Positions 1-54,025 of a DNA stretch of 54,025 nucleotides are shown one piece after another. This DNA is from Opitutaceae bacterium (lineage in GTDB: Bacteria > Verrucomicrobiota > Verrucomicrobiia > Opitutales > Opitutaceae), in assembly GCA_030648295.1 (NCBI GenBank), contig JAUSID010000198.1, positions 1 through 54,025 on the forward strand, in the 5' to 3' direction. The position numbers were made by a program, and so were the translations under genes. Positions within the stretch are counted from its first letter, which is position 1. The number at the start of each line of letters is the position of its first letter. A model generated the notes under the pieces. That model did no database searches, was not told the DNA's origin, and saw only the letters and a program-made list of their open reading frames with translations.

Positions 1-2
1 GT

Positions 3-2531
3 GCCGATTCGGTGCGCGGCGGTGGCGAGGCCGGGCGCGCGACGAGCTTGGAGGGCTTCGCCATCACCGCCGTCGAGTCGATCGAGATCAGCCGCACGAC
101 GAGCGCGGATTCGGATGGCGACTCGCCCGCCGGCACCATCAACATGAAGACGAAGCGCGCCTTCGACCGGAAGGGACGGGCATTCACGTACAATTTCGGC
201 CTGAACTTCAACGGCGAGGAGTACACGTGGAAAAAAGTGCCCGATGCGCGTGACAATCCGGCGTACCGGTGGAAGCCCAACTGGCAGCTCGGCTATTCCG
301 AATCTTTCCTCGATCAGCGATTCGGAATCCTGCTGAGCGCGAGCCACGCGGCATCCTACACGGAGGAAAACCCCGTGACCATGTCGTACAACCGGAACAA
401 CGTGTCGGCCGCGGATCCACGGCCGTCGGTCATTCGCCAGATCGATATCCAGGACGGCGGGAAGTTCATCATCAAGGACGCGCTCCTGCTCACCGCCGAC
501 TGGAAGGCGACCCCGCGCCTCGTGCTATCGCTGAATCTCATCTACAGTTACTTCGAAGGTGAATTCTGGAGCCGCAGCTTCACCTTCCTTGCAGCCAACG
601 ATAACGCGAACGTGAACAACGGTCGCTCCACGGTCGGCGGCGACGGGAGGCTCACGGTCATTGCCCCACCGCGCACGGCGACGGCGAATGTTGCCACCCT
701 GAATAGCGCCGGTGGCTCGTCCGCGAAGCTTGTCTACACGCGGCAGCTCTCGCCCCGGTTCGAGTACAAGGTCGGGCCGTGGGTGGTCGATGGAGCGGTC
801 GCGCTGTCGCGTTCGGTGAATAACTACGAGTCGCTCGAACGCGGATTTTCGCAGAACGAGGGCGGCGGCGTGCCCAGCGGTTGGACGGCCACGCGCCCAA
901 ATCAGGAATCGTGGGAGTGGACGATTCGGCAGAACTCCGGCGCCGACTGGTTTGATCTACGCAGTTTCACGAACACCGATGTGCGCAACGGCGGCACGCG
1001 CGTGGCCAATGATGATCGCACGTGGATCACGGAAAAATGGACGGGCACCCTCAACGCGCGGTGGATGGTCCCCTTCCTGGAGAAGTTTCCCACCGTCCTG
1101 AAGTTCGGGAGCAAGTGGGACGAGGAGTCCCGCCGGAACAACATCCACACTCCCGTGAACATCTGGTCCTACATCGGGCCGGGCGGAAACACGACGGCGG
1201 TCAGTCCCACGACCGGCGCAATCCAGAACGTCACCTTCGGCAATTGGGCGAATGTCGGCCCGCAGTTCATTTCGTCGTACCCATACGACATGGGCACAAC
1301 GAACGCGCTCACCGCCTTCAATATCAATGGCGTCCAGGGCGTTCCGCCGCGGGTGAGCCGCGGCGAGGTGGCCGACCTGTTTCACGCGCATCCGGAGCAG
1401 TTCGTGAATACGAGCACGCCGGAAGACTACTACACCGCCTTCATCGCCAACGCGCGGAGTTTTCGGCAGACGATTACCGCGGGCTACACGCAGGCCGACG
1501 TGCGTCTGACCGCGAAGCTCCAGGTGCGGTTTGGCGGGCGCCTGGAACAGACCGAGAATGCACTCACCGAATTTGATCCGTTGACGCGCGCACAGGTGAT
1601 CGCCGCAGGTTACCCCGTGAACGCCCCCGGCACCCTCAATGGCCGCGCGCTCACGGTGGAAGGAATGAAATATCAATTCGAGAGCCAGCCGCGGGTGACG
1701 CGTCATTCCAAATACCACAACTGGTTCCCGTCATTCCTGATGAAATATCAGATCCTGCCGAACCTCGAGTTCCAGGCCGGAGTCAACAAGGGCATCTCCC
1801 GTCCGCCCATCGACAATCTCACGGGACTATGGACCGTCAATGAGTCGAGCCTCATTGTGACGGCACCCAATCCCACGCTGCAGCCGGAGTATCACAAGGT
1901 ATACCAATCGCGTTTCGCGTACTACTTTGGCGGGGCATCGCCGGGCCAGCTTTCCCTCGCCTTTTCGCAGGACACGGCGAGAAATTTCATTCAGACATTC
2001 AATTACTCGGCGTCGGAATTTGGCGTCGAAGATCCCGACTTCGCCGCGTATACGTTTCGCTCCACCCGCAACAGCGCGGAGTTTCAGAAATTCCGAAACA
2101 TGGATTGGAATTACAGCCAGACGCTGGGTTTTCTCCCGAGCGAATACCTGCGGGGAATCAGCGTTGGATTCACTTACAGCCGGTCGTATGCGAACCTGCG
2201 GCGCCCGAGGATTACCCCGCACCGGGTCACGTCCCGGCTTGGTTATGCCTATAACCGTTTCAATGGCTCGCTGAACATGGTGTGGTCGGACGACAAGCCG
2301 AGTGACAACACCTACGGTCGAATCATGGGTGCGATGGCGAAATTCGACCTGACGCTCGGCTGGCGACTGACGCGCTACGCCTCGCTGTATGTGCAGGCCC
2401 GCAATATCACGAACGAAGTGGATCGGTATTACGAGTCGCCGCTGGGGGTGGAGGAAGGCCGGCAGCGCTACCTGCGCCAGATGGAGGAATACGGCTCCAA
2501 CTGGGTCTTCGGAATAAAGGGTCAGTTCTAA
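3..2531 (+). CDS. TonB-dependent receptor, 5'-truncated by window edge
   Basis: Outer-membrane, energy-coupled importer of a bulky ligand, probably an oligosaccharide. The reading frame is open from the first bases (A-D-S-V-R-G-G-G before the first GTG at 12), so the start lies outside the window. The visible N-terminus is the end of the plug domain: VESIEISRTTSADSDGD followed by AGTINMKTKRAFD, the typical plug-to-barrel motif. The remaining ~790 residues are alternating aromatic/polar beta-barrel strands, with a late NITNEVDRYYE turn and a C-terminal aromatic residue (GIKGQF), the usual barrel-insertion signal. The signal peptide, any carboxypeptidase-like N-terminal domain and the TonB box are not visible. 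The ligand cannot be told from the sequence; the glycosidase-rich surroundings suggest glycan uptake. Confidence 0.93.
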   Translation, partial: ADSVRGGGEAGRATSLEGFAITAVESIEISRTTSADSDGDSPAGTINMKTKRAFDRKGRAFTYNFGLNFNGEEYTWKKVPDARDNPAYRWKPNWQLGYSESFLDQRFGILLSASHAASYTEENPVTMSYNRNNVSAADPRPSVIRQIDIQDGGKFIIKDALLLTADWKATPRLVLSLNLIYSYFEGEFWSRSFTFLAANDNANVNNGRSTVGGDGRLTVIAPPRTATANVATLNSAGGSSAKLVYTRQLSPRFEYKVGPWVVDGAVALSRSVNNYESLERGFSQNEGGGVPSGWTATRPNQESWEWTIRQNSGADWFDLRSFTNTDVRNGGTRVANDDRTWITEKWTGTLNARWMVPFLEKFPTVLKFGSKWDEESRRNNIHTPVNIWSYIGPGGNTTAVSPTTGAIQNVTFGNWANVGPQFISSYPYDMGTTNALTAFNINGVQGVPPRVSRGEVADLFHAHPEQFVNTSTPEDYYTAFIANARSFRQTITAGYTQADVRLTAKLQVRFGGRLEQTENALTEFDPLTRAQVIAAGYPVNAPGTLNGRALTVEGMKYQFESQPRVTRHSKYHNWFPSFLMKYQILPNLEFQAGVNKGISRPPIDNLTGLWTVNESSLIVTAPNPTLQPEYHKVYQSRFAYYFGGASPGQLSLAFSQDTARNFIQTFNYSASEFGVEDPDFAAYTFRSTRNSAEFQKFRNMDWNYSQTLGFLPSEYLRGISVGFTYSRSYANLRRPRITPHRVTSRLGYAYNRFNGSLNMVWSDDKPSDNTYGRIMGAMAKFDLTLGWRLTRYASLYVQARNITNEVDRYYESPLGVEEGRQRYLRQMEEYGSNWVFGIKGQF

Positions 2532-2556
2532 ATAGAGCGTCACATACACGATGGAG

Positions 2557-2576
2557 GGACGACCTCAGCGTCGTCC
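2557..2576. repeat. short perfect hairpin between convergent genes
   Basis: GGACGAC, a 6-base loop, then GTCGTCC form a 7-bp perfect stem 26 bases after the TonB receptor stop. There is no T-run, so this is either a weak bidirectional terminator or a member of the dispersed palindrome families of this genome; a similar GGAGGGAC-type element with GCCGTCC lies near 21330-21345. Confidence 0.4.
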
Positions 2577-2712
2577 GCTTCCGGGTCAACCCACGTTTCG
2601 ACTTTTCCGAAAGGAATGTTCTTCGGAATGCGACCGGCCCGCGCAGCGCCGGGCCTAATGGCGCCGCGGCTCCATTCACCAGCAACGGAAGTTCACTGGA
2701 ACATCACCCCGC

Positions 2713-4422
2713 TCAGCGCCGGTAAACGCTCCGACCGCCGACGATTGTCTCCAGAATCACCACGTCCCTCAAACGCTCGGTCGGAATCGCGAGCGGGTTT
2801 TCAGCGAGGATGACAAAGTCCGCGAGTTTGCCCGGTTCAATCGATCCTTTGCGCTGCTCGTCGAAGCATTGCCACGCCGCGTCGCTCGTCACGGCCCGAA
2901 GCGCCTCGATGACGCCGATCCGTTGTGAGGAACCGAGCGTTTTCGTTTCGCGGGTCGTGCGGTTCACCGCCGCCCATACCAACAACAGCGGATCCACCGG
3001 CGTGACCGGCGAGTCGTTGTGCACGGAGAAGCGCAACCCATGATTCAACGCCGAGCGGAGCGGCGAGATCCGCGCCGCCCGCTCGGGGCCGAGGAAAATG
3101 TCACGATGCCGATCGCCCCAGTAGAAAACGTGGCCGACAAAGAAGGACGGGGAAACGCCGAGTTCGCGCATGCGCTCGAGTTGGTCCTCGCGTGGGGTCT
3201 GGCAGTGCTCGATGCGGTGGCGCGCGTCGGCGCGCGGGTACAAACGTTGAGCCTCGGCGAACGCAAACAGGATGTCCTCGATCGCGGCATCCCCGTTGCC
3301 GTGGATGGCGACCTGGAGGCCGGCGTTGTGGTAACGCGTCACGAGTTTCACGAGGTCATCCCGCGAGCGGGCCGCGTATCCACGATAGCCCTCCTTGCCC
3401 GGTGGCAGCTGGTGATAGGGCACGGTCAGAAATCCGGTGTACCCCTGCAGGGAGCCGTCCTGCGACAGTTTCACCGCACCGACTCGCAATCGATCCCGTT
3501 CGCGGCCGGTGTCGATTGCGGCGACTGCGGCTGTCGTCAGGTTTCCGCCGCCGGAGAGCATTGACACGACCCGCACATCGATCAGCCGCCGCTCCACCGC
3601 GAGCTTCAGATCGGACACGGAGGTGGCGGAGCCCCCGGCGATGACGGACGTGGTGACGCCTTTCGCGAGGTAGTGCCGGTTCGCCTGCCGCAGCGCCTCG
3701 ACGCGCTGGTCCACGCTCGGCCGCGGCAGGTACCGCGAGACCAGCCACCCGCACTCCTCGAACACGCCATTGGGCTCGGGTGAGTTCGCGTCACGCTGAA
3801 TCACGCCATTGGCCGGATTAGGCGTGTCCCTGGTGATTTTCGCGATGGCGAGCGCACGGCTGTTGGCGACGCCAAGATGTCCGGACGTGTGCGTAATCCA
3901 GATCGGGTGCTCGGTGGAAACGCGATCGAGATCATACCGCGTGGGGTGACGCTTCTCGCGCACCAGCGTGTCGTCGTAACCGCGGCCGGTAATCCATTTT
4001 CCCGGGAGCGTGGAGGCGGCGCGAGTCCGCAACGCCGCCAGGATGTCGTCGATGCTTCCAACGCTGCCAATCGGCGGACTGTTCAGGTCGACGTCGTAAA
4101 GCGCCGAGATGCTCGCGCTGGGTAGATGATCATGCGCGGCATAAAAACCGGGCACCATCGTGGCACCGCGGAGATCGACGATGGCAGCCGGTGGTCCGGC
4201 ATGAGACCGAACTTCGCGCTCGGAGCCGACGGCAACGATCCGGTCGTCGCGAACGAAGACGGCTTCCACGAGGCGATTCGTCGCATCGAGGGTGATGATC
4301 GTGCCGTTGCGATAGAGCACGTCGGTGGCGGCGGCCGCCGACAGGCTCGCGGTGACGAGCGCGATCGCCCCGACTCGCGCGACAAGCGTGGTCCGCAGCG
4401 GAAACAATGGTGAGCGGCTCAT
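2713..4422 (-). CDS. secreted YtcJ-like amidohydrolase
   Basis: Metal-dependent hydrolase of the amidohydrolase superfamily (Amidohydro_3/YtcJ group), substrate unknown. The start is the ATG at 4422 (MSRSPLFPLRTT); a TTG one codon upstream is less likely. A signal peptide ends near ASLSAAAA. The composite beta-sandwich follows (VLYRNGTIITLDA), then the metal-binding H-D-H in FYAAHDHLP, an HSGHLGVANSRAL helix typical of YtcJ, a central HGNGDAAIEDI, the RIEHCQ strand and a late VHNDSPV carrying the catalytic Asp. The C-terminus closes the sandwich (GKLADFVIL). At ~569 residues it is full length. It converges with the TonB receptor across 181 bases. Confidence 0.9.
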   Translation of the reverse strand: MSRSPLFPLRTTLVARVGAIALVTASLSAAAATDVLYRNGTIITLDATNRLVEAVFVRDDRIVAVGSEREVRSHAGPPAAIVDLRGATMVPGFYAAHDHLPSASISALYDVDLNSPPIGSVGSIDDILAALRTRAASTLPGKWITGRGYDDTLVREKRHPTRYDLDRVSTEHPIWITHTSGHLGVANSRALAIAKITRDTPNPANGVIQRDANSPEPNGVFEECGWLVSRYLPRPSVDQRVEALRQANRHYLAKGVTTSVIAGGSATSVSDLKLAVERRLIDVRVVSMLSGGGNLTTAAVAAIDTGRERDRLRVGAVKLSQDGSLQGYTGFLTVPYHQLPPGKEGYRGYAARSRDDLVKLVTRYHNAGLQVAIHGNGDAAIEDILFAFAEAQRLYPRADARHRIEHCQTPREDQLERMRELGVSPSFFVGHVFYWGDRHRDIFLGPERAARISPLRSALNHGLRFSVHNDSPVTPVDPLLLVWAAVNRTTRETKTLGSSQRIGVIEALRAVTSDAAWQCFDEQRKGSIEPGKLADFVILAENPLAIPTERLRDVVILETIVGGRSVYRR

Positions 4423-4570
4423 CAAGGGGTGAATCAGAACGCAGGAAGCGCAGTCATTCGGCGCGCCAACGTCAACGATACCAGCGCCAGTAGCTTTCCG
4501 GGCGACCGCATCAACACCGTCTGATAACGCAATCCCTTGCTCCGGCTCGGGACTCGGCAGCCTTGGCCCC

Positions 4571-5418
4571 TTACGGCCGCCGTCTGGAACTTCTCTCGGC
4601 GAGCATCGATTGCATCGCTTTGCCGAGCGGACTCAGCTCGCCGCGCAGCATCGCCTGCCCCGCGCGCTGGTTGGCCTGTTGAAACGCCACGGCCGGCTTC
4701 AACCCGGCGGTTTCCGGCCCGTAGTCGATCATGCCGAAGAGATATCGCACCCAGAAAAAATTGCAGAACAGAAACCCGTTGCGCTCCACCTGGGTCGCCA
4801 CCGCGCGAAAGAAACGCGCATCGAGCGGTGACCAGAAACTGTAGACATCGCGCTGGAAAAGGCCCGGGGCATTCGCGACCCCGCCGCCCATCTCGCCCCG
4901 ACCCGCCTTGTAGAGCCACGCTTCGCCGCACACGAGCGACTTGCCGCGCTTCCGCGCGAGTTCGCCGATCGCGTCGAGTCGCGATGTGATCACATCACCG
5001 CCGATCGGGTAAAGGTGCACATTGAGCACCTCGACTTCGGGCAGCGCGGCGAGCTTCTCGAAATACTTGAATTCCGTCCACGTGCCCGCGCCGGACCCGA
5101 GCCGCGTGTCCCCACCCCACCGAACCCGATCGCCTTCATTCGATCGAGGGTCAGCTCGACGGCGCGGAGTCGCTGCGGCTCGAGCAGACGTTCGCCCAGA
5201 TTGCTCGAGGCCGTCAGCAGTTCCCCCGTGAAGACGGTCTTTGCCTCCGGCCGGCTTTTCGGCGCCGGCGTTTTGGCGATATAACCCTCGACCGCCGTCA
5301 GCTGCCGATCGAGATGATCGTAGAGCGCCCGGTGCGCGGCGGGAATTTCAGGCGCCGCGACGAGCCCGACCGAATTGGCCAGAGTCAGCGCCGCCAGCAA
5401 ACCGCATTTCGTGTTCAT
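4571..5418 (-). pseudogene. exported TIM-barrel glycosidase-like gene, internally deleted and frameshifted
   Basis: Two out-of-frame halves of one gene. The N-terminal half starts at ATG 5418 with a signal peptide (CGLLAALTLANSVGLVAA) and runs to RMKAIGFGGV, which looks like the second strand of a barrel. After about 5113 that frame turns to low-quality Arg/Ser/Gly-rich residues. The other frame picks up coherent protein there (GDTRLGSGAGTWTEFKYFEK, then EVLNVHLYPIGGDVI, GKSLVCGEAWLYK) and ends at 4571. From RMKAIGFGGV straight to the HLYP strand would skip several barrel strands, so I infer a deletion of a few hundred bases not divisible by three, with a G-rich junction near 5105-5115. The parent would be an exported glycosidase of about 400 residues. 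Confidence 0.75.
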
Positions 5419-5448
5419 GAGATTTCCGGGATTTCGCCCTCGGGCAAC

Positions 5449-6147
5449 TCAGGCCTTGATCAGGCCGAGAATCTCCGCCCGCGCATCGGGATAGTTGCCG
5501 GCAATCCAGGCGACCGCATCGTCGCGCGTCGCACGATTGCGGATACTGCGACCGCCCCCGGCAGCGCAGCGGTAGCAGTGCAGCGCGATCTGCGCGTGAA
5601 TTTCCGGCCCGTGAATGACCAGCCAGTTGTCAGTCGCCGCTGCGGGCCTGGGCGGAAGGAACCGCTGCGGATCCTCCAGCAGGGCCGCGGGCGACTGGGC
5701 GTCGATCTGTCGTTCGATGAAGACGATTTCGTTGTCGCTCTCGAAACCCTCGTCGAGGATCGAGTCGTCCTCGGCATAGCGCACCTGCCAGTCGCCATTG
5801 GGCCCCTCACCGGTGATGGCAGTCCGCAGCTGGGGCACGTTTTGAAAAAACGCGAACGTGATGCTGAGGTCAACGGGCGTGAGTTCACCGACCGAGCACC
5901 AGGCGTGTTTCGGCTCCCGCTCCAGCGTGGCGAGCGGCGGCATCAGGCGCGACAGGATGGCGAAGTCACCCGTCCGAAGATCCGCCGCGGCGCCAAACAT
6001 TCTCGCCACGAAAAACGCATGGAACGCGTGCTCGTGGCCGCGCCAGCCGCAATCCCAGCCGACGGGAGTCTCGGCCGGCGGAATGGTGAAGAGGAAATTC
6101 AGCTCGGGCGCGGTTTGCTGCCGAAGGGTCTTGAGGACGCTGCTCAT
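5449..6147 (-). CDS. hypothetical protein, no family recognised
   Basis: About 232 residues from the ATG at 6147 (MSSVLKTLRQQ); an in-frame ATG at 6189 would add 14 residues and cannot be excluded, as neither start has a clear ribosome binding site. No signal peptide or membrane helix is visible. The middle holds a conspicuous GWDCGWRGHEHAFHAFF stretch rich in Trp and His and a KHAWCSVGE segment; the C-terminal third has NWLVIHGPEIHAQIALHCYRC. These His/Cys/Trp clusters hint at a metal or active site but I cannot assign one. It is 30 bases upstream of, and co-directional with, the decayed glycosidase. Codon usage looks like that of the neighbours. Confidence 0.65.
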   Translation of the reverse strand: MSSVLKTLRQQTAPELNFLFTIPPAETPVGWDCGWRGHEHAFHAFFVARMFGAAADLRTGDFAILSRLMPPLATLEREPKHAWCSVGELTPVDLSITFAFFQNVPQLRTAITGEGPNGDWQVRYAEDDSILDEGFESDNEIVFIERQIDAQSPAALLEDPQRFLPPRPAAATDNWLVIHGPEIHAQIALHCYRCAAGGGRSIRNRATRDDAVAWIAGNYPDARAEILGLIKA

Positions 6148-6225
6148 CACACTTGGCTGAGCCGAGTCGCACCCGACGTCGAGCGACATTTCGAAACGCT
6201 GCGCGTTTCGGTTCTGGGCTCTGAG

Positions 6226-6520
6226 TTATATCTTCCGCTCCCGGGCATACGCGATCGGCTCGAATGCCGACAGAATCAGGAAGTAACGTTCCTCCCGGGC
6301 CGCATCGATCAACGCAGTGCGGAGAATGCGATCGTTGGTGATTTCCAGGACGCGGGCTCCCACCAGGTCGAGCATGTCGCCCTGATTCACGAGCACGTCG
6401 AAAAGTCCGCTGCTCAGGCCACTCGGATCCGGACGCATGCAGCCCCAGTGGAACTCGATCACGACAGAAAATCCGCGGTGCGTGTGGAGGTTGATGCTGT
6501 TAGCGCCGCAGCCGGACCGT
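6226..6520 (-). pseudogene. coding remnant of unknown family
   Basis: An open frame without a convincing start reads NLHTHRGFSVVIEFHWGCM, then GLFDVLVNQGDMLDLVGARVLEITNDRILRTALIDAAREERYFLILSAFEP, and stops at 6226. The composition (hydrophobic strands, amphipathic helix) looks like real protein. A TGA lies just upstream near 6523, so it cannot be extended. I read it as the 3' remnant of a lost gene; a short gene starting at GTG 6462 is the alternative. Family not recognised. Confidence 0.35.
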
Positions 6521-6547
6521 CATTTGATAGCGGATTCGAAGTCGCGG

Positions 6548-6810
6548 TCAGGCGTTCCGACGGCGGCTGGCGGTCGCACGATCCTTACCCGCGGGGTTGA
6601 GATCGTCGGTGTCGCCGGTGAACGACAGTTCCATCGTGCCGCCGTCTTCCACGGACCCTATGGCGAACCAGTGCTGCCGTACGGTGAAAGCGCCGCCGTG
6701 GCGCTGAACGGGCTGATGCACGAGGGTTTTGTTCAAAGCTGGCGCACCACCGGTGGCGCACGTTGGTGCGTGCTCTTTGGTGCAGCTCGGTTCGTCTGGA
6801 TTCCTACGCG
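6548..6810 (-). pseudogene. second coding remnant, beta-rich
   Basis: A frame without a good start contains NKTLVHQPVQRHGGAFTVRQ, HWFAIGSVEDGGTMELSFTG and DTDDLNPAG and stops at 6548. It has protein-like composition, resembling a beta-sandwich edge, on the same strand as the remnant at 6226-6520 but in a different frame. It could be another piece of the same decayed gene or of a neighbour. The family is not recognised. Confidence 0.3.
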
Positions 6811-6817
6811 ACGAATC

Positions 6818-7105
6818 TCATGATTCGTTTCCCTGGGAGCGCGGGCGTCCCGCCCGCAAGAGCAGGAATCCGCAGTCACTCGAGAAACTGCGCGCGACGC
6901 TGGCGTAGCGCGGGATCACCTCCACGACCGCGGCGTTGGGGACGGTGCTCGCGAGCCAGGCGAGCGTGCCTCCGGCTGCCGTGTTCACGCAGCAGGTGGT
7001 AAGCGCGAGCATGTCGGCGGGAGCCGCAGCGAGCAGGTAATCCTCGCTCTGCCGACCGCCGGCAGAATTTGGATCCGGCGTGCTACCGGCTTGCTCCCAT
7101 TAGAC
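6818..7105 (-). pseudogene. third coding remnant, terminated by a palindromic repeat
   Basis: The frame reads GGRQSEDYLLAAAPADML, then ALTTCCVNTAAGGTLAWLAS and TVPNAAVVEVIPRYASVARSF, with a TAA just upstream at ~7105. The last ~18 codons (LLLRAGRPRSQGNES) are contributed by the dispersed GGGAGCGCGGGCG palindrome at 6834-6857, so the native C-terminus has been replaced by repeat DNA. Start and family not recognised. Together with the two remnants downstream it makes 6190-7432 a graveyard rather than empty DNA. Confidence 0.35.
6834..6857 (+). repeat. dispersed GGGAGCGCGGGCG palindrome, copy 1
   Basis: TGGGAGCGCGGGCG followed by TCCCGCCCGC. The core GCGGGCG/CGCCCGC is self-complementary. Closely similar copies are at 23569-23593, 23724-23748 and 25699-25722 (same orientation) and at 27493-27517 and 30805-30829 (inverted). 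Confidence 0.75.
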
Positions 7106-7432
7106 CGGAGCATTACATCGCGCATGTCATGGCGCCGCGTTGTTTCACCCCGGGAAGCAGCCTGTTCGCCTGCGGGTTGTTGTTCATTGCGCCGCTCGCG
7201 TCCGTTTGCGTCGCGGATGATGCGTCGACTGAGCGCCACGTGCAGGCGGTTTTTTCCGCGCTGCGGCCGATCGAGTCGATGCAACCGCAACACACCTATA
7301 CCCTGCCCGCCGGCGGCCGGAAAGTTAGTGGCCGCAACGACGATTTTCTCCGGTTGCGCACCGCGAAGGAAATCAGCGCCGGCGGCTATCACCAACCCAT
7401 AATCCGCGGGCGGCTGGGCCGCATTGTGCGTC

Positions 7433-8116
7433 TCATTTCGCTCCGCTGCGTCGGGCCGCAGGATAACCGACGGTTTGAGCGAGGATGATCTTCTGGTCCG
7501 GCCGGAGTTGGAGCGCGTCGCCCAGCACGCGGCGATCACCCAGCTCGTGCGCCACCGTCGCCAGCCCGGCCGAGGCACAATACAAATAAACGTTCTGACT
7601 GATATAGCCGGTGTCGATTCCCGCATAGCCCTCCTTCGTTTCCGGCCGTGCCTTCACCATGCGCGCAAGGTCGGCGACAAACACGAGTGCGACGGGCGCG
7701 ATTTTCACGAAGTCCTGGCCTCCGGTCTTGGTTCGCACATCGCCGGCCGCGATCGGTTTCAACGCGTGCGCCTTCGCGTCGTAGACGAACACGCCATGAG
7801 CCAGCGCCACGTAGACATCGATTTCCTGCGAGTTCATCGCCGACGGCGCCGTGCGGTGATCGATATCCGGCCGGTTGATCCCAAACGCCGCCCAGAGCAA
7901 ATCGGAGAGCACCTGCAACTCGAGCGGCTCGGCGCTGAATTCGCGCTTCGACTGCCGCTGCTGCAACGCCTGCATCAGCGGTTTTCCGCCGTCCATCCGC
8001 GGCGGTGGCAGTTGCAACGGTTGCAACTCTTCGGCCATTACCGAAACGGGCGCCGCCAGGACCGACAGCAGGACAGCGGCGGCAATCAGCTTTCGAGGGC
8101 GGGAGAAAGAATTCAT
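7433..8116 (-). CDS. exported SagB/ThcOx-type nitroreductase-fold oxidoreductase
   Basis: FMN-dependent oxidoreductase fold of the nitroreductase superfamily, SagB/ThcOx branch; the natural substrate is unknown. I start it at ATG 8116 (MNSFSRPRKLIAAAVLL), which has GGAG about seven bases upstream and opens a signal peptide cleaved near VMAEE. Typical marks follow: LMQALQQRQSKREFSAEPL (N-terminal FMN-phosphate Arg/Ser region), LSDLLWAAFGINRPD, HRTAPSAMNSQEIDVYVA and GIDTGYISQNVYLYCASAGL, ending in TVGYP. About 227 residues matches a single SagB domain. Most SagB relatives are cytoplasmic or peptide-modifying; here there is no precursor peptide gene or YcaO partner nearby, so a role in azoline chemistry is not supported. 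Confidence 0.85.
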   Translation of the reverse strand: MNSFSRPRKLIAAAVLLSVLAAPVSVMAEELQPLQLPPPRMDGGKPLMQALQQRQSKREFSAEPLELQVLSDLLWAAFGINRPDIDHRTAPSAMNSQEIDVYVALAHGVFVYDAKAHALKPIAAGDVRTKTGGQDFVKIAPVALVFVADLARMVKARPETKEGYAGIDTGYISQNVYLYCASAGLATVAHELGDRRVLGDALQLRPDQKIILAQTVGYPAARRSGAK

Positions 8117-8449
8117 GGACAGGCTCCAAACTGAATAAAGTGTCTGCCGGCCCGCGGCGAGCTTTCGTCGGCGGCCCGGTGCGCCTGGCTTCGGCCGTCG
8201 ATGAGTCACGTGGACAGGGCAGGCTTGCCGCAGATGACATTGACGATTACACCGCGGCATCATGACGCCGCGCCTGCTCCGCCCGGCACGCTGGCCATCC
8301 GCCAGCGGATCAACTCCGCGAACAGTCCATCGCGGGCGGATCTTTCGGCGCAGGCGCGCCGGATAACAGAAACGAAATACGTCACCTACCCGCGCCCCGC
8401 AGCCGCTGGCCGCGACAGGCGCACAACGACGGCAGCAACTGCAATCAAC
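8117..8449. other. intergenic region between divergent genes
   Basis: These 333 bases separate the starts of the SagB-type gene (minus) and the DegT-type gene (plus), so promoters for both should lie here. No convincing -35/-10 pair stands out. The plus frame is open back to 8201 but that part is not protein-like. Confidence 0.5.
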
Positions 8450-9784
8450 ATGAACACATCGACAATCAATCGCCGGGGATTCCTGGCTGCGACCGCGGTC
8501 GCAGGCGTCGGCGCGGTTTTACCGCGCGCTCTTGGGGCGAGCGGCGCCAAGCCCGCCATCCTCGGTGGCAAACCGGTGCGCACGGAGCGCTGGCCCAAGT
8601 GGCCGGTTTATAGCGAAACCGAGGATAAACTGCTCCTCGATGTCGCGCACAGTGGCCGCTGGAACCGCTACGGCGGGAAACAGGTGAAGGCCTTCGAGAC
8701 TGCGTTCGCCGCCCGCGCCGGAGCCAGACACTGCGTCGCCACAAACAGCGGCACGAGCGCGCTGTTCACGTGCCTCGGCGCGATGGGCATCGGCCCTGGC
8801 GACGAAGTGATCCTGCCGCCCTTCACCTTCGTCGCGACCTTCAACGTCATCACGCTGCACTACGCGCTGCCCATCTACGTCGACGTTGATCCGGAAACAT
8901 CGCAGATCGACGCGAACAAAATCGAGGCCGCGATCACGCCGAACACGAAGGCGATCATTCCGGTTCAAATTGGCGGCAATGTCGCCGACCTGGATAAAAT
9001 CTGCGCGCTGTCGAAGAAACATGATATCCCGGTGATCGAGGATGCCTGCCAGTCGCATCTCGCCGAATGGCGGGGAAAAATGGTCGGCAACTGGGGACTC
9101 TCGGGCTGCTTCAGCTTCCAGCTGAGCAAAAACCTCAATTGCGGCGATGGCGGAGCGATCATCAGCAATGACGCCGACTTCGCGTACCGCTGCGAAAGTT
9201 TCCAGGACCAGAGCCGCGGCAAAGGTCCGTCGAATCTGACCGCCGGCTGTCGGGCCGGAAACCTCCGCATGACCGAATTTCAAGGCGCGATCCTCAACGC
9301 GCAGATGACGCGACTGGAGGAGCAGTCGAAACATCGCGAGGAAAACGCCGCCTATCTGACCAGCCTGTTGAAAGAGATCCCGGGCATCGTGACGCAAAAG
9401 CAGTACGCCGGATGTACGCGCCAGGCGTGGCACGTCTATGCGTTCCGCTACAAGAAGGACCAATTCAGCGGCCTGAGCCGCGAGCGATTCATGCACGCGT
9501 TGAAAATGGAGGGCATCACCGACACGGCTCCGGGCTATACAGCCTGGAACAAGGAAAAGCATGTGAGCCAGCTCGCCGCGAACCGCCATTATCAACGGCT
9601 GTATTCGAAGGAGACGCTGGCGCGCTGGCAAAAACACCGCGAATGCCCGCAAAACGACCTGCTTTGTGCGGAGAACGTTCGTTTCACGCAGACCATGCTG
9701 CTGGGGCCGCGGTCGGACATGGAGCAGATTGCCGACGCGATTAGAAAGATCCAAAGGTACGCCGGCGAAATCACCCCCACCTGA
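8450..9784 (+). CDS. Tat-exported DegT/DnrJ/EryC1-family aminotransferase homologue
   Basis: PLP-dependent fold type I protein of the sugar-aminotransferase (DegT/StrS) family, 444 residues. The ATG at 8450 opens a twin-arginine signal (INRRGFLAATAVAGVGAVLP), unusual because the family is normally cytoplasmic. The catalytic domain shows GGKPVRTERWPKWP, the cofactor-binding ATNSGTSALF, PPFTFVATFN, VIEDACQSH and the Schiff-base lysine in SFQLSKNLNCGDGG, so it looks catalytically complete. The C-terminal domain has TEFQGAIL and a TRQAWHVYAFRY strand. The GH127 gene starts 14 bases downstream, implying co-transcription. Export with bound PLP would fit Tat, which carries folded proteins. Alternative: a scavenging or sugar-modifying periplasmic enzyme; substrate not deducible. 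Confidence 0.88.
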   Translation: MNTSTINRRGFLAATAVAGVGAVLPRALGASGAKPAILGGKPVRTERWPKWPVYSETEDKLLLDVAHSGRWNRYGGKQVKAFETAFAARAGARHCVATNSGTSALFTCLGAMGIGPGDEVILPPFTFVATFNVITLHYALPIYVDVDPETSQIDANKIEAAITPNTKAIIPVQIGGNVADLDKICALSKKHDIPVIEDACQSHLAEWRGKMVGNWGLSGCFSFQLSKNLNCGDGGAIISNDADFAYRCESFQDQSRGKGPSNLTAGCRAGNLRMTEFQGAILNAQMTRLEEQSKHREENAAYLTSLLKEIPGIVTQKQYAGCTRQAWHVYAFRYKKDQFSGLSRERFMHALKMEGITDTAPGYTAWNKEKHVSQLAANRHYQRLYSKETLARWQKHRECPQNDLLCAENVRFTQTMLLGPRSDMEQIADAIRKIQRYAGEITPT

Positions 9785-9798
9785 GCCGCCGCGAACTC

Positions 9799-11718
9799 AT
9801 GGGCACAAACGGTTCGCTGTTCCTAATCGGCGTTCTTCTCGGCAGCGCCGCAACCGCGCCGGCGTCTGCCGCGCCGCCGCCGCCGGCCCTCGCGGTGAAC
9901 AACCAGGTCACCGCCGCCGTGCCGGCCAGCGTCGGCGGGATTCTCGGCGCGCGGTTGGACCTATGGCGGCGGGTTCGGCTCTGGCGCGTGGTGAACAATC
10001 CTTTCCTGCTGGATGGATTCGCCCATCCGCCCGGCAAACATCCGTGGCAGGGCGAGCACGTCGGCAAGTGGCTTCACGCGGCGACGCTCGCGGCCGAAGC
10101 GACTGGTGATGTCAAGCTGGCCGCGGCACTTCAGGAGATGGTGGTGAAACTTGTCGCGACGCAGCAGCCCAACGGCTACGTGGGCACCTACGCGCCGGCC
10201 CAGCGTTTCTACAACCAGATCGAGAAAGGCGATCGCTCGACGTGGGATATCTGGACGCACCGTTATGTGATCCACGGCCTGCTCTCCTATTCCGCGACGC
10301 ACGACGACCCGGCCGCCCTGCAGACCAGCATCAACGCCGCCGACCTGCTGGCGCGGGCGGCCGGCCCGCCGGACGGGGATATCACGCGCTTCGGCACGCG
10401 GTGGGGACTGTCCTCCGCAGTGCTGCTTGAGTCGGTCGCGATGCTGTATCAACGAACAGGTGACGCGCGCCATCTCGCCTTCGCCCGCCACCTCGCCGGC
10501 AGCATTGAGCGCAATCCGCACCTCCGCATCATCGCGGCCATGCGCGCGGGCGAAGACGTGACCGTATCGGGCGACGGCAAGGCCTACCAGCTCATGGCTG
10601 TGCTGCTCGGTTACCTGGAGCTCCACCGGTGCACCGGCGAGAAGGATTATCTGGATACAGCAGTCACGGCGTGGGAAAAAATTCAGGCCGGGCATGTGAA
10701 CATCACCGGCGGGCCATGGGGCTACCAGGTGGCACCAGGTACGAACCACGAGTGCTTCGCCGCACCCGGTTTCTTTCATCCGACGTGCTGCGTGGAAACC
10801 TGCAGCACGACCACCTGGATCCAACTCTGCCTTTCGCTGTTCGAGCTCACGGGCGGGAGCCGGTATGCCGACGCCGCCGAACGCGCGCTCTTCAACCAGC
10901 TGCTCGGCGCGCAATCGCCGAATGGAAATGACTGGGCGTATCACTCGATGCTCAACATGCCGGACCGGGGCTACGAGGACACGATTACGTGCTGTGCCTC
11001 GAGTGGCCCGCGGGCCTTGGAAGTCTTCGCCCGCCATCTCGTTTGCGCTTCGAAAGACGCAGTGATCATCAACAGCTATGTGCCCGTCGTCGTTTCGCTC
11101 GCGCGGCTGGTCGGCCAGCCGGGGACAGTGATCATCGAGGGCGGATATCCGTTTGCGGCCGAAAGCCGGCTGCGCTTCGACTTGCCAGCCCCGACCGTGC
11201 TGACCGTGGATTTTCGATTGCCCGCCGGCGCCGCCAGCCTCGAGTTGAGCGTCAACGGGAAACTCGAGCGGCCGGAACGCACCGCGCAGGGCATGTTTCG
11301 GCTGCGACGGACCTGGAATGCTGACGACCGCGTGGCGGTGCGATTCGACTTTCCGCTGCGCTCGCATTTCCAGACCGGCTCCGATGGTGTCCGCTGGATT
11401 GGGTTCTCGTGGGGGCCGCTCGCGCTGGCCCAGAGTGTGACTGCCCAGACCGATCATCCGTTACCGGTGCTTGCCTCGTATCAGGAGTCCGATGACGGCA
11501 ACCGCTGGCTCGAACCGGCCGCCGTGACGCGCAAGCCGCCGCGCGCCGTGGATAATGTGGCCGAAGCAGGCATTCTCAAGAGCGAGGCGCGTCTTGCCGC
11601 ATCGACTGTTTCAGTGCCGTCGTGGCGTCTCAAAGCGCCCCGCAGGATCATCCTGGTCCCCTACTTCCTCGCCGGTACGGAAGGCGGCGGTGTCCGCACG
11701 ATGTTTCCGACCCGATAG
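9799..11718 (+). CDS. exported GH127 (DUF1680) glycoside hydrolase, beta-L-arabinofuranosidase type
   Basis: 639-residue retaining glycosidase of the GH127/DUF1680 family; characterised members release L-arabinofuranose using a Zn-bound cysteine nucleophile. A signal peptide precedes APPPPALAVNN. The (alpha/alpha)6 part shows the hallmark HPWQGEHVGKWLHAA and QQPNGYVGTY. The Zn site is intact: E333-T-C335 in CCVETCSTTTW and the C398-C399 pair in ITCCASSGPR, corresponding to the Glu-x-Cys and Cys-Cys ligands of HypBA1. The C-terminal ~200 residues are beta-sandwich. Start chosen as the ATG at 9799, 14 bases after the upstream stop. It probably removes terminal arabinose from plant polysaccharide in the periplasm. 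Confidence 0.9.
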   Translation: MGTNGSLFLIGVLLGSAATAPASAAPPPPALAVNNQVTAAVPASVGGILGARLDLWRRVRLWRVVNNPFLLDGFAHPPGKHPWQGEHVGKWLHAATLAAEATGDVKLAAALQEMVVKLVATQQPNGYVGTYAPAQRFYNQIEKGDRSTWDIWTHRYVIHGLLSYSATHDDPAALQTSINAADLLARAAGPPDGDITRFGTRWGLSSAVLLESVAMLYQRTGDARHLAFARHLAGSIERNPHLRIIAAMRAGEDVTVSGDGKAYQLMAVLLGYLELHRCTGEKDYLDTAVTAWEKIQAGHVNITGGPWGYQVAPGTNHECFAAPGFFHPTCCVETCSTTTWIQLCLSLFELTGGSRYADAAERALFNQLLGAQSPNGNDWAYHSMLNMPDRGYEDTITCCASSGPRALEVFARHLVCASKDAVIINSYVPVVVSLARLVGQPGTVIIEGGYPFAAESRLRFDLPAPTVLTVDFRLPAGAASLELSVNGKLERPERTAQGMFRLRRTWNADDRVAVRFDFPLRSHFQTGSDGVRWIGFSWGPLALAQSVTAQTDHPLPVLASYQESDDGNRWLEPAAVTRKPPRAVDNVAEAGILKSEARLAASTVSVPSWRLKAPRRIILVPYFLAGTEGGGVRTMFPTR

Positions 11719-11792
11719 CTGATCGCCGCGGATATGGGCAGAGCGCGATCAGCGCGACGTACGGGTGCCAGTATTCAACCAAATTTCACTGG

Positions 11793-13781
11793 TCAACGAT
11801 TCGGTGCGGCTGAGCCGGCGCTGCGCACGACAGCTCGGAATTCGCTGATCACTTCGCCCGTTTTCCAAGCTCGCTTGCCCGCGACGTGATTCAGTACGAG
11901 CCGATCGGTGACGCGGCCGCGCTCCGGTTTTTCGGCCGCGAGGTATGCGGCGCGCAACGGCAGATCGGATTCGATCACCAGCACATCGTCGACGACGAGT
12001 CGTTTGACCGACGGCCAGCTCCATTGTCGTCCGGATCCCGACGCAACCTCGATTTTGTCGGCCCCGGCATTCACGCGGCGCCGACCGGTCTCATAAACCC
12101 AGTGCGGATTGTTGAGGATGCCAATCAGCCCCGTCGCAATCTCCGCGGTCGTCGCGTTCGTGAGCGCGACGAGTTTTTCCTGCATCACGAATGACCCGTC
12201 GGGCTCGGACCGGAAGACGAGTTCCGCGCGCATCGCATCGCCATGGACCACCGTCAAACGCACCTCGAACCCGTCCGATCGCTCGGTGACCTCGGCCTGC
12301 TGCAATTTGAGCGGCAGCGGTTTGCTTTGGCCGTCGAGCCGGATGGTGCCGGTGCCATTGCGCTCATGCGGCGACACCACGCGGTCGAGACGGTACGGCA
12401 CGCATTGCGCCATGATTTTCGCCCCCCAACTGACGGTATGCACGGCGTTCGAGGCGCGACGCAGGATCACCTTCGCGGAATCCCACCGTTTCACCCCGAG
12501 CCGCTGGTGCGGTGCGCTCTGGATTTCGGTCGCGAGTTGAAGCGTGATCCAGGCATTCGCCAGCGAGCGGATGACATCGTGTTGCGTGGAAGCAAAAAAG
12601 TATTCGCCGGGAAAAAAGATGGCGCCGTTCGCGGAACGCGCCTGCATTTTTTCCAACGTGTCGAGTGAACGCAGCATCGCCGCCCACGCATCCGGATCGT
12701 GCGCGAACACCGCCATCAGCGCGTGCTTCACCAGCCAGCTCGGGTTGCGAAACAACTCCCAGTCCTGTCCATTCGGATACACAAAACCGCCGTCCGGCAG
12801 TGCCATCCATTTCAAGTTCTCGTAGATGTGCGGCACGTTGAACAACAATGCCTCGGGCGGCCGCCGGCCCGTCATCACGAAGTCCGTGGTGCAGCCGAGC
12901 GAGAGGCTGAAGGTCGTCATGTAGTCGGGGTGGACAAAATTGTGATTCTCCAGGGTGAAGTCGTCGAAGATGTTCGCACCGCCGAATTGTTCACGCACGG
13001 GTCGGCCGTCGATCACGGTGTTATTCTGGGCGTCGAGCGGCCGGAGGAAGGATGACATCACCCAACGCTGGTACGCCTTCTCCCACCCGGCGCGCCGCGA
13101 ATCATCCGGCGCGAGCAGCATCGCGACGGAAAGTATCTGGCTGTTCCAGGCGTTCTCCTCCGCCTTCGTATCGGAGCGCAATTGGTGCGGTGGATCGGTG
13201 CGCGCAATCCGGTCGGCTTCGTGCGCCACCACCCGCTTTGCGCCCTCGCGCAGATCAGCGGGAAGGTCCGGCCAGGCGAACCACGCGCCGCGGCCCAGCA
13301 TCTGCGCCCAGTGGGCCGACTGCCAGGCATCGCCCCATTTCTTGCCATCGCTCGTCGGACGCGAACCGGTCACGTGCGTGGTCAGCAGATAACGCATCAT
13401 CGGCACGATTGCGTTCGCCAGCAGTCCGGCCCTGCTCCTGCCCACGATGCGATCATCGTACGGTCCGAACCGATACAGGAACGCGAAGCCTTCGATGGCG
13501 CCGGCGTTCGGCCGGATCCAGTGCTCGCTGCTGCGGCTTTCCGTGAGCAGGAGCAGCGCCGAATCCTCCTTCCACGGCTGGATGGTGCCGAGCAGGTAAT
13601 GCGCCTGCTTTTCCGTCGCGATGTAGATCCGGCTTTGCGCATCGCGAACGAACGACGGCGCACTCTCCGGCAACCGGAAGGGCATCGCCTCCGCGATTTC
13701 TGCCGCGGACGCGAGCGACGTCGTGAGCACGGCGAGGAGGACGTGCAGAACGGACGAAAGCCGCTGGATTGTATTTCTCAT
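11793..13781 (-). CDS. exported protein, probable (alpha/alpha) toroid plus beta-sandwich, function unknown
   Basis: 662 residues from ATG 13781 (MRNTIQRLSSVLHVLLAVLT, signal peptide ending ASAAE); the open frame continues 128 codons upstream but that stretch is low-quality and overlaps a repeat. Residues ~60-430 are helical with many aromatic/polar motifs (AWQSAHWAQMLGRGAWFAW, AEENAWNSQIL, TLENHNFVHPDYM, YPNGQDWELFRNPSW), the last ~220 residues beta-rich. This two-part layout is typical of polysaccharide lyases and heparinase/alginate-lyase-like proteins, and the NHNFVHPDY segment could carry catalytic His/Tyr residues. I do not recognise the exact family. It lies immediately downstream of GH29 in the same direction, so a role in glycan breakdown is inferred from context. 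Confidence 0.75.
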   Translation of the reverse strand: MRNTIQRLSSVLHVLLAVLTTSLASAAEIAEAMPFRLPESAPSFVRDAQSRIYIATEKQAHYLLGTIQPWKEDSALLLLTESRSSEHWIRPNAGAIEGFAFLYRFGPYDDRIVGRSRAGLLANAIVPMMRYLLTTHVTGSRPTSDGKKWGDAWQSAHWAQMLGRGAWFAWPDLPADLREGAKRVVAHEADRIARTDPPHQLRSDTKAEENAWNSQILSVAMLLAPDDSRRAGWEKAYQRWVMSSFLRPLDAQNNTVIDGRPVREQFGGANIFDDFTLENHNFVHPDYMTTFSLSLGCTTDFVMTGRRPPEALLFNVPHIYENLKWMALPDGGFVYPNGQDWELFRNPSWLVKHALMAVFAHDPDAWAAMLRSLDTLEKMQARSANGAIFFPGEYFFASTQHDVIRSLANAWITLQLATEIQSAPHQRLGVKRWDSAKVILRRASNAVHTVSWGAKIMAQCVPYRLDRVVSPHERNGTGTIRLDGQSKPLPLKLQQAEVTERSDGFEVRLTVVHGDAMRAELVFRSEPDGSFVMQEKLVALTNATTAEIATGLIGILNNPHWVYETGRRRVNAGADKIEVASGSGRQWSWPSVKRLVVDDVLVIESDLPLRAAYLAAEKPERGRVTDRLVLNHVAGKRAWKTGEVISEFRAVVRSAGSAAPNR

Positions 13782-13825
13782 GCTGGAGACAGATTGCAGA
13801 CGGCACGTGCCGCGCTCCTTGCTTT

Positions 13826-13895
13826 GCGCCTCCTGCGCTTCTTTGCGGCAAAAAAACCAAGGTGATGGCCGCAAAGAAACGCAAGAGGCGCAAAA
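13826..13895. repeat. imperfect inverted repeat (GCGGC/AAGAA family)
   Basis: A left arm of GCGCCTCCTGCG and TTCTTTGCGGC faces a right arm of GCCGCAAAGAA and ACGCAAGAGGCGC around a ~20-base loop. It sits between the GH29 stop and the next start, so readthrough RNA would fold into a long hairpin. Related arms occur at 25622-25690 and 27303-27383; half-sites (TTTGCGCCTTTTTGCGGC) occur at 37950-37968. Confidence 0.6.
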
Positions 13896-13932
13896 AGTCG
13901 GCCGGTCATTGGGGCGAATCAACGAATGCTGC

Positions 13933-15468
13933 TCACGGTGGAGCGCGATGTACGATCCTGAACACCCACGCGTGTTCGCCGGGCGGAGTCTCGGGTAGCG
14001 TGATCTGCAACTCGTCGTTCGTGCGCGTGAACTCGAGCGGTCCGGTTCGGCCGAGCAATTCCACGGAGCGGATATTTCCCGGAACGTTCGCCCGCCCGAG
14101 CGCGCGAATGCCGAGCGTTCGCTTCGTGTCCGACCATCCAAGTAGGATCGCGTAAACCGTGTCACCCTTGGAGGTGAACCGAATGTCGTCGGCGGTAAAA
14201 TCCTTCAGCTTCAGATCGCCGAACATTCCACCCTCCACTTTCGTCGGCCCCTCGCCAAATACGCGCCATGGCCGCGTGCCGTAAATCGCCTCGCCGTTGA
14301 GTTCGAGCCAGCGGCCGATTCCCAGTAGCCGCTCCCGTTGTTCCTCGGGAATCGTGCCATCGGCCCGCGGTGCCACGTTCAGGAGCAGGCAGCCATTCTT
14401 GCTCACGATATCCACCAGATCGTGGACGAGCCGCCGCGTCGGATAATATTCCAGGTTTTCCACATAGCCCCACGAATTGCGGGCCACACTCGTGTCCGTC
14501 ATCCAGGGCGCCGACTGAATCGAAGCCATTCGGCCGCGCTCCATGTCGAGCACCGCTGCCCCGGGTTTCAGGTCTTCCTGTTTATACGTCAAAACGACGG
14601 CCTGTTCGCGCTGCGCCGCCTGATTGTAGTAATGCGAGATCATCTCGAGCCGAAAGCGCTCGGCAATCGTGTAGAGCTTCGTGTCGAAATAGAGCAGGTC
14701 CGGATGGTAGCGGTTGATGACCTCCTTCGTCTTCGCGAGCCAGCGGTCGCAGAAGGTTTCGTCGGGCGGCGGATTCGGGTTCTTGCTGAATGCGCTGACC
14801 GGCAGGTCCGGCCCATAGAATCCAGCGTAACGAGGATCGTGAATATCCGCGTTCTTGTCCGCTGTGGCGTACCATCCCCACAGCCACGAGTGGTGCAGCG
14901 ACGCGACGAACTTGAGCCCGCGTTTGCGTATCGCCGTTTCCAATTCACCCACGACGTCGCGTTTCGGGCCCATGTCCTTCGCATCCCACGTCGTGAGCGG
15001 GCTGTCCCACATCGCAAAGCCGTCCGCGTGCTCGGCGACCGGGCCGGCGAACTTCGCGCCCGCGCGGCGAAAAAGCTCCGCCCACTCGTCCGCATTGAAC
15101 TTTTCCGCCGTAAAACGCGGGATGAAGTCCTTGTACCCGAATTGATCGAGTGGACCGAAATTCTTCCGGTGAAACGCGTACGCCCGGTGATTGGGCTGAT
15201 ACATGTGGTGCGAGTACCACTCAGTGGAAAACTGCGGCACGGAATACACGCCCCAATGGGTGTAGATGCCGAACTTGGCGTCGCGAAACCAGTCGGGGCA
15301 GCGGTACTGCTGGAGCGATTCCCAATCCGGCCGAAATGAGGGCGAGCCTTCACGCGACCGTACGTCCGATGCGCCCTCCGCAGGTGCGGGCAAAACCGCC
15401 ACTAGAATCGCGAACCCGGCGATGCGGGCGAATCGGGAAACGGCAGGAATCCGAGGAATTCGATTCAT
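13933..15468 (-). CDS. exported alpha-L-fucosidase, GH29
   Basis: Retaining exo-glycosidase releasing L-fucose. 511 residues with a signal peptide ending near PAEGAS. The barrel shows FRDAKFGIYTHWGVYSVPQ (the family's GIFIHWG equivalent), TEWYSHHMY, AKFAGPVAEHADGFAMWDSP, KFVASLHHSW and the nucleophile strand PDLLYFDTK with Asp262 (most members read WFDG). A later CLLLNVAPRADGTIPEEQ and the C-terminal beta-sandwich complete it. Its ATG overlaps the TGA of the FHA/cyclase-like gene by four bases (ATGA), so the two are translationally coupled, an odd pairing of a signalling protein with a glycosidase. Confidence 0.92.
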   Translation of the reverse strand: MNRIPRIPAVSRFARIAGFAILVAVLPAPAEGASDVRSREGSPSFRPDWESLQQYRCPDWFRDAKFGIYTHWGVYSVPQFSTEWYSHHMYQPNHRAYAFHRKNFGPLDQFGYKDFIPRFTAEKFNADEWAELFRRAGAKFAGPVAEHADGFAMWDSPLTTWDAKDMGPKRDVVGELETAIRKRGLKFVASLHHSWLWGWYATADKNADIHDPRYAGFYGPDLPVSAFSKNPNPPPDETFCDRWLAKTKEVINRYHPDLLYFDTKLYTIAERFRLEMISHYYNQAAQREQAVVLTYKQEDLKPGAAVLDMERGRMASIQSAPWMTDTSVARNSWGYVENLEYYPTRRLVHDLVDIVSKNGCLLLNVAPRADGTIPEEQRERLLGIGRWLELNGEAIYGTRPWRVFGEGPTKVEGGMFGDLKLKDFTADDIRFTSKGDTVYAILLGWSDTKRTLGIRALGRANVPGNIRSVELLGRTGPLEFTRTNDELQITLPETPPGEHAWVFRIVHRAPP

Positions 15469-16364
15469 GATTTTCCGCCGACCAGATCGCGAGGCAGTCC
15501 GTAGAAAACGAAAAAGTTGCTCATGCCGTCGACGGCGGAACGGCCGTAGGACTCGCAGCGGTCCTCGACTCCGAGCGTGGTGACCGCGGTGGGGCTGAGC
15601 ATCGCATGCGAACCAAAACCCTTGGCGATTTTTTCCATCCGGAAAACAAACGTCACGTCGCTGCCGCCGAGTTCCTCACCGTGATCGCTCTTGGAAAAAA
15701 GCGCGGAGCCGTGATGCACGACGACGCGAAAGGGCAGCGGGCTGCGCGGGCGCCACTCTTCCAACGCCCGCAACGCCGCCAGCACATCACGCGGCTTGCT
15801 GTCCTCACCGGGCCAATACGCGAAGATGGCGTCGCCCACGTAACGGTTGATATGGCCGCGATGCTGCTCGAGATGAGGCCGGGTGCCGGCCATCCACTCC
15901 TGCAGTTTTCGCAGGGCGGTTTCGCCGCCCAGTTCGCTCACCGCCGCGGTGTAGCCTTCGACGTCGATCACCAGCAGCCAGCAAGCGCGGCTTTTCGTTT
16001 GCTCGAGCACCTGCGTGGTTTGCATGCCGCCCAGTGCAGAATCGGGCAGCACCATCCGCCGTTTGCACCGGAACCGCAGCGCCAGCTCGCCGAGCCTCAC
16101 TTCGTCGCCATCGTGCAACAGCACGGGACGCGTGATCAGATGGCCGTCAACATAGGTGCCGTTGCGGCTCTGCATGTCGGTCATGATAAATCCGGACGGT
16201 CCGACGGTGACGAGCGCGTGCTGCCGTGAGAGGGTGTGGTCCTCGAGCACGAGATCGTTGCCCAACTGCCGGCCGATGGTGTTGCGCTCGCGCAACCAGA
16301 ATGTGCGGCCGTCCGGGAGTTCGAACCACGCCTGATGCGTAGGATCAGCAGAGAAGAACAACAT
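15465..16364 (-). CDS. FHA domain fused to a class III nucleotidyl-cyclase-like domain
   Basis: 299-residue cytoplasmic signalling protein. Residues ~20-100 are an FHA phosphothreonine-binding domain with the canonical GR (31-32), SRQH (46-49) and SRNGT (66-70). Residues ~125-290 are a class III cyclase domain: metal Asp134 in LVIDVEGYT and Asp178 in HINRYVGDAIFAYW are present, and the arginine of the VNxAxR motif is kept (Arg242), but the preceding Asn is Thr238 (DVTFVFR) and the purine-recognition Lys position reads Arg. It may have altered activity or none. First gene of a unit with GH29. FHA implies control by a Ser/Thr kinase not present in the window. Confidence 0.85.
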   Translation of the reverse strand: MLFFSADPTHQAWFELPDGRTFWLRERNTIGRQLGNDLVLEDHTLSRQHALVTVGPSGFIMTDMQSRNGTYVDGHLITRPVLLHDGDEVRLGELALRFRCKRRMVLPDSALGGMQTTQVLEQTKSRACWLLVIDVEGYTAAVSELGGETALRKLQEWMAGTRPHLEQHRGHINRYVGDAIFAYWPGEDSKPRDVLAALRALEEWRPRSPLPFRVVVHHGSALFSKSDHGEELGGSDVTFVFRMEKIAKGFGSHAMLSPTAVTTLGVEDRCESYGRSAVDGMSNFFVFYGLPRDLVGGKS

Positions 16365-16983
16365 GTTCGCGGGCGATCGTCGCAGGACGGCGAAAGATTA
16401 TAGGTGCGGCGCGCCGGAATCGCCGGGCGCGCGTCGTGACCGTTGACATATTCGGTGCGCCGCTCCGCCTCGATTGCGGAAAAACGCGTGATCCCGGAGG
16501 AAGGCTTTGCTCATGGCGCAGGTGACATCGCCGGGTTGGTGAGCGAGGGGGTGATTTTGTGGCGAGCCAGGCACGTTGCAACCGGGAAAACCGCCCTGTT
16601 CGCGCGGCATCTCAGTTTTTTGCACAGCGCGTGTGTGCCTGTCGTGGCACGGGCATCCCTAGTCGCCTTCGGCGCCGCCGGAGGCGGGCAAGCTTGCCCG
16701 TGTTGTGGCATGGGCGTCTCCCTCGACAGGCTCGGGACCCTGAGCCCCTCGACTCCGCTCGGGGCCTTGAGCTTGTCGAAACGGCTTGCCGAACGGGTCG
16801 CCCATGTTTGCGGCGCGGAGCGCCGTCCACGAGCGCTCTGCTGGCCAGCAAAGCGTGCCACTTTGCGCACCGTGCAAAAAAAGTGAGCTGCGCCCTCGCG
16901 CCAGGGGACGGCGTGCACGTCGTCGGATCACGATCGCGGACTTACGATTGAATGCCGGGGGCAATCTCCATTTAAGTCGTGCG
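16365..16983. other. 619-base divergent intergenic region filled with repeats
   Basis: No gene is seen. It separates the FHA/cyclase start (minus) from the oxidoreductase start (plus). From ~16640 it is built of short elements also seen elsewhere: GTGGCACGGGCATC and GTGGCATGGGCGTC, CCTTCGGCGCCGCC with AGGCGGGCAAGCTTG (16670-16703; also 44528-44599), CTCGACAGGCTCGGGACC and GCCTTGAGCTTGTCG (also 18298-18390), and an imperfect palindrome around CTGCTGGCCAGCA (16839-16851; compare the perfect one at 47312-47335). A C-tract-poor A-run at 16874-16882 precedes the gene. Confidence 0.6.
16670..16703 (+). repeat. CCTTCGGCGCCGCC / AGGCGGGCAAGCTTG element
   Basis: CGCCTTCGGCGCCGCCGGAGG followed within a few bases by GGGCAAGCTTGCCCG; both halves are self-complementary. 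Near-identical blocks are at 44528-44558 and 44561-44599, and a diverged one forms the centre of 39497-39535. Confidence 0.6.
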
Positions 16984-18141
16984 ATGCTCAAACTCGCCAT
17001 TCTCGGCACCGGTGCGATCTCCGACAGTCACATCAATGCGTACCTCGCGCACCGGGATGAGGCCGAGATCGTGGCGCTCGTCGATCTGTTCCCGGACAAG
17101 GCGGCGGAGAAGGCCGCGCGGTACGGACTCGCCGCACGTGTTTTCAAGGACCACGACGAACTGCTCCGCGGCTGTGATTTCGATGCCGCCTCGATTTGCC
17201 TGCCACCGTTCGAACACGCGCCGGCCGCGGTCGCGCTCCTGCGCGCGGGCAAGCACGTGCTCACCGAGAAACCGATGGCCACCTGCCTCGAAGAATGCGA
17301 CCAGATGCTCGCGGCCGCGCGTGCGAGCCACCGGGTGCTCGGAGTGGTGGCGCAGAATCGATTCAAGACGCCGATGATGAAATTGAAGCGGGTGCTCGAG
17401 GCGGGGCTGATCGGCCGCGTCCTCCATGCCCAGGTCGATTCATTCTGGTGGCGGGGGAGCAATTATTACGACTTGTGGTGGCGCGGCACCTGGGGACGCG
17501 AAGGCGGCGGCTGCACCATGAACCATGCCGTGCACCAGATTGATCTGTTTCTCTGGATGATGGGACTGCCCGCCACCGTGCAGTCGATGTCGCTCAACCT
17601 CGCGCATGAAAACTCGGAGGTGGAGGACTTTTCCACGAGCGTGCTCACCTACCCAAATGGCAGCGTCGGGCAAATCACCGCGTCGCTCATCCACCATGGC
17701 GAGGAGCAGCAAGTTGTTTTCCAAGGCGAACGCGCGAAGATCGCCGTCCCCTGGCAGATCAAAGCCAGCGTACAAAAGGAAAACGGATTCCCGCAGGACA
17801 ACGCCGCTCTCACCGCGGAGATCCAGGCTTTCTACGACCAGCTGCCGGAGGTTTCGCGCGAAGGGCACTACGGCCAGATCGCGAACTTCCTCGCCGCGAT
17901 TGCGGGTCGCGAAGCGCTGCTTGTCGATGGAGAGCAAGGCCGCCGCACGCTCGAACTCATCACCGCGATTTATCAGTCCGGGCATCTCGATCAGCGCGTG
18001 AAACTGCCGCTCGCGTCGGATGCTCCGTTCTATTCGCGCGATGGCATCTTGAAACACGCCGGCCACTTCCACGAAAAGACCCGTAACGTGGAAAATTTCG
18101 CGAGTAACGATATCACGCTGGGCCGGAATGTCGGAAGGTGA
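16984..18141 (+). CDS. Gfo/Idh/MocA-family NAD(P)-dependent oxidoreductase
   Basis: Cytoplasmic sugar or cyclitol dehydrogenase type, 385 residues from ATG 16984 (MLKLAILGTGAISDSHINAY); the frame is open further upstream but only through repeat DNA. The Rossmann fingerprint is G-T-G-A-I-S at residues 8-13, the conserved E95-K96-P97 lies in HVLTEKPMA, and the catalytic-domain GGGCTMNHAVHQIDLFLW carries the usual His/Asp. The C-terminal beta-sheet is complete (NGSVGQITASLIHHGEEQ). The substrate is unknown. Its stop codon TGA is inside the first unit of an octamer repeat array. No signal peptide, in contrast to the Tat-exported homologue at 19612-21006. Confidence 0.92.
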   Translation: MLKLAILGTGAISDSHINAYLAHRDEAEIVALVDLFPDKAAEKAARYGLAARVFKDHDELLRGCDFDAASICLPPFEHAPAAVALLRAGKHVLTEKPMATCLEECDQMLAAARASHRVLGVVAQNRFKTPMMKLKRVLEAGLIGRVLHAQVDSFWWRGSNYYDLWWRGTWGREGGGCTMNHAVHQIDLFLWMMGLPATVQSMSLNLAHENSEVEDFSTSVLTYPNGSVGQITASLIHHGEEQQVVFQGERAKIAVPWQIKASVQKENGFPQDNAALTAEIQAFYDQLPEVSREGHYGQIANFLAAIAGREALLVDGEQGRRTLELITAIYQSGHLDQRVKLPLASDAPFYSRDGILKHAGHFHEKTRNVENFASNDITLGRNVGR

Positions 18142-18229
18142 GTCGGTGAAGCGGTAAGACGGTGAATCGGTTGTCGGTGAATCGGTGGTCGGTTGTCGGT
18201 GAGGCGGTGGATCGGCGAGGCGGTGAAGC
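18137..18229 (+). repeat. degenerate octamer tandem array, forward arm
   Basis: Twelve head-to-tail units, nine 8-mers and three 7-mers, every one starting GG and ending C: GGTGAGTC, GGTGAAGC, GGTAAGAC, GGTGAATC, GGTTGTC, GGTGAATC, GGTGGTC, GGTTGTC, GGTGAGGC, GGTGGATC, GGCGAGGC, GGTGAAGC. The TGA stop of the upstream gene lies in unit one. It faces an inverted array at 18411-18563. Confidence 0.9.
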
Positions 18230-18297
18230 ATTTTGTAGGGCGTCCGCTCGCGGACGCCGCGTAACCAGTCCGAACCGCACGACGGCGTCTGTCCCTC

Positions 18298-18390
18298 TCG
18301 GGACCCTGAGCCGGTTCGACAGGCTCACGGCCATCTGCTGCTGCTTCGAGTGAAAGGCCTTGAGCTTGTCGAGAGGCTTGTCGAACGGGC
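18298..18390. repeat. GACAGGCTC / GAGCTTGTCGA element between the two octamer arms
   Basis: CTCGGGACCCTGAGCCGG, TTCGACAGGCTCACGG, then GGCCTTGAGCTTGTCGAGAG and GGCTTGTCGAACGGG. The same words occur at 16727-16795. They are mutually complementary (GACAGGCTCA versus TTGAGCTTGTC) and would fold as a hairpin at the tip of the larger one. Before it, 18233-18262 holds a further palindrome, GGCGTCCGCTCGCGGACGCC. Confidence 0.6.
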
Positions 18391-18410
18391 AAGCAGACGC
18401 CCTGCTATGG

Positions 18411-18563
18411 TCACCGAACGGTTTCACCGACTGACCGACCGACCACCGATTCACCGTCGACCGCCTCACCGCTTCACCGCCTCACCGCCTCACCGACGAC
18501 AGCTTCACCGTCGACCGCCTCACCGCTTCACCGCCTCACCGACGACAGCTTCACCGACCGACC
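18411..18563 (-). repeat. degenerate octamer tandem array, inverted arm
   Basis: Read on the minus strand the units again start GG and end C. On the plus strand they are GTTTCACC, GACTGACC, GATTCACC, GTCGACC, GCCTCACC, GCTTCACC and so on. A higher-order duplication is visible: a ~46-base block from GTCGACCGCC to GACGACAGCTTCACC occurs twice (about 18457-18508 and 18511-18555). The last 11 or so codons of the UroD-like gene are encoded inside the array. Confidence 0.88.
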
Positions 18564-19598
18564 GTTGAATTCCGCCAGCGCGTCGACCATCGCCCGGATA
18601 TTCGCGGCTGGCATCCCGGGACTCGTGCCGCCGCCGAGCGAGAGGATGATGCCTTCGCCGCCACTTTTCTCGAGCACGTCCAGCGTCGCCGTTCGCACCT
18701 GCGCGGCCGTGCCGCGCACGCCGACTTCGAGGGGATTCACGTTTCCCATCAGGCACATCCGCCCCCCGACCCGCCGCTTCACGTCGGCGATATCCGTTTG
18801 TTTGCCCCAATTCAGGACCTGAAACCCGGCGTCGGGCAGGTGCTCGAGGCAGGCCTCGATCGACGCGTCGTTGTGATAAACCCTGATCCACGACGGTGGA
18901 AATGCATCGCAGATCCGTTTCAAATACGGGTGACAGAACTCGCGGTAGTGCTCCTCGCCCACGAAACCGACCAAATCATCGAGCATGAAAATACCCTCGA
19001 CCGTCGACCCCATCGCCTGGGCCTGAGCCTTGAGCCAGTCGATAATCAGCCGCGTGCACAGATCGAGCAGCCGGTGCGCAGCTTCAGGTGACTCCACCAG
19101 ATCCATCATGAACTCCGTCGTCCCGCGGAGGAATCCGGCGGTGCACATCGGACCGCGGGCGGTGGCCATCGGCAGGATTTCCCCCGTATCCAGAATCCGC
19201 TGTCGGTGCATCCGCATGCGATGCAGCGTAAGTCCCATGAAGGCATCACTCTCGACCTCGTAGGCGCCAATCTTGTCGATGTCCTCGAGCCGAAAGAGCG
19301 TCGAACTCTCGCTCGGCGTGTTGTGCGGCCAGAACTTGATCTTGGCCCCCAAGGCTGACGGCTCCGCCGCCATGCCGTATTCCATCCACCACGATGGAAA
19401 GAAGATGATGTCCGGATGCTCGCGGTGAATCCGCTGGTGCGCCTGGAACCACACCTCGGGATCAAGATAAAAGTCCAGGTGGTTGAGGCCGAGGTAGCCG
19501 GGAATCCACGGGCTGTCGATGATCAGCGCCATCGGCACGCGATCGAGTTTCTCGAGCCGCGCGGCCCGCTTGAAGACCTCCCATTGCTCCCGTCTCAT
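18528..19598 (-). CDS. uroporphyrinogen-decarboxylase-like (MtaA/CmuA-type) protein
   Basis: 356 residues from ATG 19598 (MRREQWEVFKRAARLEKLDR). This branch of the URO-D fold includes cobalamin-dependent methyltransferases and unassigned enzymes, not only haem-pathway decarboxylase. Features seen: RVPMALIIDSPWIPGYLG near the N-terminus, DIIFFPSWWMEYGM, RGPMCTAGFLRGTTEFMMDL, EGIFMLDDLVGFVGEEHY, the VYHNDASIEACLEHLPDAGF strand, MCLMGNVNPLEV and a closing GGGTSPGMPAANIRAM. It starts 13 bases after the stop of the Tat oxidoreductase, so they form an operon. The natural C-terminus probably ended around residue 345; the last residues (FNGRSVKLSSVRR) come from octamer repeat DNA. Confidence 0.85.
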   Translation of the reverse strand: MRREQWEVFKRAARLEKLDRVPMALIIDSPWIPGYLGLNHLDFYLDPEVWFQAHQRIHREHPDIIFFPSWWMEYGMAAEPSALGAKIKFWPHNTPSESSTLFRLEDIDKIGAYEVESDAFMGLTLHRMRMHRQRILDTGEILPMATARGPMCTAGFLRGTTEFMMDLVESPEAAHRLLDLCTRLIIDWLKAQAQAMGSTVEGIFMLDDLVGFVGEEHYREFCHPYLKRICDAFPPSWIRVYHNDASIEACLEHLPDAGFQVLNWGKQTDIADVKRRVGGRMCLMGNVNPLEVGVRGTAAQVRTATLDVLEKSGGEGIILSLGGGTSPGMPAANIRAMVDALAEFNGRSVKLSSVRR

Positions 19599-19611
19599 CG
19601 CGGAGACGCCA

Positions 19612-21006
19612 CTAGGTCCGCCCCCGCTTCGCGGCCAGACGTGTCGCGCCGTACGGTTCCCGCTCCGGGCGCGCGAGCATCGCGTTGGCTTCGGCGTCGC
19701 CGACAAACTTCTCCGCCTTCGGATCCCAGGTGAGCGGCCGGCCGAGCTTCATCGCAATCCAGCTCACGATGCACGCGGCGTTGCCCCGATGCGCGACTGG
19801 AGCGGGCACGAGCGGAGTCTTGCGCGAGCGTACGCATTCGAGCCAGTTCAAGTGATGCTCCTCGCTGCGCGGGAGTTCGACGGTCACGCCTTTCGGGTCG
19901 ATAAGTTTGTCGTTGCTCGCATCCAGCGGCCGCAACCGGCCCTTCGGCACCGCGGGGTCCTTGACCGACACGCTGCCGCGCGAGACAAAGATCCAGCCCT
20001 CGTCGCCGATGAACTTGAGCCCGTTGGGAAACTTGTCGGAAACCCTCACGTCCACCCCGCCCGGATATGTGAGGTGAATGTTATACGCGCCATGGACGTT
20101 CCAAATCTTGTTCTTCGGGAAGTCCGCCTTCCCCTCGATCCGGCTGGGGCCGCCGAGTTCACAGTCGAGCGCCCAGTGCAGGATGTCGTAGTGGTGCGCG
20201 CCCCACCCCGTGATCATGCCGAGGCAATACGCGTCGTTGCGCAGCCATCCGGGACGGCCGTAACCTTTTTGTGGATGCACGCGCTGCTCGGTGTAGGATG
20301 CGTTCGCCGTCGGCCCGAGCCAGCGTTCGTAGTCGAGATTGGCCGGTACCGGCTGCGGTGCATCGTCGGGGGCGGTCGGATCGATCGGCAGCCCGATCTC
20401 GACCCGTTTCACCCGGCCGACGCGGCCGCTGCGGACCATTTCGCAGGCTTTGCGGAACTGCGAGTAATTGCAGCGCTGCTGGCTGCCGAGCTGGAAAATC
20501 CGTCCCGTCTTCTCCACCGCCGTGCGCAGCAGGATCCCCTCCGCGTGCGTCATCGTCATCGGCTTTTGCAGGTAAACATCCTTGCCCGCATAAACCGCCG
20601 CGAGCGCGAGCTCCGCGTGCCAGTGATCCGGCGTGCTGATGGCGACGGCATCGATGTCTTTTCGGGCGAGCAGCTCGCGGTAGTCGCCAAAAACGGAGAT
20701 CTGCGACGGCTTCGTTCCCTTCTCGGCATGCAATCCCTCCACGCGCTTCTTACCGTCGGCGGCGCGTTTGGAATCGAGGTCGCACACCGCCACGATGTCG
20801 GCGAGCCCCGAGTGGAATACGCTGGGCATGTCGTGATCGCGTCCGATCCGGCCGCAACCGATGTGGCCCACGCGGACGCGGTTGCTCGGCGCACTGGCGC
20901 CTCGCAGTCGGGCCGGGATGATGTTGGGGAGGGCGATGGTGCCGGCGGCCAACAGCGACAGTCGGCCGAATTCACGACGGGTGAGATTCGAATTCGGGGT
21001 CTTCAT
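19612..21006 (-). CDS. Tat-exported Gfo/Idh/MocA-family oxidoreductase
   Basis: 464 residues from ATG 21006. The N-terminus is a twin-arginine signal (NLTRREFGRLSLLAAGTIALP). The NAD-binding domain follows with VRVGHIGCGRIGRDHDMPS (GxGxxG-like), AVCDLDSKRA, AISTPDHWHAELALAA and the LQKPMTMTHAEG version of the EKP motif. The catalytic domain includes GMITGWGAHHYDILHWAL with the conserved Gly/His residues. Tat-exported members of this family with their cofactor bound are common in Verrucomicrobiota and Planctomycetota; substrates are mostly unknown glycosides. It is the first gene of a two-gene unit with the UroD-like protein. Confidence 0.9.
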   Translation of the reverse strand: MKTPNSNLTRREFGRLSLLAAGTIALPNIIPARLRGASAPSNRVRVGHIGCGRIGRDHDMPSVFHSGLADIVAVCDLDSKRAADGKKRVEGLHAEKGTKPSQISVFGDYRELLARKDIDAVAISTPDHWHAELALAAVYAGKDVYLQKPMTMTHAEGILLRTAVEKTGRIFQLGSQQRCNYSQFRKACEMVRSGRVGRVKRVEIGLPIDPTAPDDAPQPVPANLDYERWLGPTANASYTEQRVHPQKGYGRPGWLRNDAYCLGMITGWGAHHYDILHWALDCELGGPSRIEGKADFPKNKIWNVHGAYNIHLTYPGGVDVRVSDKFPNGLKFIGDEGWIFVSRGSVSVKDPAVPKGRLRPLDASNDKLIDPKGVTVELPRSEEHHLNWLECVRSRKTPLVPAPVAHRGNAACIVSWIAMKLGRPLTWDPKAEKFVGDAEANAMLARPEREPYGATRLAAKRGRT

Positions 21007-21557
21007 ACGGGGTGCATTCGGGACGAAGCGCTGGCAGTTGTTCACCAGCCGCGAAAGGACGCAAGTACGGCGTCCGCGACGCCCAATCTATAAGCCACGT
21101 CGATGCCGCAAAATGGCCGATGAATGAGGGGAAGACGCGAGAGACTGGGGAGACGCGGAAGGTGCCCGAAGACGCGGAAGACGGGAAGATGCCCGAAGAC
21201 GTGAAAGACGCGGAAGACTTGGAAGACACGATCCATTACGTGGAGGGCCGGGCTCTGCCCCGGCCGCGTAAGACGATCGAATCGTCATGAAACGGCATGA
21301 CGTTCCCTCTTGTTTTTCGGACGGCGCGGAGGCCGTCCCTCCATGAATGGGATTCCGAGTGTGGCATGAGGCGTCTCGCCCAGGATCCGGCGGGCGCGAC
21401 TCGACCACGGGCAGGATGCCCGCGCCACTTCCAAGCCGAATCGCGTCTTGTCCGATCGTGGCATGATGCGTCGCGCCCGTGCCTAGCCCGCGCTGCGCGG
21501 CACTGCGGGCAGAATGGCCGTGCCACTTCCACGCCACGGCGCCATTTGTTCCGCTCG
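21007..21557. other. 551-base intergenic region with tandem and palindromic repeats
   Basis: No gene is supported. After a nonamer array (21129-21230) come a GC palindrome (GGGCCGGGCTCTGCCCCGGC, 21245-21264), a GGAGGCCGTCCCTCCATG element (21329-21346), and two copies of GTGGCATGAxGCGTCxCGCCC (21361-21381 and 21459-21480) flanking GGCAGGATGCCCGCGCCACTTCC-like words (21410-21433; 21508-21531). Confidence 0.6.
21129..21230 (+). repeat. degenerate nonamer tandem array (GGAAGACGC type)
   Basis: Tandem 9-mers around the consensus GGAAGACGC: GAAGACGCG, GAAGACGGG, AAGATGCCC, GAAGACGTG, AAAGACGCG, GAAGACTTG, GAAGACACG. The invariant part is AGAC/AGATG. It is a different unit from the octamer arrays but similar in style (short, degenerate, intergenic). 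A two-unit inverted trace (GGTCTTCCAGGTCTTCC) is at 27608-27626. Confidence 0.7.
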
Positions 21558-22598
21558 TTACTGGGCTCGTTCGATCAACCGCTGCATGTCTCCCCGGGCC
21601 ACGCCGAGCATCCGGTCGATGAGCGACGGCCCGTCCAAGTCGAAAAAATTGTGGATTTTGCCGACGATTCCATTCAACGGACGCGACTCGACGTAGCGAA
21701 CAAACTGGCCGACGTCACTCGAGAGCTCGTTCGCCGTTTGCGCGCTCAATTGCCCGACCGCCAGATCGTCCAAGCGATCGGGCCACCATGCCGCATCCAC
21801 GAGTCCGGTACCGATCGCGTGGATGATCGCCGTCTCGATGCCGCCCGCATGCACGTCTCCCCGCTCCGGGCCAAATGCTGTCAGCGGATCATACAGCCAG
21901 CGAAAGGCGTGGTGCCGGCAACGACTCGCCTTCAGTCCCGCCTGGATTGCGTTGCGGTGGACGATCGAGCCGTGGACATCGACGACATACAGTGCGTCGG
22001 GCGCGAGCCAGTCGACGATCGCATTGGCGAACCCGGTCACGTACCGGGTGAGCAGCGGCGCGGTGATGTCGATGCTGAACCCAAACGGCAGCCCCCACGT
22101 GAGCTGGCCGTAATCGAGCGGCGGCCCCACGACGACTCCTTCCACCTCCGCGGCGAGCCGCTCCAGCACGGCGTAGCTTTGGATCGTGTCGGTCGCCAGC
22201 GGCAGATGCGGCCCGTGTTGCTCGACTGCCGTGTCGATACTGAAAGCAACCACGCGCGGCTTCGCCCGCGACGGCGGCGGCGTCCGCGGCAACTCGACCA
22301 CGTCGAGCCGGCCCTTCCATTCCGCGCGTGCCCGGCTGCCTTGATAATAGGGAAAACACTGGCGGATTCGCTCGATGAGTTCGGTCTGCAACTCTGCGGT
22401 GAGCGCCTCGTGATACAGCGGCGGCAACACCCACGGGCCGAGTCCACCGAGTCGCTCCGCCGGCGTGCCGAGCGAGCAGACCGGCAGCATGACTCGAACA
22501 TCCCCGCGTATCCGCCGGACCAATTCGGCGTGCGCGTACGCCGTCACGAAAGTCCCCGCGTTGATTCGCCGCGGGATAAACGAGTCAGCCAGGTTCAT
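21558..22598 (-). CDS. creatininase-family amidohydrolase
   Basis: 346 residues from ATG 22598; a GTG immediately upstream is possible. The creatininase fold hydrolyses cyclic or linear amides with a binuclear metal centre. The metal motifs are present in the central part: AFSIDTAVEQHGPHLPLATD, VVDVHGSIVHRNA and ERGDVHAGGIETA. The N-terminal ~110 residues (ADSFIPRRINAGTFVTAYAH) are extra relative to ordinary creatininases and look like a separate, shorter repeat of the fold, keeping a PVCSLGTPAERLGGLGPW strand but no metal ligands. Third gene of a unit with the glyoxalase and double-RHH genes (spacings 24 and 15 bases). Confidence 0.85.
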   Translation of the reverse strand: MNLADSFIPRRINAGTFVTAYAHAELVRRIRGDVRVMLPVCSLGTPAERLGGLGPWVLPPLYHEALTAELQTELIERIRQCFPYYQGSRARAEWKGRLDVVELPRTPPPSRAKPRVVAFSIDTAVEQHGPHLPLATDTIQSYAVLERLAAEVEGVVVGPPLDYGQLTWGLPFGFSIDITAPLLTRYVTGFANAIVDWLAPDALYVVDVHGSIVHRNAIQAGLKASRCRHHAFRWLYDPLTAFGPERGDVHAGGIETAIIHAIGTGLVDAAWWPDRLDDLAVGQLSAQTANELSSDVGQFVRYVESRPLNGIVGKIHNFFDLDGPSLIDRMLGVARGDMQRLIERAQ

Positions 22599-22613
22599 CA
22601 CGACTCGCCCGAC

Positions 22614-23108
22614 TCAATCGCGCAACCCGCTCGCCGCGGGCAGCCGCGTCACCGGCGGCGTTGACGCAGTCGCACCGGTAACGCGCCCGGGCATCTTCCG
22701 CGGCTTGATGGGCAACGCCGTCGGAAGCTTCAGCCTCGCGCGGACTGCCCGGAATCTGAAAACGACCTGCTTGTCGTGGAACGCCGTGTCCACGAATTGT
22801 TCGATCGCTCCGCGGATCACGGATGAAACCTTCAGGAGCGGGATCTGCTCCACGATGGTGCGCAATCGCGCGTCGGTATCGGGCTCCAGCCGGACCGGCT
22901 GTGGACTCGGATCGAGCGCCTCGCGGGCCTTGCCGTCCTTTTGCGCGCGGATTGGCACCGCCACGCATTTGTTTTTCCACGCCTCCGCCATCGCTGCCTC
23001 AACCGCGTGCTTCAACACCGCGGACACCGGGGTCTCCAGCTCGTGGGCAATGCTTCGCACCCGGGCCAGGGTCTTCGGCCGCAACTTGACGGAATGGGAC
23101 GAGTTCAT
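22614..23108 (-). CDS. protein with two ribbon-helix-helix-like segments
   Basis: 164 residues, basic. Residues ~5-42 (SVKLRPKTLARVRSIAHELE, then TPVSAVLKHAVEAAM) and ~70-108 (QPVRLEPDTDARLRTIVEQI, then SSVIRGAIEQFVDTAF) each have the strand-helix-turn-helix pattern of RHH (CopG/Arc) DNA-binding units. A single chain with two such units could act as a pseudo-dimer. The C-terminal ~55 residues are Pro/Arg/Lys-rich and probably disordered. It lies between the glyoxalase and creatininase genes and may regulate that operon; no operator was identified. The RHH assignment is by pattern only. Confidence 0.65.
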   Translation of the reverse strand: MNSSHSVKLRPKTLARVRSIAHELETPVSAVLKHAVEAAMAEAWKNKCVAVPIRAQKDGKAREALDPSPQPVRLEPDTDARLRTIVEQIPLLKVSSVIRGAIEQFVDTAFHDKQVVFRFRAVRARLKLPTALPIKPRKMPGRVTGATASTPPVTRLPAASGLRD

Positions 23109-23132
23109 GGTTTATCCTTCGAGCTTCGCGCT

Positions 23133-23510
23133 TCACCGGCGCTCTTCCATCAGACCAACCAGATTGTCTTCGGGATCACGCACGAAGGCGATCCACAGTT
23201 CGTGGTCGGGCAATTTTGCGGTCAACTGCGGCTCACGTTCCACGCGGGCACCGCGTTCGACGACCGTGCGGTAAAATTCATCGAGCGCGTTCGTCCGAAA
23301 ATATAGGATCGAATTCATCCCGGGCTTACCTGCGCCCTGTGGCGTGCTGAGCATGAGCCGCACCGATCCTGCCGCGACGAACGACAGGTTGGGTCCGGCG
23401 TCGAACAGCGCGCGAAGGCCCAACACCTCGGTGTAGAACTTCTTCGCCGCGGCGACATCCTTCACTGTGATTGCGATTTGGCCTATGTCCTGAATCTGCG
23501 GGGTATTCAT
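23133..23510 (-). CDS. glyoxalase/bleomycin-resistance (VOC) protein
   Basis: 125-residue single-chain vicinal-oxygen-chelate protein, starting at ATG 23510 with GGAAAG four bases before it. Two beta-alpha-beta-beta-beta modules are visible: IGQIAITVKDVAAAKKFYTE...GLRALFDAG and ILYFRTNALDEFYRTVVERG ... LWIAFVRDPEDNLVGLMEE. Metal-ligand positions typical of the family (His/Gln early, Glu late) are partly replaced: the first strand has Gln/Ala rather than His, while the terminal Glu is kept. Substrate unknown. First gene of the three-gene unit; directly upstream is the octamer array at 23605-23692. Confidence 0.85.
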   Translation of the reverse strand: MNTPQIQDIGQIAITVKDVAAAKKFYTEVLGLRALFDAGPNLSFVAAGSVRLMLSTPQGAGKPGMNSILYFRTNALDEFYRTVVERGARVEREPQLTAKLPDHELWIAFVRDPEDNLVGLMEERR

Positions 23511-23568
23511 TTTGCTTTCCAACATTCGGGATAACAGGCGCACGCTGGCTCGCGAGCCGTTTTCTCGC

Positions 23569-23593
23569 TGGGAGCGCGAGCATCCGGCCCGCA
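23569..23593 (+). repeat. dispersed GGGAGCGCG palindrome, copy 2
   Basis: TGGGAGCGCGAGCATCC then GGCCCGC, a diverged member of the family at 6834-6857, abutting the octamer array. Confidence 0.6.
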
Positions 23594-23604
23594 GGCTGAT
23601 GGCC

Positions 23605-23692
23605 GGATGGCCGGATGGTCGGATGATCGGATGATCGGATGGGCGGATGGGCGGATGATCGGATGATCGGTGTGTCGGTACGACGGTGATTC
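23605..23692 (+). repeat. octamer tandem array, GGATG variant
   Basis: Eleven perfect-length units: GGATGGCC, GGATGGTC, GGATGATC (x2), GGATGGGC (x2), GGATGATC (x2), GGTGTGTC, GGTACGAC, GGTGATTC. All start GG and end C; the last three drift toward the GGTGA type seen at 18 and 54 kb, which links the two flavours. Confidence 0.88.
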
Positions 23693-23723
23693 GATCGCAC
23701 GGTGCGGATCGAGTGGTTCGTCC

Positions 23724-23748
23724 TGGGAGCGCGAGCGCCCTCGCTCGC
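23724..23748 (+). repeat. dispersed GGGAGCGCG palindrome, copy 3
   Basis: TGGGAGCGCGAGCGCCC followed by TCGCTCGC, flanking the other side of the octamer array at 23605-23692. Confidence 0.6.
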
Positions 23749-23924
23749 AACCTCACCATCGGTAGACCGGCCCACTCACGCGAATGAGCGCGAACCACGG
23801 CTTGGTTGACCGCACCAAAATCGACCTGTCCCTTTCCGCCGCACGGAGGCGATGCGCACATTCGAGAGCGCCTTCGACCGCGATTTCCCTCCGGTTCCAG
23901 CACGTTCGCTTCACCCTCACTCCC

Positions 23925-24317
23925 TCATTTCCGTTCCTCCGGCGCGCGGGAAGGCACGTTCGCTCGGACGATCCATCGGTTGACCATGACGGCGGCGAGG
24001 AAGCCCGCAATCGGCCGGTTGATGAGCGGTTCGCGCAAGCCGGTGGAGACGCCCGTGAAGTGGGTCACCGTCAGGGTGACGATCACCGAGAGCAGTGCGG
24101 TCAGTCCCGCGAGCACAACGAATTGTTTGCGGGATCGGTAACCTGCGATCCAGACGGCCAGCATCGGCGGGAGGGTCAGGATGATGGGGGCAATGATGGC
24201 GTTGTGCTGCGGAACCTTCAGCCGGAAGACAACGATCAGTACGATCTCGATCGCGATCGAAAGCGCCGTGTAGAGGATCGCAAACAGCCAGGGCGATCTT
24301 CCTGTCATTCTCATCAT
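23925..24317 (-). CDS. small four-helix integral membrane protein, function unknown
   Basis: 130 residues from ATG 24317; ATGs at 24314 and 24308 are equally possible (MMRMTGRSPW). Four hydrophobic segments are visible: WLFAILYTALSIAIEIVLIV, IIAPIILTLPPMLAVWIAGY, FVVLAGLTALLSVIVTLTVT and a shorter IAGFLAAVMVNRWIV, linked by basic loops (RSRKQ, LREPLINRP). No motif points to a transporter or enzyme. The long open frame upstream of the ATG is not protein-like. It stands alone, with 537 bases of apparently gene-free DNA upstream that should hold its promoter. Confidence 0.7.
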   Translation of the reverse strand: MMRMTGRSPWLFAILYTALSIAIEIVLIVVFRLKVPQHNAIIAPIILTLPPMLAVWIAGYRSRKQFVVLAGLTALLSVIVTLTVTHFTGVSTGLREPLINRPIAGFLAAVMVNRWIVRANVPSRAPEERK

Positions 24318-24854
24318 CGCTTGGGTGGGACGATTTGCGGGTCGGCAAGATGGGAACGACCTGAGTCGCGCATTGCACCGAGCGTGCAGAAGCCGGCGAG
24401 GAAGCCCACCAATTAACTTTCCCGGCCCCGCGGCTTCGCTTGAGACCAACGAGCCGCGAACGGCGCGCCCATTTCGCGCGCAGCGCTGCCGCCCGCGTAT
24501 GACCACTACACCCCATCGCAGAGCACGTCGTTTCAGCGTATCGTGCCAGCGTGCCACTCCCGTCATGCCTCACCTGATTCCACCCTGGCGGCCTTTCACG
24601 ACCCTGGACTCGAACAACGAGTCCGCCTGTGCCTCAGCTTGCTGCGGCTTTTCCTTCGCGACGCTCGAGGTAGCCTCCAGCCACCCCGGCACGGCGAATT
24701 TTGCCCTGACTGAGCAGAGACAAGCCGGTGCCTGGCGCTGGGCGATCTGCAGCCCGCGCGGCTCCATTCTACAGGCTGGCTGCGAGTCGACCCAAACCGG
24801 CGCGAAGAAAGTTGCCGAGGAAGCACTGGAATTGGAAGAAGCCTGAACCAAGCG
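24318..24854. other. 537-base divergent intergenic region, no gene seen
   Basis: Open frames exist on both strands but are Arg/Ser/Pro-rich shadows without starts or motifs. A GGCTTC-type pattern 60 bases before the YXWXGXW gene (GGAATTGGAAGAAGCC, 24829-24844) could hold its ribosome binding region. Promoters for the membrane protein (minus) and the YXWXGXW protein (plus) are expected here. Confidence 0.5.
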
Positions 24855-25565
24855 ATGAAAACCAAAATACTGCTCTTTATTGCCGCCGGGTGTGGTGCGA
24901 CGCTCGCGTCGGCCCAGCCGCGAATCGGAATCAGTGTGCGCATCGGTGTGCCGCCGCCGGTGATTGTACATGAAGCGCCGCCGCAGCCGATCCCGATCGA
25001 ATATCAGTCGTCCGCTCCGTGGCGCGGGCCGAACCAGGTGTGGGTTCGCTCCCACCATCGGTGGGTGGACGGGCGATGGCACCGCGTGCAGGGCGGATGG
25101 GTGGTGCCGCCTCGGCCCGACGCCGTCTGGGTGGAGGGCCGGTGGGACGCGCGCACGCAGTCGTGGACGGAAGAACACTGGGAAATCAGCCGCCCGTCGC
25201 ATTACGCGAGGCCGGACGACGACCGCTCGAGAGGTTATGCGACGCCGAACGGTCCGCCACCTCCGCCGTATGCGTCACGCGGACGGCCGGAATCGTCCGG
25301 CCGTGGAAGCAACTATTACGGCGAGGGCCGCTATGGCGAAATGTTCGTCGGGTCTGCGCCTCCCCCGCCGCGGGCAGAACGATGGAGCACCCGGCCTTCA
25401 CGGCAACACGTGTGGCTCGCCGGTTATTGGATGGCGAGCCATGGCCGTCACGAATGGGTGTCCGGGCACTGGGAAGTTCCGCCGCGGGAGCGTTCGACGT
25501 GGATCGCGCCGCGCTGGGAGCAGCGCGACCGCAATTTCCTTTTCGTTCAGGGCTACTGGCGCTGA
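24855..25565 (+). CDS. secreted YXWXGXW-repeat protein
   Basis: 236 residues. A signal peptide (MKTKILLFIAAGCGATLASA) is followed by PRIGISVRIGVPPPVIV and two clusters of the short Trp-rich repeat: VWVRSHHRWVDGRWHRVQGG then VWVEGRWDARTQSW, and near the C-terminus HVWLAGYWMASHGRHEWVSG then WIAPRWEQRDRNFLFVQGYW. A Pro/Gly/Ser-rich linker (~110-185) separates them. Such proteins are found in cell-envelope contexts in proteobacteria and Verrucomicrobiota; the repeats fold as small beta units and the function is unknown. It converges with the sigma-factor gene. Confidence 0.85.
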   Translation: MKTKILLFIAAGCGATLASAQPRIGISVRIGVPPPVIVHEAPPQPIPIEYQSSAPWRGPNQVWVRSHHRWVDGRWHRVQGGWVVPPRPDAVWVEGRWDARTQSWTEEHWEISRPSHYARPDDDRSRGYATPNGPPPPPYASRGRPESSGRGSNYYGEGRYGEMFVGSAPPPPRAERWSTRPSRQHVWLAGYWMASHGRHEWVSGHWEVPPRERSTWIAPRWEQRDRNFLFVQGYWR

Positions 25566-25621
25566 GCGTTTCCCTGAACCAGGGAACGATTCCGTGCGGG
25601 TGCTGCGGTTGGATCCCTCGC

Positions 25622-25722
25622 ACTTCGCCTCTCCGCGTGAGACAAGATCCCGCCGACCAAGGCAGGATCTAACGCGAAGCGCGCGAAGGATTTCTCCTTG
25701 GGAGCGCGGGCGTCCCGCCCGC
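25622..25722. repeat. degenerate inverted repeat plus GGGAGCGCGGGCG palindrome, copy 4
   Basis: CTTCGCCTCTCCGCGTGAG and AACGCGAAGCGCGCGAAG are arms of the family that is near-perfect at 27303-27383. Then TGGGAGCGCGGGCG with TCCCGCCCGC lies at 25699-25722. Position between convergent genes (YXWXGXW and sigma factor) suits a bidirectional transcription stop. Confidence 0.65.
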
Positions 25723-25801
25723 ATCCTTGGTGATCGAAAGACCCTCCCGCTGATTCCCAAGCGTCGAGTCATTGCTCTTCCTTCGCCGGCGCAACGAGAT
25801 C

Positions 25802-27181
25802 CTACGGCGACTTCCCAGAAGCTTTCCTCCAGTTGCCCATTACGAGCTCAGCTGATCTCAAATCGACCTCCAATCGCCACCCGTCGGGTTCGTTTCGAAA
25901 TTTGAGCTCACTGAATACTTTCCGCCCCGTTTCGAGTTCAAGTTGGGACAATATGGTGGCGAGATCTGGTTCCGTGCGCGTCTCGTCGATGATACGAAAG
26001 CCTTTTATCAGCGGACTCGTGGCATATAGAAACGCAACGAATTCATCGGGGCTTTGAATTGATAACTGCGTTACGACGGAATCGGTTTGTGCGGCAAATA
26101 CCTCCTCGGCTCTCTTTCTCGCCCAGGGTGAAAGGTAAATCAACGAAGCGAGGCGTTTGTGATCCAGATGCTCCTTCGCCCAGAACACCGATTCGTAAGC
26201 CGCAGCGGGGGTCGCGTTGCCAGCGTCCGTCCATGTTCCGACCGCGCGAATAACGGCGCCCGCCGAGTCATGCGCAACCACGCCGGCGGGGACAGTCTTA
26301 GGTTTTTGTGACTCGAACGCGTTTGCCGCTTCAGCCGCGCCTCGCTCAGCGCGCGCTACGGTCGTTCCCGCTTCTCGCAATCGTGCGGAAACGACGCTCG
26401 GCTCGCGGCCGAACGCTGCGGCGTGGGCGTCAGTGCGTCGGATTTCGTTCCATCGGTACACTCCCGTGCCAACCGCGCCAACCATGACGATGGCGACCAC
26501 CACCGCTTGTTTCGTCATCAGGAATCCTGCCGGTCCTGCAACGACAACGGCTTTGCCAGTGATCGCCGCCACCATCGTCGCCGGTGCCGCCGTGACGGCA
26601 CGTTCGGCCAATGCTAATCCCAAGGCTGCGCTGGACGAGTTGATGCCGCGGCGGACAAGCACGCCCCGCAACTTTTCAAGCGCTCTTTCGGTACGCATCC
26701 GAGCCGCGTCGGTGCTGAGATTGAGCGCGGCGCCAATCTCACTGAACGCGCGCTGGTCGAAAAAACGGAGGAGAATTGCGCTGCGGTCGGTGTCGCCGAT
26801 TTGATCCATCGCCTGGTCAATTACGGGGCGGAGGGTTTCCCAATCCGGCGCCGGGTCGCACCGGTCGTTCAGTTGCATCCGTTGTGCCTCCGTCTCGCGT
26901 TGGCGCCGCCGGTGTTCGGACCGCGTGAGCTTGAGTGACGCATTGCGGGTCGCGGCGTACAGCCAGGCCGCGAGAACCGGGTGACGCACCAGCCGAGCGG
27001 CATCGCGCGCAAGGACGCTGAAAACCTGTTGGGCCACGTCGGCTGCCTGATGTTGATTTCCGCCGGTCCGGCGCAATGCCGCCGAATAGACGAGGTTGAC
27101 GTGACGCCGGACCAGTTCCGCGAACGCAGCTTCCGAGCGTTCTTCCACATAACGGCGTAGGAGCAGAACATCATCAGTCAT
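25802..27181 (-). CDS. ECF sigma factor fused to a membrane segment and C-terminal extracytoplasmic domain
   Basis: 459 residues. Sigma region 2 spans ~10-85 (FAELVRRHVNLVYSAALR, QVFSVLARDAARL, LAAWLYAATRNASLKL) and region 4 ~115-172 (AILLRFFDQRAFSEIGAALN, STDAARMRTERALEKLR). Beyond an ordinary ~180-residue ECF factor comes an Ala/Val-rich hydrophobic stretch (~183-241, last helix QAVVVAIVMVGAVGTGVYRW) and then ~215 soluble residues with YESVFWAKEHLDHKRLASLI and RKVFSELKFRNEPDGWRLEV. The layout places a sensor-like domain outside the membrane and the sigma domains inside, in one polypeptide. No separate anti-sigma gene is adjacent. Start: ATG 27181; no clear promoter motif for self-regulation found. 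Confidence 0.88.
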   Translation of the reverse strand: MTDDVLLLRRYVEERSEAAFAELVRRHVNLVYSAALRRTGGNQHQAADVAQQVFSVLARDAARLVRHPVLAAWLYAATRNASLKLTRSEHRRRQRETEAQRMQLNDRCDPAPDWETLRPVIDQAMDQIGDTDRSAILLRFFDQRAFSEIGAALNLSTDAARMRTERALEKLRGVLVRRGINSSSAALGLALAERAVTAAPATMVAAITGKAVVVAGPAGFLMTKQAVVVAIVMVGAVGTGVYRWNEIRRTDAHAAAFGREPSVVSARLREAGTTVARAERGAAEAANAFESQKPKTVPAGVVAHDSAGAVIRAVGTWTDAGNATPAAAYESVFWAKEHLDHKRLASLIYLSPWARKRAEEVFAAQTDSVVTQLSIQSPDEFVAFLYATSPLIKGFRIIDETRTEPDLATILSQLELETGRKVFSELKFRNEPDGWRLEVDLRSAELVMGNWRKASGKSP

Positions 27182-27302
27182 GCGGCTTCATCTGAATTAA
27201 CCCCAACAACGCAAAAACCGAACAAAGAATCTCGCGAACATCGGCGAAACCGCACCATGGCCGTCCGGATGTGGTGGCGCTCCTCCCAGCTGGAATTTTT
27301 CC

Positions 27303-27383
27303 GCTTCGCGCCTTCGCGGCTTCGCGTGAGACAAAACCACGCCGGCCAAGACATGGCTCACGCGAAGCCGCGAAGCGCGCGAA
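27303..27383. repeat. long near-perfect inverted repeat
   Basis: Left arm 27305-27330 (CTTCGCGCCTTCGCGG, CTTCGCGTGAG) and right arm 27357-27383 (CTCACGCGAAGCCGCGAAG, GCGCGAAG) pair over about 26 bases with one mismatch, leaving a ~27-base loop. Internally each arm repeats CTTCGCG three times. Confidence 0.85.
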
Positions 27384-27492
27384 GGAGCAGGGTTGAGTGT
27401 CGTTGAGACCGCGGGCGCCCACCCGCCGATCCAAACAGAGATGCGATAAGCATTTCTCAGCTGACGTAACCGTGACGCACAACCAAAGCATG

Positions 27493-27517
27493 GCGGGCGA
27501 GGACGCCCGCGCTCCCA
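27493..27517 (-). repeat. dispersed GGGAGCGCGGGCG palindrome, copy 5 (inverted)
   Basis: GCGGGCGAGGACG followed by CCCGCGCTCCCA, the reverse complement of the 6834-6857 type, preceded by CATG as in copy 6. Confidence 0.7.
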
Positions 27518-27669
27518 GGAAACGATCTCTCCAGTCGGATTCTCCCGTATTGGTATAAACGTCGTCCGCGTCTCGCGCTTGCCCTGAACCTGCCGAACGG
27601 GTTCTTCCCGGTCTTCCAGGTCTTCCCCGCTGAATCGCTTTCGCGTATTTCGTGGTCTGCGTCGCTCGT

Positions 27670-29604
27670 TCAGAAGGCCACCACCGCGATCTCGTACACG
27701 CCGATGACCGGAACGGTGAACGACACGACACCCTCTTCCTGCCGGAACGGAATCGTGACGTCGCCGGTGCGTTCGGGGCTTGCCAGGGTGACAGACTTTG
27801 CATTTCGGCCGCGCGGCAACGCTACGCGCACGGCAACCTCCTTCATGGGTTGATCGCTGCGGTAATTAACCAGGTGTACCAGCCGGCGCGCCGGCTGCTC
27901 CGTCAGCTCCGCAGCCAATCCCTCGATCGCGGGGTCGCCCGAATCGCTCGTCACCGAAAGCGAGAGCTGGCCGCCACACGCGCGACGGATGGCATCGAGC
28001 CAGTCGGCTTTCTCCCCCACCCGGACAACCCGCTCGGCCGGCAGATCGTCGAGCGCCGGTCGCTCGCGCGGCAACATCCACTCGTTGTGCGTCGCCAGCG
28101 GACCGATGACGCAAAGCCGGCCGCCAGCCGCCACGTATTCGCGGATTCGATTCACCTGGACATTCGACAGCGCCACGCAACCGGCCATCACCAGCACCGG
28201 CCACCGGGAGAGTTCGTCAATTTGCTGATCGAAAACCAATTGAAAGGCGCGGCGGTTCGCGATGAGCAGGTCCTCGACCGCGCCCGCGAGTTTCGCCTGG
28301 GCGGGCGGCCCGAATTGCATCGACGGGTAACTGCGAAACACGCCGACATCCGCCACGACTTCAGCTTCACGCAGCAGCTCGTGGCGCCGGTGGTAGAAGT
28401 CCACGAACGGCCCCAGCGCCGTCGACATCGGATCCTTCAGACCGGGCCTCCGCACCATCTCGCCGTACTCGAACCAGCAGATGGCGCCCAGGCAATCGAG
28501 GTTGAAGGCCATCGACTCGGCGGCCTCCAGCGGGTTGGTCACATAGGCGAAGGCCGAGTTGCTCAAGCCGCGCGCCGCCTTGTAGGTGCGGATGCGCGTG
28601 GTGAGCGCGCCGCCGGCGAAACCCGGGTGACGACCCTCATCCCAGAACGCCTCGCCGCCGCGCAGTAATCGCCCGTGATCCACCGCCCAACGCGGCGTGC
28701 GATCGACGCCGGCCGGGTTGGTCTCCATCAGGATGTCGGGCCGCAACGTGCGTGCGTAGCGCGTCATCGCGTGAAACGAGTCGGCGAGTGACTGCGAACA
28801 GAAGTCGGCCCACGCGTGCGCGAGGAAACTCGTGCCGGTGCGATCGAGCGGCGGTGTGATCGCCGCCGCGTCAGCGATGCCATTGTCCTTCAGGAACGCC
28901 GCGGTGAACCGCGTGCGCAGGTAATCGCGGAAGCGGGCGACGGAGTTCGCGTCATGGCCGGGGCCGATGGTGTAGTTGTCGAAATGGATGAGGTCGGTGC
29001 GCATCTCCTCGATCGCGAACCGGACGATGCCGCGATAAAACTCCTGCGCCTCGGGATGATTGCGGTTCCAGAAATACCGGTATTGGGCTTTGCCATACGT
29101 GAGCGGCGTCCCGTCGGGATTCATCACGACCCAGTCCCGCGCCGCCGGCTTTTCCGGGAAAAACAGCTCCCAGATGAACGCGCCACTGTACGTGTAGCAG
29201 CCCACCCGCAGGCCGGCGTCGTGGCACAGCCGCGCGAACTTCACCGCGTCGGCCATGCTCTCGCGCTCCGCCTCGAGCCCGCCGCCCTTGTAGCAGTGCA
29301 TCATCACGAAGTTGACCCCGAGTGATTTCAACTGCGCAATCATCTCCGGGCTGTGTTCGCGCTCGTAGGCTGCGCGCTGCTCCGCCGTCGGCTCGTAGCC
29401 GGCGCCGCCATCGCGTCGCACCCGGAACGGCAGCACTTCCCAGCTGCCCGCCATCACGATCCCGTCGCGGCGCAGCCATTCGGGACGCTGGTCCGTTCTC
29501 AACGTGAGCCGCGACATTTTCGGGGCCACCACGTCCCGCGTGAGCGCGGGCGCCGCGCAGGCAATGCTGAGTGCCACGGCGGCGATGCGCCCGCGCAATT
29601 TCAT
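27670..29604 (-). CDS. exported glycoside-hydrolase-like TIM-barrel protein, family not fixed
   Basis: 644 residues from ATG 29604 (MKLRGRIAAVALSIACAAPA, signal peptide). The barrel half has SLGVNFVMMHCYKGGGLEAE, HDAGLRVGCYTYSGAFIWEL, EEMRTDLIHFDNYTIGPGHD (a likely catalytic-Asp strand) and RPDILMETNPAGVDR. The second half looks like the beta-galactosidase trimerisation fold: VVADVGVFRSYPSM, RWPVLVMAGCVALSNVQVNR, IREYVAAGGRLCVIG. A C-terminal beta domain ends in VYEIAVVAF. The layout resembles GH42-related or alpha-amylase-superfamily enzymes but I cannot name a GH family. An in-frame extension upstream to 29706 is rejected because the signal peptide begins at 29604. Confidence 0.8.
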   Translation of the reverse strand: MKLRGRIAAVALSIACAAPALTRDVVAPKMSRLTLRTDQRPEWLRRDGIVMAGSWEVLPFRVRRDGGAGYEPTAEQRAAYEREHSPEMIAQLKSLGVNFVMMHCYKGGGLEAERESMADAVKFARLCHDAGLRVGCYTYSGAFIWELFFPEKPAARDWVVMNPDGTPLTYGKAQYRYFWNRNHPEAQEFYRGIVRFAIEEMRTDLIHFDNYTIGPGHDANSVARFRDYLRTRFTAAFLKDNGIADAAAITPPLDRTGTSFLAHAWADFCSQSLADSFHAMTRYARTLRPDILMETNPAGVDRTPRWAVDHGRLLRGGEAFWDEGRHPGFAGGALTTRIRTYKAARGLSNSAFAYVTNPLEAAESMAFNLDCLGAICWFEYGEMVRRPGLKDPMSTALGPFVDFYHRRHELLREAEVVADVGVFRSYPSMQFGPPAQAKLAGAVEDLLIANRRAFQLVFDQQIDELSRWPVLVMAGCVALSNVQVNRIREYVAAGGRLCVIGPLATHNEWMLPRERPALDDLPAERVVRVGEKADWLDAIRRACGGQLSLSVTSDSGDPAIEGLAAELTEQPARRLVHLVNYRSDQPMKEVAVRVALPRGRNAKSVTLASPERTGDVTIPFRQEEGVVSFTVPVIGVYEIAVVAF

Positions 29605-29830
29605 GAAATGATGATGGCTGGATGGATTCGGCCCCAGCACGCACGCCGGGCTGTTGTCCCGTCTGCGGCGGTGTCCCGCGGCAACAGAAGGTCCCTTGGT
29701 AATCACGAACCCGCAACGAGGTCACGCGTGAAGTATGGAAGCTCCAGCCGGCAGGAACTGCCGTTTGAGTGTGGCAAGACCGAAATCCGGGACGCTGCCC
29801 CTGGGTTTTCGCAGGTGCGAAAACCCCGAA

Positions 29831-30079
29831 TCAGAAGCTCACTTTTATGCCGGTGGAATAAATCGTGCCCATTCGCTGGCCGTAAAACTTCAGGCCCTTG
29901 ATGTCGCCGGCGTGACGCACCTGCGTGTACACGTACTCGTTGGTGAGATTCTGCACATCGAGGTACAGCTCCCAGCGGCGATTGATCAATCGCAGCGCAA
30001 TTCCGCGCGTCATGGGCGCAGACTCGAGCAGACGGGGAGATTTGGGGCCTACGTATTTCGCGCGCGTAAAAGCGTATTA
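29831..30079 (-). pseudogene. C-terminal remnant of a TonB-dependent receptor
   Basis: The frame reads YAFTRAKYVGPKSPRLLESA, then RGIALRLINRRWELYLDVQN, LTNEYVYTQ and MGTIYSTGIKVSF, the last two or three barrel strands and terminal Phe of a TonB receptor. A TAA lies directly upstream at about 30080, so ~80 residues of a protein normally 800-1100 long remain. The rest was lost by deletion; the following plus-strand gene starts at 30154. It could be expressed from ATG 30013 as 60 residues but would not form a receptor. Confidence 0.85.
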
Positions 30080-30153
30080 AAAACTGTTGGCGGCTGCGTG
30101 GGCGCGCCACACAACCGTTGACATTGACTCACCCCCGACAGCGCGGAATCCCC

Positions 30154-30759
30154 ATGCATACATCGTCATCCTTTCTATATCCCGAGGCCACGCAGGAAGG
30201 CAGCGCTTCCGCGATGGAACGATTCAACGCCACCATGGCGGCGGAGCGCCGCCAACTCGCCGAGGATCAGGAAGCGGTGCGGGCGCGGGAGGAAAATCTG
30301 CGCGAGTATGAAGCGCGGCTGCGGACGATGCAGGCTGAAATCGAGGCCGCGCGGATGGCGAAGACGGGCGGCACCCGGCCGGCCCGGAGCATCACTCCTT
30401 CGATTTTTCACCAGGCGGCGGCGGAGGCGCAACGGCACGACGATCCGGCTCTGCACTCGGGTTGGGAGAAACTCCATCGTGCGCGCGAACTGCTCGATGC
30501 CGAGCAGGCGCACCTGCGCGACGACGCGATGAGAATCCATGACCAGGATGTCGCCCTCACCCGCCGCGAGGAAGCGCTGGCGCGGCGGGAACAGCTGCTC
30601 GCCGAGCGCAAGGCGGCGGCGGACATCGCCGACTCCGCACCGGACCCGAGTCCGGTCGTAATCGCAGAGAAACCCTCGCGCTCGGCGGTCGACGCTCTGT
30701 CGCGCGCGCCCTTTCATTTTGCGCGGATGGTACTCGGAAAGAAGGAAGCCGCGTCGTAG
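30154..30759 (+). CDS. coiled-coil protein, function unknown
   Basis: 201 residues from ATG 30154 (GGAATCCCC before it). Residues ~22-70 (ERFNATMAAERRQLAEDQEA then VRAREENLREYEARLRTMQA) and ~105-155 (LHRARELLDAEQAHLRDDAM then ALTRREEALARREQLLAERK) are strongly heptad-patterned, Glu/Arg/Ala-rich and lack Pro, as in long coiled coils. No signal peptide or membrane segment. The C-terminus ends in FHFARMVLGKKEA. Similar charge-rich proteins occur as cytoskeletal or envelope-associated scaffolds, but no specific family is recognised. It is plus-strand, flanked by the TonB remnant and the propeller protein. Confidence 0.7.
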   Translation: MHTSSSFLYPEATQEGSASAMERFNATMAAERRQLAEDQEAVRAREENLREYEARLRTMQAEIEAARMAKTGGTRPARSITPSIFHQAAAEAQRHDDPALHSGWEKLHRARELLDAEQAHLRDDAMRIHDQDVALTRREEALARREQLLAERKAAADIADSAPDPSPVVIAEKPSRSAVDALSRAPFHFARMVLGKKEAAS

Positions 30760-30804
30760 CGGCGACGGTACTTGAACGGCGGAGGGCATCACCGCTTCAA
30801 ACAT

Positions 30805-30829
30805 GGCGGACAAGATGCCCGCGCTCCCT
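30805..30829 (-). repeat. dispersed GGGAGCGCGGGCG palindrome, copy 6 (inverted)
   Basis: CATGGCGGACAAGATGCC then CGCGCTCCC, matching copy 5 in its CATGGCGG context. It lies 45 bases after the coiled-coil gene stop. Confidence 0.65.
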
Positions 30830-30953
30830 GGTAGCGCGGCGTGACAGGCCGCCAACGATCCCGTAGCAACCGAGGTGGCGAGGCTGCACTTGCGACGATG
30901 TTCGGGCGTTTGCGCCCGACTGAGGATTGGACAACGCCAGCGAAGCTGTATTC

Positions 30954-33476
30954 ATGGCGGGCGTGAGATCTCGCTTGTGGCTGGCGGCGCTTCTTCCGCT
31001 TCTCGCTGTCTCGGCGGCGCTGGCCGAGGAGATTGTTTTTGCCGTCCGTCAGCCGAAGGGCCCGCACTGGTACGAGAATTTCGGCCATGCCGTCACGGAC
31101 GTGAACCGCACCGCCTACGGCGCGGGCGGACGACTCTGCAAACTGGAGCTGGAAACCGGGCACCTCACCGTGCTGCTCGACGATCCCGCCGGCGCCGTGC
31201 GCGACCCGCAGGTTCACTATGAGGGCACCAGGATCCTGTTCTCCTATCGCAAAGGCGGCTCGCCCTACTTCCGGCTGTATGAAATCAACGCCGACGGCAC
31301 GGGACTGCGGCAGCTCACGCACGACGACTTTGACGATCTGGAGCCGTCCTATCTGCCCGACGGCGGCATCGTTTTCTGTTCCAGCCGCTGCAATCGCTTC
31401 GTGCCCTGCTGGTATGTCCAGGTCGCGACGCTGCATCGCTGCGATGCGGACGGGAAAAACATCCGTCCGCTTTCATCGAACATCGAGCAGGACAACACGC
31501 CGTGGACGCTGCCCGATGGCCGCGTCCTGTATACGCGATGGGAATACGTCGACCGCTCCCGCGAGCACTTTCACCACCTCTGGAGCATGAACCCAGACGG
31601 CACGGGGCAGATGACGCTGCTCGGCAACATGCAGCCGGGTGATGTCTACCTCGACGCCAAGCCCGTCCCGGGCGCGAGCGAGGTCATCATGGTCAACTCG
31701 CCGAACCACGGCCGCCGCGAGCACGAGGGGCGAATCGCGCTCGTGCGGCTGGATCTCGGCGCGGACAGCGCCGCGGCGCAAACGATCATCAACCCGGGCC
31801 TGAACTTCCGCGACCCGTATCCACTCGAGACCGACGCTTTCCTCGTGGCGCAGGAGGATCGGCTGCTGCTCATGAACCGGCAGGGCGAAACGCGCGAACT
31901 TTACCGGCTGGCCGGCGAACTCGCCCGCGAGGGAACCTGGCTGCACGAGCCGCGACCGCTGCGCCCGCGTCCGCGCGAGCGGGTGATTCCGTCGCGGCAC
32001 GACCTCAGCGCGGCCGATGGCCAGCTCGTGGTTTTCGACATCTACCGCGGCCGCAACATGGCCGGAATCCGGCGCGGTGCGATTACGCAGCTCCTGATCC
32101 TGGAGAACCTGCCCAAGCCGGTGAACTACACCGGTTCGATGGATCCGATCAGCTATGGTGGTTCATACACGCTCAATCGCGTCCTCGGCACGGTCCCGGT
32201 TGAACCCGACGGCTCGGTCAACGCGCGCGTCCCGCCGTTGCGAAGCCTGCAATTGGTGGCGCTCGACGAGCAGGATCTCTCGGTCAAACGCATGCTGAGT
32301 TTCATGACCGTGATGCCGGGCGAAGTGGCCTCCTGCATCGGATGCCATGAGACCCGCACCGAGGCACCGCCGCCGGAGACGGCCATGCGGGCGCTGCGGC
32401 GGCCCCCCAGCGAGATCACGCCGGTGGCCGGCACGCCGGAGATTTTTGATTACCCGCGCGACATCCAGCCCATTTGGGATCGGCACTGCGTCAGCTGTCA
32501 CGACGCGGAGCATTACGCCGGACGCGCGCTGCTCACGGGCGACGCCGGCCCGATGTTCACGCACAGTTACTTCACGTTGTCGGCACGACTACAAGTGGCG
32601 GACGGGCGCGACCTCGCGCGCGGAAATTACCCGCCCTACACCATCGGCAGCGCGGCGAGTCCGCTGATGGACAAGCTCGGCCCGGCGCACTACGACGTGA
32701 AGCTGACAGCGCGGGAGCTGCGGATGGTGAAACTGTGGATCGATGCATCCGCGACATTCCCCGGCACGTACGCGGCGTTGGGCAGCGGGATGATCGGCTC
32801 GTATGCCTCGCTGCAATATGGAACGCGGCCGAAGGTCGATTACACGACTTGGCCTGGGCTCAAGGCCGCAAACGACGTGATGAAGCGGAGATGCGCCGAC
32901 TGCCACAGCGGTGAGCGCAAGCTGCCGGGTTCACCGGCGGACGATCTCGGGTTGCGGCTGCATCATCTGGCATACGACGAAGGCAAACCGCGGTTCTGGG
33001 AACCACCGTGGCTGCGAACGAAGTCCGTCAACGGCAAGAGCAACGAATCGGACCGCACGGGTTCGGTGGAATGGATGAAGCGCCATGCCGACCCGCGGCT
33101 GCAATTTTCGCGACACATCGTGTACAACCTGTCGCGACCGGAGCACTCGCTGCAACTACTGGCACCCCTCGCGAAATCGGCCGGCGGCCACGCGCTGTGC
33201 GGCGACGTGTTCGCGACGGTGAACGATCCGGATTACCGGCTGCTGCTGGCCGGCATCGAGGAAGCGAAGAGCCATCTGGAATCGATCACGCGGTTCACGA
33301 TGCCAAACTTTCGCCCGGAACCGGAATATGTCCGCGAGATGAAAAGCTACGGCATCCTGGCGCAGACTTACCGCGAGGGAGAGCCGATTGATGTGTATGA
33401 GACGGATCGCCGCTACTGGGCATCGTTCTGGCACCGGCCGCGGGCGAATCCGCCGGTGGCGCTGAAGAACGAGTGA
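30954..33476 (+). CDS. exported hydrazine-synthase-alpha-like protein: TolB-type propeller with three CxxCH haem motifs
   Basis: 840 residues from ATG 30954 (MAGVRSRLWLAALLPLL, signal peptide ending ALAEE); a TTG nine codons earlier is the alternative. Residues ~60-400 are a PD40/TolB-like beta-propeller (LYEINADGTGLRQLTHDDFD, SYLPDGGIVFCSSRC, LWSMNPDGTGQMTLLGNMQP). The middle and C-terminal parts carry three c-type haem sites: C461-IG-CH (CIGCHE), C512-VS-CH (CVSCHD) and C647-AD-CH (CADCHS). This order matches the HZS_alpha domain proteins that are widespread in Planctomycetota and Verrucomicrobiota outside anammox bacteria, where they do not make hydrazine; the role is unknown but presumably periplasmic electron transfer or oxidation. 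No partner beta/gamma subunits are adjacent. Confidence 0.88.
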   Translation: MAGVRSRLWLAALLPLLAVSAALAEEIVFAVRQPKGPHWYENFGHAVTDVNRTAYGAGGRLCKLELETGHLTVLLDDPAGAVRDPQVHYEGTRILFSYRKGGSPYFRLYEINADGTGLRQLTHDDFDDLEPSYLPDGGIVFCSSRCNRFVPCWYVQVATLHRCDADGKNIRPLSSNIEQDNTPWTLPDGRVLYTRWEYVDRSREHFHHLWSMNPDGTGQMTLLGNMQPGDVYLDAKPVPGASEVIMVNSPNHGRREHEGRIALVRLDLGADSAAAQTIINPGLNFRDPYPLETDAFLVAQEDRLLLMNRQGETRELYRLAGELAREGTWLHEPRPLRPRPRERVIPSRHDLSAADGQLVVFDIYRGRNMAGIRRGAITQLLILENLPKPVNYTGSMDPISYGGSYTLNRVLGTVPVEPDGSVNARVPPLRSLQLVALDEQDLSVKRMLSFMTVMPGEVASCIGCHETRTEAPPPETAMRALRRPPSEITPVAGTPEIFDYPRDIQPIWDRHCVSCHDAEHYAGRALLTGDAGPMFTHSYFTLSARLQVADGRDLARGNYPPYTIGSAASPLMDKLGPAHYDVKLTARELRMVKLWIDASATFPGTYAALGSGMIGSYASLQYGTRPKVDYTTWPGLKAANDVMKRRCADCHSGERKLPGSPADDLGLRLHHLAYDEGKPRFWEPPWLRTKSVNGKSNESDRTGSVEWMKRHADPRLQFSRHIVYNLSRPEHSLQLLAPLAKSAGGHALCGDVFATVNDPDYRLLLAGIEEAKSHLESITRFTMPNFRPEPEYVREMKSYGILAQTYREGEPIDVYETDRRYWASFWHRPRANPPVALKNE

Positions 33477-33484
33477 CCCAGGAA

Positions 33485-34786
33485 CTACGCCGCACCGGCT
33501 TTCACCGGCCGGTGCTTCTTGATGAATTCGGGATCGATCTCCACTCCCACCCCCGGGCCGGTGGGGACTTTTATCTTTCCGCCGGTGACCTTCAGCGGAG
33601 AGGTCTTGCACTCGAAGGGGACGTGCGTCCGCAGACCCTTGAACTCATGATGCGCGCCCGCGTTTGGCAGCACCGAGACGAGGTGGATGTTATACAGGCA
33701 ACCGAGACCGCCGCCTGACATGTGCGGCACGATCGTCTTGCCAAGCGCGGCCGCCATTCGCCCCACTTTGATCGAGCGGATGAACCCGCCGAAATAGTAG
33801 TTGTCGGGCTGCACGATATCGAGGCCCTCGTTCGCGAGCAGCCAGCGGAAATTGACGAAGCTCTGGTCCTGCTCGCCATTCGCGATGGGCAGCGTCAGCA
33901 CGTCGGCCACGCGTTTGATGTCCTCGAAATGGTCATACATGACCGGCTCTTCGAAATAGCCGTACTTGTATTCCTCGAGGAGCTTTCCGACGCGGATCGC
34001 GCCCTTGACGTCGTAATATCCGTTGGCGTCGGCGTAGAGCGCCATGTCGCGGCCAAAGGTTTCCCGGATGAGCGGGATCATCCTTTCCGTTTTTCCAATC
34101 GGGCCGGGCGCGTACATGTCCGGCGTCATGAACATCAGGTAGCCGATCTTAATCTTGAGCGCCTTGGCATCATGCTCGGCCACCGCGCCCTTGATCCGCT
34201 CGAACGCCTCCTCCAGCGGCCGCTCGCGCCACTCGGTGGCCACGTAGACGGGAACTTCCGGGTTGTGAATCTCGCCGAGCAGCCGGCCAATCGAGCGGCC
34301 GGCCATCCGGCCGAGCAAATCGAGGATCGCAAATTCGATCGTCGCGAGCGGGATGCCGAGCGAGATGCCGTTGAACCGAAAATTGAATTTGTAGATGAAG
34401 ACCTTCTCCATGATCAGGTCCAACTCGCGCGCGTCCTTGCCGATGAAGAACGGCTGGAGGTTGGCCAGGAAAATTGGATACAGCTGTCTCATTCCGCTGT
34501 GCGCGACGGAGATTCCCTCGGCGCCGTCCTTCGAGCGCACGCGGCAGAGGAAGCTGTTCTCCGAGCGCAGCAGTTCGACGCTCTCGATGATGACCGGACT
34601 CGTGAACAGCTCCTTTTTCAGCACCGGCTGCGCCAGGGCTTGATCCAGTCGATCATATCTTGCCTGGACGTCGCTCGCGCGCCCGCGGCCCGCCGGCTCC
34701 CCGGCCCGCGCGGAAAGCGAAAAGACCGGTGCGGTCAGGCTGGCCGCGGCCGCGGTCGAGAGAAAGGTGCGACGGTTGGTTTTCAT
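33485..34786 (-). CDS. Tat-exported enolase-superfamily (mandelate racemase/muconate lactonising) enzyme
   Basis: 433 residues from ATG 34786. The N-terminus is Tat-like ([20 protein letters not shown]). The capping domain ([19 protein letters not shown]) is followed by the barrel: [15 protein letters not shown] (general-base lysines, KxK), YADANGYYD (first metal Asp), [12 protein letters not shown] (second metal Glu), [11 protein letters not shown] (third metal Glu) and [19 protein letters not shown] with the C-terminal His. The set is complete, so acid-sugar dehydratase or racemase chemistry is likely; the substrate is not identifiable. Export of this normally cytoplasmic fold is notable. 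It follows the M20 gene with a one-base gap (stop at 34788, start 34786), implying coupling. Confidence 0.9.
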
Positions 34787-34787
34787 G

Positions 34788-36281
34788 TTATTTCGCCAGT
34801 TCGAAAAAATACTCGACGAACGACATCGTCGCGCCATCGAGCCCCTGCAATTTGGGATTCACCGAGTCGATCAGGTAATATTCATCCGGCGCGTGCGCGC
34901 CACTGCCGTGGCCCAGCCCGAAATGGCCGGACGCGAGTTTGAGCGGTGCGCCCGTGAAGATGTAGCCGGGATACGAACCCGCGGTACGCGGCCACAGCAT
35001 CGGCTCGATGCCCGCTCGCTTCAGCACCGCGATCTGCGCCTGGATAAGGCGCGCACTCGCCGGCGTGCTGGTCGGATCGTAACCACCAGTCATCGTCACC
35101 TGGATATCGCCAAATCCACGCTTCGCCAGGTGCGCCTTCAGGGCGGCGAGCGCCTCCTTCGCGGTCATGTCGGGCACGAGCCGCAGGTCCAGTTTCGCCA
35201 CCGCTTGATGCGGCAGGATCGTCTTTCCCCCGGGACCGGTGTATCCGGCGACGAGACCCTCGATGTTCACCGTGGGCTGCGACTCGAGCCGCTCCAGCGC
35301 CTGCGGGAATGGCAAATCATCAATCCATCGGCGGACCCCGAAGAGAGCCTTGTATTGGGCTTCGTTGCGGCGTCGCGCCGCAACCGCGATCATCGACTTC
35401 TCCTCCGCACTGAGCGCCCGCGCCTTGTCCGCGAAGCCATCGATCGCCGGCGTGTTGCCATCCGCGGAAACGAGCGTGGCGAGGGCCTGCACCAGCCGCC
35501 AAGCCGGACTGTCGACCATCGCCTTGAACGACGAGTGAATGTCGCGGGTGGGTCCGCGGCCCCACGCCAGCCCGCTCGCGACCAGCTCGCATTCGATGAT
35601 GCCTTTGGCCCCCAGGCTGACCGTCACCAGGCCGCTCAAATCCTGCCCGGCTTGCGGCATGAACACGCCCACACATTTCGCCAGGGCCGCCTGCACCTCG
35701 GGCCGCTGGACGATCTGATGAATATGCGGCGAACCGATCTCCTCCTCACCTTCCGCGACAAGCACGAGATTGACCGGCAGTTTCCCGCCCGCGCCGCGAA
35801 TCGCGTCGATTGCGGCCAGAACCGCCATCTGCGGTCCCTTTTGGTTCACCGCCCCGCGGCCGATGATCACCCGGCCGAGCCCCGGCCGGTCGACGAGTGC
35901 CGCTTCGAGCGGCGGCGAAGTCCATTCCTTCGCATCGAACTGCTTCACGTCATACATGAAGTACAGCCCGACCGTCTTCGGCGCCCCGGCGTCGAGCATC
36001 GCGAAAACACCCGGCTTCCCGTCGGTGTCGATCCGGGCGACGTGCTGAAATCCAACCTCCCGCAGCAGTCGTGCCATGTGTTCCGCCCCCTCGGGATAAC
36101 CGCGATTCTCCGCCGCGATGGCCGCCTGCCCAATCCATTCCTGCAACCGTTTCACCATCCCATCGTGCTGCCGTGCAATCTGCGCCTTGATTGCCGCGGG
36201 CTCGAACTCCGCCGCCGCGACCGGACCGCTCGCTAAAACAGCCGTTGCGATGGCGGTGAACAGGAACGCGCGCGACTGCAT
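34788..36281 (-). CDS. exported M20-fold peptidase homologue with altered metal ligands
   Basis: 497 residues from ATG 36281 ([20 protein letters not shown], signal peptide). Overall M20/M28-type dipeptidase fold with internal dimerisation domain. Two of the canonical metal motifs are changed: the GHYDV motif reads FMYDV (Met109-Tyr110-Asp111, so the His ligand is Met), and the GRGASDDKG motif reads GRGAVNQKG (Asn146 replaces the bridging Asp). The Glu pair E180-E181 in EGEEEIGS and the late His in [15 protein letters not shown] remain. It may bind metal differently or have lost peptidase activity. Upstream gene of the enolase-superfamily gene; divergent from the PQQ-type propeller gene. Confidence 0.85.
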
Positions 36282-36502
36282 GGCGTTCCGGATACGCGGT
36301 CGAGCGACACGCCGCAACGTCAAAGCCGCGTCGCGCCAGTTCTGAGTTCTGGGTTTTGGGTTTTGGGTTCTGGATTCTGAGTTCGCCTCCTACCGCGAGT
36401 GATTCGCCGTCTGCGGCCCGGGCGTCGCCGTGGCGAACTGCGCCGCCGAAAATCCTGCGATTGCGGCGGCGCGACAGTTTGTTCATCTGCCTTGTTACCC
36501 CT

Positions 36503-37759
36503 ATGAAGTTCTTCATGACCACGACCTCGCGGACCCGCGTGTTGGCTTTCACGATCGCCGCGCTGTTGCCTGCCTTGCTGGTTTCCGCGGCCGACTGGAA
36601 TCAGTGGCGCGGACCGAATCGCGACGGTGTCGCCAGCGGTTTCAAACCGCCGGCGACGTGGACCAAGGATTCATTAGCCAAAAAATGGACGGTCACGGTC
36701 GGCGAGGGCCACTCGTCGCCCGTCGTGGTGGGCGACCGCGTGTTTGTTTTCGCCCGCGAAAACGACCAGGAGATCCTGCGGTGCCTCTTGCTCGCGGACG
36801 GCAAAACCGTCTGGCAGGACGCGTACCCGGCGCCCTACGACATGAACCCGGCCGCCCGCAATCACGGCAAAGGGCCGAAGGCGACGCCGACCGTCGCCAA
36901 CGACCGGGTGTTCACGCATGGAGTCAACGGCCACGTGTCCGCGCATGACGCCAAAACCGGCGCGGTGCTGTGGCGGAAACATTTCGCCGGCGAGTTCAAG
37001 TCTCCCTCGCCGGTGTTTGGCGCGGCCGCTTCGCCGCTGGTCGACGGCAACAACGTGATCGTGCATGTCGGCGGTGACGACAGCGGGGCGCTCACCGCGT
37101 TCGACATCGCGACCGGCAAGGTGAATTGGAAATGGGACGGCGATGGTCCGGGCTACACGTCACCCCTAATCGCCGCGTTCGGCGGAGTCCGGCAACTGAT
37201 CACGCAATCGCAAAAGCACTGCCTCGCCGTGTCCCCGGCGGACGGAAAGCTGCTCTGGAAAATCCCCTTCACCACTCCCTACGAGCAGAACATCGTGACG
37301 CCGGTCGTCGCGGGCGATCTCGTGATTTTCGGCGGCATCCAAAAGCCCACCTTTGCAGTGAAGGTGACAACGGGTGAGCCGAAACCCGCGTGGGAGACGC
37401 GGGAGATCACAATGTATATGAGTTCGCCCGTCCTGAGTGGGCCGGCGCTTTATGGCATGTCGGACAAACAGCGCGGCATGCTGTTTTCGATGAATGCGAG
37501 CGACGGCGCCGTGCAGTGGAAGAGCGAAGGCCGGCTCGGCGACAACGCGTCGCTCACCGACATCGGCCCGGCGCTGCTCGTCGTCACGACGTCGGGTGAT
37601 TTGATCGTGGAGCAGAAGGTCGGCAAGGAATTGAAGGAGTTGGTCCGATATAAAGTCTCCGATTCGCCGGTGTGGGCATCACCCGCCGTCGCGGGGGATC
37701 ACATTCTCATCAAGGACAAGAGCAGCCTCACGCTATACCGGATCAACGAAAGCAATTGA
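36503..37759 (+). CDS. exported PQQ-type beta-propeller protein
   Basis: 418 residues from ATG 36503; signal peptide (RVLAFTIAALLPALLVSAAD) then DWNQWRGPNRDGVASGFKPP, the opening seen in many planctomycete/verrucomicrobial propeller proteins. Seven or eight blades of the PQQ_2 type are visible: TPTVANDRVFTHGVNGHVSA then HDAKTGAVLWRK, FDIATGKVNWKWDGDGPGYT, AVSPADGKLLWKIPF. There is no dehydrogenase active-site motif or haem domain, so it probably acts as a binding or scaffold protein rather than an alcohol dehydrogenase. The frame is open upstream of the ATG but without a signal peptide. Confidence 0.88.
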   Translation: MKFFMTTTSRTRVLAFTIAALLPALLVSAADWNQWRGPNRDGVASGFKPPATWTKDSLAKKWTVTVGEGHSSPVVVGDRVFVFARENDQEILRCLLLADGKTVWQDAYPAPYDMNPAARNHGKGPKATPTVANDRVFTHGVNGHVSAHDAKTGAVLWRKHFAGEFKSPSPVFGAAASPLVDGNNVIVHVGGDDSGALTAFDIATGKVNWKWDGDGPGYTSPLIAAFGGVRQLITQSQKHCLAVSPADGKLLWKIPFTTPYEQNIVTPVVAGDLVIFGGIQKPTFAVKVTTGEPKPAWETREITMYMSSPVLSGPALYGMSDKQRGMLFSMNASDGAVQWKSEGRLGDNASLTDIGPALLVVTTSGDLIVEQKVGKELKELVRYKVSDSPVWASPAVAGDHILIKDKSSLTLYRINESN

Positions 37760-38101
37760 GCTTTACCGGCACCAATCGGTCGAGCTGGAGCGGCTTGTAG
37801 CCCCAGGGTATTTCCCAACGCGGATCGAGGCCGCAACGAAAGGTACGGTTCGGAATTGCCACAAAGAGGCACAATAAATCGGAGGGCGATTGAAGCCCTC
37901 GATGCGCCTATAGGCGCTCGGGCAATTTTCGCCGGCCGGCCGGACCATCTTTGCGCCTTTTTGCGGCCATCAAGATCGGCGGCTTGCGACCAAATGGAGG
38001 GACAGTCACACACCGCCTCGTGAACGCTCACCATACTGTTTCCTCCCACGACTTGTCATTGCGAGGAGCGCAGCGACGAAGCAATCCATCCAGCCGGATC
38101 C
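37760..38101. other. 342-base convergent intergenic region
   Basis: No gene. It contains half-sites of the GCGGC/AAAG family (CACAAAGAGGCAC at 37860-37872; TTTGCGCCTTTTTGCGGC at 37950-37967) and a CATTGCGAGGAGCGCAGCG element at 38057-38091. Position between convergent genes suits termination. Confidence 0.55.
38057..38091 (+). repeat. CATTGCGAGGAGCG / CGAAGCAATCC dispersed element
   Basis: TCATTGCGAGGAGCGCAGCG followed by ACGAAGCAATCC, a word found dispersed in many bacterial genomes. A related hairpin version is at 44414-44504. Confidence 0.6.
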
Positions 38102-39370
38102 TCAGTCGCGCCAGAAGAGCGATTCCTGCGGCGCGGTGTAGCGGACGGCCATCTCCGGGGTTTCGACGGCTGCGGCGCGATGGAACGATTGCACGCCGGC
38201 CAGCGTCATGCCCGAAGTCAGCAGCGTCCGCTCGATCGGATACGGCGCGCGATTTTCAACGATCATCCGCTCGATGTGTCGGATCAGCGGACTGAAGAAA
38301 TCCGCCGTGGTCGAGCCATGGCCCGGCATCGGCAGATACATCTGGCAGGAAATAATCTCGTTCGTCCGGCTGTTCAGCCCGGCGTAATTCATGTCGCGCA
38401 GCGGCGGGAGCATGAAGAGCGTCGTTCGGAAGCCGTCGCGGTGGTCGATGAAATACGCCCACCCTTCGGGAAAACTTCGGCGTGCCCATTCGAACGTCAC
38501 CGCGTCCGTCGGATAACCATCCTTGACCGGCAGATTGTGGCTGCGGGTCAGCGCCGCGATCAGAAGCCGGCGCGTGCTCTCCCGCGTGGCGGCGTGCTCC
38601 CACATCGCTGCGCCACGCAATGCGAGCACGCGCTGGATGCCGACTTCGCCGCCTTTTCGTCGCTCCGACATGCATTGCGCCACCTCGAGTCCATGGAAGT
38701 CGTAGCTGTCCATGCCGCCGTAACACGCACACACGCTTTCGGCGAGCGGCGTTCCATACGGCATGTCGATCGCCGGCATCCGGCGCGTCACCGGCAGCGA
38801 TGAGCCGGCCAGGAACGGGAACTTCAGCCGCCGCGAGTCCGCCACCATCTCGACGCATTCGCGCCAGTCGGTGGAGAGGTGCTTGTCATTGAAAACCGGC
38901 ACGCTGCGTCCGCTCGTCTCGAACACCTTCACGACCTCCTTGAAGAATCGGTAACGTGGATACAGCGTCTGGCCCTGCTCGTTCTTGGGATACCGGCCGT
39001 GCTCGCCGATGATGACGACGCCGTCGACCGCGAGCTTCCCACCGCCGAGCGTGAGCGCCTCCCCGATGCCCGGGTAGATTGGAACCCCGTGACGCTTCGC
39101 GGTTGCGCGGGCGAGATCGTTTTCGGGGAATTGATCGATGTACAGCGACACCAGATCCACGTCGGGGCGCCGCCAGCCGCCGTTCCACGCATAACCAAGC
39201 AGGAAACGGTCGATGAAATGTTGCGCGTGCGAGAGCGTGCGCACCATGGTGCCGATCAGCGCGATTTTTTTGCGCGGCCGTTCGGCGGCGGCGCGCAGCG
39301 GAACCCAGGCCAGGGCGGCGGTAGCCGCCGTCGAAGCGAGGAACGAGCGGCGAGTCAGGGGTGAACTCAT
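38102..39370 (-). CDS. Tat-exported protein of unknown function
   Basis: 422 residues from ATG 39370. Twin-arginine signal LTRRSFLASTAATAALAWVP. The mature part starts like a Rossmann strand (KKIALIGTMVRTLSHAQHFI) but lacks a GxGxxG, continues DGVVIIGEHGRYPKNEQGQT, FNDKHLSTDWRECVEMVADS, FPFLAGSSLPVTRRMPAIDM, CYGGMDSYDFHGLEVAQCM and ends MTLAGVQSFHRAAAVETPEM. Relatives are, as I recall, annotated only as hypothetical near Gfo/Idh/MocA genes in planctomycetes; it may be a degenerate oxidoreductase. Conserved Asp/His/Glu clusters (GEHG, HLSTDW) could be functional. Separated by 208 bases from the MFS gene, same direction. Confidence 0.8.
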   Translation of the reverse strand: MSSPLTRRSFLASTAATAALAWVPLRAAAERPRKKIALIGTMVRTLSHAQHFIDRFLLGYAWNGGWRRPDVDLVSLYIDQFPENDLARATAKRHGVPIYPGIGEALTLGGGKLAVDGVVIIGEHGRYPKNEQGQTLYPRYRFFKEVVKVFETSGRSVPVFNDKHLSTDWRECVEMVADSRRLKFPFLAGSSLPVTRRMPAIDMPYGTPLAESVCACYGGMDSYDFHGLEVAQCMSERRKGGEVGIQRVLALRGAAMWEHAATRESTRRLLIAALTRSHNLPVKDGYPTDAVTFEWARRSFPEGWAYFIDHRDGFRTTLFMLPPLRDMNYAGLNSRTNEIISCQMYLPMPGHGSTTADFFSPLIRHIERMIVENRAPYPIERTLLTSGMTLAGVQSFHRAAAVETPEMAVRYTAPQESLFWRD

Positions 39371-39476
39371 GGGGGAGCGGCACGGGGGCCGTGGCGTATC
39401 GTGGTATCCAACGGCGCCGATTGTTCAACGCGTGATTCTGCGGGCCGGTTCAACACCGCCCCGCGCTTCGGTAACC

Positions 39477-39583
39477 GTAGCGGAACGCGTGCGCCCGCCG
39501 AAGGCGGGTAAACGCTTGCCCGCCTCTGGCGGGTTTCGCCGCATTGCATTCAGAAGGCCGAAACGCTTACGCGTTCCGCTACG
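39477..39583. repeat. inverted repeat (CGTAGCGGAACGCGT) ending in the MFS stop codon
   Basis: Perfect 15-base arms CGTAGCGGAACGCGT (39476-39490) and ACGCGTTCCGCTACG (39569-39583) enclose a second hairpin (GCCCGCCGAAGGCGGG and CCCGCCTCTGGCGGG). The TAG stop of the MFS gene (39579-39581, minus strand) is the TAG of the right arm. A partial copy is at 44669-44731. Confidence 0.85.
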
Positions 39584-40847
39584 CTGATGCGCTTGCTTCC
39601 GTGTCACTCGGCTTACGCTCCCAGAACCACCAGAGCGGAATGACCGCGAGCAGCGGCAGGAAACCGGCAAGGGCGAGACCAAGATCAAATGACCCGGTGC
39701 GATCGGCGAGCATGCCGAAAAGTTTTTGGATCTGCGCCGGCACCACCCAGGCGGCGACGCCAGCCACACCCGTAATCTTGCCCTGGTGTTCGGCGGAGAT
39801 GTCCTGGGTGAAGGCGTGATAAAGCGGAAACACCCCGAGCGCGCCGGCGCCGGCGAGCGATAGCACAGCGAGCAGCAGCCATCCCCGGCCGAGCCACGGC
39901 ACCAGTACGCACACCGCGCAGAGCGCGGCACATCCGGCAAACACCAGCACGCGCGCGGCATGAACGGAGAGATGCCGCCGCGCCAGCCAGACGGCGAGCG
40001 CGCCCGCCGCGAGGCACCCGACATCCGTGGCGATGAACCAGACCGAGTTGAAGTTCAGCGCCGCGCTTTCCGAGTAACCGCGCCCTTCCTGCAGGAACTT
40101 CGGCATCCATGCGCGCAGAATCTGCCACGTGGTGTTGATGCACGCGATGACGAAGAACACGACCAGCATGCGTCGGCTGAAAATCACCTCAAAAAAGCGG
40201 CCGCCCGAGCCTGGCGTTGCCTCATCGCGCACCGGCGCCGGCGCCCGGAGATCGGTTCCCCGGAGCACCACGAACCATGGGATCACCCACAGCAATCCCG
40301 CGGCACCCACGACGAGGAATGGCACGCGCCAGGTGGCCTGCTCCGATGTCATCAGCAGCTGCATGATCAGCGGCGTGATGATCGCGCCGAGCGACGCGCC
40401 GCTTTGCAGCAGACCGTTCCCCATCGAACGCTGTCGCGCCTCGAGCAGCAGCCGCGTGGTCCGAATCGCGCACGGCCAGTGCCCCGCCTCGAAGAAACCG
40501 AGCAGCATCCGGCACAGCAGCAGCTGGTCGTAGGTCTTGATCAGGCCGGTCAGCAGCCCGGCCACCGACCACAGCACGAGCACCGCCGCGTAGAGTCCAC
40601 GAACTGGATATCGGTCGGCGAGCCACCCGAACACGAGTGAACCGGCGGCAAAGGCGTAGCCAAAAACCGCCTCCACGTTGCCGTATTGCGTCTGCGTCAG
40701 GCTGAACTCGCGGCTGATTCGGACCGCCGCGTTCGCGAGCGTCTGGCGGTCCATGTAGTTGATCGCGGAGGCGAGCAACAGCAGCACGCACACGGTCCAT
40801 CTCCAGGACGATGACCGCGCGTGGAGGCCGGAGACGGAGGAATTCAC
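39579..40847 (-). CDS. MFS transporter, anion:cation symporter (hexuronate-type)
   Basis: 422 residues with about twelve hydrophobic helices. The start is taken as GTG 40847 (VNSSVSGLHARSSSWRWTVC); no ATG precedes helix 1. Family marks: RWTVCVLLLLASAINYMDRQ with the ACS-type NYMDRQTL, GWLADRYPVRG (the MFS loop 2-3 motif), CRMLLGFFEAGHWPCAIRTT, RQRSMGNGLLQSGASLGAI and WEVPFLVVG-like segments, matching ExuT/GudP-like carriers of hexuronates or related acids. Downstream of a creatininase gene (49-base gap), upstream of the Tat protein. It could import sugar acids produced by the alpha-glucuronidase-like and enolase-superfamily enzymes nearby; inference from context. Confidence 0.9.
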   Translation of the reverse strand: MNSSVSGLHARSSSWRWTVCVLLLLASAINYMDRQTLANAAVRISREFSLTQTQYGNVEAVFGYAFAAGSLVFGWLADRYPVRGLYAAVLVLWSVAGLLTGLIKTYDQLLLCRMLLGFFEAGHWPCAIRTTRLLLEARQRSMGNGLLQSGASLGAIITPLIMQLLMTSEQATWRVPFLVVGAAGLLWVIPWFVVLRGTDLRAPAPVRDEATPGSGGRFFEVIFSRRMLVVFFVIACINTTWQILRAWMPKFLQEGRGYSESAALNFNSVWFIATDVGCLAAGALAVWLARRHLSVHAARVLVFAGCAALCAVCVLVPWLGRGWLLLAVLSLAGAGALGVFPLYHAFTQDISAEHQGKITGVAGVAAWVVPAQIQKLFGMLADRTGSFDLGLALAGFLPLLAVIPLWWFWERKPSDTEASASA

Positions 40848-40896
40848 GGGCGAGTTGCCATCGGTGCGGAAGCTGTCCCGGTGAAGACGCTCGGAC

Positions 40897-41655
40897 TCAC
40901 CCGTGCCACGACCTGCCATCCCAACGGATGACGCGTTCCAGCAGTGCGACGACGTCCGCCGTAAACACGCTGAACAAGTGCTCGCCCTTGTCGGCCGTGG
41001 CGAATGCGGGTGAGCCGAGGTATCCGGGCGCCGAGCGCTCGCGTGTCGTCCAACCGCGGAAGGCTGGCGTGAAGAATGAGCCGGGTTCGACGGGCGCGGC
41101 GGTGCGAAAATCCCCCACAAGTTGCGGCGCCAGCCGGAGCATCATCGACGTTTCCCATTCGCAGGCATGACCCATCGCGTGCTGGTGCAGCACGGAATTC
41201 GACTCCCAAGGCCTGGCGCCCAGGCTCCAATAAGTCGCGAACAGAAGCAGCAGGTCGTCGCGCGTGCGGTGCCGCTGCCGGACCTCGAAGATCGCCTGGC
41301 GACCGGGAACGTCATTGCCGCCATGGCCGTTGACGAACACCAGCCGCCGAAATCCGTGCGACACGAAATTTTCGGCCAGCTCATTGAGCAGATTGAGATA
41401 GGTACGCGGCGCGGCCGACAGGGTGCCGGCGAAATCGAGATGGTGCTCTGAATTCCCGAGCCACATCAGCGGAGCAAAGAGCACGCGGCCGGCGAGCGGT
41501 TCCTTCGCCCGGCGGATGATCTCTCCGAGCAGCAAACTGTCGGTGAAGAGGGGCATGTGATGCCCGTGCTGCTCGAGGGCGGCGAGGGGAATCACCACGG
41601 GAGTGTCTTTCGGGAGCGCGGCGACGGCGGGCCAGGAGAGTTCAGCCAGATCCAT
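40897..41655 (-). CDS. creatininase-family amidohydrolase
   Basis: 252 residues from ATG 41655 (MDLAELSWPAVAALPKDTPV); a GTG at 41691 is possible but gives an unusual extension. Metal motifs typical of the fold: VVIPLAALEQHGHHMPLFTD, LVFVNGHGGNDV and HACEWETSMMLRLAPQLV. The substrate is unknown; this is a single-domain, full-length member, unlike the extended one at 21558-22598. First gene of a run with the MFS carrier; divergent from the alpha-glucuronidase-like gene (113 bases between starts). Confidence 0.9.
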   Translation of the reverse strand: MDLAELSWPAVAALPKDTPVVIPLAALEQHGHHMPLFTDSLLLGEIIRRAKEPLAGRVLFAPLMWLGNSEHHLDFAGTLSAAPRTYLNLLNELAENFVSHGFRRLVFVNGHGGNDVPGRQAIFEVRQRHRTRDDLLLLFATYWSLGARPWESNSVLHQHAMGHACEWETSMMLRLAPQLVGDFRTAAPVEPGSFFTPAFRGWTTRERSAPGYLGSPAFATADKGEHLFSVFTADVVALLERVIRWDGRSWHG

Positions 41656-41768
41656 GGGGGGTGGCGTCGTTATGCAGAGAATCGGCCGCACGTCAAAAGC
41701 TGCGCGTGCGGCGGTTAGTTTTTGCCCTCGGCTGCAGTCTCGAATACCAACCTCGACCTCGCCACATC

Positions 41769-44021
41769 ATGAATCGCGCCGCCGCTCTTGTTGCCCTCCT
41801 GCTCTGCTGCCTCGCCGAAGCGCTCATGGGCGCTTCGGCGCTCTCGCTGACGGTTGACGACCGCGCGGCCGGGCCGGGCAGATTTGCCGCGGATGAGATC
41901 CGCCGTGAAGCTTCCGCCCGCGGCCTGGCCGTCATCGCTGCCGGCGCTCCGGCACCGGGCGACGCAATCCGGATCGTGCTTTCCGTCGAATCGTCGTCCA
42001 GCGGCGGCAATGCCGCGCCGCAGAGCTACCGCATCGGCGTCCGCCGCGAGAACGGACGGACGGCCGTCAATGTGAGCGGCGTCGATGCGGCGGGCACGAT
42101 GTATGGCGGACTCGATGTCGCGGAGGCGGTTCGTACCGGTACGCTCGATACGCTGCGCGATTCCAGCCACCGGCCGCACATCGCGCAACGCGGGCTCAAG
42201 TTCAACATTCCGCTCGACCTCCGCACACCGAGCTATACCGACCCGTCGGACGCCTCGCAGGCGAACATCCCGGAGGTGTGGAGCATGGCATTCTGGCGCG
42301 AGTTCCTCGACGACATGGCGCGGCACCGGTTCAATGTGCTCACGTTGTGGAGCCTTCATCCGTTTCCCAGCATCGTGAAGGTGCCGGAGTTCCCGCACGT
42401 CGCGCTCGATGACGTGTGGCGCACGACGGCGAAGCTCGACGACAAGTTCGACCACAACGGGAATAATTTCGTGCGGCCCGAGATGCTCGCGCAGCACGAG
42501 GTGGTGAAGAAGCTGACCATCGCGGAAAAGATCCAGTTCTGGCGCGCCGTCATGCAACTCGCGCGGGATCGCGGCGTGGACGTGTATTGGTTCACCTGGA
42601 ATGTCTTTCTCCACGGCGCCGAGGGAAAGGACGGGATCACGGCGGACAAGGGCGCCCCGCGCACGATCGAATATTTTCGCGCCAGCGTGCGCGAGACGAT
42701 CAAAACCTATCCGCTCCTCGCGGGCTTCGGGATCACCGCCGGCGAAGGCATGCCGCCCGTCATTGGAGGCATGAGCAAGGAGCAGTGGCTCTGGAAGACG
42801 TACGGCGAGGGAATCCGCGACGCGTTGAAGGACGAGCCGCAGCGGAAATTCCGGTTGATCCATCGGTTTCACATGACGGGGCTGAGCGACATCACGACCG
42901 AGTTCTCCGAACTCCCCTGCCCGCTCGATCTCAGCTTCAAATACGCCATCGCGCACATGTATTCGGTGCCACGGCCGCCGTTCATCGATCCCGTGTTGCC
43001 GCTGCTGAGCCCGAAACTCCGCTCGTGGCTTACCGTGCGGAACGATGACGTGTACAGCTTTCGCTGGGCCGACCTCGATTATGCGCGCGCCTTCATCAAG
43101 GCGATGCCGGGCCCGGACAAGATCGCCGGTTTCTACATGGGAACCGATGGCTATCTCTGGGGCCGCGATTTCCTGACGAAGAATCCCGACGGTCCGCGGC
43201 AGACGGTGATGCAGAAACAATGGCTCTCGTTCGCGCTCTGGGGCCGGCTCGCCTACGAACCGGAGTTGCCCGCGACAACCTTCGATCGGCTGACGGCCGC
43301 GCGGTTCCCCCGCGCCGACGTGTCGCAGTTGACGGCCGCGTGGGCGGCGGCGTCGAAGGTGTTCCCGACCATCACGCGTTTTTCCTGGGGCGACATCGAT
43401 TTGAAGTGGCTCCCGGAAGCGTGCCTGAGTCACTCGAAGTTCAAGGGTTATTACACCGTCCGGCATTTCATCGAAGGCGGCACGATGCCCGGCAGCGGCG
43501 TGCTCAATATCGTCGACTGGCGCTCGGGCATGCTGGCGAACAGAAATCCGGCAGGCGTCACGCCGCTGGAAATCGCCGCCACCTTGAACACAAACGCGAC
43601 CCATGCGCTCGCCGCGCTGCCCCAGCTGCGACGGGGCGGTGTCGCACCGGTCGGAAATGCACGCGAATACGCGGCGACCCTGGACGACATCGAGGCGATG
43701 GCGCACCTGGGGCTTTATTACGCCGCGAAAATTCGCGGCGCCTGCGAGCTCGCGCTCTTCGACAAAACAACCGAAGCGGCGCGACAAGCCGCCGCGGTAC
43801 GTGAGCTCGAAACCGCCGTGCAGCACTGGAAGAACTATTCCGCCGCCTACACGCGGCAGTACGTCCAACCGGTGCTCTACAACCGCGTCGGCTGGGTGGA
43901 CATTCCGAAGCTCGCCGAAAAGGCGGCGGCCGATGTGCAGATTGCGCGCGACTGGAAGCCCGGATCGATCAACGAAGCGGCAATCAAGCGTTCCGGCACC
44001 GAGGCGGGTTTCAAGAAGTGA
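41769..44021 (+). CDS. exported alpha-glucuronidase-like (GH67/GH20-type architecture) glycosidase
   Basis: 750 residues from ATG 41769; signal peptide (AALVALLLCCLAEALMGASA). Residues ~25-130 form a GH67N/GH20b-like alpha-beta domain (FAADEIRREASARGLAVIAA, YRIGVRRENGRTAVNVSGVD, AAGTMYGGLDVAEAV). The TIM barrel starts at RPHIAQRGLKFNIPLDLRTP and has MARHRFNVLTLWSLHPFPSI, GVDVYWFTWNVFLHG and LLAGFGITAGEGMP (a likely catalytic Glu strand). The C-terminal part is helical (SGMLANRNPAGVTPLEIAAT). The layout fits alpha-glucuronidases acting on xylan or a GH115 relative; the exact family is not certain. Its stop is directly followed by a xylanase remnant. Confidence 0.8.
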   Translation: MNRAAALVALLLCCLAEALMGASALSLTVDDRAAGPGRFAADEIRREASARGLAVIAAGAPAPGDAIRIVLSVESSSSGGNAAPQSYRIGVRRENGRTAVNVSGVDAAGTMYGGLDVAEAVRTGTLDTLRDSSHRPHIAQRGLKFNIPLDLRTPSYTDPSDASQANIPEVWSMAFWREFLDDMARHRFNVLTLWSLHPFPSIVKVPEFPHVALDDVWRTTAKLDDKFDHNGNNFVRPEMLAQHEVVKKLTIAEKIQFWRAVMQLARDRGVDVYWFTWNVFLHGAEGKDGITADKGAPRTIEYFRASVRETIKTYPLLAGFGITAGEGMPPVIGGMSKEQWLWKTYGEGIRDALKDEPQRKFRLIHRFHMTGLSDITTEFSELPCPLDLSFKYAIAHMYSVPRPPFIDPVLPLLSPKLRSWLTVRNDDVYSFRWADLDYARAFIKAMPGPDKIAGFYMGTDGYLWGRDFLTKNPDGPRQTVMQKQWLSFALWGRLAYEPELPATTFDRLTAARFPRADVSQLTAAWAAASKVFPTITRFSWGDIDLKWLPEACLSHSKFKGYYTVRHFIEGGTMPGSGVLNIVDWRSGMLANRNPAGVTPLEIAATLNTNATHALAALPQLRRGGVAPVGNAREYAATLDDIEAMAHLGLYYAAKIRGACELALFDKTTEAARQAAAVRELETAVQHWKNYSAAYTRQYVQPVLYNRVGWVDIPKLAEKAAADVQIARDWKPGSINEAAIKRSGTEAGFKK

Positions 44022-44316
44022 ACAGGCGGGCATCGACGTGCACATCACCGAATTCGACATTCATCTGCCGCCGAACCCGACTGCTGCCGATTTCGAATTG
44101 CAGGGGAAAGGTTACGCCGAAATCGTGCAGCGCGTGCTCGAGTCGCCCGCGGTGAAAACTTTCAAGACCTGGGGCTTCACCGACCGTTACTCCTGGAAGG
44201 CCGACGGCCAGGACGGACATCCCCTCTGGCTGGACGAAAACCTGCAGCCGAAGCCCGCCTATCGGCAAACGATCGAAAGGTTGCGCGCCCTCGCCAATCG
44301 AGCGCACACGAATTGA
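44015..44316 (+). pseudogene. C-terminal remnant of a GH10 endo-xylanase
   Basis: A frame beginning at the stop of the preceding gene reads SEQAGIDVHITEFDIHLPPN, then GYAEIVQRVLESPAVKTFKT, WGFTDRYSWKADGQDGHPLW and LDENLQPKPAYRQTIERL. HITEFDI carries the catalytic nucleophile Glu of GH10 and WGFTDRYSW is its conserved C-terminal motif. About 98 of ~350 residues remain, with no start codon. The junction lies within the last codons of the alpha-glucuronidase-like gene, so a deletion probably removed the 5' two thirds of a formerly adjacent xylanase. Confidence 0.88.
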
Positions 44317-44413
44317 CAACGAAAAGCGCCACGGCTGCGAACTGGCATCGTGGCGCCCCCGAACATCACCCATTCTCCAGCGAGGCGCAGCCTCGCCCCC
44401 GACACAATCCCCG

Positions 44414-44504
44414 GCTTGTCATTTTGAGGCTTGGCGAAGAATCCAGCACGATGCCCGGAGCCGGACGCGCCACTGGATTCTTCGGCGGCCCTCAGAATGA
44501 CAGT
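44414..44504. repeat. GTCATTTTGAGGC / GAATGAC hairpin element
   Basis: TTGTCATTTTGAGGCTTGGC and GAAGAATCCAGC pair with GGATTCTTCGGCGGCCC and TCAGAATGACA across a ~27-base centre, giving imperfect arms of ~28 bases. Confidence 0.7.
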
Positions 44505-44527
44505 TTAGGAATTTTCAAAAACCCTGG

Positions 44528-44599
44528 TCGCCTTCGGCGCCGCCAAAGGCGGGTAAACCCTGGCCGCCTGCGGCGCCGCCGGAGGCGGGCAAGCTTGAC
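44528..44599 (+). repeat. two tandem CCTTCGGCGCCGCC-type blocks
   Basis: CGCCTTCGGCGCCGCCAAAGG plus CGGGTAAACC, then CGCCTGCGGCGCCGCCGGAG plus GCGGGCAAGCTTG: two successive copies of the element at 16670-16703. Confidence 0.65.
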
Positions 44600-44668
44600 C
44601 TGTTCACAACGAGTTTGGGAGCTCAAGAAGTCCAAGCCGTGTTTTCAAACCTCGTTGCGGAAAATCGG

Positions 44669-44731
44669 CGTAGCGGAACGCGTGAGCGTTTCGTCGGTAT
44701 GGCGAAAGCCTCACGGCTTCCGCTACGGCGT
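44669..44731. repeat. CGTAGCGGAACGCGT element, partial copy
   Basis: GCGTAGCGGAACGCGTGAGC followed by CGTTTCG, then GGCGAAAGCCTCACGGC and TTCCGCTACG: the arms of the 39477-39583 family with a shorter centre. Confidence 0.7.
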
Positions 44732-44961
44732 GTTAGTATCCGTTCACTTCGTCGCAGCTCGCGACGATTTGGAAATCTTGTTCCGAGCGAAGCGACATCA
44801 GCCAATCGGTCATCGGTCATCTGAAATCTGCCATTGGAAAAACCGACGGATTGGAAATTGCCAGATGCCCGATGCCCGATTTCAAGATTTCCGGAAGTGG
44901 ACGCCCTTTGGTTGAGGCCCCCGTGCCGCGTTAAGAAATATTCAGTCTAGCTACCCGCCCC

Positions 44962-46524
44962 ATGAAAACTCTTCCCTTCAAGGTACTGCTGATCAACGCG
45001 GCCATCGCCGCCGGATTCGCGCAGCCGGCGAGTCCAACCGCTCGTGACAGCAGACCGCGGCCGCTCTACGGCGACGCGGCGCCCGTCTGCGCGCCGGAGG
45101 ATTTGCGGAAGGTTTCGATTCCAAACACGACCATCGATTCGGTCGCGATCGATCCCGCTGATGGATCGTGTCGCGTGATCGCGACCGTGACCCACCCGCC
45201 CGCCAACGATCGGGTGAAGGTGTTCATCGGGTTGCCCATGAAAGGCTGGAATGGACGGTTTCGCGGCAACGGCGGCGGTGGGTTCGTGGGTGGAAGTCCC
45301 AACAGCCTGCGCGGGCCCGTGGCGCAGGGTTTTGCCGCCGGCGCCACGGACACCGGCCACGAGGGCGGCAGCGGCAGCTTCGCGCTCGGTGCGAACGGCC
45401 GGCTCAAGTGGCAGGAGATCCGGGACAACGCGTATCTGGGAATCCATGACATGACCGTGGTCGGAAAGGCGCTGGTGAAGGCGTTCTACGGCAAGCCGCC
45501 GCGCTACTCCTATTTCGTCGGCAACTCGACCGGGGGAAGACAGGGCCTGATGGAAGCGCAACGCTACCCGGACGACTACGACGGGATTCTTTCGGGTTGT
45601 CCCGCGATCAACTGGCATCGATTCCTGCCCGCGGATCTCTGGCCGCAGGCGGTGATGGTCGATGCCAGGAATTTCGTGTCGAAGGCAAAGCTCGATGCCG
45701 CAACCGCCGCGGCGACCGCGGCCTGCGACGCGGTTGACGGCGTGATCGACGGCGTGGTCGACGATCCCATTCGGTGCACCTGGGACCCGAAGGCGCTCGT
45801 GGGCACGAAGGTCGGTGACAGCACGTTCACCGAGGCGGACGCGGACGTGCTCCGCCAAATCTGGCAGGGCGCGCGCGGCCATGGCGGCCGTTTCCTCTGG
45901 TATGGCATGACGCGCGGCACGGACCTCTCGGCCGTCGCCGGTACGACGGGCTCGCCGCTGGCGGGAAGACCGTTCGGCATCGCACTGGATTGGTTCCGTT
46001 ACTTCCTGGTTCACGATCCGAAATGGGACACCACCAATTTGACGCGGGCCGAGTTCGAGCTGCTGTGGAATCAGTCTTTCGAGCAATACGGCGCGACGAT
46101 CGGCACGGACAATCCGAACCTGAGCCGCTTTCGCGATCGCGGCGGCAAAATGATCATCATGCACGGGCTCCTCGACCACCAGATTCCCGCGCAAGGCTCG
46201 ATCGACTACTATCAACGCGTGCAGCGGCAGATGGGCGGTGCCGAGCGAACCGCGGAATTCGCCCGCCTGTTTCTCGTGCCGGGAGTCGATCACGGTTTCC
46301 GCGGTGCGGGTCCAACCCCGGGTCCCGCGCGGTTGATGGACGCAATCATTCGCTGGGTCGAAGATGGCCAGCCGCCGGAGCGGCTCGACGCGGAGTTGCG
46401 GGACAAGGAGGGAAAGGTGATCCGCCGGCGACCGCTGTATCCGTATCCTTATGTCGCCAAGTACGTGGGCCGTGGCAGTACCGACGACGACGCCAATTTC
46501 ACGCGCGGCAGCCCGCCGCCATGA
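44962..46524 (+). CDS. exported tannase/feruloyl-esterase-fold hydrolase lacking the Cys pair
   Basis: 520 residues from ATG 44962 with a signal peptide (LPFKVLLINAAIAAGFAQPA). Alpha/beta hydrolase with a large lid: nucleophile Ser189 in FVGNSTGGRQGLMEAQRYP, Asp405 in MHGLLDHQIPAQGS and His444 in VPGVDHGFRG. Family members normally have a CS-D-HC triad whose Cys residues, next to Ser and His, form an essential disulfide; here both are replaced (Asn188 and Gly445). The lid has Cys residues (TAACDAVDGVIDGVVDDPIR then CTWDP) as in the Ca-binding loop of the family. Likely releases ferulate, gallate or another aromatic acid from plant polymers. Confidence 0.88.
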   Translation: MKTLPFKVLLINAAIAAGFAQPASPTARDSRPRPLYGDAAPVCAPEDLRKVSIPNTTIDSVAIDPADGSCRVIATVTHPPANDRVKVFIGLPMKGWNGRFRGNGGGGFVGGSPNSLRGPVAQGFAAGATDTGHEGGSGSFALGANGRLKWQEIRDNAYLGIHDMTVVGKALVKAFYGKPPRYSYFVGNSTGGRQGLMEAQRYPDDYDGILSGCPAINWHRFLPADLWPQAVMVDARNFVSKAKLDAATAAATAACDAVDGVIDGVVDDPIRCTWDPKALVGTKVGDSTFTEADADVLRQIWQGARGHGGRFLWYGMTRGTDLSAVAGTTGSPLAGRPFGIALDWFRYFLVHDPKWDTTNLTRAEFELLWNQSFEQYGATIGTDNPNLSRFRDRGGKMIIMHGLLDHQIPAQGSIDYYQRVQRQMGGAERTAEFARLFLVPGVDHGFRGAGPTPGPARLMDAIIRWVEDGQPPERLDAELRDKEGKVIRRRPLYPYPYVAKYVGRGSTDDDANFTRGSPPP

Positions 46525-46690
46525 GAACATCCGCGCACGTTGCTTCGATGGATTGGCGTGCTTTCGGACCTCACCGCTGAGGCGGGATTTTTTCCGTCCG
46601 CCGTCCGGACAATTGGGATTTGCCCCGCCGTTGAACGGTCGTTCGACTCCCGGCGCACCCACGGCCCGGACCACCCACTCCGGTCTTCGC

Positions 46691-47219
46691 ATGACAAACG
46701 ACAAGGCAATCGAATTGCTCGCGCAGATTTTTCCGACGCTCACGGCCGCCGCGCTGGAACACCTGCGGGCAGCGGTTCCTGCTCCAGGAGGAAAAACACC
46801 TGATGGAGATCGCGCGGCTGAAAAAGAGGGAGACTCCGCCGCCGGCGGTTTTCCTGAGCTATGCCCGCGCGGACAGCGCGTTTGCGACGCGACTCTCAAA
46901 CAACCTGCTCAAGCACAACATCGACGTGTGGCTCGATGTGTACCGGTTGCAGCCGGCCCGGAGCTGGGCGCGCCAGATCGGCGAGGCCCTGGACACCTGC
47001 CAGACGATGATCGTGGTGCTTTCCCCGACGAGCGTCGCGTCGGAGAATGTCGAAGACGAGTGGAACTACTATCTCGACCACAAGAAAACAACCGTGGTCA
47101 CGCTACATCAGCCATGCAAAGTCCCCTACCGGCTATCGAAACTGCAATACATCGATTTTCACTCGATGAGCTACGATCAGGCGCTGGCCCGGCTGATCGC
47201 GACGCTGAACACGCTGTAG
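46691..47219 (+). pseudogene. TIR-domain protein with a one-base frameshift in its N-terminal helix region
   Basis: A start at ATG 46691 gives MTNDKAIELLAQIFPTLTAA then LEHLR and runs out of frame near 46768 in a GGG run. Removing one G joins it to QRFLLQEEKHLMEIARLKKR in the frame of the TIR domain, a seamless amphipathic helix. The TIR part (PAVFLSYARADSAFATRLSN, NIDVWLDVYRLQPARSWARQ, IGEALDTCQTMIVVLSPTSV, DEWNYYLDHKK) is intact and ends at 47219; ATG 46803 could express it alone (138 residues). Bacterial TIR domains often act as NAD-cleaving or signalling modules in defence. Could be a real mutation, a programmed shift or a sequencing error. Confidence 0.75.
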
Positions 47220-47311
47220 CCGGGAAATTTCACACTCTGCTACGCTGCGAACGCACAGCGTGTTCGCTTGTGCCGTGCGCCGACGCGCGCTCCACGATTT
47301 CCCGGCTAAGG

Positions 47312-47335
47312 GCATTCTGCTGGCCAGCAGAATGC
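47312..47335. repeat. perfect 24-base palindrome
   Basis: GCATTCTGCTGG followed by its exact reverse complement CCAGCAGAATGC, with no loop. It lies between the TIR gene and the cyclase fragments. An imperfect relative (CTCTGCTGGCCAGCAAAGC) is at 16836-16854. Confidence 0.8.
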
Positions 47336-47463
47336 ATTTTGGCCCGCATCAACGCGGGGCGCTCGCCGGAACATCGGGATGTTGGCGGTCAGACACGGGT
47401 GAAGACCATTTCAAGGATGAAAAATGCGGGGGAGGAGCAGCCGCCCGCCACCCACGCTGAGCC

Positions 47464-47806
47464 TCAGCCCTCCACCAGCCGGGCAACGGACCAGACCTTC
47501 GAGGCGGAGGTCTTGCCCTTCATCACCACCTCGGTCGCTGCTTCGGCCACGGTGATCGATGCCGCCTGCGCGAACGCCATTTCCGAAAGCATCAGCTGCC
47601 CCGGCCGGGCCTCGCTGCAAATCCGCCGTGCCGTGTTCACCGTGTCACCGACAAACCGATACGCCTTCACGTCCGCGCCGCCCATCAGGCCCTCGATCAC
47701 CACGCCGGTGTGCACGCCCACCCCGAGCCCGAGTTCCCACGTCTGGAGCAGCCGGCCCAGTTCCACCCGCAGCTTCTCCCCCACGCGGACGGCGTCCGGA
47801 ACTCAG
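47464..47806 (-). pseudogene. C-terminal half of a class III nucleotidyl cyclase
   Basis: The frame reads [60 protein letters not shown] and ends SKVWSVARLVEG. The [10 protein letters not shown] motif (transition-state Asn and Arg) is intact, but the N-terminal half with the metal-binding Asp residues is missing. Upstream it abuts a second, oppositely oriented cyclase fragment. Confidence 0.75.
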
Positions 47807-47926
47807 CGGCATCCAGGCGCGCGTCGGGATCAACACCGGGGAGGTCGTGTCGGGCAACATCGGCTCCGAGACCCGCATGGACTACACGGTCGTCGGCGAC
47901 AACGTCAACGTCACCTCCCGGATCAG
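47799..47926 (+). pseudogene. internal fragment of another class III nucleotidyl cyclase, opposite strand
   Basis: The plus frame reads [42 protein letters not shown] and then switches abruptly. [11 protein letters not shown] and [12 protein letters not shown] are the same motifs as in the minus fragment, so these are paralogous pieces in back-to-back orientation, both cut just before the xVGxxTG strand. It ends inside the MazF-like reading frame. Confidence 0.75.
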
Positions 47927-48163
47927 TTTTTCATGGCCGACGCTCATCAGTCCTTGGAGGTTTACCCAGGACTCTTTGTCGAGGAACTTCAATTTCCCGA
48001 GCGACACTTCGTAGGCCGACTCACGGTTCTGGGTTGTCAGCGGCAAACATATCGCGAGCGCTCTGGGACTGTCGGGGTCTTCGCGCGAAATGACGACGGC
48101 GGGTCGAACCTTCCCGACCATCCCGAGATCGACGAGATAAAGCTCCCCCGGCAGCGGGTTCAT
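47882..48163 (-). CDS. MazF/PemK-like toxin, C-terminally truncated
   Basis: 93 residues from ATG 48163, against ~110 for the family. [20 protein letters not shown] then [20 protein letters not shown] is the SH3-like endoribonuclease fold, and [20 protein letters not shown] is its later part. After that the frame enters antisense cyclase DNA (TLTLSPTTV) and stops, so the last helix is lost. Start overlaps the antitoxin stop by four bases (ATGA). Toxic activity may be reduced or gone. Confidence 0.75.
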
Positions 48164-48414
48164 CGCTTGTCCAAGTGCGAAAAGTCTTCCGGGTCGAGCT
48201 CACCCCACACTTTCGCGACGTGTTCAATCGGCGGCGCGATGTCGCTGTTATCTTGGATCGCGACAGGAAACGGGATGCCTTTGCGACGTTCGATCTGGGC
48301 AAAGAACATGTTCACCGCTTGGGTCGAAGTCATGCCCAGCTGGTCGAGGATTTTTTCCACCCTGGCCTTCCGACGGGAGTCGATACGAGTGCGGAGGATG
48401 GCGGTAGCAGGCAT
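48160..48414 (-). CDS. RelB/DinJ-family antitoxin
   Basis: 84 residues from ATG 48414 (MPATAILRTRIDSRRKARVE). The N-terminal RHH segment (AILRTRIDSRRKARVEKILD then GMTSTQAVNMFFAQIERRKG) and IPFPVAI turn are typical of RelB/DinJ, which usually pair with RelE/YafQ toxins; here the partner is MazF-like. The acidic C-terminal tail ([14 protein letters not shown]) would wrap the toxin. It is the upstream gene of the pair and likely represses the operon. An in-frame extension to 48444 lacks support. Confidence 0.82.
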   Translation of the reverse strand: MPATAILRTRIDSRRKARVEKILDQLGMTSTQAVNMFFAQIERRKGIPFPVAIQDNSDIAPPIEHVAKVWGELDPEDFSHLDKR

Positions 48415-48723
48415 GACACAAAAGAAGCACAACTGTGATCGCATGCAAGTCTCGCGCGCGTCTCGCCAAGGATGTCGGCCTATTGCCGGCCTGGATGCGG
48501 CCTTATTTGCGCGTCGTCGCGGAGGAACAGCCCGAATGCTTGATTTGGTTTAAGTCCGGCGTTTCTTCGATCCGCTGGTAGCAGGCACTTGCACCTTCTT
48601 TCCCGGCTTGGTGCCACCTTGGTGCCACTTCGTTCGGGATGGATTTGGCCCGGAATTCCCGCGCATTTCTGCGGCCAAAACTCGGGGATTGCGGAACCCG
48701 GCATTTTGCCGGATGGTCTGTTG
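48415..48723. other. 309-base intergenic region, no clear gene
   Basis: Between the RelB-like start (minus) and the TacA-like start (plus). On the minus strand a short tail reading PSRTKWHQGGTKPGKKVQVP stops at 48550 and resembles the end of some phage integrases, but there is no body to it. A direct repeat TTGGTGCCACC/TTGGTGCCACT lies at 48609-48630. Confidence 0.4.
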
Positions 48724-49038
48724 ATGGCAATTGTGGCGACAAAATCCAAGAGATCCCGGACGGTGCCAACCGAGCGGCTGGAGGCAAGAGTGCCGCGCAC
48801 GCTGAAGCAGACGCTGCAGAAGGCGGCGGCGGTGACGGGACATTCCACGCTCACCAGCTACGTTCTCTTCACCCTGCAAACCAGCGCGCAGGCGGTCATC
48901 GATCAGCACGAACGGGCGCGGCTTTCCGCGACCGAGTCGAAATCCTTCGTCGAAGCGCTGCTTTCACCCGCGGCGCCCAACGAGGCGCTCAAGAAGGCGT
49001 TTAGTCGCTATCGGACCAACGCAGCCGCCGGGGCCTGA
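48724..49038 (+). CDS. DUF1778 (TacA-type) antitoxin
   Basis: 104 residues from ATG 48724 (MAIVATKSKRSRTVPTERLE); an open frame further upstream is not protein-like. RHH core: RLEARVPRTLKQTLQKAAAV then TGHSTLTSYVLFTLQTSAQA, and a C-terminal toxin-binding part (LSATESKSFVEALLSPAAPN then LKKAFSRY). It neutralises the acetyltransferase toxin and represses the operon in characterised pairs. Its TGA overlaps the toxin ATG by one base. Confidence 0.88.
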   Translation: MAIVATKSKRSRTVPTERLEARVPRTLKQTLQKAAAVTGHSTLTSYVLFTLQTSAQAVIDQHERARLSATESKSFVEALLSPAAPNEALKKAFSRYRTNAAAGA

Positions 49039-49541
49039 TGCCCTACCGCTTCGAAGTGCTGTCGCGCGAGCACGATCGCGCGTCTTTTCGATCCGGTAGT
49101 GAGGACTTGAATACTTACCTGCGCACGCTCGCGCGCAAGGATGTCGAACGCCGGGTGAGTGCCGCGTTCGTCATGGTGGATGAGGCGTCGCCGGCGACCA
49201 TCATCGGCTACTACACCCTCTCGGCCTTCACGGTCGAGGTCGCCGAACTGCCCGAAGCGCTGCAAAAGATGCTGCCGCGGTATCCCCGGCTCCCCGCCAC
49301 GCTGCTGGGGCGGCTCGCGCGCGATGAACGATTTCCGGGCACGGGCTCGATGCTCCTCATGAATGCGCTCGAGCGGGCGATTCAGCAGTCCTCCCAGATT
49401 GCATCACTTGCCGTCGTCGCCGACGCGAGGGATGAGCGGGCGCTGGCATTTTATCGGGAATTTGGTTTCGAGATTCTGGGCAGCAGCACCAACCGGGTGT
49501 TCCTGCCGATGGGCACGATCAAACAGTTGATTTCCACCTGA
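49038..49541 (+). CDS. GNAT-family toxin (TacT-type acetyltransferase)
   Basis: 167 residues, start ATG 49038 in TGATG. Characterised relatives acetylate aminoacyl-tRNAs and stop translation. Marks: FRSGSEDLNTYLRTLARKD near the N-terminus, IIGYYTLSAFTVEVAELPEA, LPATLLGRLARDERFPGTGS (the acetyl-CoA pyrophosphate loop RLARDxxxxGxG), NALERAIQQSSQIASLAVVA and ALAFYREFGFEILGSSTNRV with the catalytic Tyr. Complete by length and motifs. Forms a two-gene type II module; lies 125 bases from tRNA-Asp. Confidence 0.9.
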   Translation: MPYRFEVLSREHDRASFRSGSEDLNTYLRTLARKDVERRVSAAFVMVDEASPATIIGYYTLSAFTVEVAELPEALQKMLPRYPRLPATLLGRLARDERFPGTGSMLLMNALERAIQQSSQIASLAVVADARDERALAFYREFGFEILGSSTNRVFLPMGTIKQLIST

Positions 49542-49621
49542 GGGGCTGCTCGGCCTCTTACCGGGCAACCGGCAACAAGTGACCGCGTTGCCACTGTCCT
49601 TGCCCCTCATACGATTTTAAG

Positions 49622-49659
49622 AAACAGAAAACCCGCTTCCTTCTTCAAGAAAACGGGTT
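49622..49659 (-). terminator. intrinsic terminator of tRNA-Asp
   Basis: On the minus strand AACCCG (49659-49654), a partly self-pairing interior, CGGGTT (49635-49630), then a T-rich run TTTTCTGTTT. It begins 8 bases after the tRNA CCA end. Confidence 0.7.
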
Positions 49660-49666
49660 CCCAAAA

Positions 49667-49743
49667 TGGCGGGATGGACGGGACTCGAACCCGCGACCTT
49701 CTGCGTGACAGGCAGACGCTCTAACCAACTGAGCTACCACCCC
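49667..49743 (-). tRNA. tRNA-Asp (GUC)
   Basis: 77 bases on the minus strand: acceptor GGGGTGG pairs with CCATCCC (one G-U), D-arm GCTC...GAGC, anticodon loop CTGTCAC (anticodon GTC), T-arm CGGGTTCGAGTCCCG, discriminator G73 and encoded CCA. G73 and GUC are Asp identity elements. Directly upstream (plus-strand side) no long promoter motif stands out. Confidence 0.95.
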
Positions 49744-49890
49744 GAAATAGGGAAAGGGAGCGGACCCTAAAATCCGAGGAAGGCAAGTCAAGTGTGACGT
49801 TGCCAAATCACATTAGCGCTACGCCGAACCGCGATTAAGTACCGCCGCACCAGTTTCGCGGCGATTTCGGCAGCGTGTTTTCCTTGGTAG

Positions 49891-50433
49891 CTAGGCGACG
49901 GATCGAATCGCACTCAGCGCCTGCTCCCAAATCGCGGCTTCTTCGGGCAATCCATGCCGGCCCAAGGCCGCGGCAATTTCCGGCAAGGTCGGCTCGACCA
50001 CGCGATGCTTCGGATCGCCGGGCAGATCGGGTCGCACCGCCCGGGCGACGGCCCAGCACGCCCACGCCCGCCATCGTCGCTGGTCGCGCCGCGGCTCGTT
50101 CATCCGATCGGCATAATGCTGAAAATGGACCCGCGGATTGCCGATAAACACACCCGGCGGCGTGTGCGCGATCAGCCAGCCCATTGCCGCATACGGCAGC
50201 GGGAACTCGCGCAACATCGGTTCCTCACCGCGTAAATCGGCGCCAAACGCGCGATCAAGACAGAGCAGCGAACGCGCCGCAAATCCGCGCTGCCACACGG
50301 CCTGGCCATATTCGAGGCACGCGAAATAAAAGTCGGCGCCGCGGTCGGATTTGCGAAAGGCATGAAGGGCCCCCCAGTCGAGGCCCGCGCGTGGCAACGG
50401 CAGGTGCGGACAGGGCGGGAACGCTTCGTGCAT
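49891..50433 (-). CDS. hypothetical protein
   Basis: 180 residues from ATG 50433 (MHEAFPPCPHLPLPRAGLDW); coherent sequence (RNQRSEARELTPWRIRASYR) upstream suggests the real start may be GTG near 50532, overlapping the 5' end of the divergent acyltransferase gene. Segments: GADFYFACLEYGQAVWQRGF, AARSLLCLDRAFGADL, MLREFPLPYAAMGWLIAHTP and a basic middle (HYADRMNEPRRDQRRWRAWA). No signal peptide, no motif I can assign. Composition is Arg/Ala/Trp-rich like a cytoplasmic helical protein. Confidence 0.65.
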   Translation of the reverse strand: MHEAFPPCPHLPLPRAGLDWGALHAFRKSDRGADFYFACLEYGQAVWQRGFAARSLLCLDRAFGADLRGEEPMLREFPLPYAAMGWLIAHTPPGVFIGNPRVHFQHYADRMNEPRRDQRRWRAWACWAVARAVRPDLPGDPKHRVVEPTLPEIAAALGRHGLPEEAAIWEQALSAIRSVA

Positions 50434-50518
50434 CCGGCGGTAGCTGGCGCGGATTCGCCACGGCGTCAACTCGCGGGCTTCGCTCCGCTGGTTTCGCTTG
50501 GCGCGACGGCTGGATTTC

Positions 50519-51247
50519 GTGACAACCACTCGCCTGAATCCGCCGCCCGTCAACTCTCCCCCTGCGCCTCCGCGCGACATCGTCCGCGAGATTTCGTCCT
50601 GGCGTCGCGCGCTCCTGTGGCCCTTTGGTGCATTGGTAAAACTATGGGGCCGGACGTTGCGTTTCGATGCATCGGCCGAGGACGTCCGCAACTACACGAA
50701 AAACGATGAACCGGTGGTAATCGTGCTCTGGCACAACCGGCTATTTCTCGCCGCCGAGATCGTACGGCGATACCGGCAGGGCCGCACGCCCTTCGCGCTG
50801 GTGAGCGCGAGCCAGGACGGCGCGTGGCTGTCCGCGTTTTTCTCGCTCGCCGGATTGCGCACCGTTCGCGGCTCGAGCAGTCGGCTCGGGCGCGAGGCCG
50901 CAACCGCCCTCGTCGACGTGCTCCGGGCCGGTCACGATGTCGGCATCACGCCCGACGGACCACGCGGGCCATGCTACGACGTCAAGCCCGGCACCGTGAT
51001 CGTTTCGCGGCGGACGCGCGCACCGATGGTGCTCGTCGGAGCGGAGTTCGGGTCGGCGTGGCGGCTCGGCAGCTGGGATCGCTTTGTCGTGCCGAAGCCT
51101 TTTTCGCGCGTGCGGATGCGCTGCGAGGTGATCACGCCGGATCAACTCGCCGACCGCGACGCGGGGACGGAGCTGCTGCAGCGCCGTCTCCGCGCGTTGA
51201 ATCCTGATCCCGAATACCCGCCGGGTAGCGTCAGAACTCCGGGGTGA
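50519..51247 (+). CDS. DUF374 lysophospholipid-acyltransferase-family protein
   Basis: 242 residues; start taken as GTG 50519 (GGA five bases before), with TTG 50498 as alternative. Inner-membrane acyltransferase related to LpxL/PlsC-like enzymes: RALLWPFGALVKLWGRTLRF is the N-terminal membrane-associated segment, VVIVLWHNRLFLAAEIVRRY contains the HN(R) variant of the HX4D site, and VGITPDGPRGPCYDVKPGTV is the DUF374 signature. It probably acylates a lipid-A-like or phospholipid precursor. Its 3' end overlaps the convergent gene at 51231 by 17 bases. Confidence 0.88.
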   Translation: MTTTRLNPPPVNSPPAPPRDIVREISSWRRALLWPFGALVKLWGRTLRFDASAEDVRNYTKNDEPVVIVLWHNRLFLAAEIVRRYRQGRTPFALVSASQDGAWLSAFFSLAGLRTVRGSSSRLGREAATALVDVLRAGHDVGITPDGPRGPCYDVKPGTVIVSRRTRAPMVLVGAEFGSAWRLGSWDRFVVPKPFSRVRMRCEVITPDQLADRDAGTELLQRRLRALNPDPEYPPGSVRTPG

Positions 51248-51683
51248 CGGTGATGTCGCTGCCGGGTTCCGCCGTGAGGTCGGGCCCGACACTCCACGTG
51301 AAATCGTTGACCAGGAACTTGAAGGTGTAGGGGCGCGTGGAGTCAGCGAGGGCGATTTGCCACGCGTTCGGCGCGATGCAGGTCATCAGGACCCCTTTGT
51401 CCCAGCTCAGCCCCGGGCCTTCGCCGCGGAGATAAAGCGCGTTGCCAAAGCCGACGTCGATGACGGCGGTAATCGTCGTGGTCACGGGCGAGGCCGAAAC
51501 GGGTTTCGGGGCGGCGGCCACGGCAGCGACGAGCTTCGTCACGACGGCGGGCGTAACCTCGGCCGGAGTGGCCACTGGTGCCCGGGCGGCAGCCGCGGTT
51601 TTCTTCGCGGACGATTTCGCGGTTTTGGTCGCCGGGGCGGGCGACTTGGTGGCTTTGCTCGTGGATTTTTTGATAGCGCTCAT
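51231..51683 (-). CDS. Lys/Ala-rich tail fused to a glycogen-binding-like (CBM48/isoamylase-N-type) domain
   Basis: 150 residues from ATG 51683. Residues 1-60 are a histone-H1-like low-complexity tail (KKSTSKATKSPAPATKTAKS then SAKKTAAAARAPVATPAEVT). Residues ~70-150 form a beta-sandwich: TTITAVIDVGFGNALYLRGE, GPGLSWDKGVLMTCIAPNAW, QIALADSTRPYTFKFLVNDF, TWSVGPDL, the pattern of CBM48/E-set domains. The combination suggests a nucleoid- or polyanion-binding tail attached to a carbohydrate-recognition module. Overlaps the acyltransferase 3' end. Confidence 0.75.
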   Translation of the reverse strand: MSAIKKSTSKATKSPAPATKTAKSSAKKTAAAARAPVATPAEVTPAVVTKLVAAVAAAPKPVSASPVTTTITAVIDVGFGNALYLRGEGPGLSWDKGVLMTCIAPNAWQIALADSTRPYTFKFLVNDFTWSVGPDLTAEPGSDITVTPEF

Positions 51684-52071
51684 GTGAGTTGGTGGAGTCG
51701 ACTTGAACCCCGGTATGCGGAGGGACAGTTAGCAAATCGGGGGCCAATGCACCAGCCGACTCTCCGGCAATGGCCAATTAGGGGTGAGGGTCGAAACGAA
51801 CGTGGCACGGAACAGCAGCTTGCGCGGTTTTTTTGGGTAATGCCGACCGGCGGTAAACTTCCGCGTTCGCGGCTCGAGCCCTGAAAGGGCGCCATATCCT
51901 CTAACGGGGCGCAGCCTCAGACCGTGTGATTTTGGAAATCGTGAAATCTGGCATCGGGCATCAAGCCTACGGCGGGCAGCCTTCGCTGAGGAAGTCGCGC
52001 CTTACGTCGGTCGCCGCTGGATGGCCTGCCAGCCAGAGCCTCAACCGCTCGGGGTTGAGTTGAGCGAAGGC
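51684..52071. other. 388-base intergenic region with repeats next to tRNA-Ala
   Basis: No gene. It holds a GGAAATCGTGAAATCTGGC / ATCGGGCATC element (51935-51962, inverted copy at 44865-44896) and an 11-base inverted repeat: CAGCCTTCGCT (51977-51987) and AGCGAAGGCTG (52063-52073), the right arm overlapping the tRNA-Ala CCA end. CTCAACC/GGTTGAG (52040-52059) forms a further perfect 7-bp hairpin inside. Confidence 0.6.
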
Positions 52072-52147
52072 TGGTGGACCTGATCGGGATCAAACCGACG
52101 ACCTCTTCGTTGCGAACGAAGCGCTCTATCAACTGAGCTACAGGCCC
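52072..52147 (-). tRNA. tRNA-Ala (CGC)
   Basis: 76 bases on the minus strand: acceptor GGGCCTG pairs with CAGGTCC including the G3-U70 pair that identifies tRNA-Ala, D-arm GCTC...GAGC, anticodon stem CTTCG/CGAAG with loop TTCGCAA (anticodon CGC), T-arm GTCGG...CCGAT, A73 and encoded CCA. Confidence 0.95.
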
Positions 52148-52221
52148 GTGAGGAAGGGACGTATTGGGAAATCACCCAGCCCAAGTAAACACCTTTTTTC
52201 ACGCCCGCCACCGACAGCCTG

Positions 52222-53244
52222 CTAAACCGTCTCACCGACGTGGCGCGCGAAAATCATTTTCCCACCCGCGGTGGGCAGCACGCTGACAATCTCGGCGTGG
52301 ACGCGCTGGCCGATATGGGGCCGGCCGTTGTTTACGACCACCATCGACCCATCTTCGACGTAGCCGACCGCCTGCCCGTCCTCCTTGCCCGGCTTCACCA
52401 AGTCCACCTCGATCCGTTCGCCAAGCATCAGCTCGGGCCGCAGCGATTTCGCCAGGGCGTTGAGGTTCAACCACTGCACCCCGTGAAACTCGGCCATTTT
52501 TGCGAGATTGTAGTCGGTCGTGAGCAGCTTCGCCCGCATCGACTGCGCAAGAAACACGAGCTTGGCGTCAACGTCTTCGCGCTTGCTCACCACACTCTCC
52601 GTGATCCGGATATCCACGTTCTTGATGCGGCGCAGCTCATTGAGCACTTCGAGGCCACGCCGGCCGCGCGCCTGCTTCAACGGATCGTTCGAGTCCGCGA
52701 CGGCCCGCAACTCGTTCAACACAAAGCGCGGGATGACCAGCCCGGCATTGAGAAACCCGCTGTCACAGATTCGCGCAACCCGCCCGTCGATCAGTACACT
52801 GGTGTCGACCACAACCAGGGGAATGTCGACCTCGTGCGGGACAAACCGCACGTACGGAATGATGAGGTTGAATTCGTCCTTTCCGCGCAGGGCGATGACG
52901 ATCGCCAGGTAGGGGCAGATGAGAAACAACGCCAGTTGCGCGAGGTAGATCCTGGTCGGATCGAAATCCTTGCCGTAGGCGAAAAGTGGTGACGTGCCGA
53001 CCATGTGCGCGATCAGCCCGCCCAGCGCGATGCCGAGCGTGACGGCCGACAGTCCGCGCAGCGAAAACCCCTTGAGCAGAAAATCAACCAGCACGACGAG
53101 CAGGCCGATGCACAGGCCCACGGTGAACGCCACGCCGCGGTAGCGGTCCCAGTCGGTGATGGTGTAGCAAACGAGCCACCCCGCCGCCGCACACAGGGCA
53201 ACAAATACGATGCGGATCGGAAGCAGGGTCTTGTCGATGGACAT
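52222..53244 (-). CDS. PIN-TRAM membrane protein (YacL-like)
   Basis: 340 residues, start ATG 53244. Four N-terminal hydrophobic segments (IRIVFVALCAAAGWLVCYTI, VAFTVGLCIGLLVVLVDFLL, LSAVTLGIALGGLIAHMVGT, LAQLALFLICPYLAIVIALR), a PIN nuclease domain (VVVDTSVLIDGRVARICDSG, IPRFVLNELRAVADSNDPLK, LLTTDYNLAKMAEFHGV with its acidic residues intact) and a C-terminal TRAM domain (DGQAVGYVEDGSMVVVNNGR then PHIGQRVHAEIVSVL). The YacL family is widespread in bacteria and its RNA target is unclear. A 38-codon gene ends six bases before its start. Confidence 0.9.
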   Translation of the reverse strand: MSIDKTLLPIRIVFVALCAAAGWLVCYTITDWDRYRGVAFTVGLCIGLLVVLVDFLLKGFSLRGLSAVTLGIALGGLIAHMVGTSPLFAYGKDFDPTRIYLAQLALFLICPYLAIVIALRGKDEFNLIIPYVRFVPHEVDIPLVVVDTSVLIDGRVARICDSGFLNAGLVIPRFVLNELRAVADSNDPLKQARGRRGLEVLNELRRIKNVDIRITESVVSKREDVDAKLVFLAQSMRAKLLTTDYNLAKMAEFHGVQWLNLNALAKSLRPELMLGERIEVDLVKPGKEDGQAVGYVEDGSMVVVNNGRPHIGQRVHAEIVSVLPTAGGKMIFARHVGETV

Positions 53245-53250
53245 GTCAGC

Positions 53251-53367
53251 TCAGCGCAAGCGCAGGAGGAAAATCATGGCGGGAATGCCAATCATCAGAG
53301 CCATGAGCACGACCAGCAAAAGCTGGACGCGCCGGGCTTTGAGCTTTTCAGCCTCGCTGGCTTGCAT
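53251..53367 (-). CDS. 38-residue single-pass membrane protein
   Basis: ATG 53367 to stop 53251: MQASEAEKLKARRVQLLLVV then LMALMIGIPAMIFLLRLR. Charged amphipathic N-terminus, one strongly hydrophobic helix, basic end; stop is six bases before the PIN-TRAM gene start, so they would be co-translated. No family recognised. The plus-strand EVE gene starts 30 bases away on the other side. Confidence 0.6.
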   Translation of the reverse strand: MQASEAEKLKARRVQLLLVVLMALMIGIPAMIFLLRLR

Positions 53368-53397
53368 TTCGTTGCAGCGGACCAAAGGCCCTGCTTC

Positions 53398-53808
53398 ATG
53401 ACAACGCAATACTGGCTGGTGAAATCCGAACCGGGTTCCTACGCGTGGACCGATCTCGTTCGCGACGGCCACACGGAGTGGACGGGCGTGAGAAACTTTG
53501 CCGCGCGCAATCATCTGCGCCAGATGAAGCGGGGCGATCGCGTTTTGTTTTACGAAAGTGGCGCGCCGAAGGCCGTGATGGGCATAGCGCAAGTGACTCG
53601 CGCCGCATTCGAGGACAAGACCGCCGACGAACCCGGCTGGGTGGCAGTCGAGTTGAAGGCGGTCAAGCCGCTGAAAACTCCGGTTGAACTCGCCGCGATC
53701 AAAGCCGAGCCATCGATGAAACAGATGGCCTTGCTGCGTATTTCGCGGCTTTCGGTGCAGCCGGTCTCGGCGGCGGAATTCGAGCGGATCCTCGAACTCG
53801 GCAAGTAA
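53398..53808 (+). CDS. EVE-domain protein
   Basis: 136 residues from ATG 53398 (MTTQYWLVKSEPGSYAWTDL). The EVE/PUA-like fold is seen in RNA- or modified-base-binding proteins; hallmark YWLVKSEPxxYxWxDL, TEWTGVRNFAARNHLRQMKR, GDRVLFYESGAPKAVMGIAQ, GWVAVELKAVKPLKTPV, MALLRISRLSVQPVSAAEFE. Complete and typical length. Its TAA is followed after two bases by an octamer repeat array. Confidence 0.92.
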   Translation: MTTQYWLVKSEPGSYAWTDLVRDGHTEWTGVRNFAARNHLRQMKRGDRVLFYESGAPKAVMGIAQVTRAAFEDKTADEPGWVAVELKAVKPLKTPVELAAIKAEPSMKQMALLRISRLSVQPVSAAEFERILELGK

Positions 53809-53810
53809 TC

Positions 53811-53856
53811 GGTGAAGCGGTGAGACGGTGAGACGGTGGTCGGTGGTCGGTGAAGT
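53811..53856 (+). repeat. degenerate octamer tandem array, forward arm (second locus)
   Basis: GGTGAAGC, GGTGAGAC, GGTGAGAC, GGTGGTC, GGTGGTC, GGTGAAGT: same unit rule as at 18137-18229, starting two bases after the EVE stop. Confidence 0.85.
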
Positions 53857-53930
53857 GGAGACAAAGCCGCTAGAAAGCGGACCGCAGCGGCTCAATTCCC
53901 TTGCCTCTTTGCCCCATGCTCTTTGCTCAG

Positions 53931-54025
53931 CACCGTCTCACCGTCTCACCGTCTCACCGTCTCACCGTCTCACCGTCTCACCGTCTCACCGTCTCACCGT
54001 CTCACCGTCTCACCGTCTCACCGTC
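53931..54025 (-). repeat. homogeneous octamer array, inverted arm, running off the window
   Basis: CACCGTCT repeated without change about twelve times to the window end (GGTGAGAC on the minus strand). Complementary to the forward arm 75 bases earlier. Confidence 0.92.

What the first reader, a model, noticed from the sequence alone, without database searches (positions are those of the whole stretch)
18137..18563. Facing arrays of degenerate octamers between convergent genes
Twelve units, all starting GG and ending C, run forward (18137-18229); after a ~180-base centre with its own hairpin elements, about 16 units run in reverse (18411-18563). Positions 3-7 vary freely while the GG...C frame is kept, and occasional 7-mers are tolerated, which is not what slippage of one word alone gives. 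The upstream gene's TGA is inside unit one and the last ~11 codons of the opposing UroD-like gene are made of repeat units. Either strand's RNA could fold into a >90-bp imperfect stem. A terminator, RNA-stability or nucleoid-protein site are possible roles; I know no described family with this rule.
Basis: partly seen in the sequence, partly recalled or inferred. Interest (0 to 1): 0.8.

Follow-up and report, generated by a model that had tools for sequence, protein, structure and literature searches.

The report
Polar repeat arrays at gene edges
Between these two genes lie two runs of a sloppy 8-letter repeat that point at each other; they belong to a mixed crowd of short repeats, in this genome and in others, that tend strongly to start near a gene's edge and run away from it on the G-rich strand, a pattern known for one such repeat and still unexplained.

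Summary
The facing pair is not unique: in sampled stretches of this genome, arrays of 6-12-base units occur at about 73 per Mb, in at least ten unit families, and follow one polarity whatever the unit: the G-rich strand tends to start at a gene edge and run away from the gene. Within 10 bases of a stop codon lie 46 array 5' ends and 6 array 3' ends (22:5 if the stop must stand intact before the array). In 48 of 49 intergenic regions with several arrays, all rightward arrays precede all leftward ones (shuffles: mean 31.3, maximum 41). Array-free stop ends show no skew. Stretches of four genomes from Bacteroidota, Nitrospirae and Acidobacteria give 39:1 at stops; a genus mate gives 0:2. Rehm et al. 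2015 described the border rule and convergent pairs for GGGNATC-type heptamers, so the kind is known; the unit, and the rule's independence of the unit, extend it. Mechanism is unproven. I favour slippage-born arrays filtered by orientation, so that transcription running into a gene makes C-rich, Rho-loadable RNA (0.35); a polar DNA-end process, neutrality and hairpin roles remain open. The array is absent at the orthologs compared.

The parts
18137..18229 (+). Forward array: 12 units, GGTGAnnC-type 8-mers and GGTNGTC-type 7-mers; begins on the stop codon of the upstream gene
18139..18141 (+). Native stop codon TGA, inside unit 1; the ortholog in genome G023 ends with the same residues (GRNVGR*) and shows no such array in the 420 bases printed
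18230..18410 (.). Centre between the arrays: hairpin-forming stretch GTAGGGCGTCCGCTCGCGGACGCC and palindromic words TTCGACAGGCTCA / GAGCTTGTCGA; the latter words recur in the genome sample
   Evidence: resemblance to GTAG-tagged REPs judged from PMC3733652 (abstract and one section read)
18411..18563 (-). Opposing array, G-rich strand on minus; regular part 18433-18563; 18438-18541 holds a 54-base period repeated at 94%
18528..18563 (-). Last 11 sense codons and the stop of the UroD-family gene, made of repeat units; orthologs end shortly after the same EFN residues
16948..18141 (+). GFO/IDH/MocA-family oxidoreductase gene (start uncertain)
18528..19706 (-). Uroporphyrinogen-decarboxylase-family (PF01208) gene (start uncertain; my caller puts it at 19598)
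21130..21227 (+). Second family in the window: degenerate 9-mer array GGAAGACnn
23598..23708 (+). 8-mer array CGGATGnn followed by degenerate GGTG units
36339..36384 (+). 7-mer array GTTCTGG
53811..53856 (+). Second GGTG array, starting 2 bases after the TAA of an ORF ending at 53808
53927..54025 (-). Facing partner of 53811-53856: perfect GGTGAGAC copies (53931-54025) running off the contig end

Best explanation
Shown: the locus is the convergent-gene case of a genome-wide class of short-unit, degenerate tandem arrays whose G-rich strand tends to start at a gene edge and run away from the gene. Each gene carries its own array, so a convergent pair yields facing arrays. Inferred: the arrays arise by replication slippage and duplication of short segments next to gene ends, and are then filtered by orientation. 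An array read outward from a gene gives G-rich RNA; the same array read by a polymerase heading into the gene gives long, unstructured, C-rich RNA that the terminator protein Rho can load on. Arrays of the wrong orientation would make Rho end the gene's own transcript and are lost; those that remain act as one-way fences against antisense and read-through transcription.
For: Polarity: array 5' end within 10 bases of a stop 46, 3' end 6 (offsets below zero included); counting only arrays that begin 0-10 bases after an intact stop, 22 to 5; 5' end nearer a gene than the 3' end in 152 of 188 arrays with both borders known (convergent 35:4, codirectional sense 46:6, codirectional antisense 53:23, divergent 18:3). 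Order rule 48 of 49 regions, with 23 of 37 facing pairs of different families, so it follows side and skew, not one unit. It is not inherited from background at stops: array-free stop ends have GC skew -0.009 to 0.006. Polarity grows with (G-C)/length, from 11:7 below 0.1 to 28:3 at 0.4 or more (orientation noise at low skew would do the same). By a simplified form of the published rut rule (78 nt, C over G, C every 11-13 nt; PMC6407284, passages read), the 51 stop ends with an array have C/G above 2 in 63% for incoming and 16% for outgoing RNA; 431 array-free ends 5% and 8%. The C-strand RNA of 18137-18229 folds less well than all 200 shuffles. A rho gene is present.
Against: No transcript data. 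Array-free gene ends show no incoming C-richness, so no general need for a fence is visible. The array is not conserved: orthologs of the two flanking genes (three UroD-family, one GFO) lack it. Polarity is also present in arrays under 40 bases (43:12), too short for a rut site. The C-strand RNA of the right array is not unusually unfolded (145 of 200 shuffles fold at least as well), and in a facing pair the C-rich arm can pair with the G-rich arm, which would hide it from Rho. The low-skew unit family GACCAG is still polar (11:2) while the more skewed GATTTCGG is not (5:5). In loci of many phyla, divergent regions ran the other way, 3:11. A genus mate gave 0:2 at stops. Start-side polarity partly follows background skew (0.188 in the first 20 bases).
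Confidence: 0.35

Rival explanations
1. A polar DNA process makes the arrays: G-rich units are added at, or copied from, 3' ends of DNA pointing into the intergenic region (break repair, templated end-joining, or a repeat-adding enzyme). Facing pairs are two such ends joined, and stacked arrays are repeated events. Orientation is set by DNA ends, not by selection on RNA.
For: In this genome the rule is symmetric about genes, at stops and starts; different families stack in one orientation (18 of 31 tandem neighbours) and 9 of 37 facing pairs meet head to head 1-8 bases apart; regions with arrays are longer even after subtracting the arrays, which fits insertion, though long regions may simply hold more arrays; short arrays are polar too; telomerase-like repeat synthesis exists in bacteria (DRT10, preprint PMC12632851, abstract and discussion read).
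Against: Both RVT_1 genes found in this genome are group II intron maturases (TIGR04416 above cut-off). No age gradient was seen: decay of the unit frame on the two flanks of 77 cores is alike. Chance breaks would not put 46 of 95 stop-side 5' junctions within 10 bases of the stop or inside the gene end.
Confidence: 0.2
2. Purely neutral simple-sequence repeats: slippage makes arrays, purifying selection keeps them out of genes, and the orientation bias is a by-product of seeding from existing G-skewed words or of gene-edge composition.
For: Unit families differ between species (GGAAGAC 9-mer pattern in 3 of 38 genomes, GGTG pattern in 11 of 38, this genome counted); a 54-base block is duplicated inside the right array; the array is absent at orthologs; start-side skew exists without arrays.
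Against: Array-free stop ends have no skew; the order rule (48 of 49) and 46:6 at stops are unexplained; among the 17 arrays dropped as coding, none in C-rich-sense orientation lies near a stop (nearest 528 bases).
Confidence: 0.25
3. RNA structure: facing arrays form a long stem that ends or protects the 3' ends of both mRNAs, a bidirectional terminator or exonuclease barrier.
For: Strong predicted folding (z -12.25 and -9.20); regions with arrays relative to regions of at least 40 bases: convergent 28 to 102, codirectional 78 to 428, divergent 14 to 123 (sample enriched for arrays).
Against: 87 of 136 array regions hold one array only; a stem needs no fixed strand order, so it does not explain facing over diverging (37:2); 23 of 37 facing pairs are of different families; no stem with T-run found.
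Confidence: 0.15
4. Stop-codon barrier: units carry TGA out of phase so that a few units close all frames behind each gene.
For: Half of the 46 stop-border arrays, 24 of them GGTG, close all three frames on the G-strand, against 17% of shuffled ones.
Against: The 22 stop-border arrays of other families have no more stops than shuffled ones (0.031 against 0.033 per base; all frames closed 18%, shuffled 9%, opposite strand 18%). Where the stop precedes the array, stop usage is ordinary (TGA 13, TAG 6, TAA 3, against 570, 221, 130 in all called genes).
Confidence: 0.03

Closest known systems
GGGAATC / GGGGA(C/T)T heptamer repeats of Xanthomonas and Nostoc (Rehm et al. 2015, PMC4692102; abstract, introduction, three results sections and discussion read)
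   Same: Intergenic, degenerate, dispersed; in xanthomonads close to the ORF on their 5' side (mean 28 against 160 nt); [quoted passage not shown] 70 and 75 convergent pairs in two Xanthomonas genomes
   Different: 7-mers with G-tracts that form G-quadruplexes in vitro, four units favoured; here 8-mers with only GG, many unrelated families in one genome, and the rule seen across families and in further phyla
TAACTGA heptamers of Beggiatoaceae, cyanobacteria and Bacteroidetes (MacGregor 2015, PMC4679880; abstract, introduction and one results section read)
   Same: Short-unit intergenic arrays in distant phyla; small differences between two Cyanothece strains are mostly indels in 7-nt steps
   Different: In the Maribeggiatoa genome mostly just upstream of starts; equal G and C, so the strand rule is undefined; in a Microcystis sample eight sets between stops all had one chromosomal orientation
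STRR heptamers of cyanobacteria (recalled; one search shows only occurrence counts of the term)
   Same: Intergenic tandem heptamers
   Different: No polarity rule known to me
GTAG/CGTC-tagged REPs (Di Nocera et al. 2013, PMC3733652; abstract and one section read)
   Same: Mostly downstream of genes, often paired in opposite orientation, may supply stop codons; look-alike hairpin in the centre here
   Different: Single 20-40 bp palindromes, not tandem short units
Rho utilization (rut) sites (PMC6407284; abstract and passages read)
   Same: C over G for 78 nt with spaced C, met by the C-strand RNA here
   Different: Not repeats; activity not shown here

Membership tests
GGGNATC quadruplex heptamers | 7-base unit with a GGG tract | tested here: not met
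   536 8-mers and 228 7-mers parsed; the common units start GGT
GGGNATC quadruplex heptamers | G-strand 5' end close to an ORF, sense after stops | tested here: met
   46:6 within 10 bases of stops
GGGNATC quadruplex heptamers | Convergent pairs | tested here: met
   37 facing, 31 tandem, 2 diverging neighbours
GGGNATC quadruplex heptamers | Quadruplex formation in vitro | not testable with these tools
   Only GG tracts, 5-6 bases apart
TAACTGA heptamers | TAACTGA unit | tested here: not met
   unit spectrum
GTAG-tagged REP | 20-40 bp palindrome with GTAG end | tested here: not met
   Arrays are tandem 7-8-mers; only the centre resembles a REP
CRISPR | Repeats separated by unique spacers | tested here: not met
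   Units are contiguous
Intrinsic terminator | GC stem followed by T-run | tested here: not met
   0 found at 18000-18700; shuffles mean 0.6
Rho-dependent terminator | 78-nt C-rich window with spaced C | tested here: met
   At this locus C/G 3.15 and 3.6 in the last 150 bases before each opposing gene, none in the first 150 after each gene; over 51 array-bearing stop ends 63% incoming above 2
Rho-dependent terminator | Rho-dependent 3' ends | not testable with these tools
   no transcript data
Telomerase-like (DRT10) repeat synthesis | UG-type reverse transcriptase gene in the genome | tested here: not met
   Two RVT_1 hits, both group II intron maturases; UG types that PF00078 might miss were not sought separately
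Known RNA family | Rfam match | tested here: not met
   0 matches up to E 1 at 17500-19000

The most novel reading that the evidence does not exclude
Short-unit intergenic arrays in many bacterial phyla are footprints of one polar DNA-end process that lays G-rich units onto 3' ends facing into the intergenic space and then rejoins them, so that facing arrays are fused, telomere-like capped ends.
Probability: 0.07. Interest if true: 0.92.

Novelty: new variant of a known kind. Interest (0 to 1): 0.57.

Why it matters
Intergenic heptamer-type repeats have been described in several bacteria without an established function. A polarity that holds across unrelated units in one genome, recurs in other phyla, and is absent from array-free stop ends means either that transcription filters the arrays or that a directional DNA process makes them. 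Both can be tested directly, and the rule helps annotators tell such repeat-coded tails from real C-termini.

Tried and rejected
Seeding from stop codons or an all-frame stop barrier: non-GGTG arrays at stops have no stop excess per base, and where the stop precedes the array its usage is ordinary. Age gradient: a first measure gave purer 5' thirds (0.75 against 0.50, 64 arrays) but is biased by how chains end; the flank test showed no clear difference, so I make no claim. Replacement of intergenic DNA by growing arrays: residual intergenic length is larger, not smaller, in array regions. Mobile unit with fixed flanks: the flank clusters I looked at were mostly other repeat arrays and hairpins, with no constant ends (the listing shows up to nine members of up to twelve clusters). 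R-loop-driven expansion of sense arrays: codirectional antisense arrays are more, not fewer (76 against 52 with both borders known). Reverse-transcriptase source.

Limits. Gene calls come from my own codon-score caller in scripts; it missed at least one real-looking ORF (53005-53808), and starts are uncertain, so the stop-side counts carry the argument. Unit families were assigned by simple word counts. Loose chains are near control: four or more units 213 against 159 in reversed sequence; six or more 66 against 13; eight or more 36 against 7, with a stricter filter, 109 against 46. Rows dropped: 17 tandem-repeat hits inside called genes (listed), 3 GGTG chains as coding and others with fewer than three CGGT words or overlapping, L050 as masked. 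Weak-skew arrays (below 0.08 and 0.05) were dropped only in the tests on other genomes.

Full report
What is there. At 18137-18229 twelve units, nine 8-mers and three 7-mers, all GG...C, begin on the TGA of a GFO/IDH/MocA-family gene; after a centre of about 181 bases a second array with its G-rich strand on minus runs to 18563 and forms the last 11 sense codons and the stop of a UroD-family gene. Chance is excluded for the window: 23 matches of a three-unit pattern against a shuffled mean of 0.04. The unit rule is close to GGTGA-N-N-C for 8-mers and GGT-N-G-(T/G)-C for 7-mers; positions 6 and 7 are free, positions 3-5 mostly are not. In the right array 18438-18541 has a 54-base period at 94% match, a sign of segment duplication.

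How the gene ends look in relatives. Of 27 genomes searched in the genus, 4 (this one included) have the UroD-family gene and 2 (this one included) the GFO gene at E 1e-60 or better. The GFO ortholog in G023 ends in the same residues GRNVGR*, with no such array in the 420 bases printed, so the stop in unit 1 is the native one. UroD-family orthologs end as EFNGRR* (G023), EFNSRR* (G022) and EFNQAHFGLRR* (G003); here the end is EFNGRSVKLSSVRR*, so the array has overrun the old stop. None of the three shows this array, though G022 has a different, AGTGAA-type run downstream (read by eye).

Genome-wide. The genome is 9,122,190 bases in 294 contigs. GGTGNNNCGGTGNNNCGGTG matches 190 times, its reversed control 0; of 38 genomes (this one included) 11 have it, all of one genus. 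I read 1,390,773 bases: 79 stretches plus the window. Of the 40 stretches were chosen for known hits and 8 were not; those were laid at contig starts or end to end, some on contigs known to carry hits. Tandem Repeats Finder plus a GGTG chain search gave 211 intergenic arrays with units of 6-12 bases: GGTG 91, GAAGAC 23, GACCAG 15, CAGAGGT 11, GATTTCGG 10, GTTCTGG 10, AGTGA 10, CGGAGG 9, CGGATG 6, GTTTCGC 5, GTGGTCA 5, GAGGGA 2, other 14. In the 46 stretches not picked for an array position (846,838 bases: 19, 20, 7) there are 62 arrays, 73 per Mb.

The polarity rule. Orient each array so that G exceeds C. Its 5' end lies within 10 bases of a stop codon, or inside the gene end, in 46 cases, its 3' end in 6; of starts, 21 and 3. 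Counting only arrays that begin 0-10 bases after an intact stop, 22:5; 0-50 bases, 32:15. None of the 17 dropped coding arrays hides a C-rich-sense array near a stop (nearest 528 bases). In the 846,838-base subset: stops 18:1, starts 11:1, 9 facing, 8 tandem, 0 diverging neighbours. In the whole sample, neighbours within 450 bases: 37 facing, 31 tandem, 2 diverging; 23 of the 37 facing pairs are of different families. Of 49 intergenic regions with two or more arrays, 48 have all rightward arrays before all leftward ones; 2000 orientation shuffles gave a mean of 31.3 and a maximum of 41. Array-free stop ends have GC skew between -0.009 and 0.006 in five distance bins; array-free starts have 0.188 in the first 20 bases, so the start side is partly background.

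Other genomes. An exact scan for four GGTGAnnC units in genome contigs stopped at its limit with 117 stretches; the 80 titles listed include Bacteroidales, Chloroflexi, cyanobacteria, Planctomycetota, Nitrospirae, Acidobacteria, Streptomyces and other actinobacteria, proteobacteria and Verrucomicrobia. In the 117 loci (146 non-coding arrays): 17 facing, 5 tandem, 1 diverging neighbours; stop border within 15 bases 50 against 12; nearer end by context 27:11, 25:4 and 22:11 for the rule, but divergent regions 3:11 against it (crude longest-ORF gene calls). In longer stretches, partly placed at known hits: Bacteroidales 7:1, Zeaxanthinibacter 2:0, Nitrospirae 20:0, Acidobacteria 10:0, genus mate G023 0:2 at stops; starts 14:4 in all, with Nitrospirae 2:4; the order rule held in 18 of 25 regions, weaker than in this genome.

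What is known. Rehm et al. 2015 (PMC4692102; [quoted passage not shown] So placement and pairing are known for one G-rich heptamer type. That the rule is independent of the unit and shared by 8- and 9-mers in one genome I did not find in print in ten searches (one of them was about reverse transcriptases), which cover open PMC papers only.

How it may work. Facing arrays are the sum of one array per gene. Read outward from a gene the RNA is G-rich; read towards a gene it is C-rich. By a simplified rut rule after PMC6407284 (passages), 63% of 51 array-bearing stop ends have C/G above 2 for incoming RNA and 16% for outgoing; 431 array-free ends 5% and 8%; 41 ends with an array placed otherwise 22% and 44%. 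Here each outgoing transcript meets no rut-like window in its first 150 bases and a strong one (3.15, 3.6) in the last 150 before the opposing gene's end. The C-strand RNA of the left array is almost unfolded, that of the right array ordinary. Rho is encoded. This is why I put an orientation filter by Rho first, at 0.35. Against it: no asymmetry at array-free ends, no conservation, polarity of short arrays, and the C-rich arm's ability to pair with the G-rich arm. A directional DNA-end process explains the symmetry, the stacking and the head-to-head junctions (9 of 37 facing pairs 1-8 bases apart), but no repeat-adding enzyme was found: both reverse transcriptases are group II intron maturases.

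Verdict. A real, strongly patterned feature; a new variant of a known kind of repeat, with an unexplained polarity that is the interesting part.

Noticed in passing
window 53931-54025 and G000 contig C66 3-118: The window ends in perfect GGTGAGAC copies (minus strand) and another contig begins with the same array in the same orientation; the two contigs were probably split inside one array.
   Followed up: no
window 18230-18410: Centre holds a GTAG-tagged REP-like hairpin and TTCGACAGGCTCA / GAGCTTGTCGA palindromic words; the latter two recur 16 and 17 times in 1.39 Mb.
   Followed up: partly
genomes G004, G005 (same genus): The GGTG pattern matches 34 and 10 times there, and the places listed are mostly another octamer type, GGTG-N-CTC, rather than GGTGAnnC.
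   Followed up: no
window 53005-53808: ORF whose C-terminal half looks like an EVE-domain protein (recalled resemblance, not searched); ends 2 bases before an array and was missed by my gene caller.
   Followed up: no
L188, L190, L192 (twice), L200, L209, just before GGTG arrays: Six arrays are preceded by nearly the same CGC-(G/A)-AGAC-n-n-CGATC junction, suggesting copying of composite segments between sites.
   Followed up: partly
G000 C245:6991-8220 and C247:11036-12145: Two Rho-like genes, one above and one below the NCBIfam cut-off.
   Followed up: no
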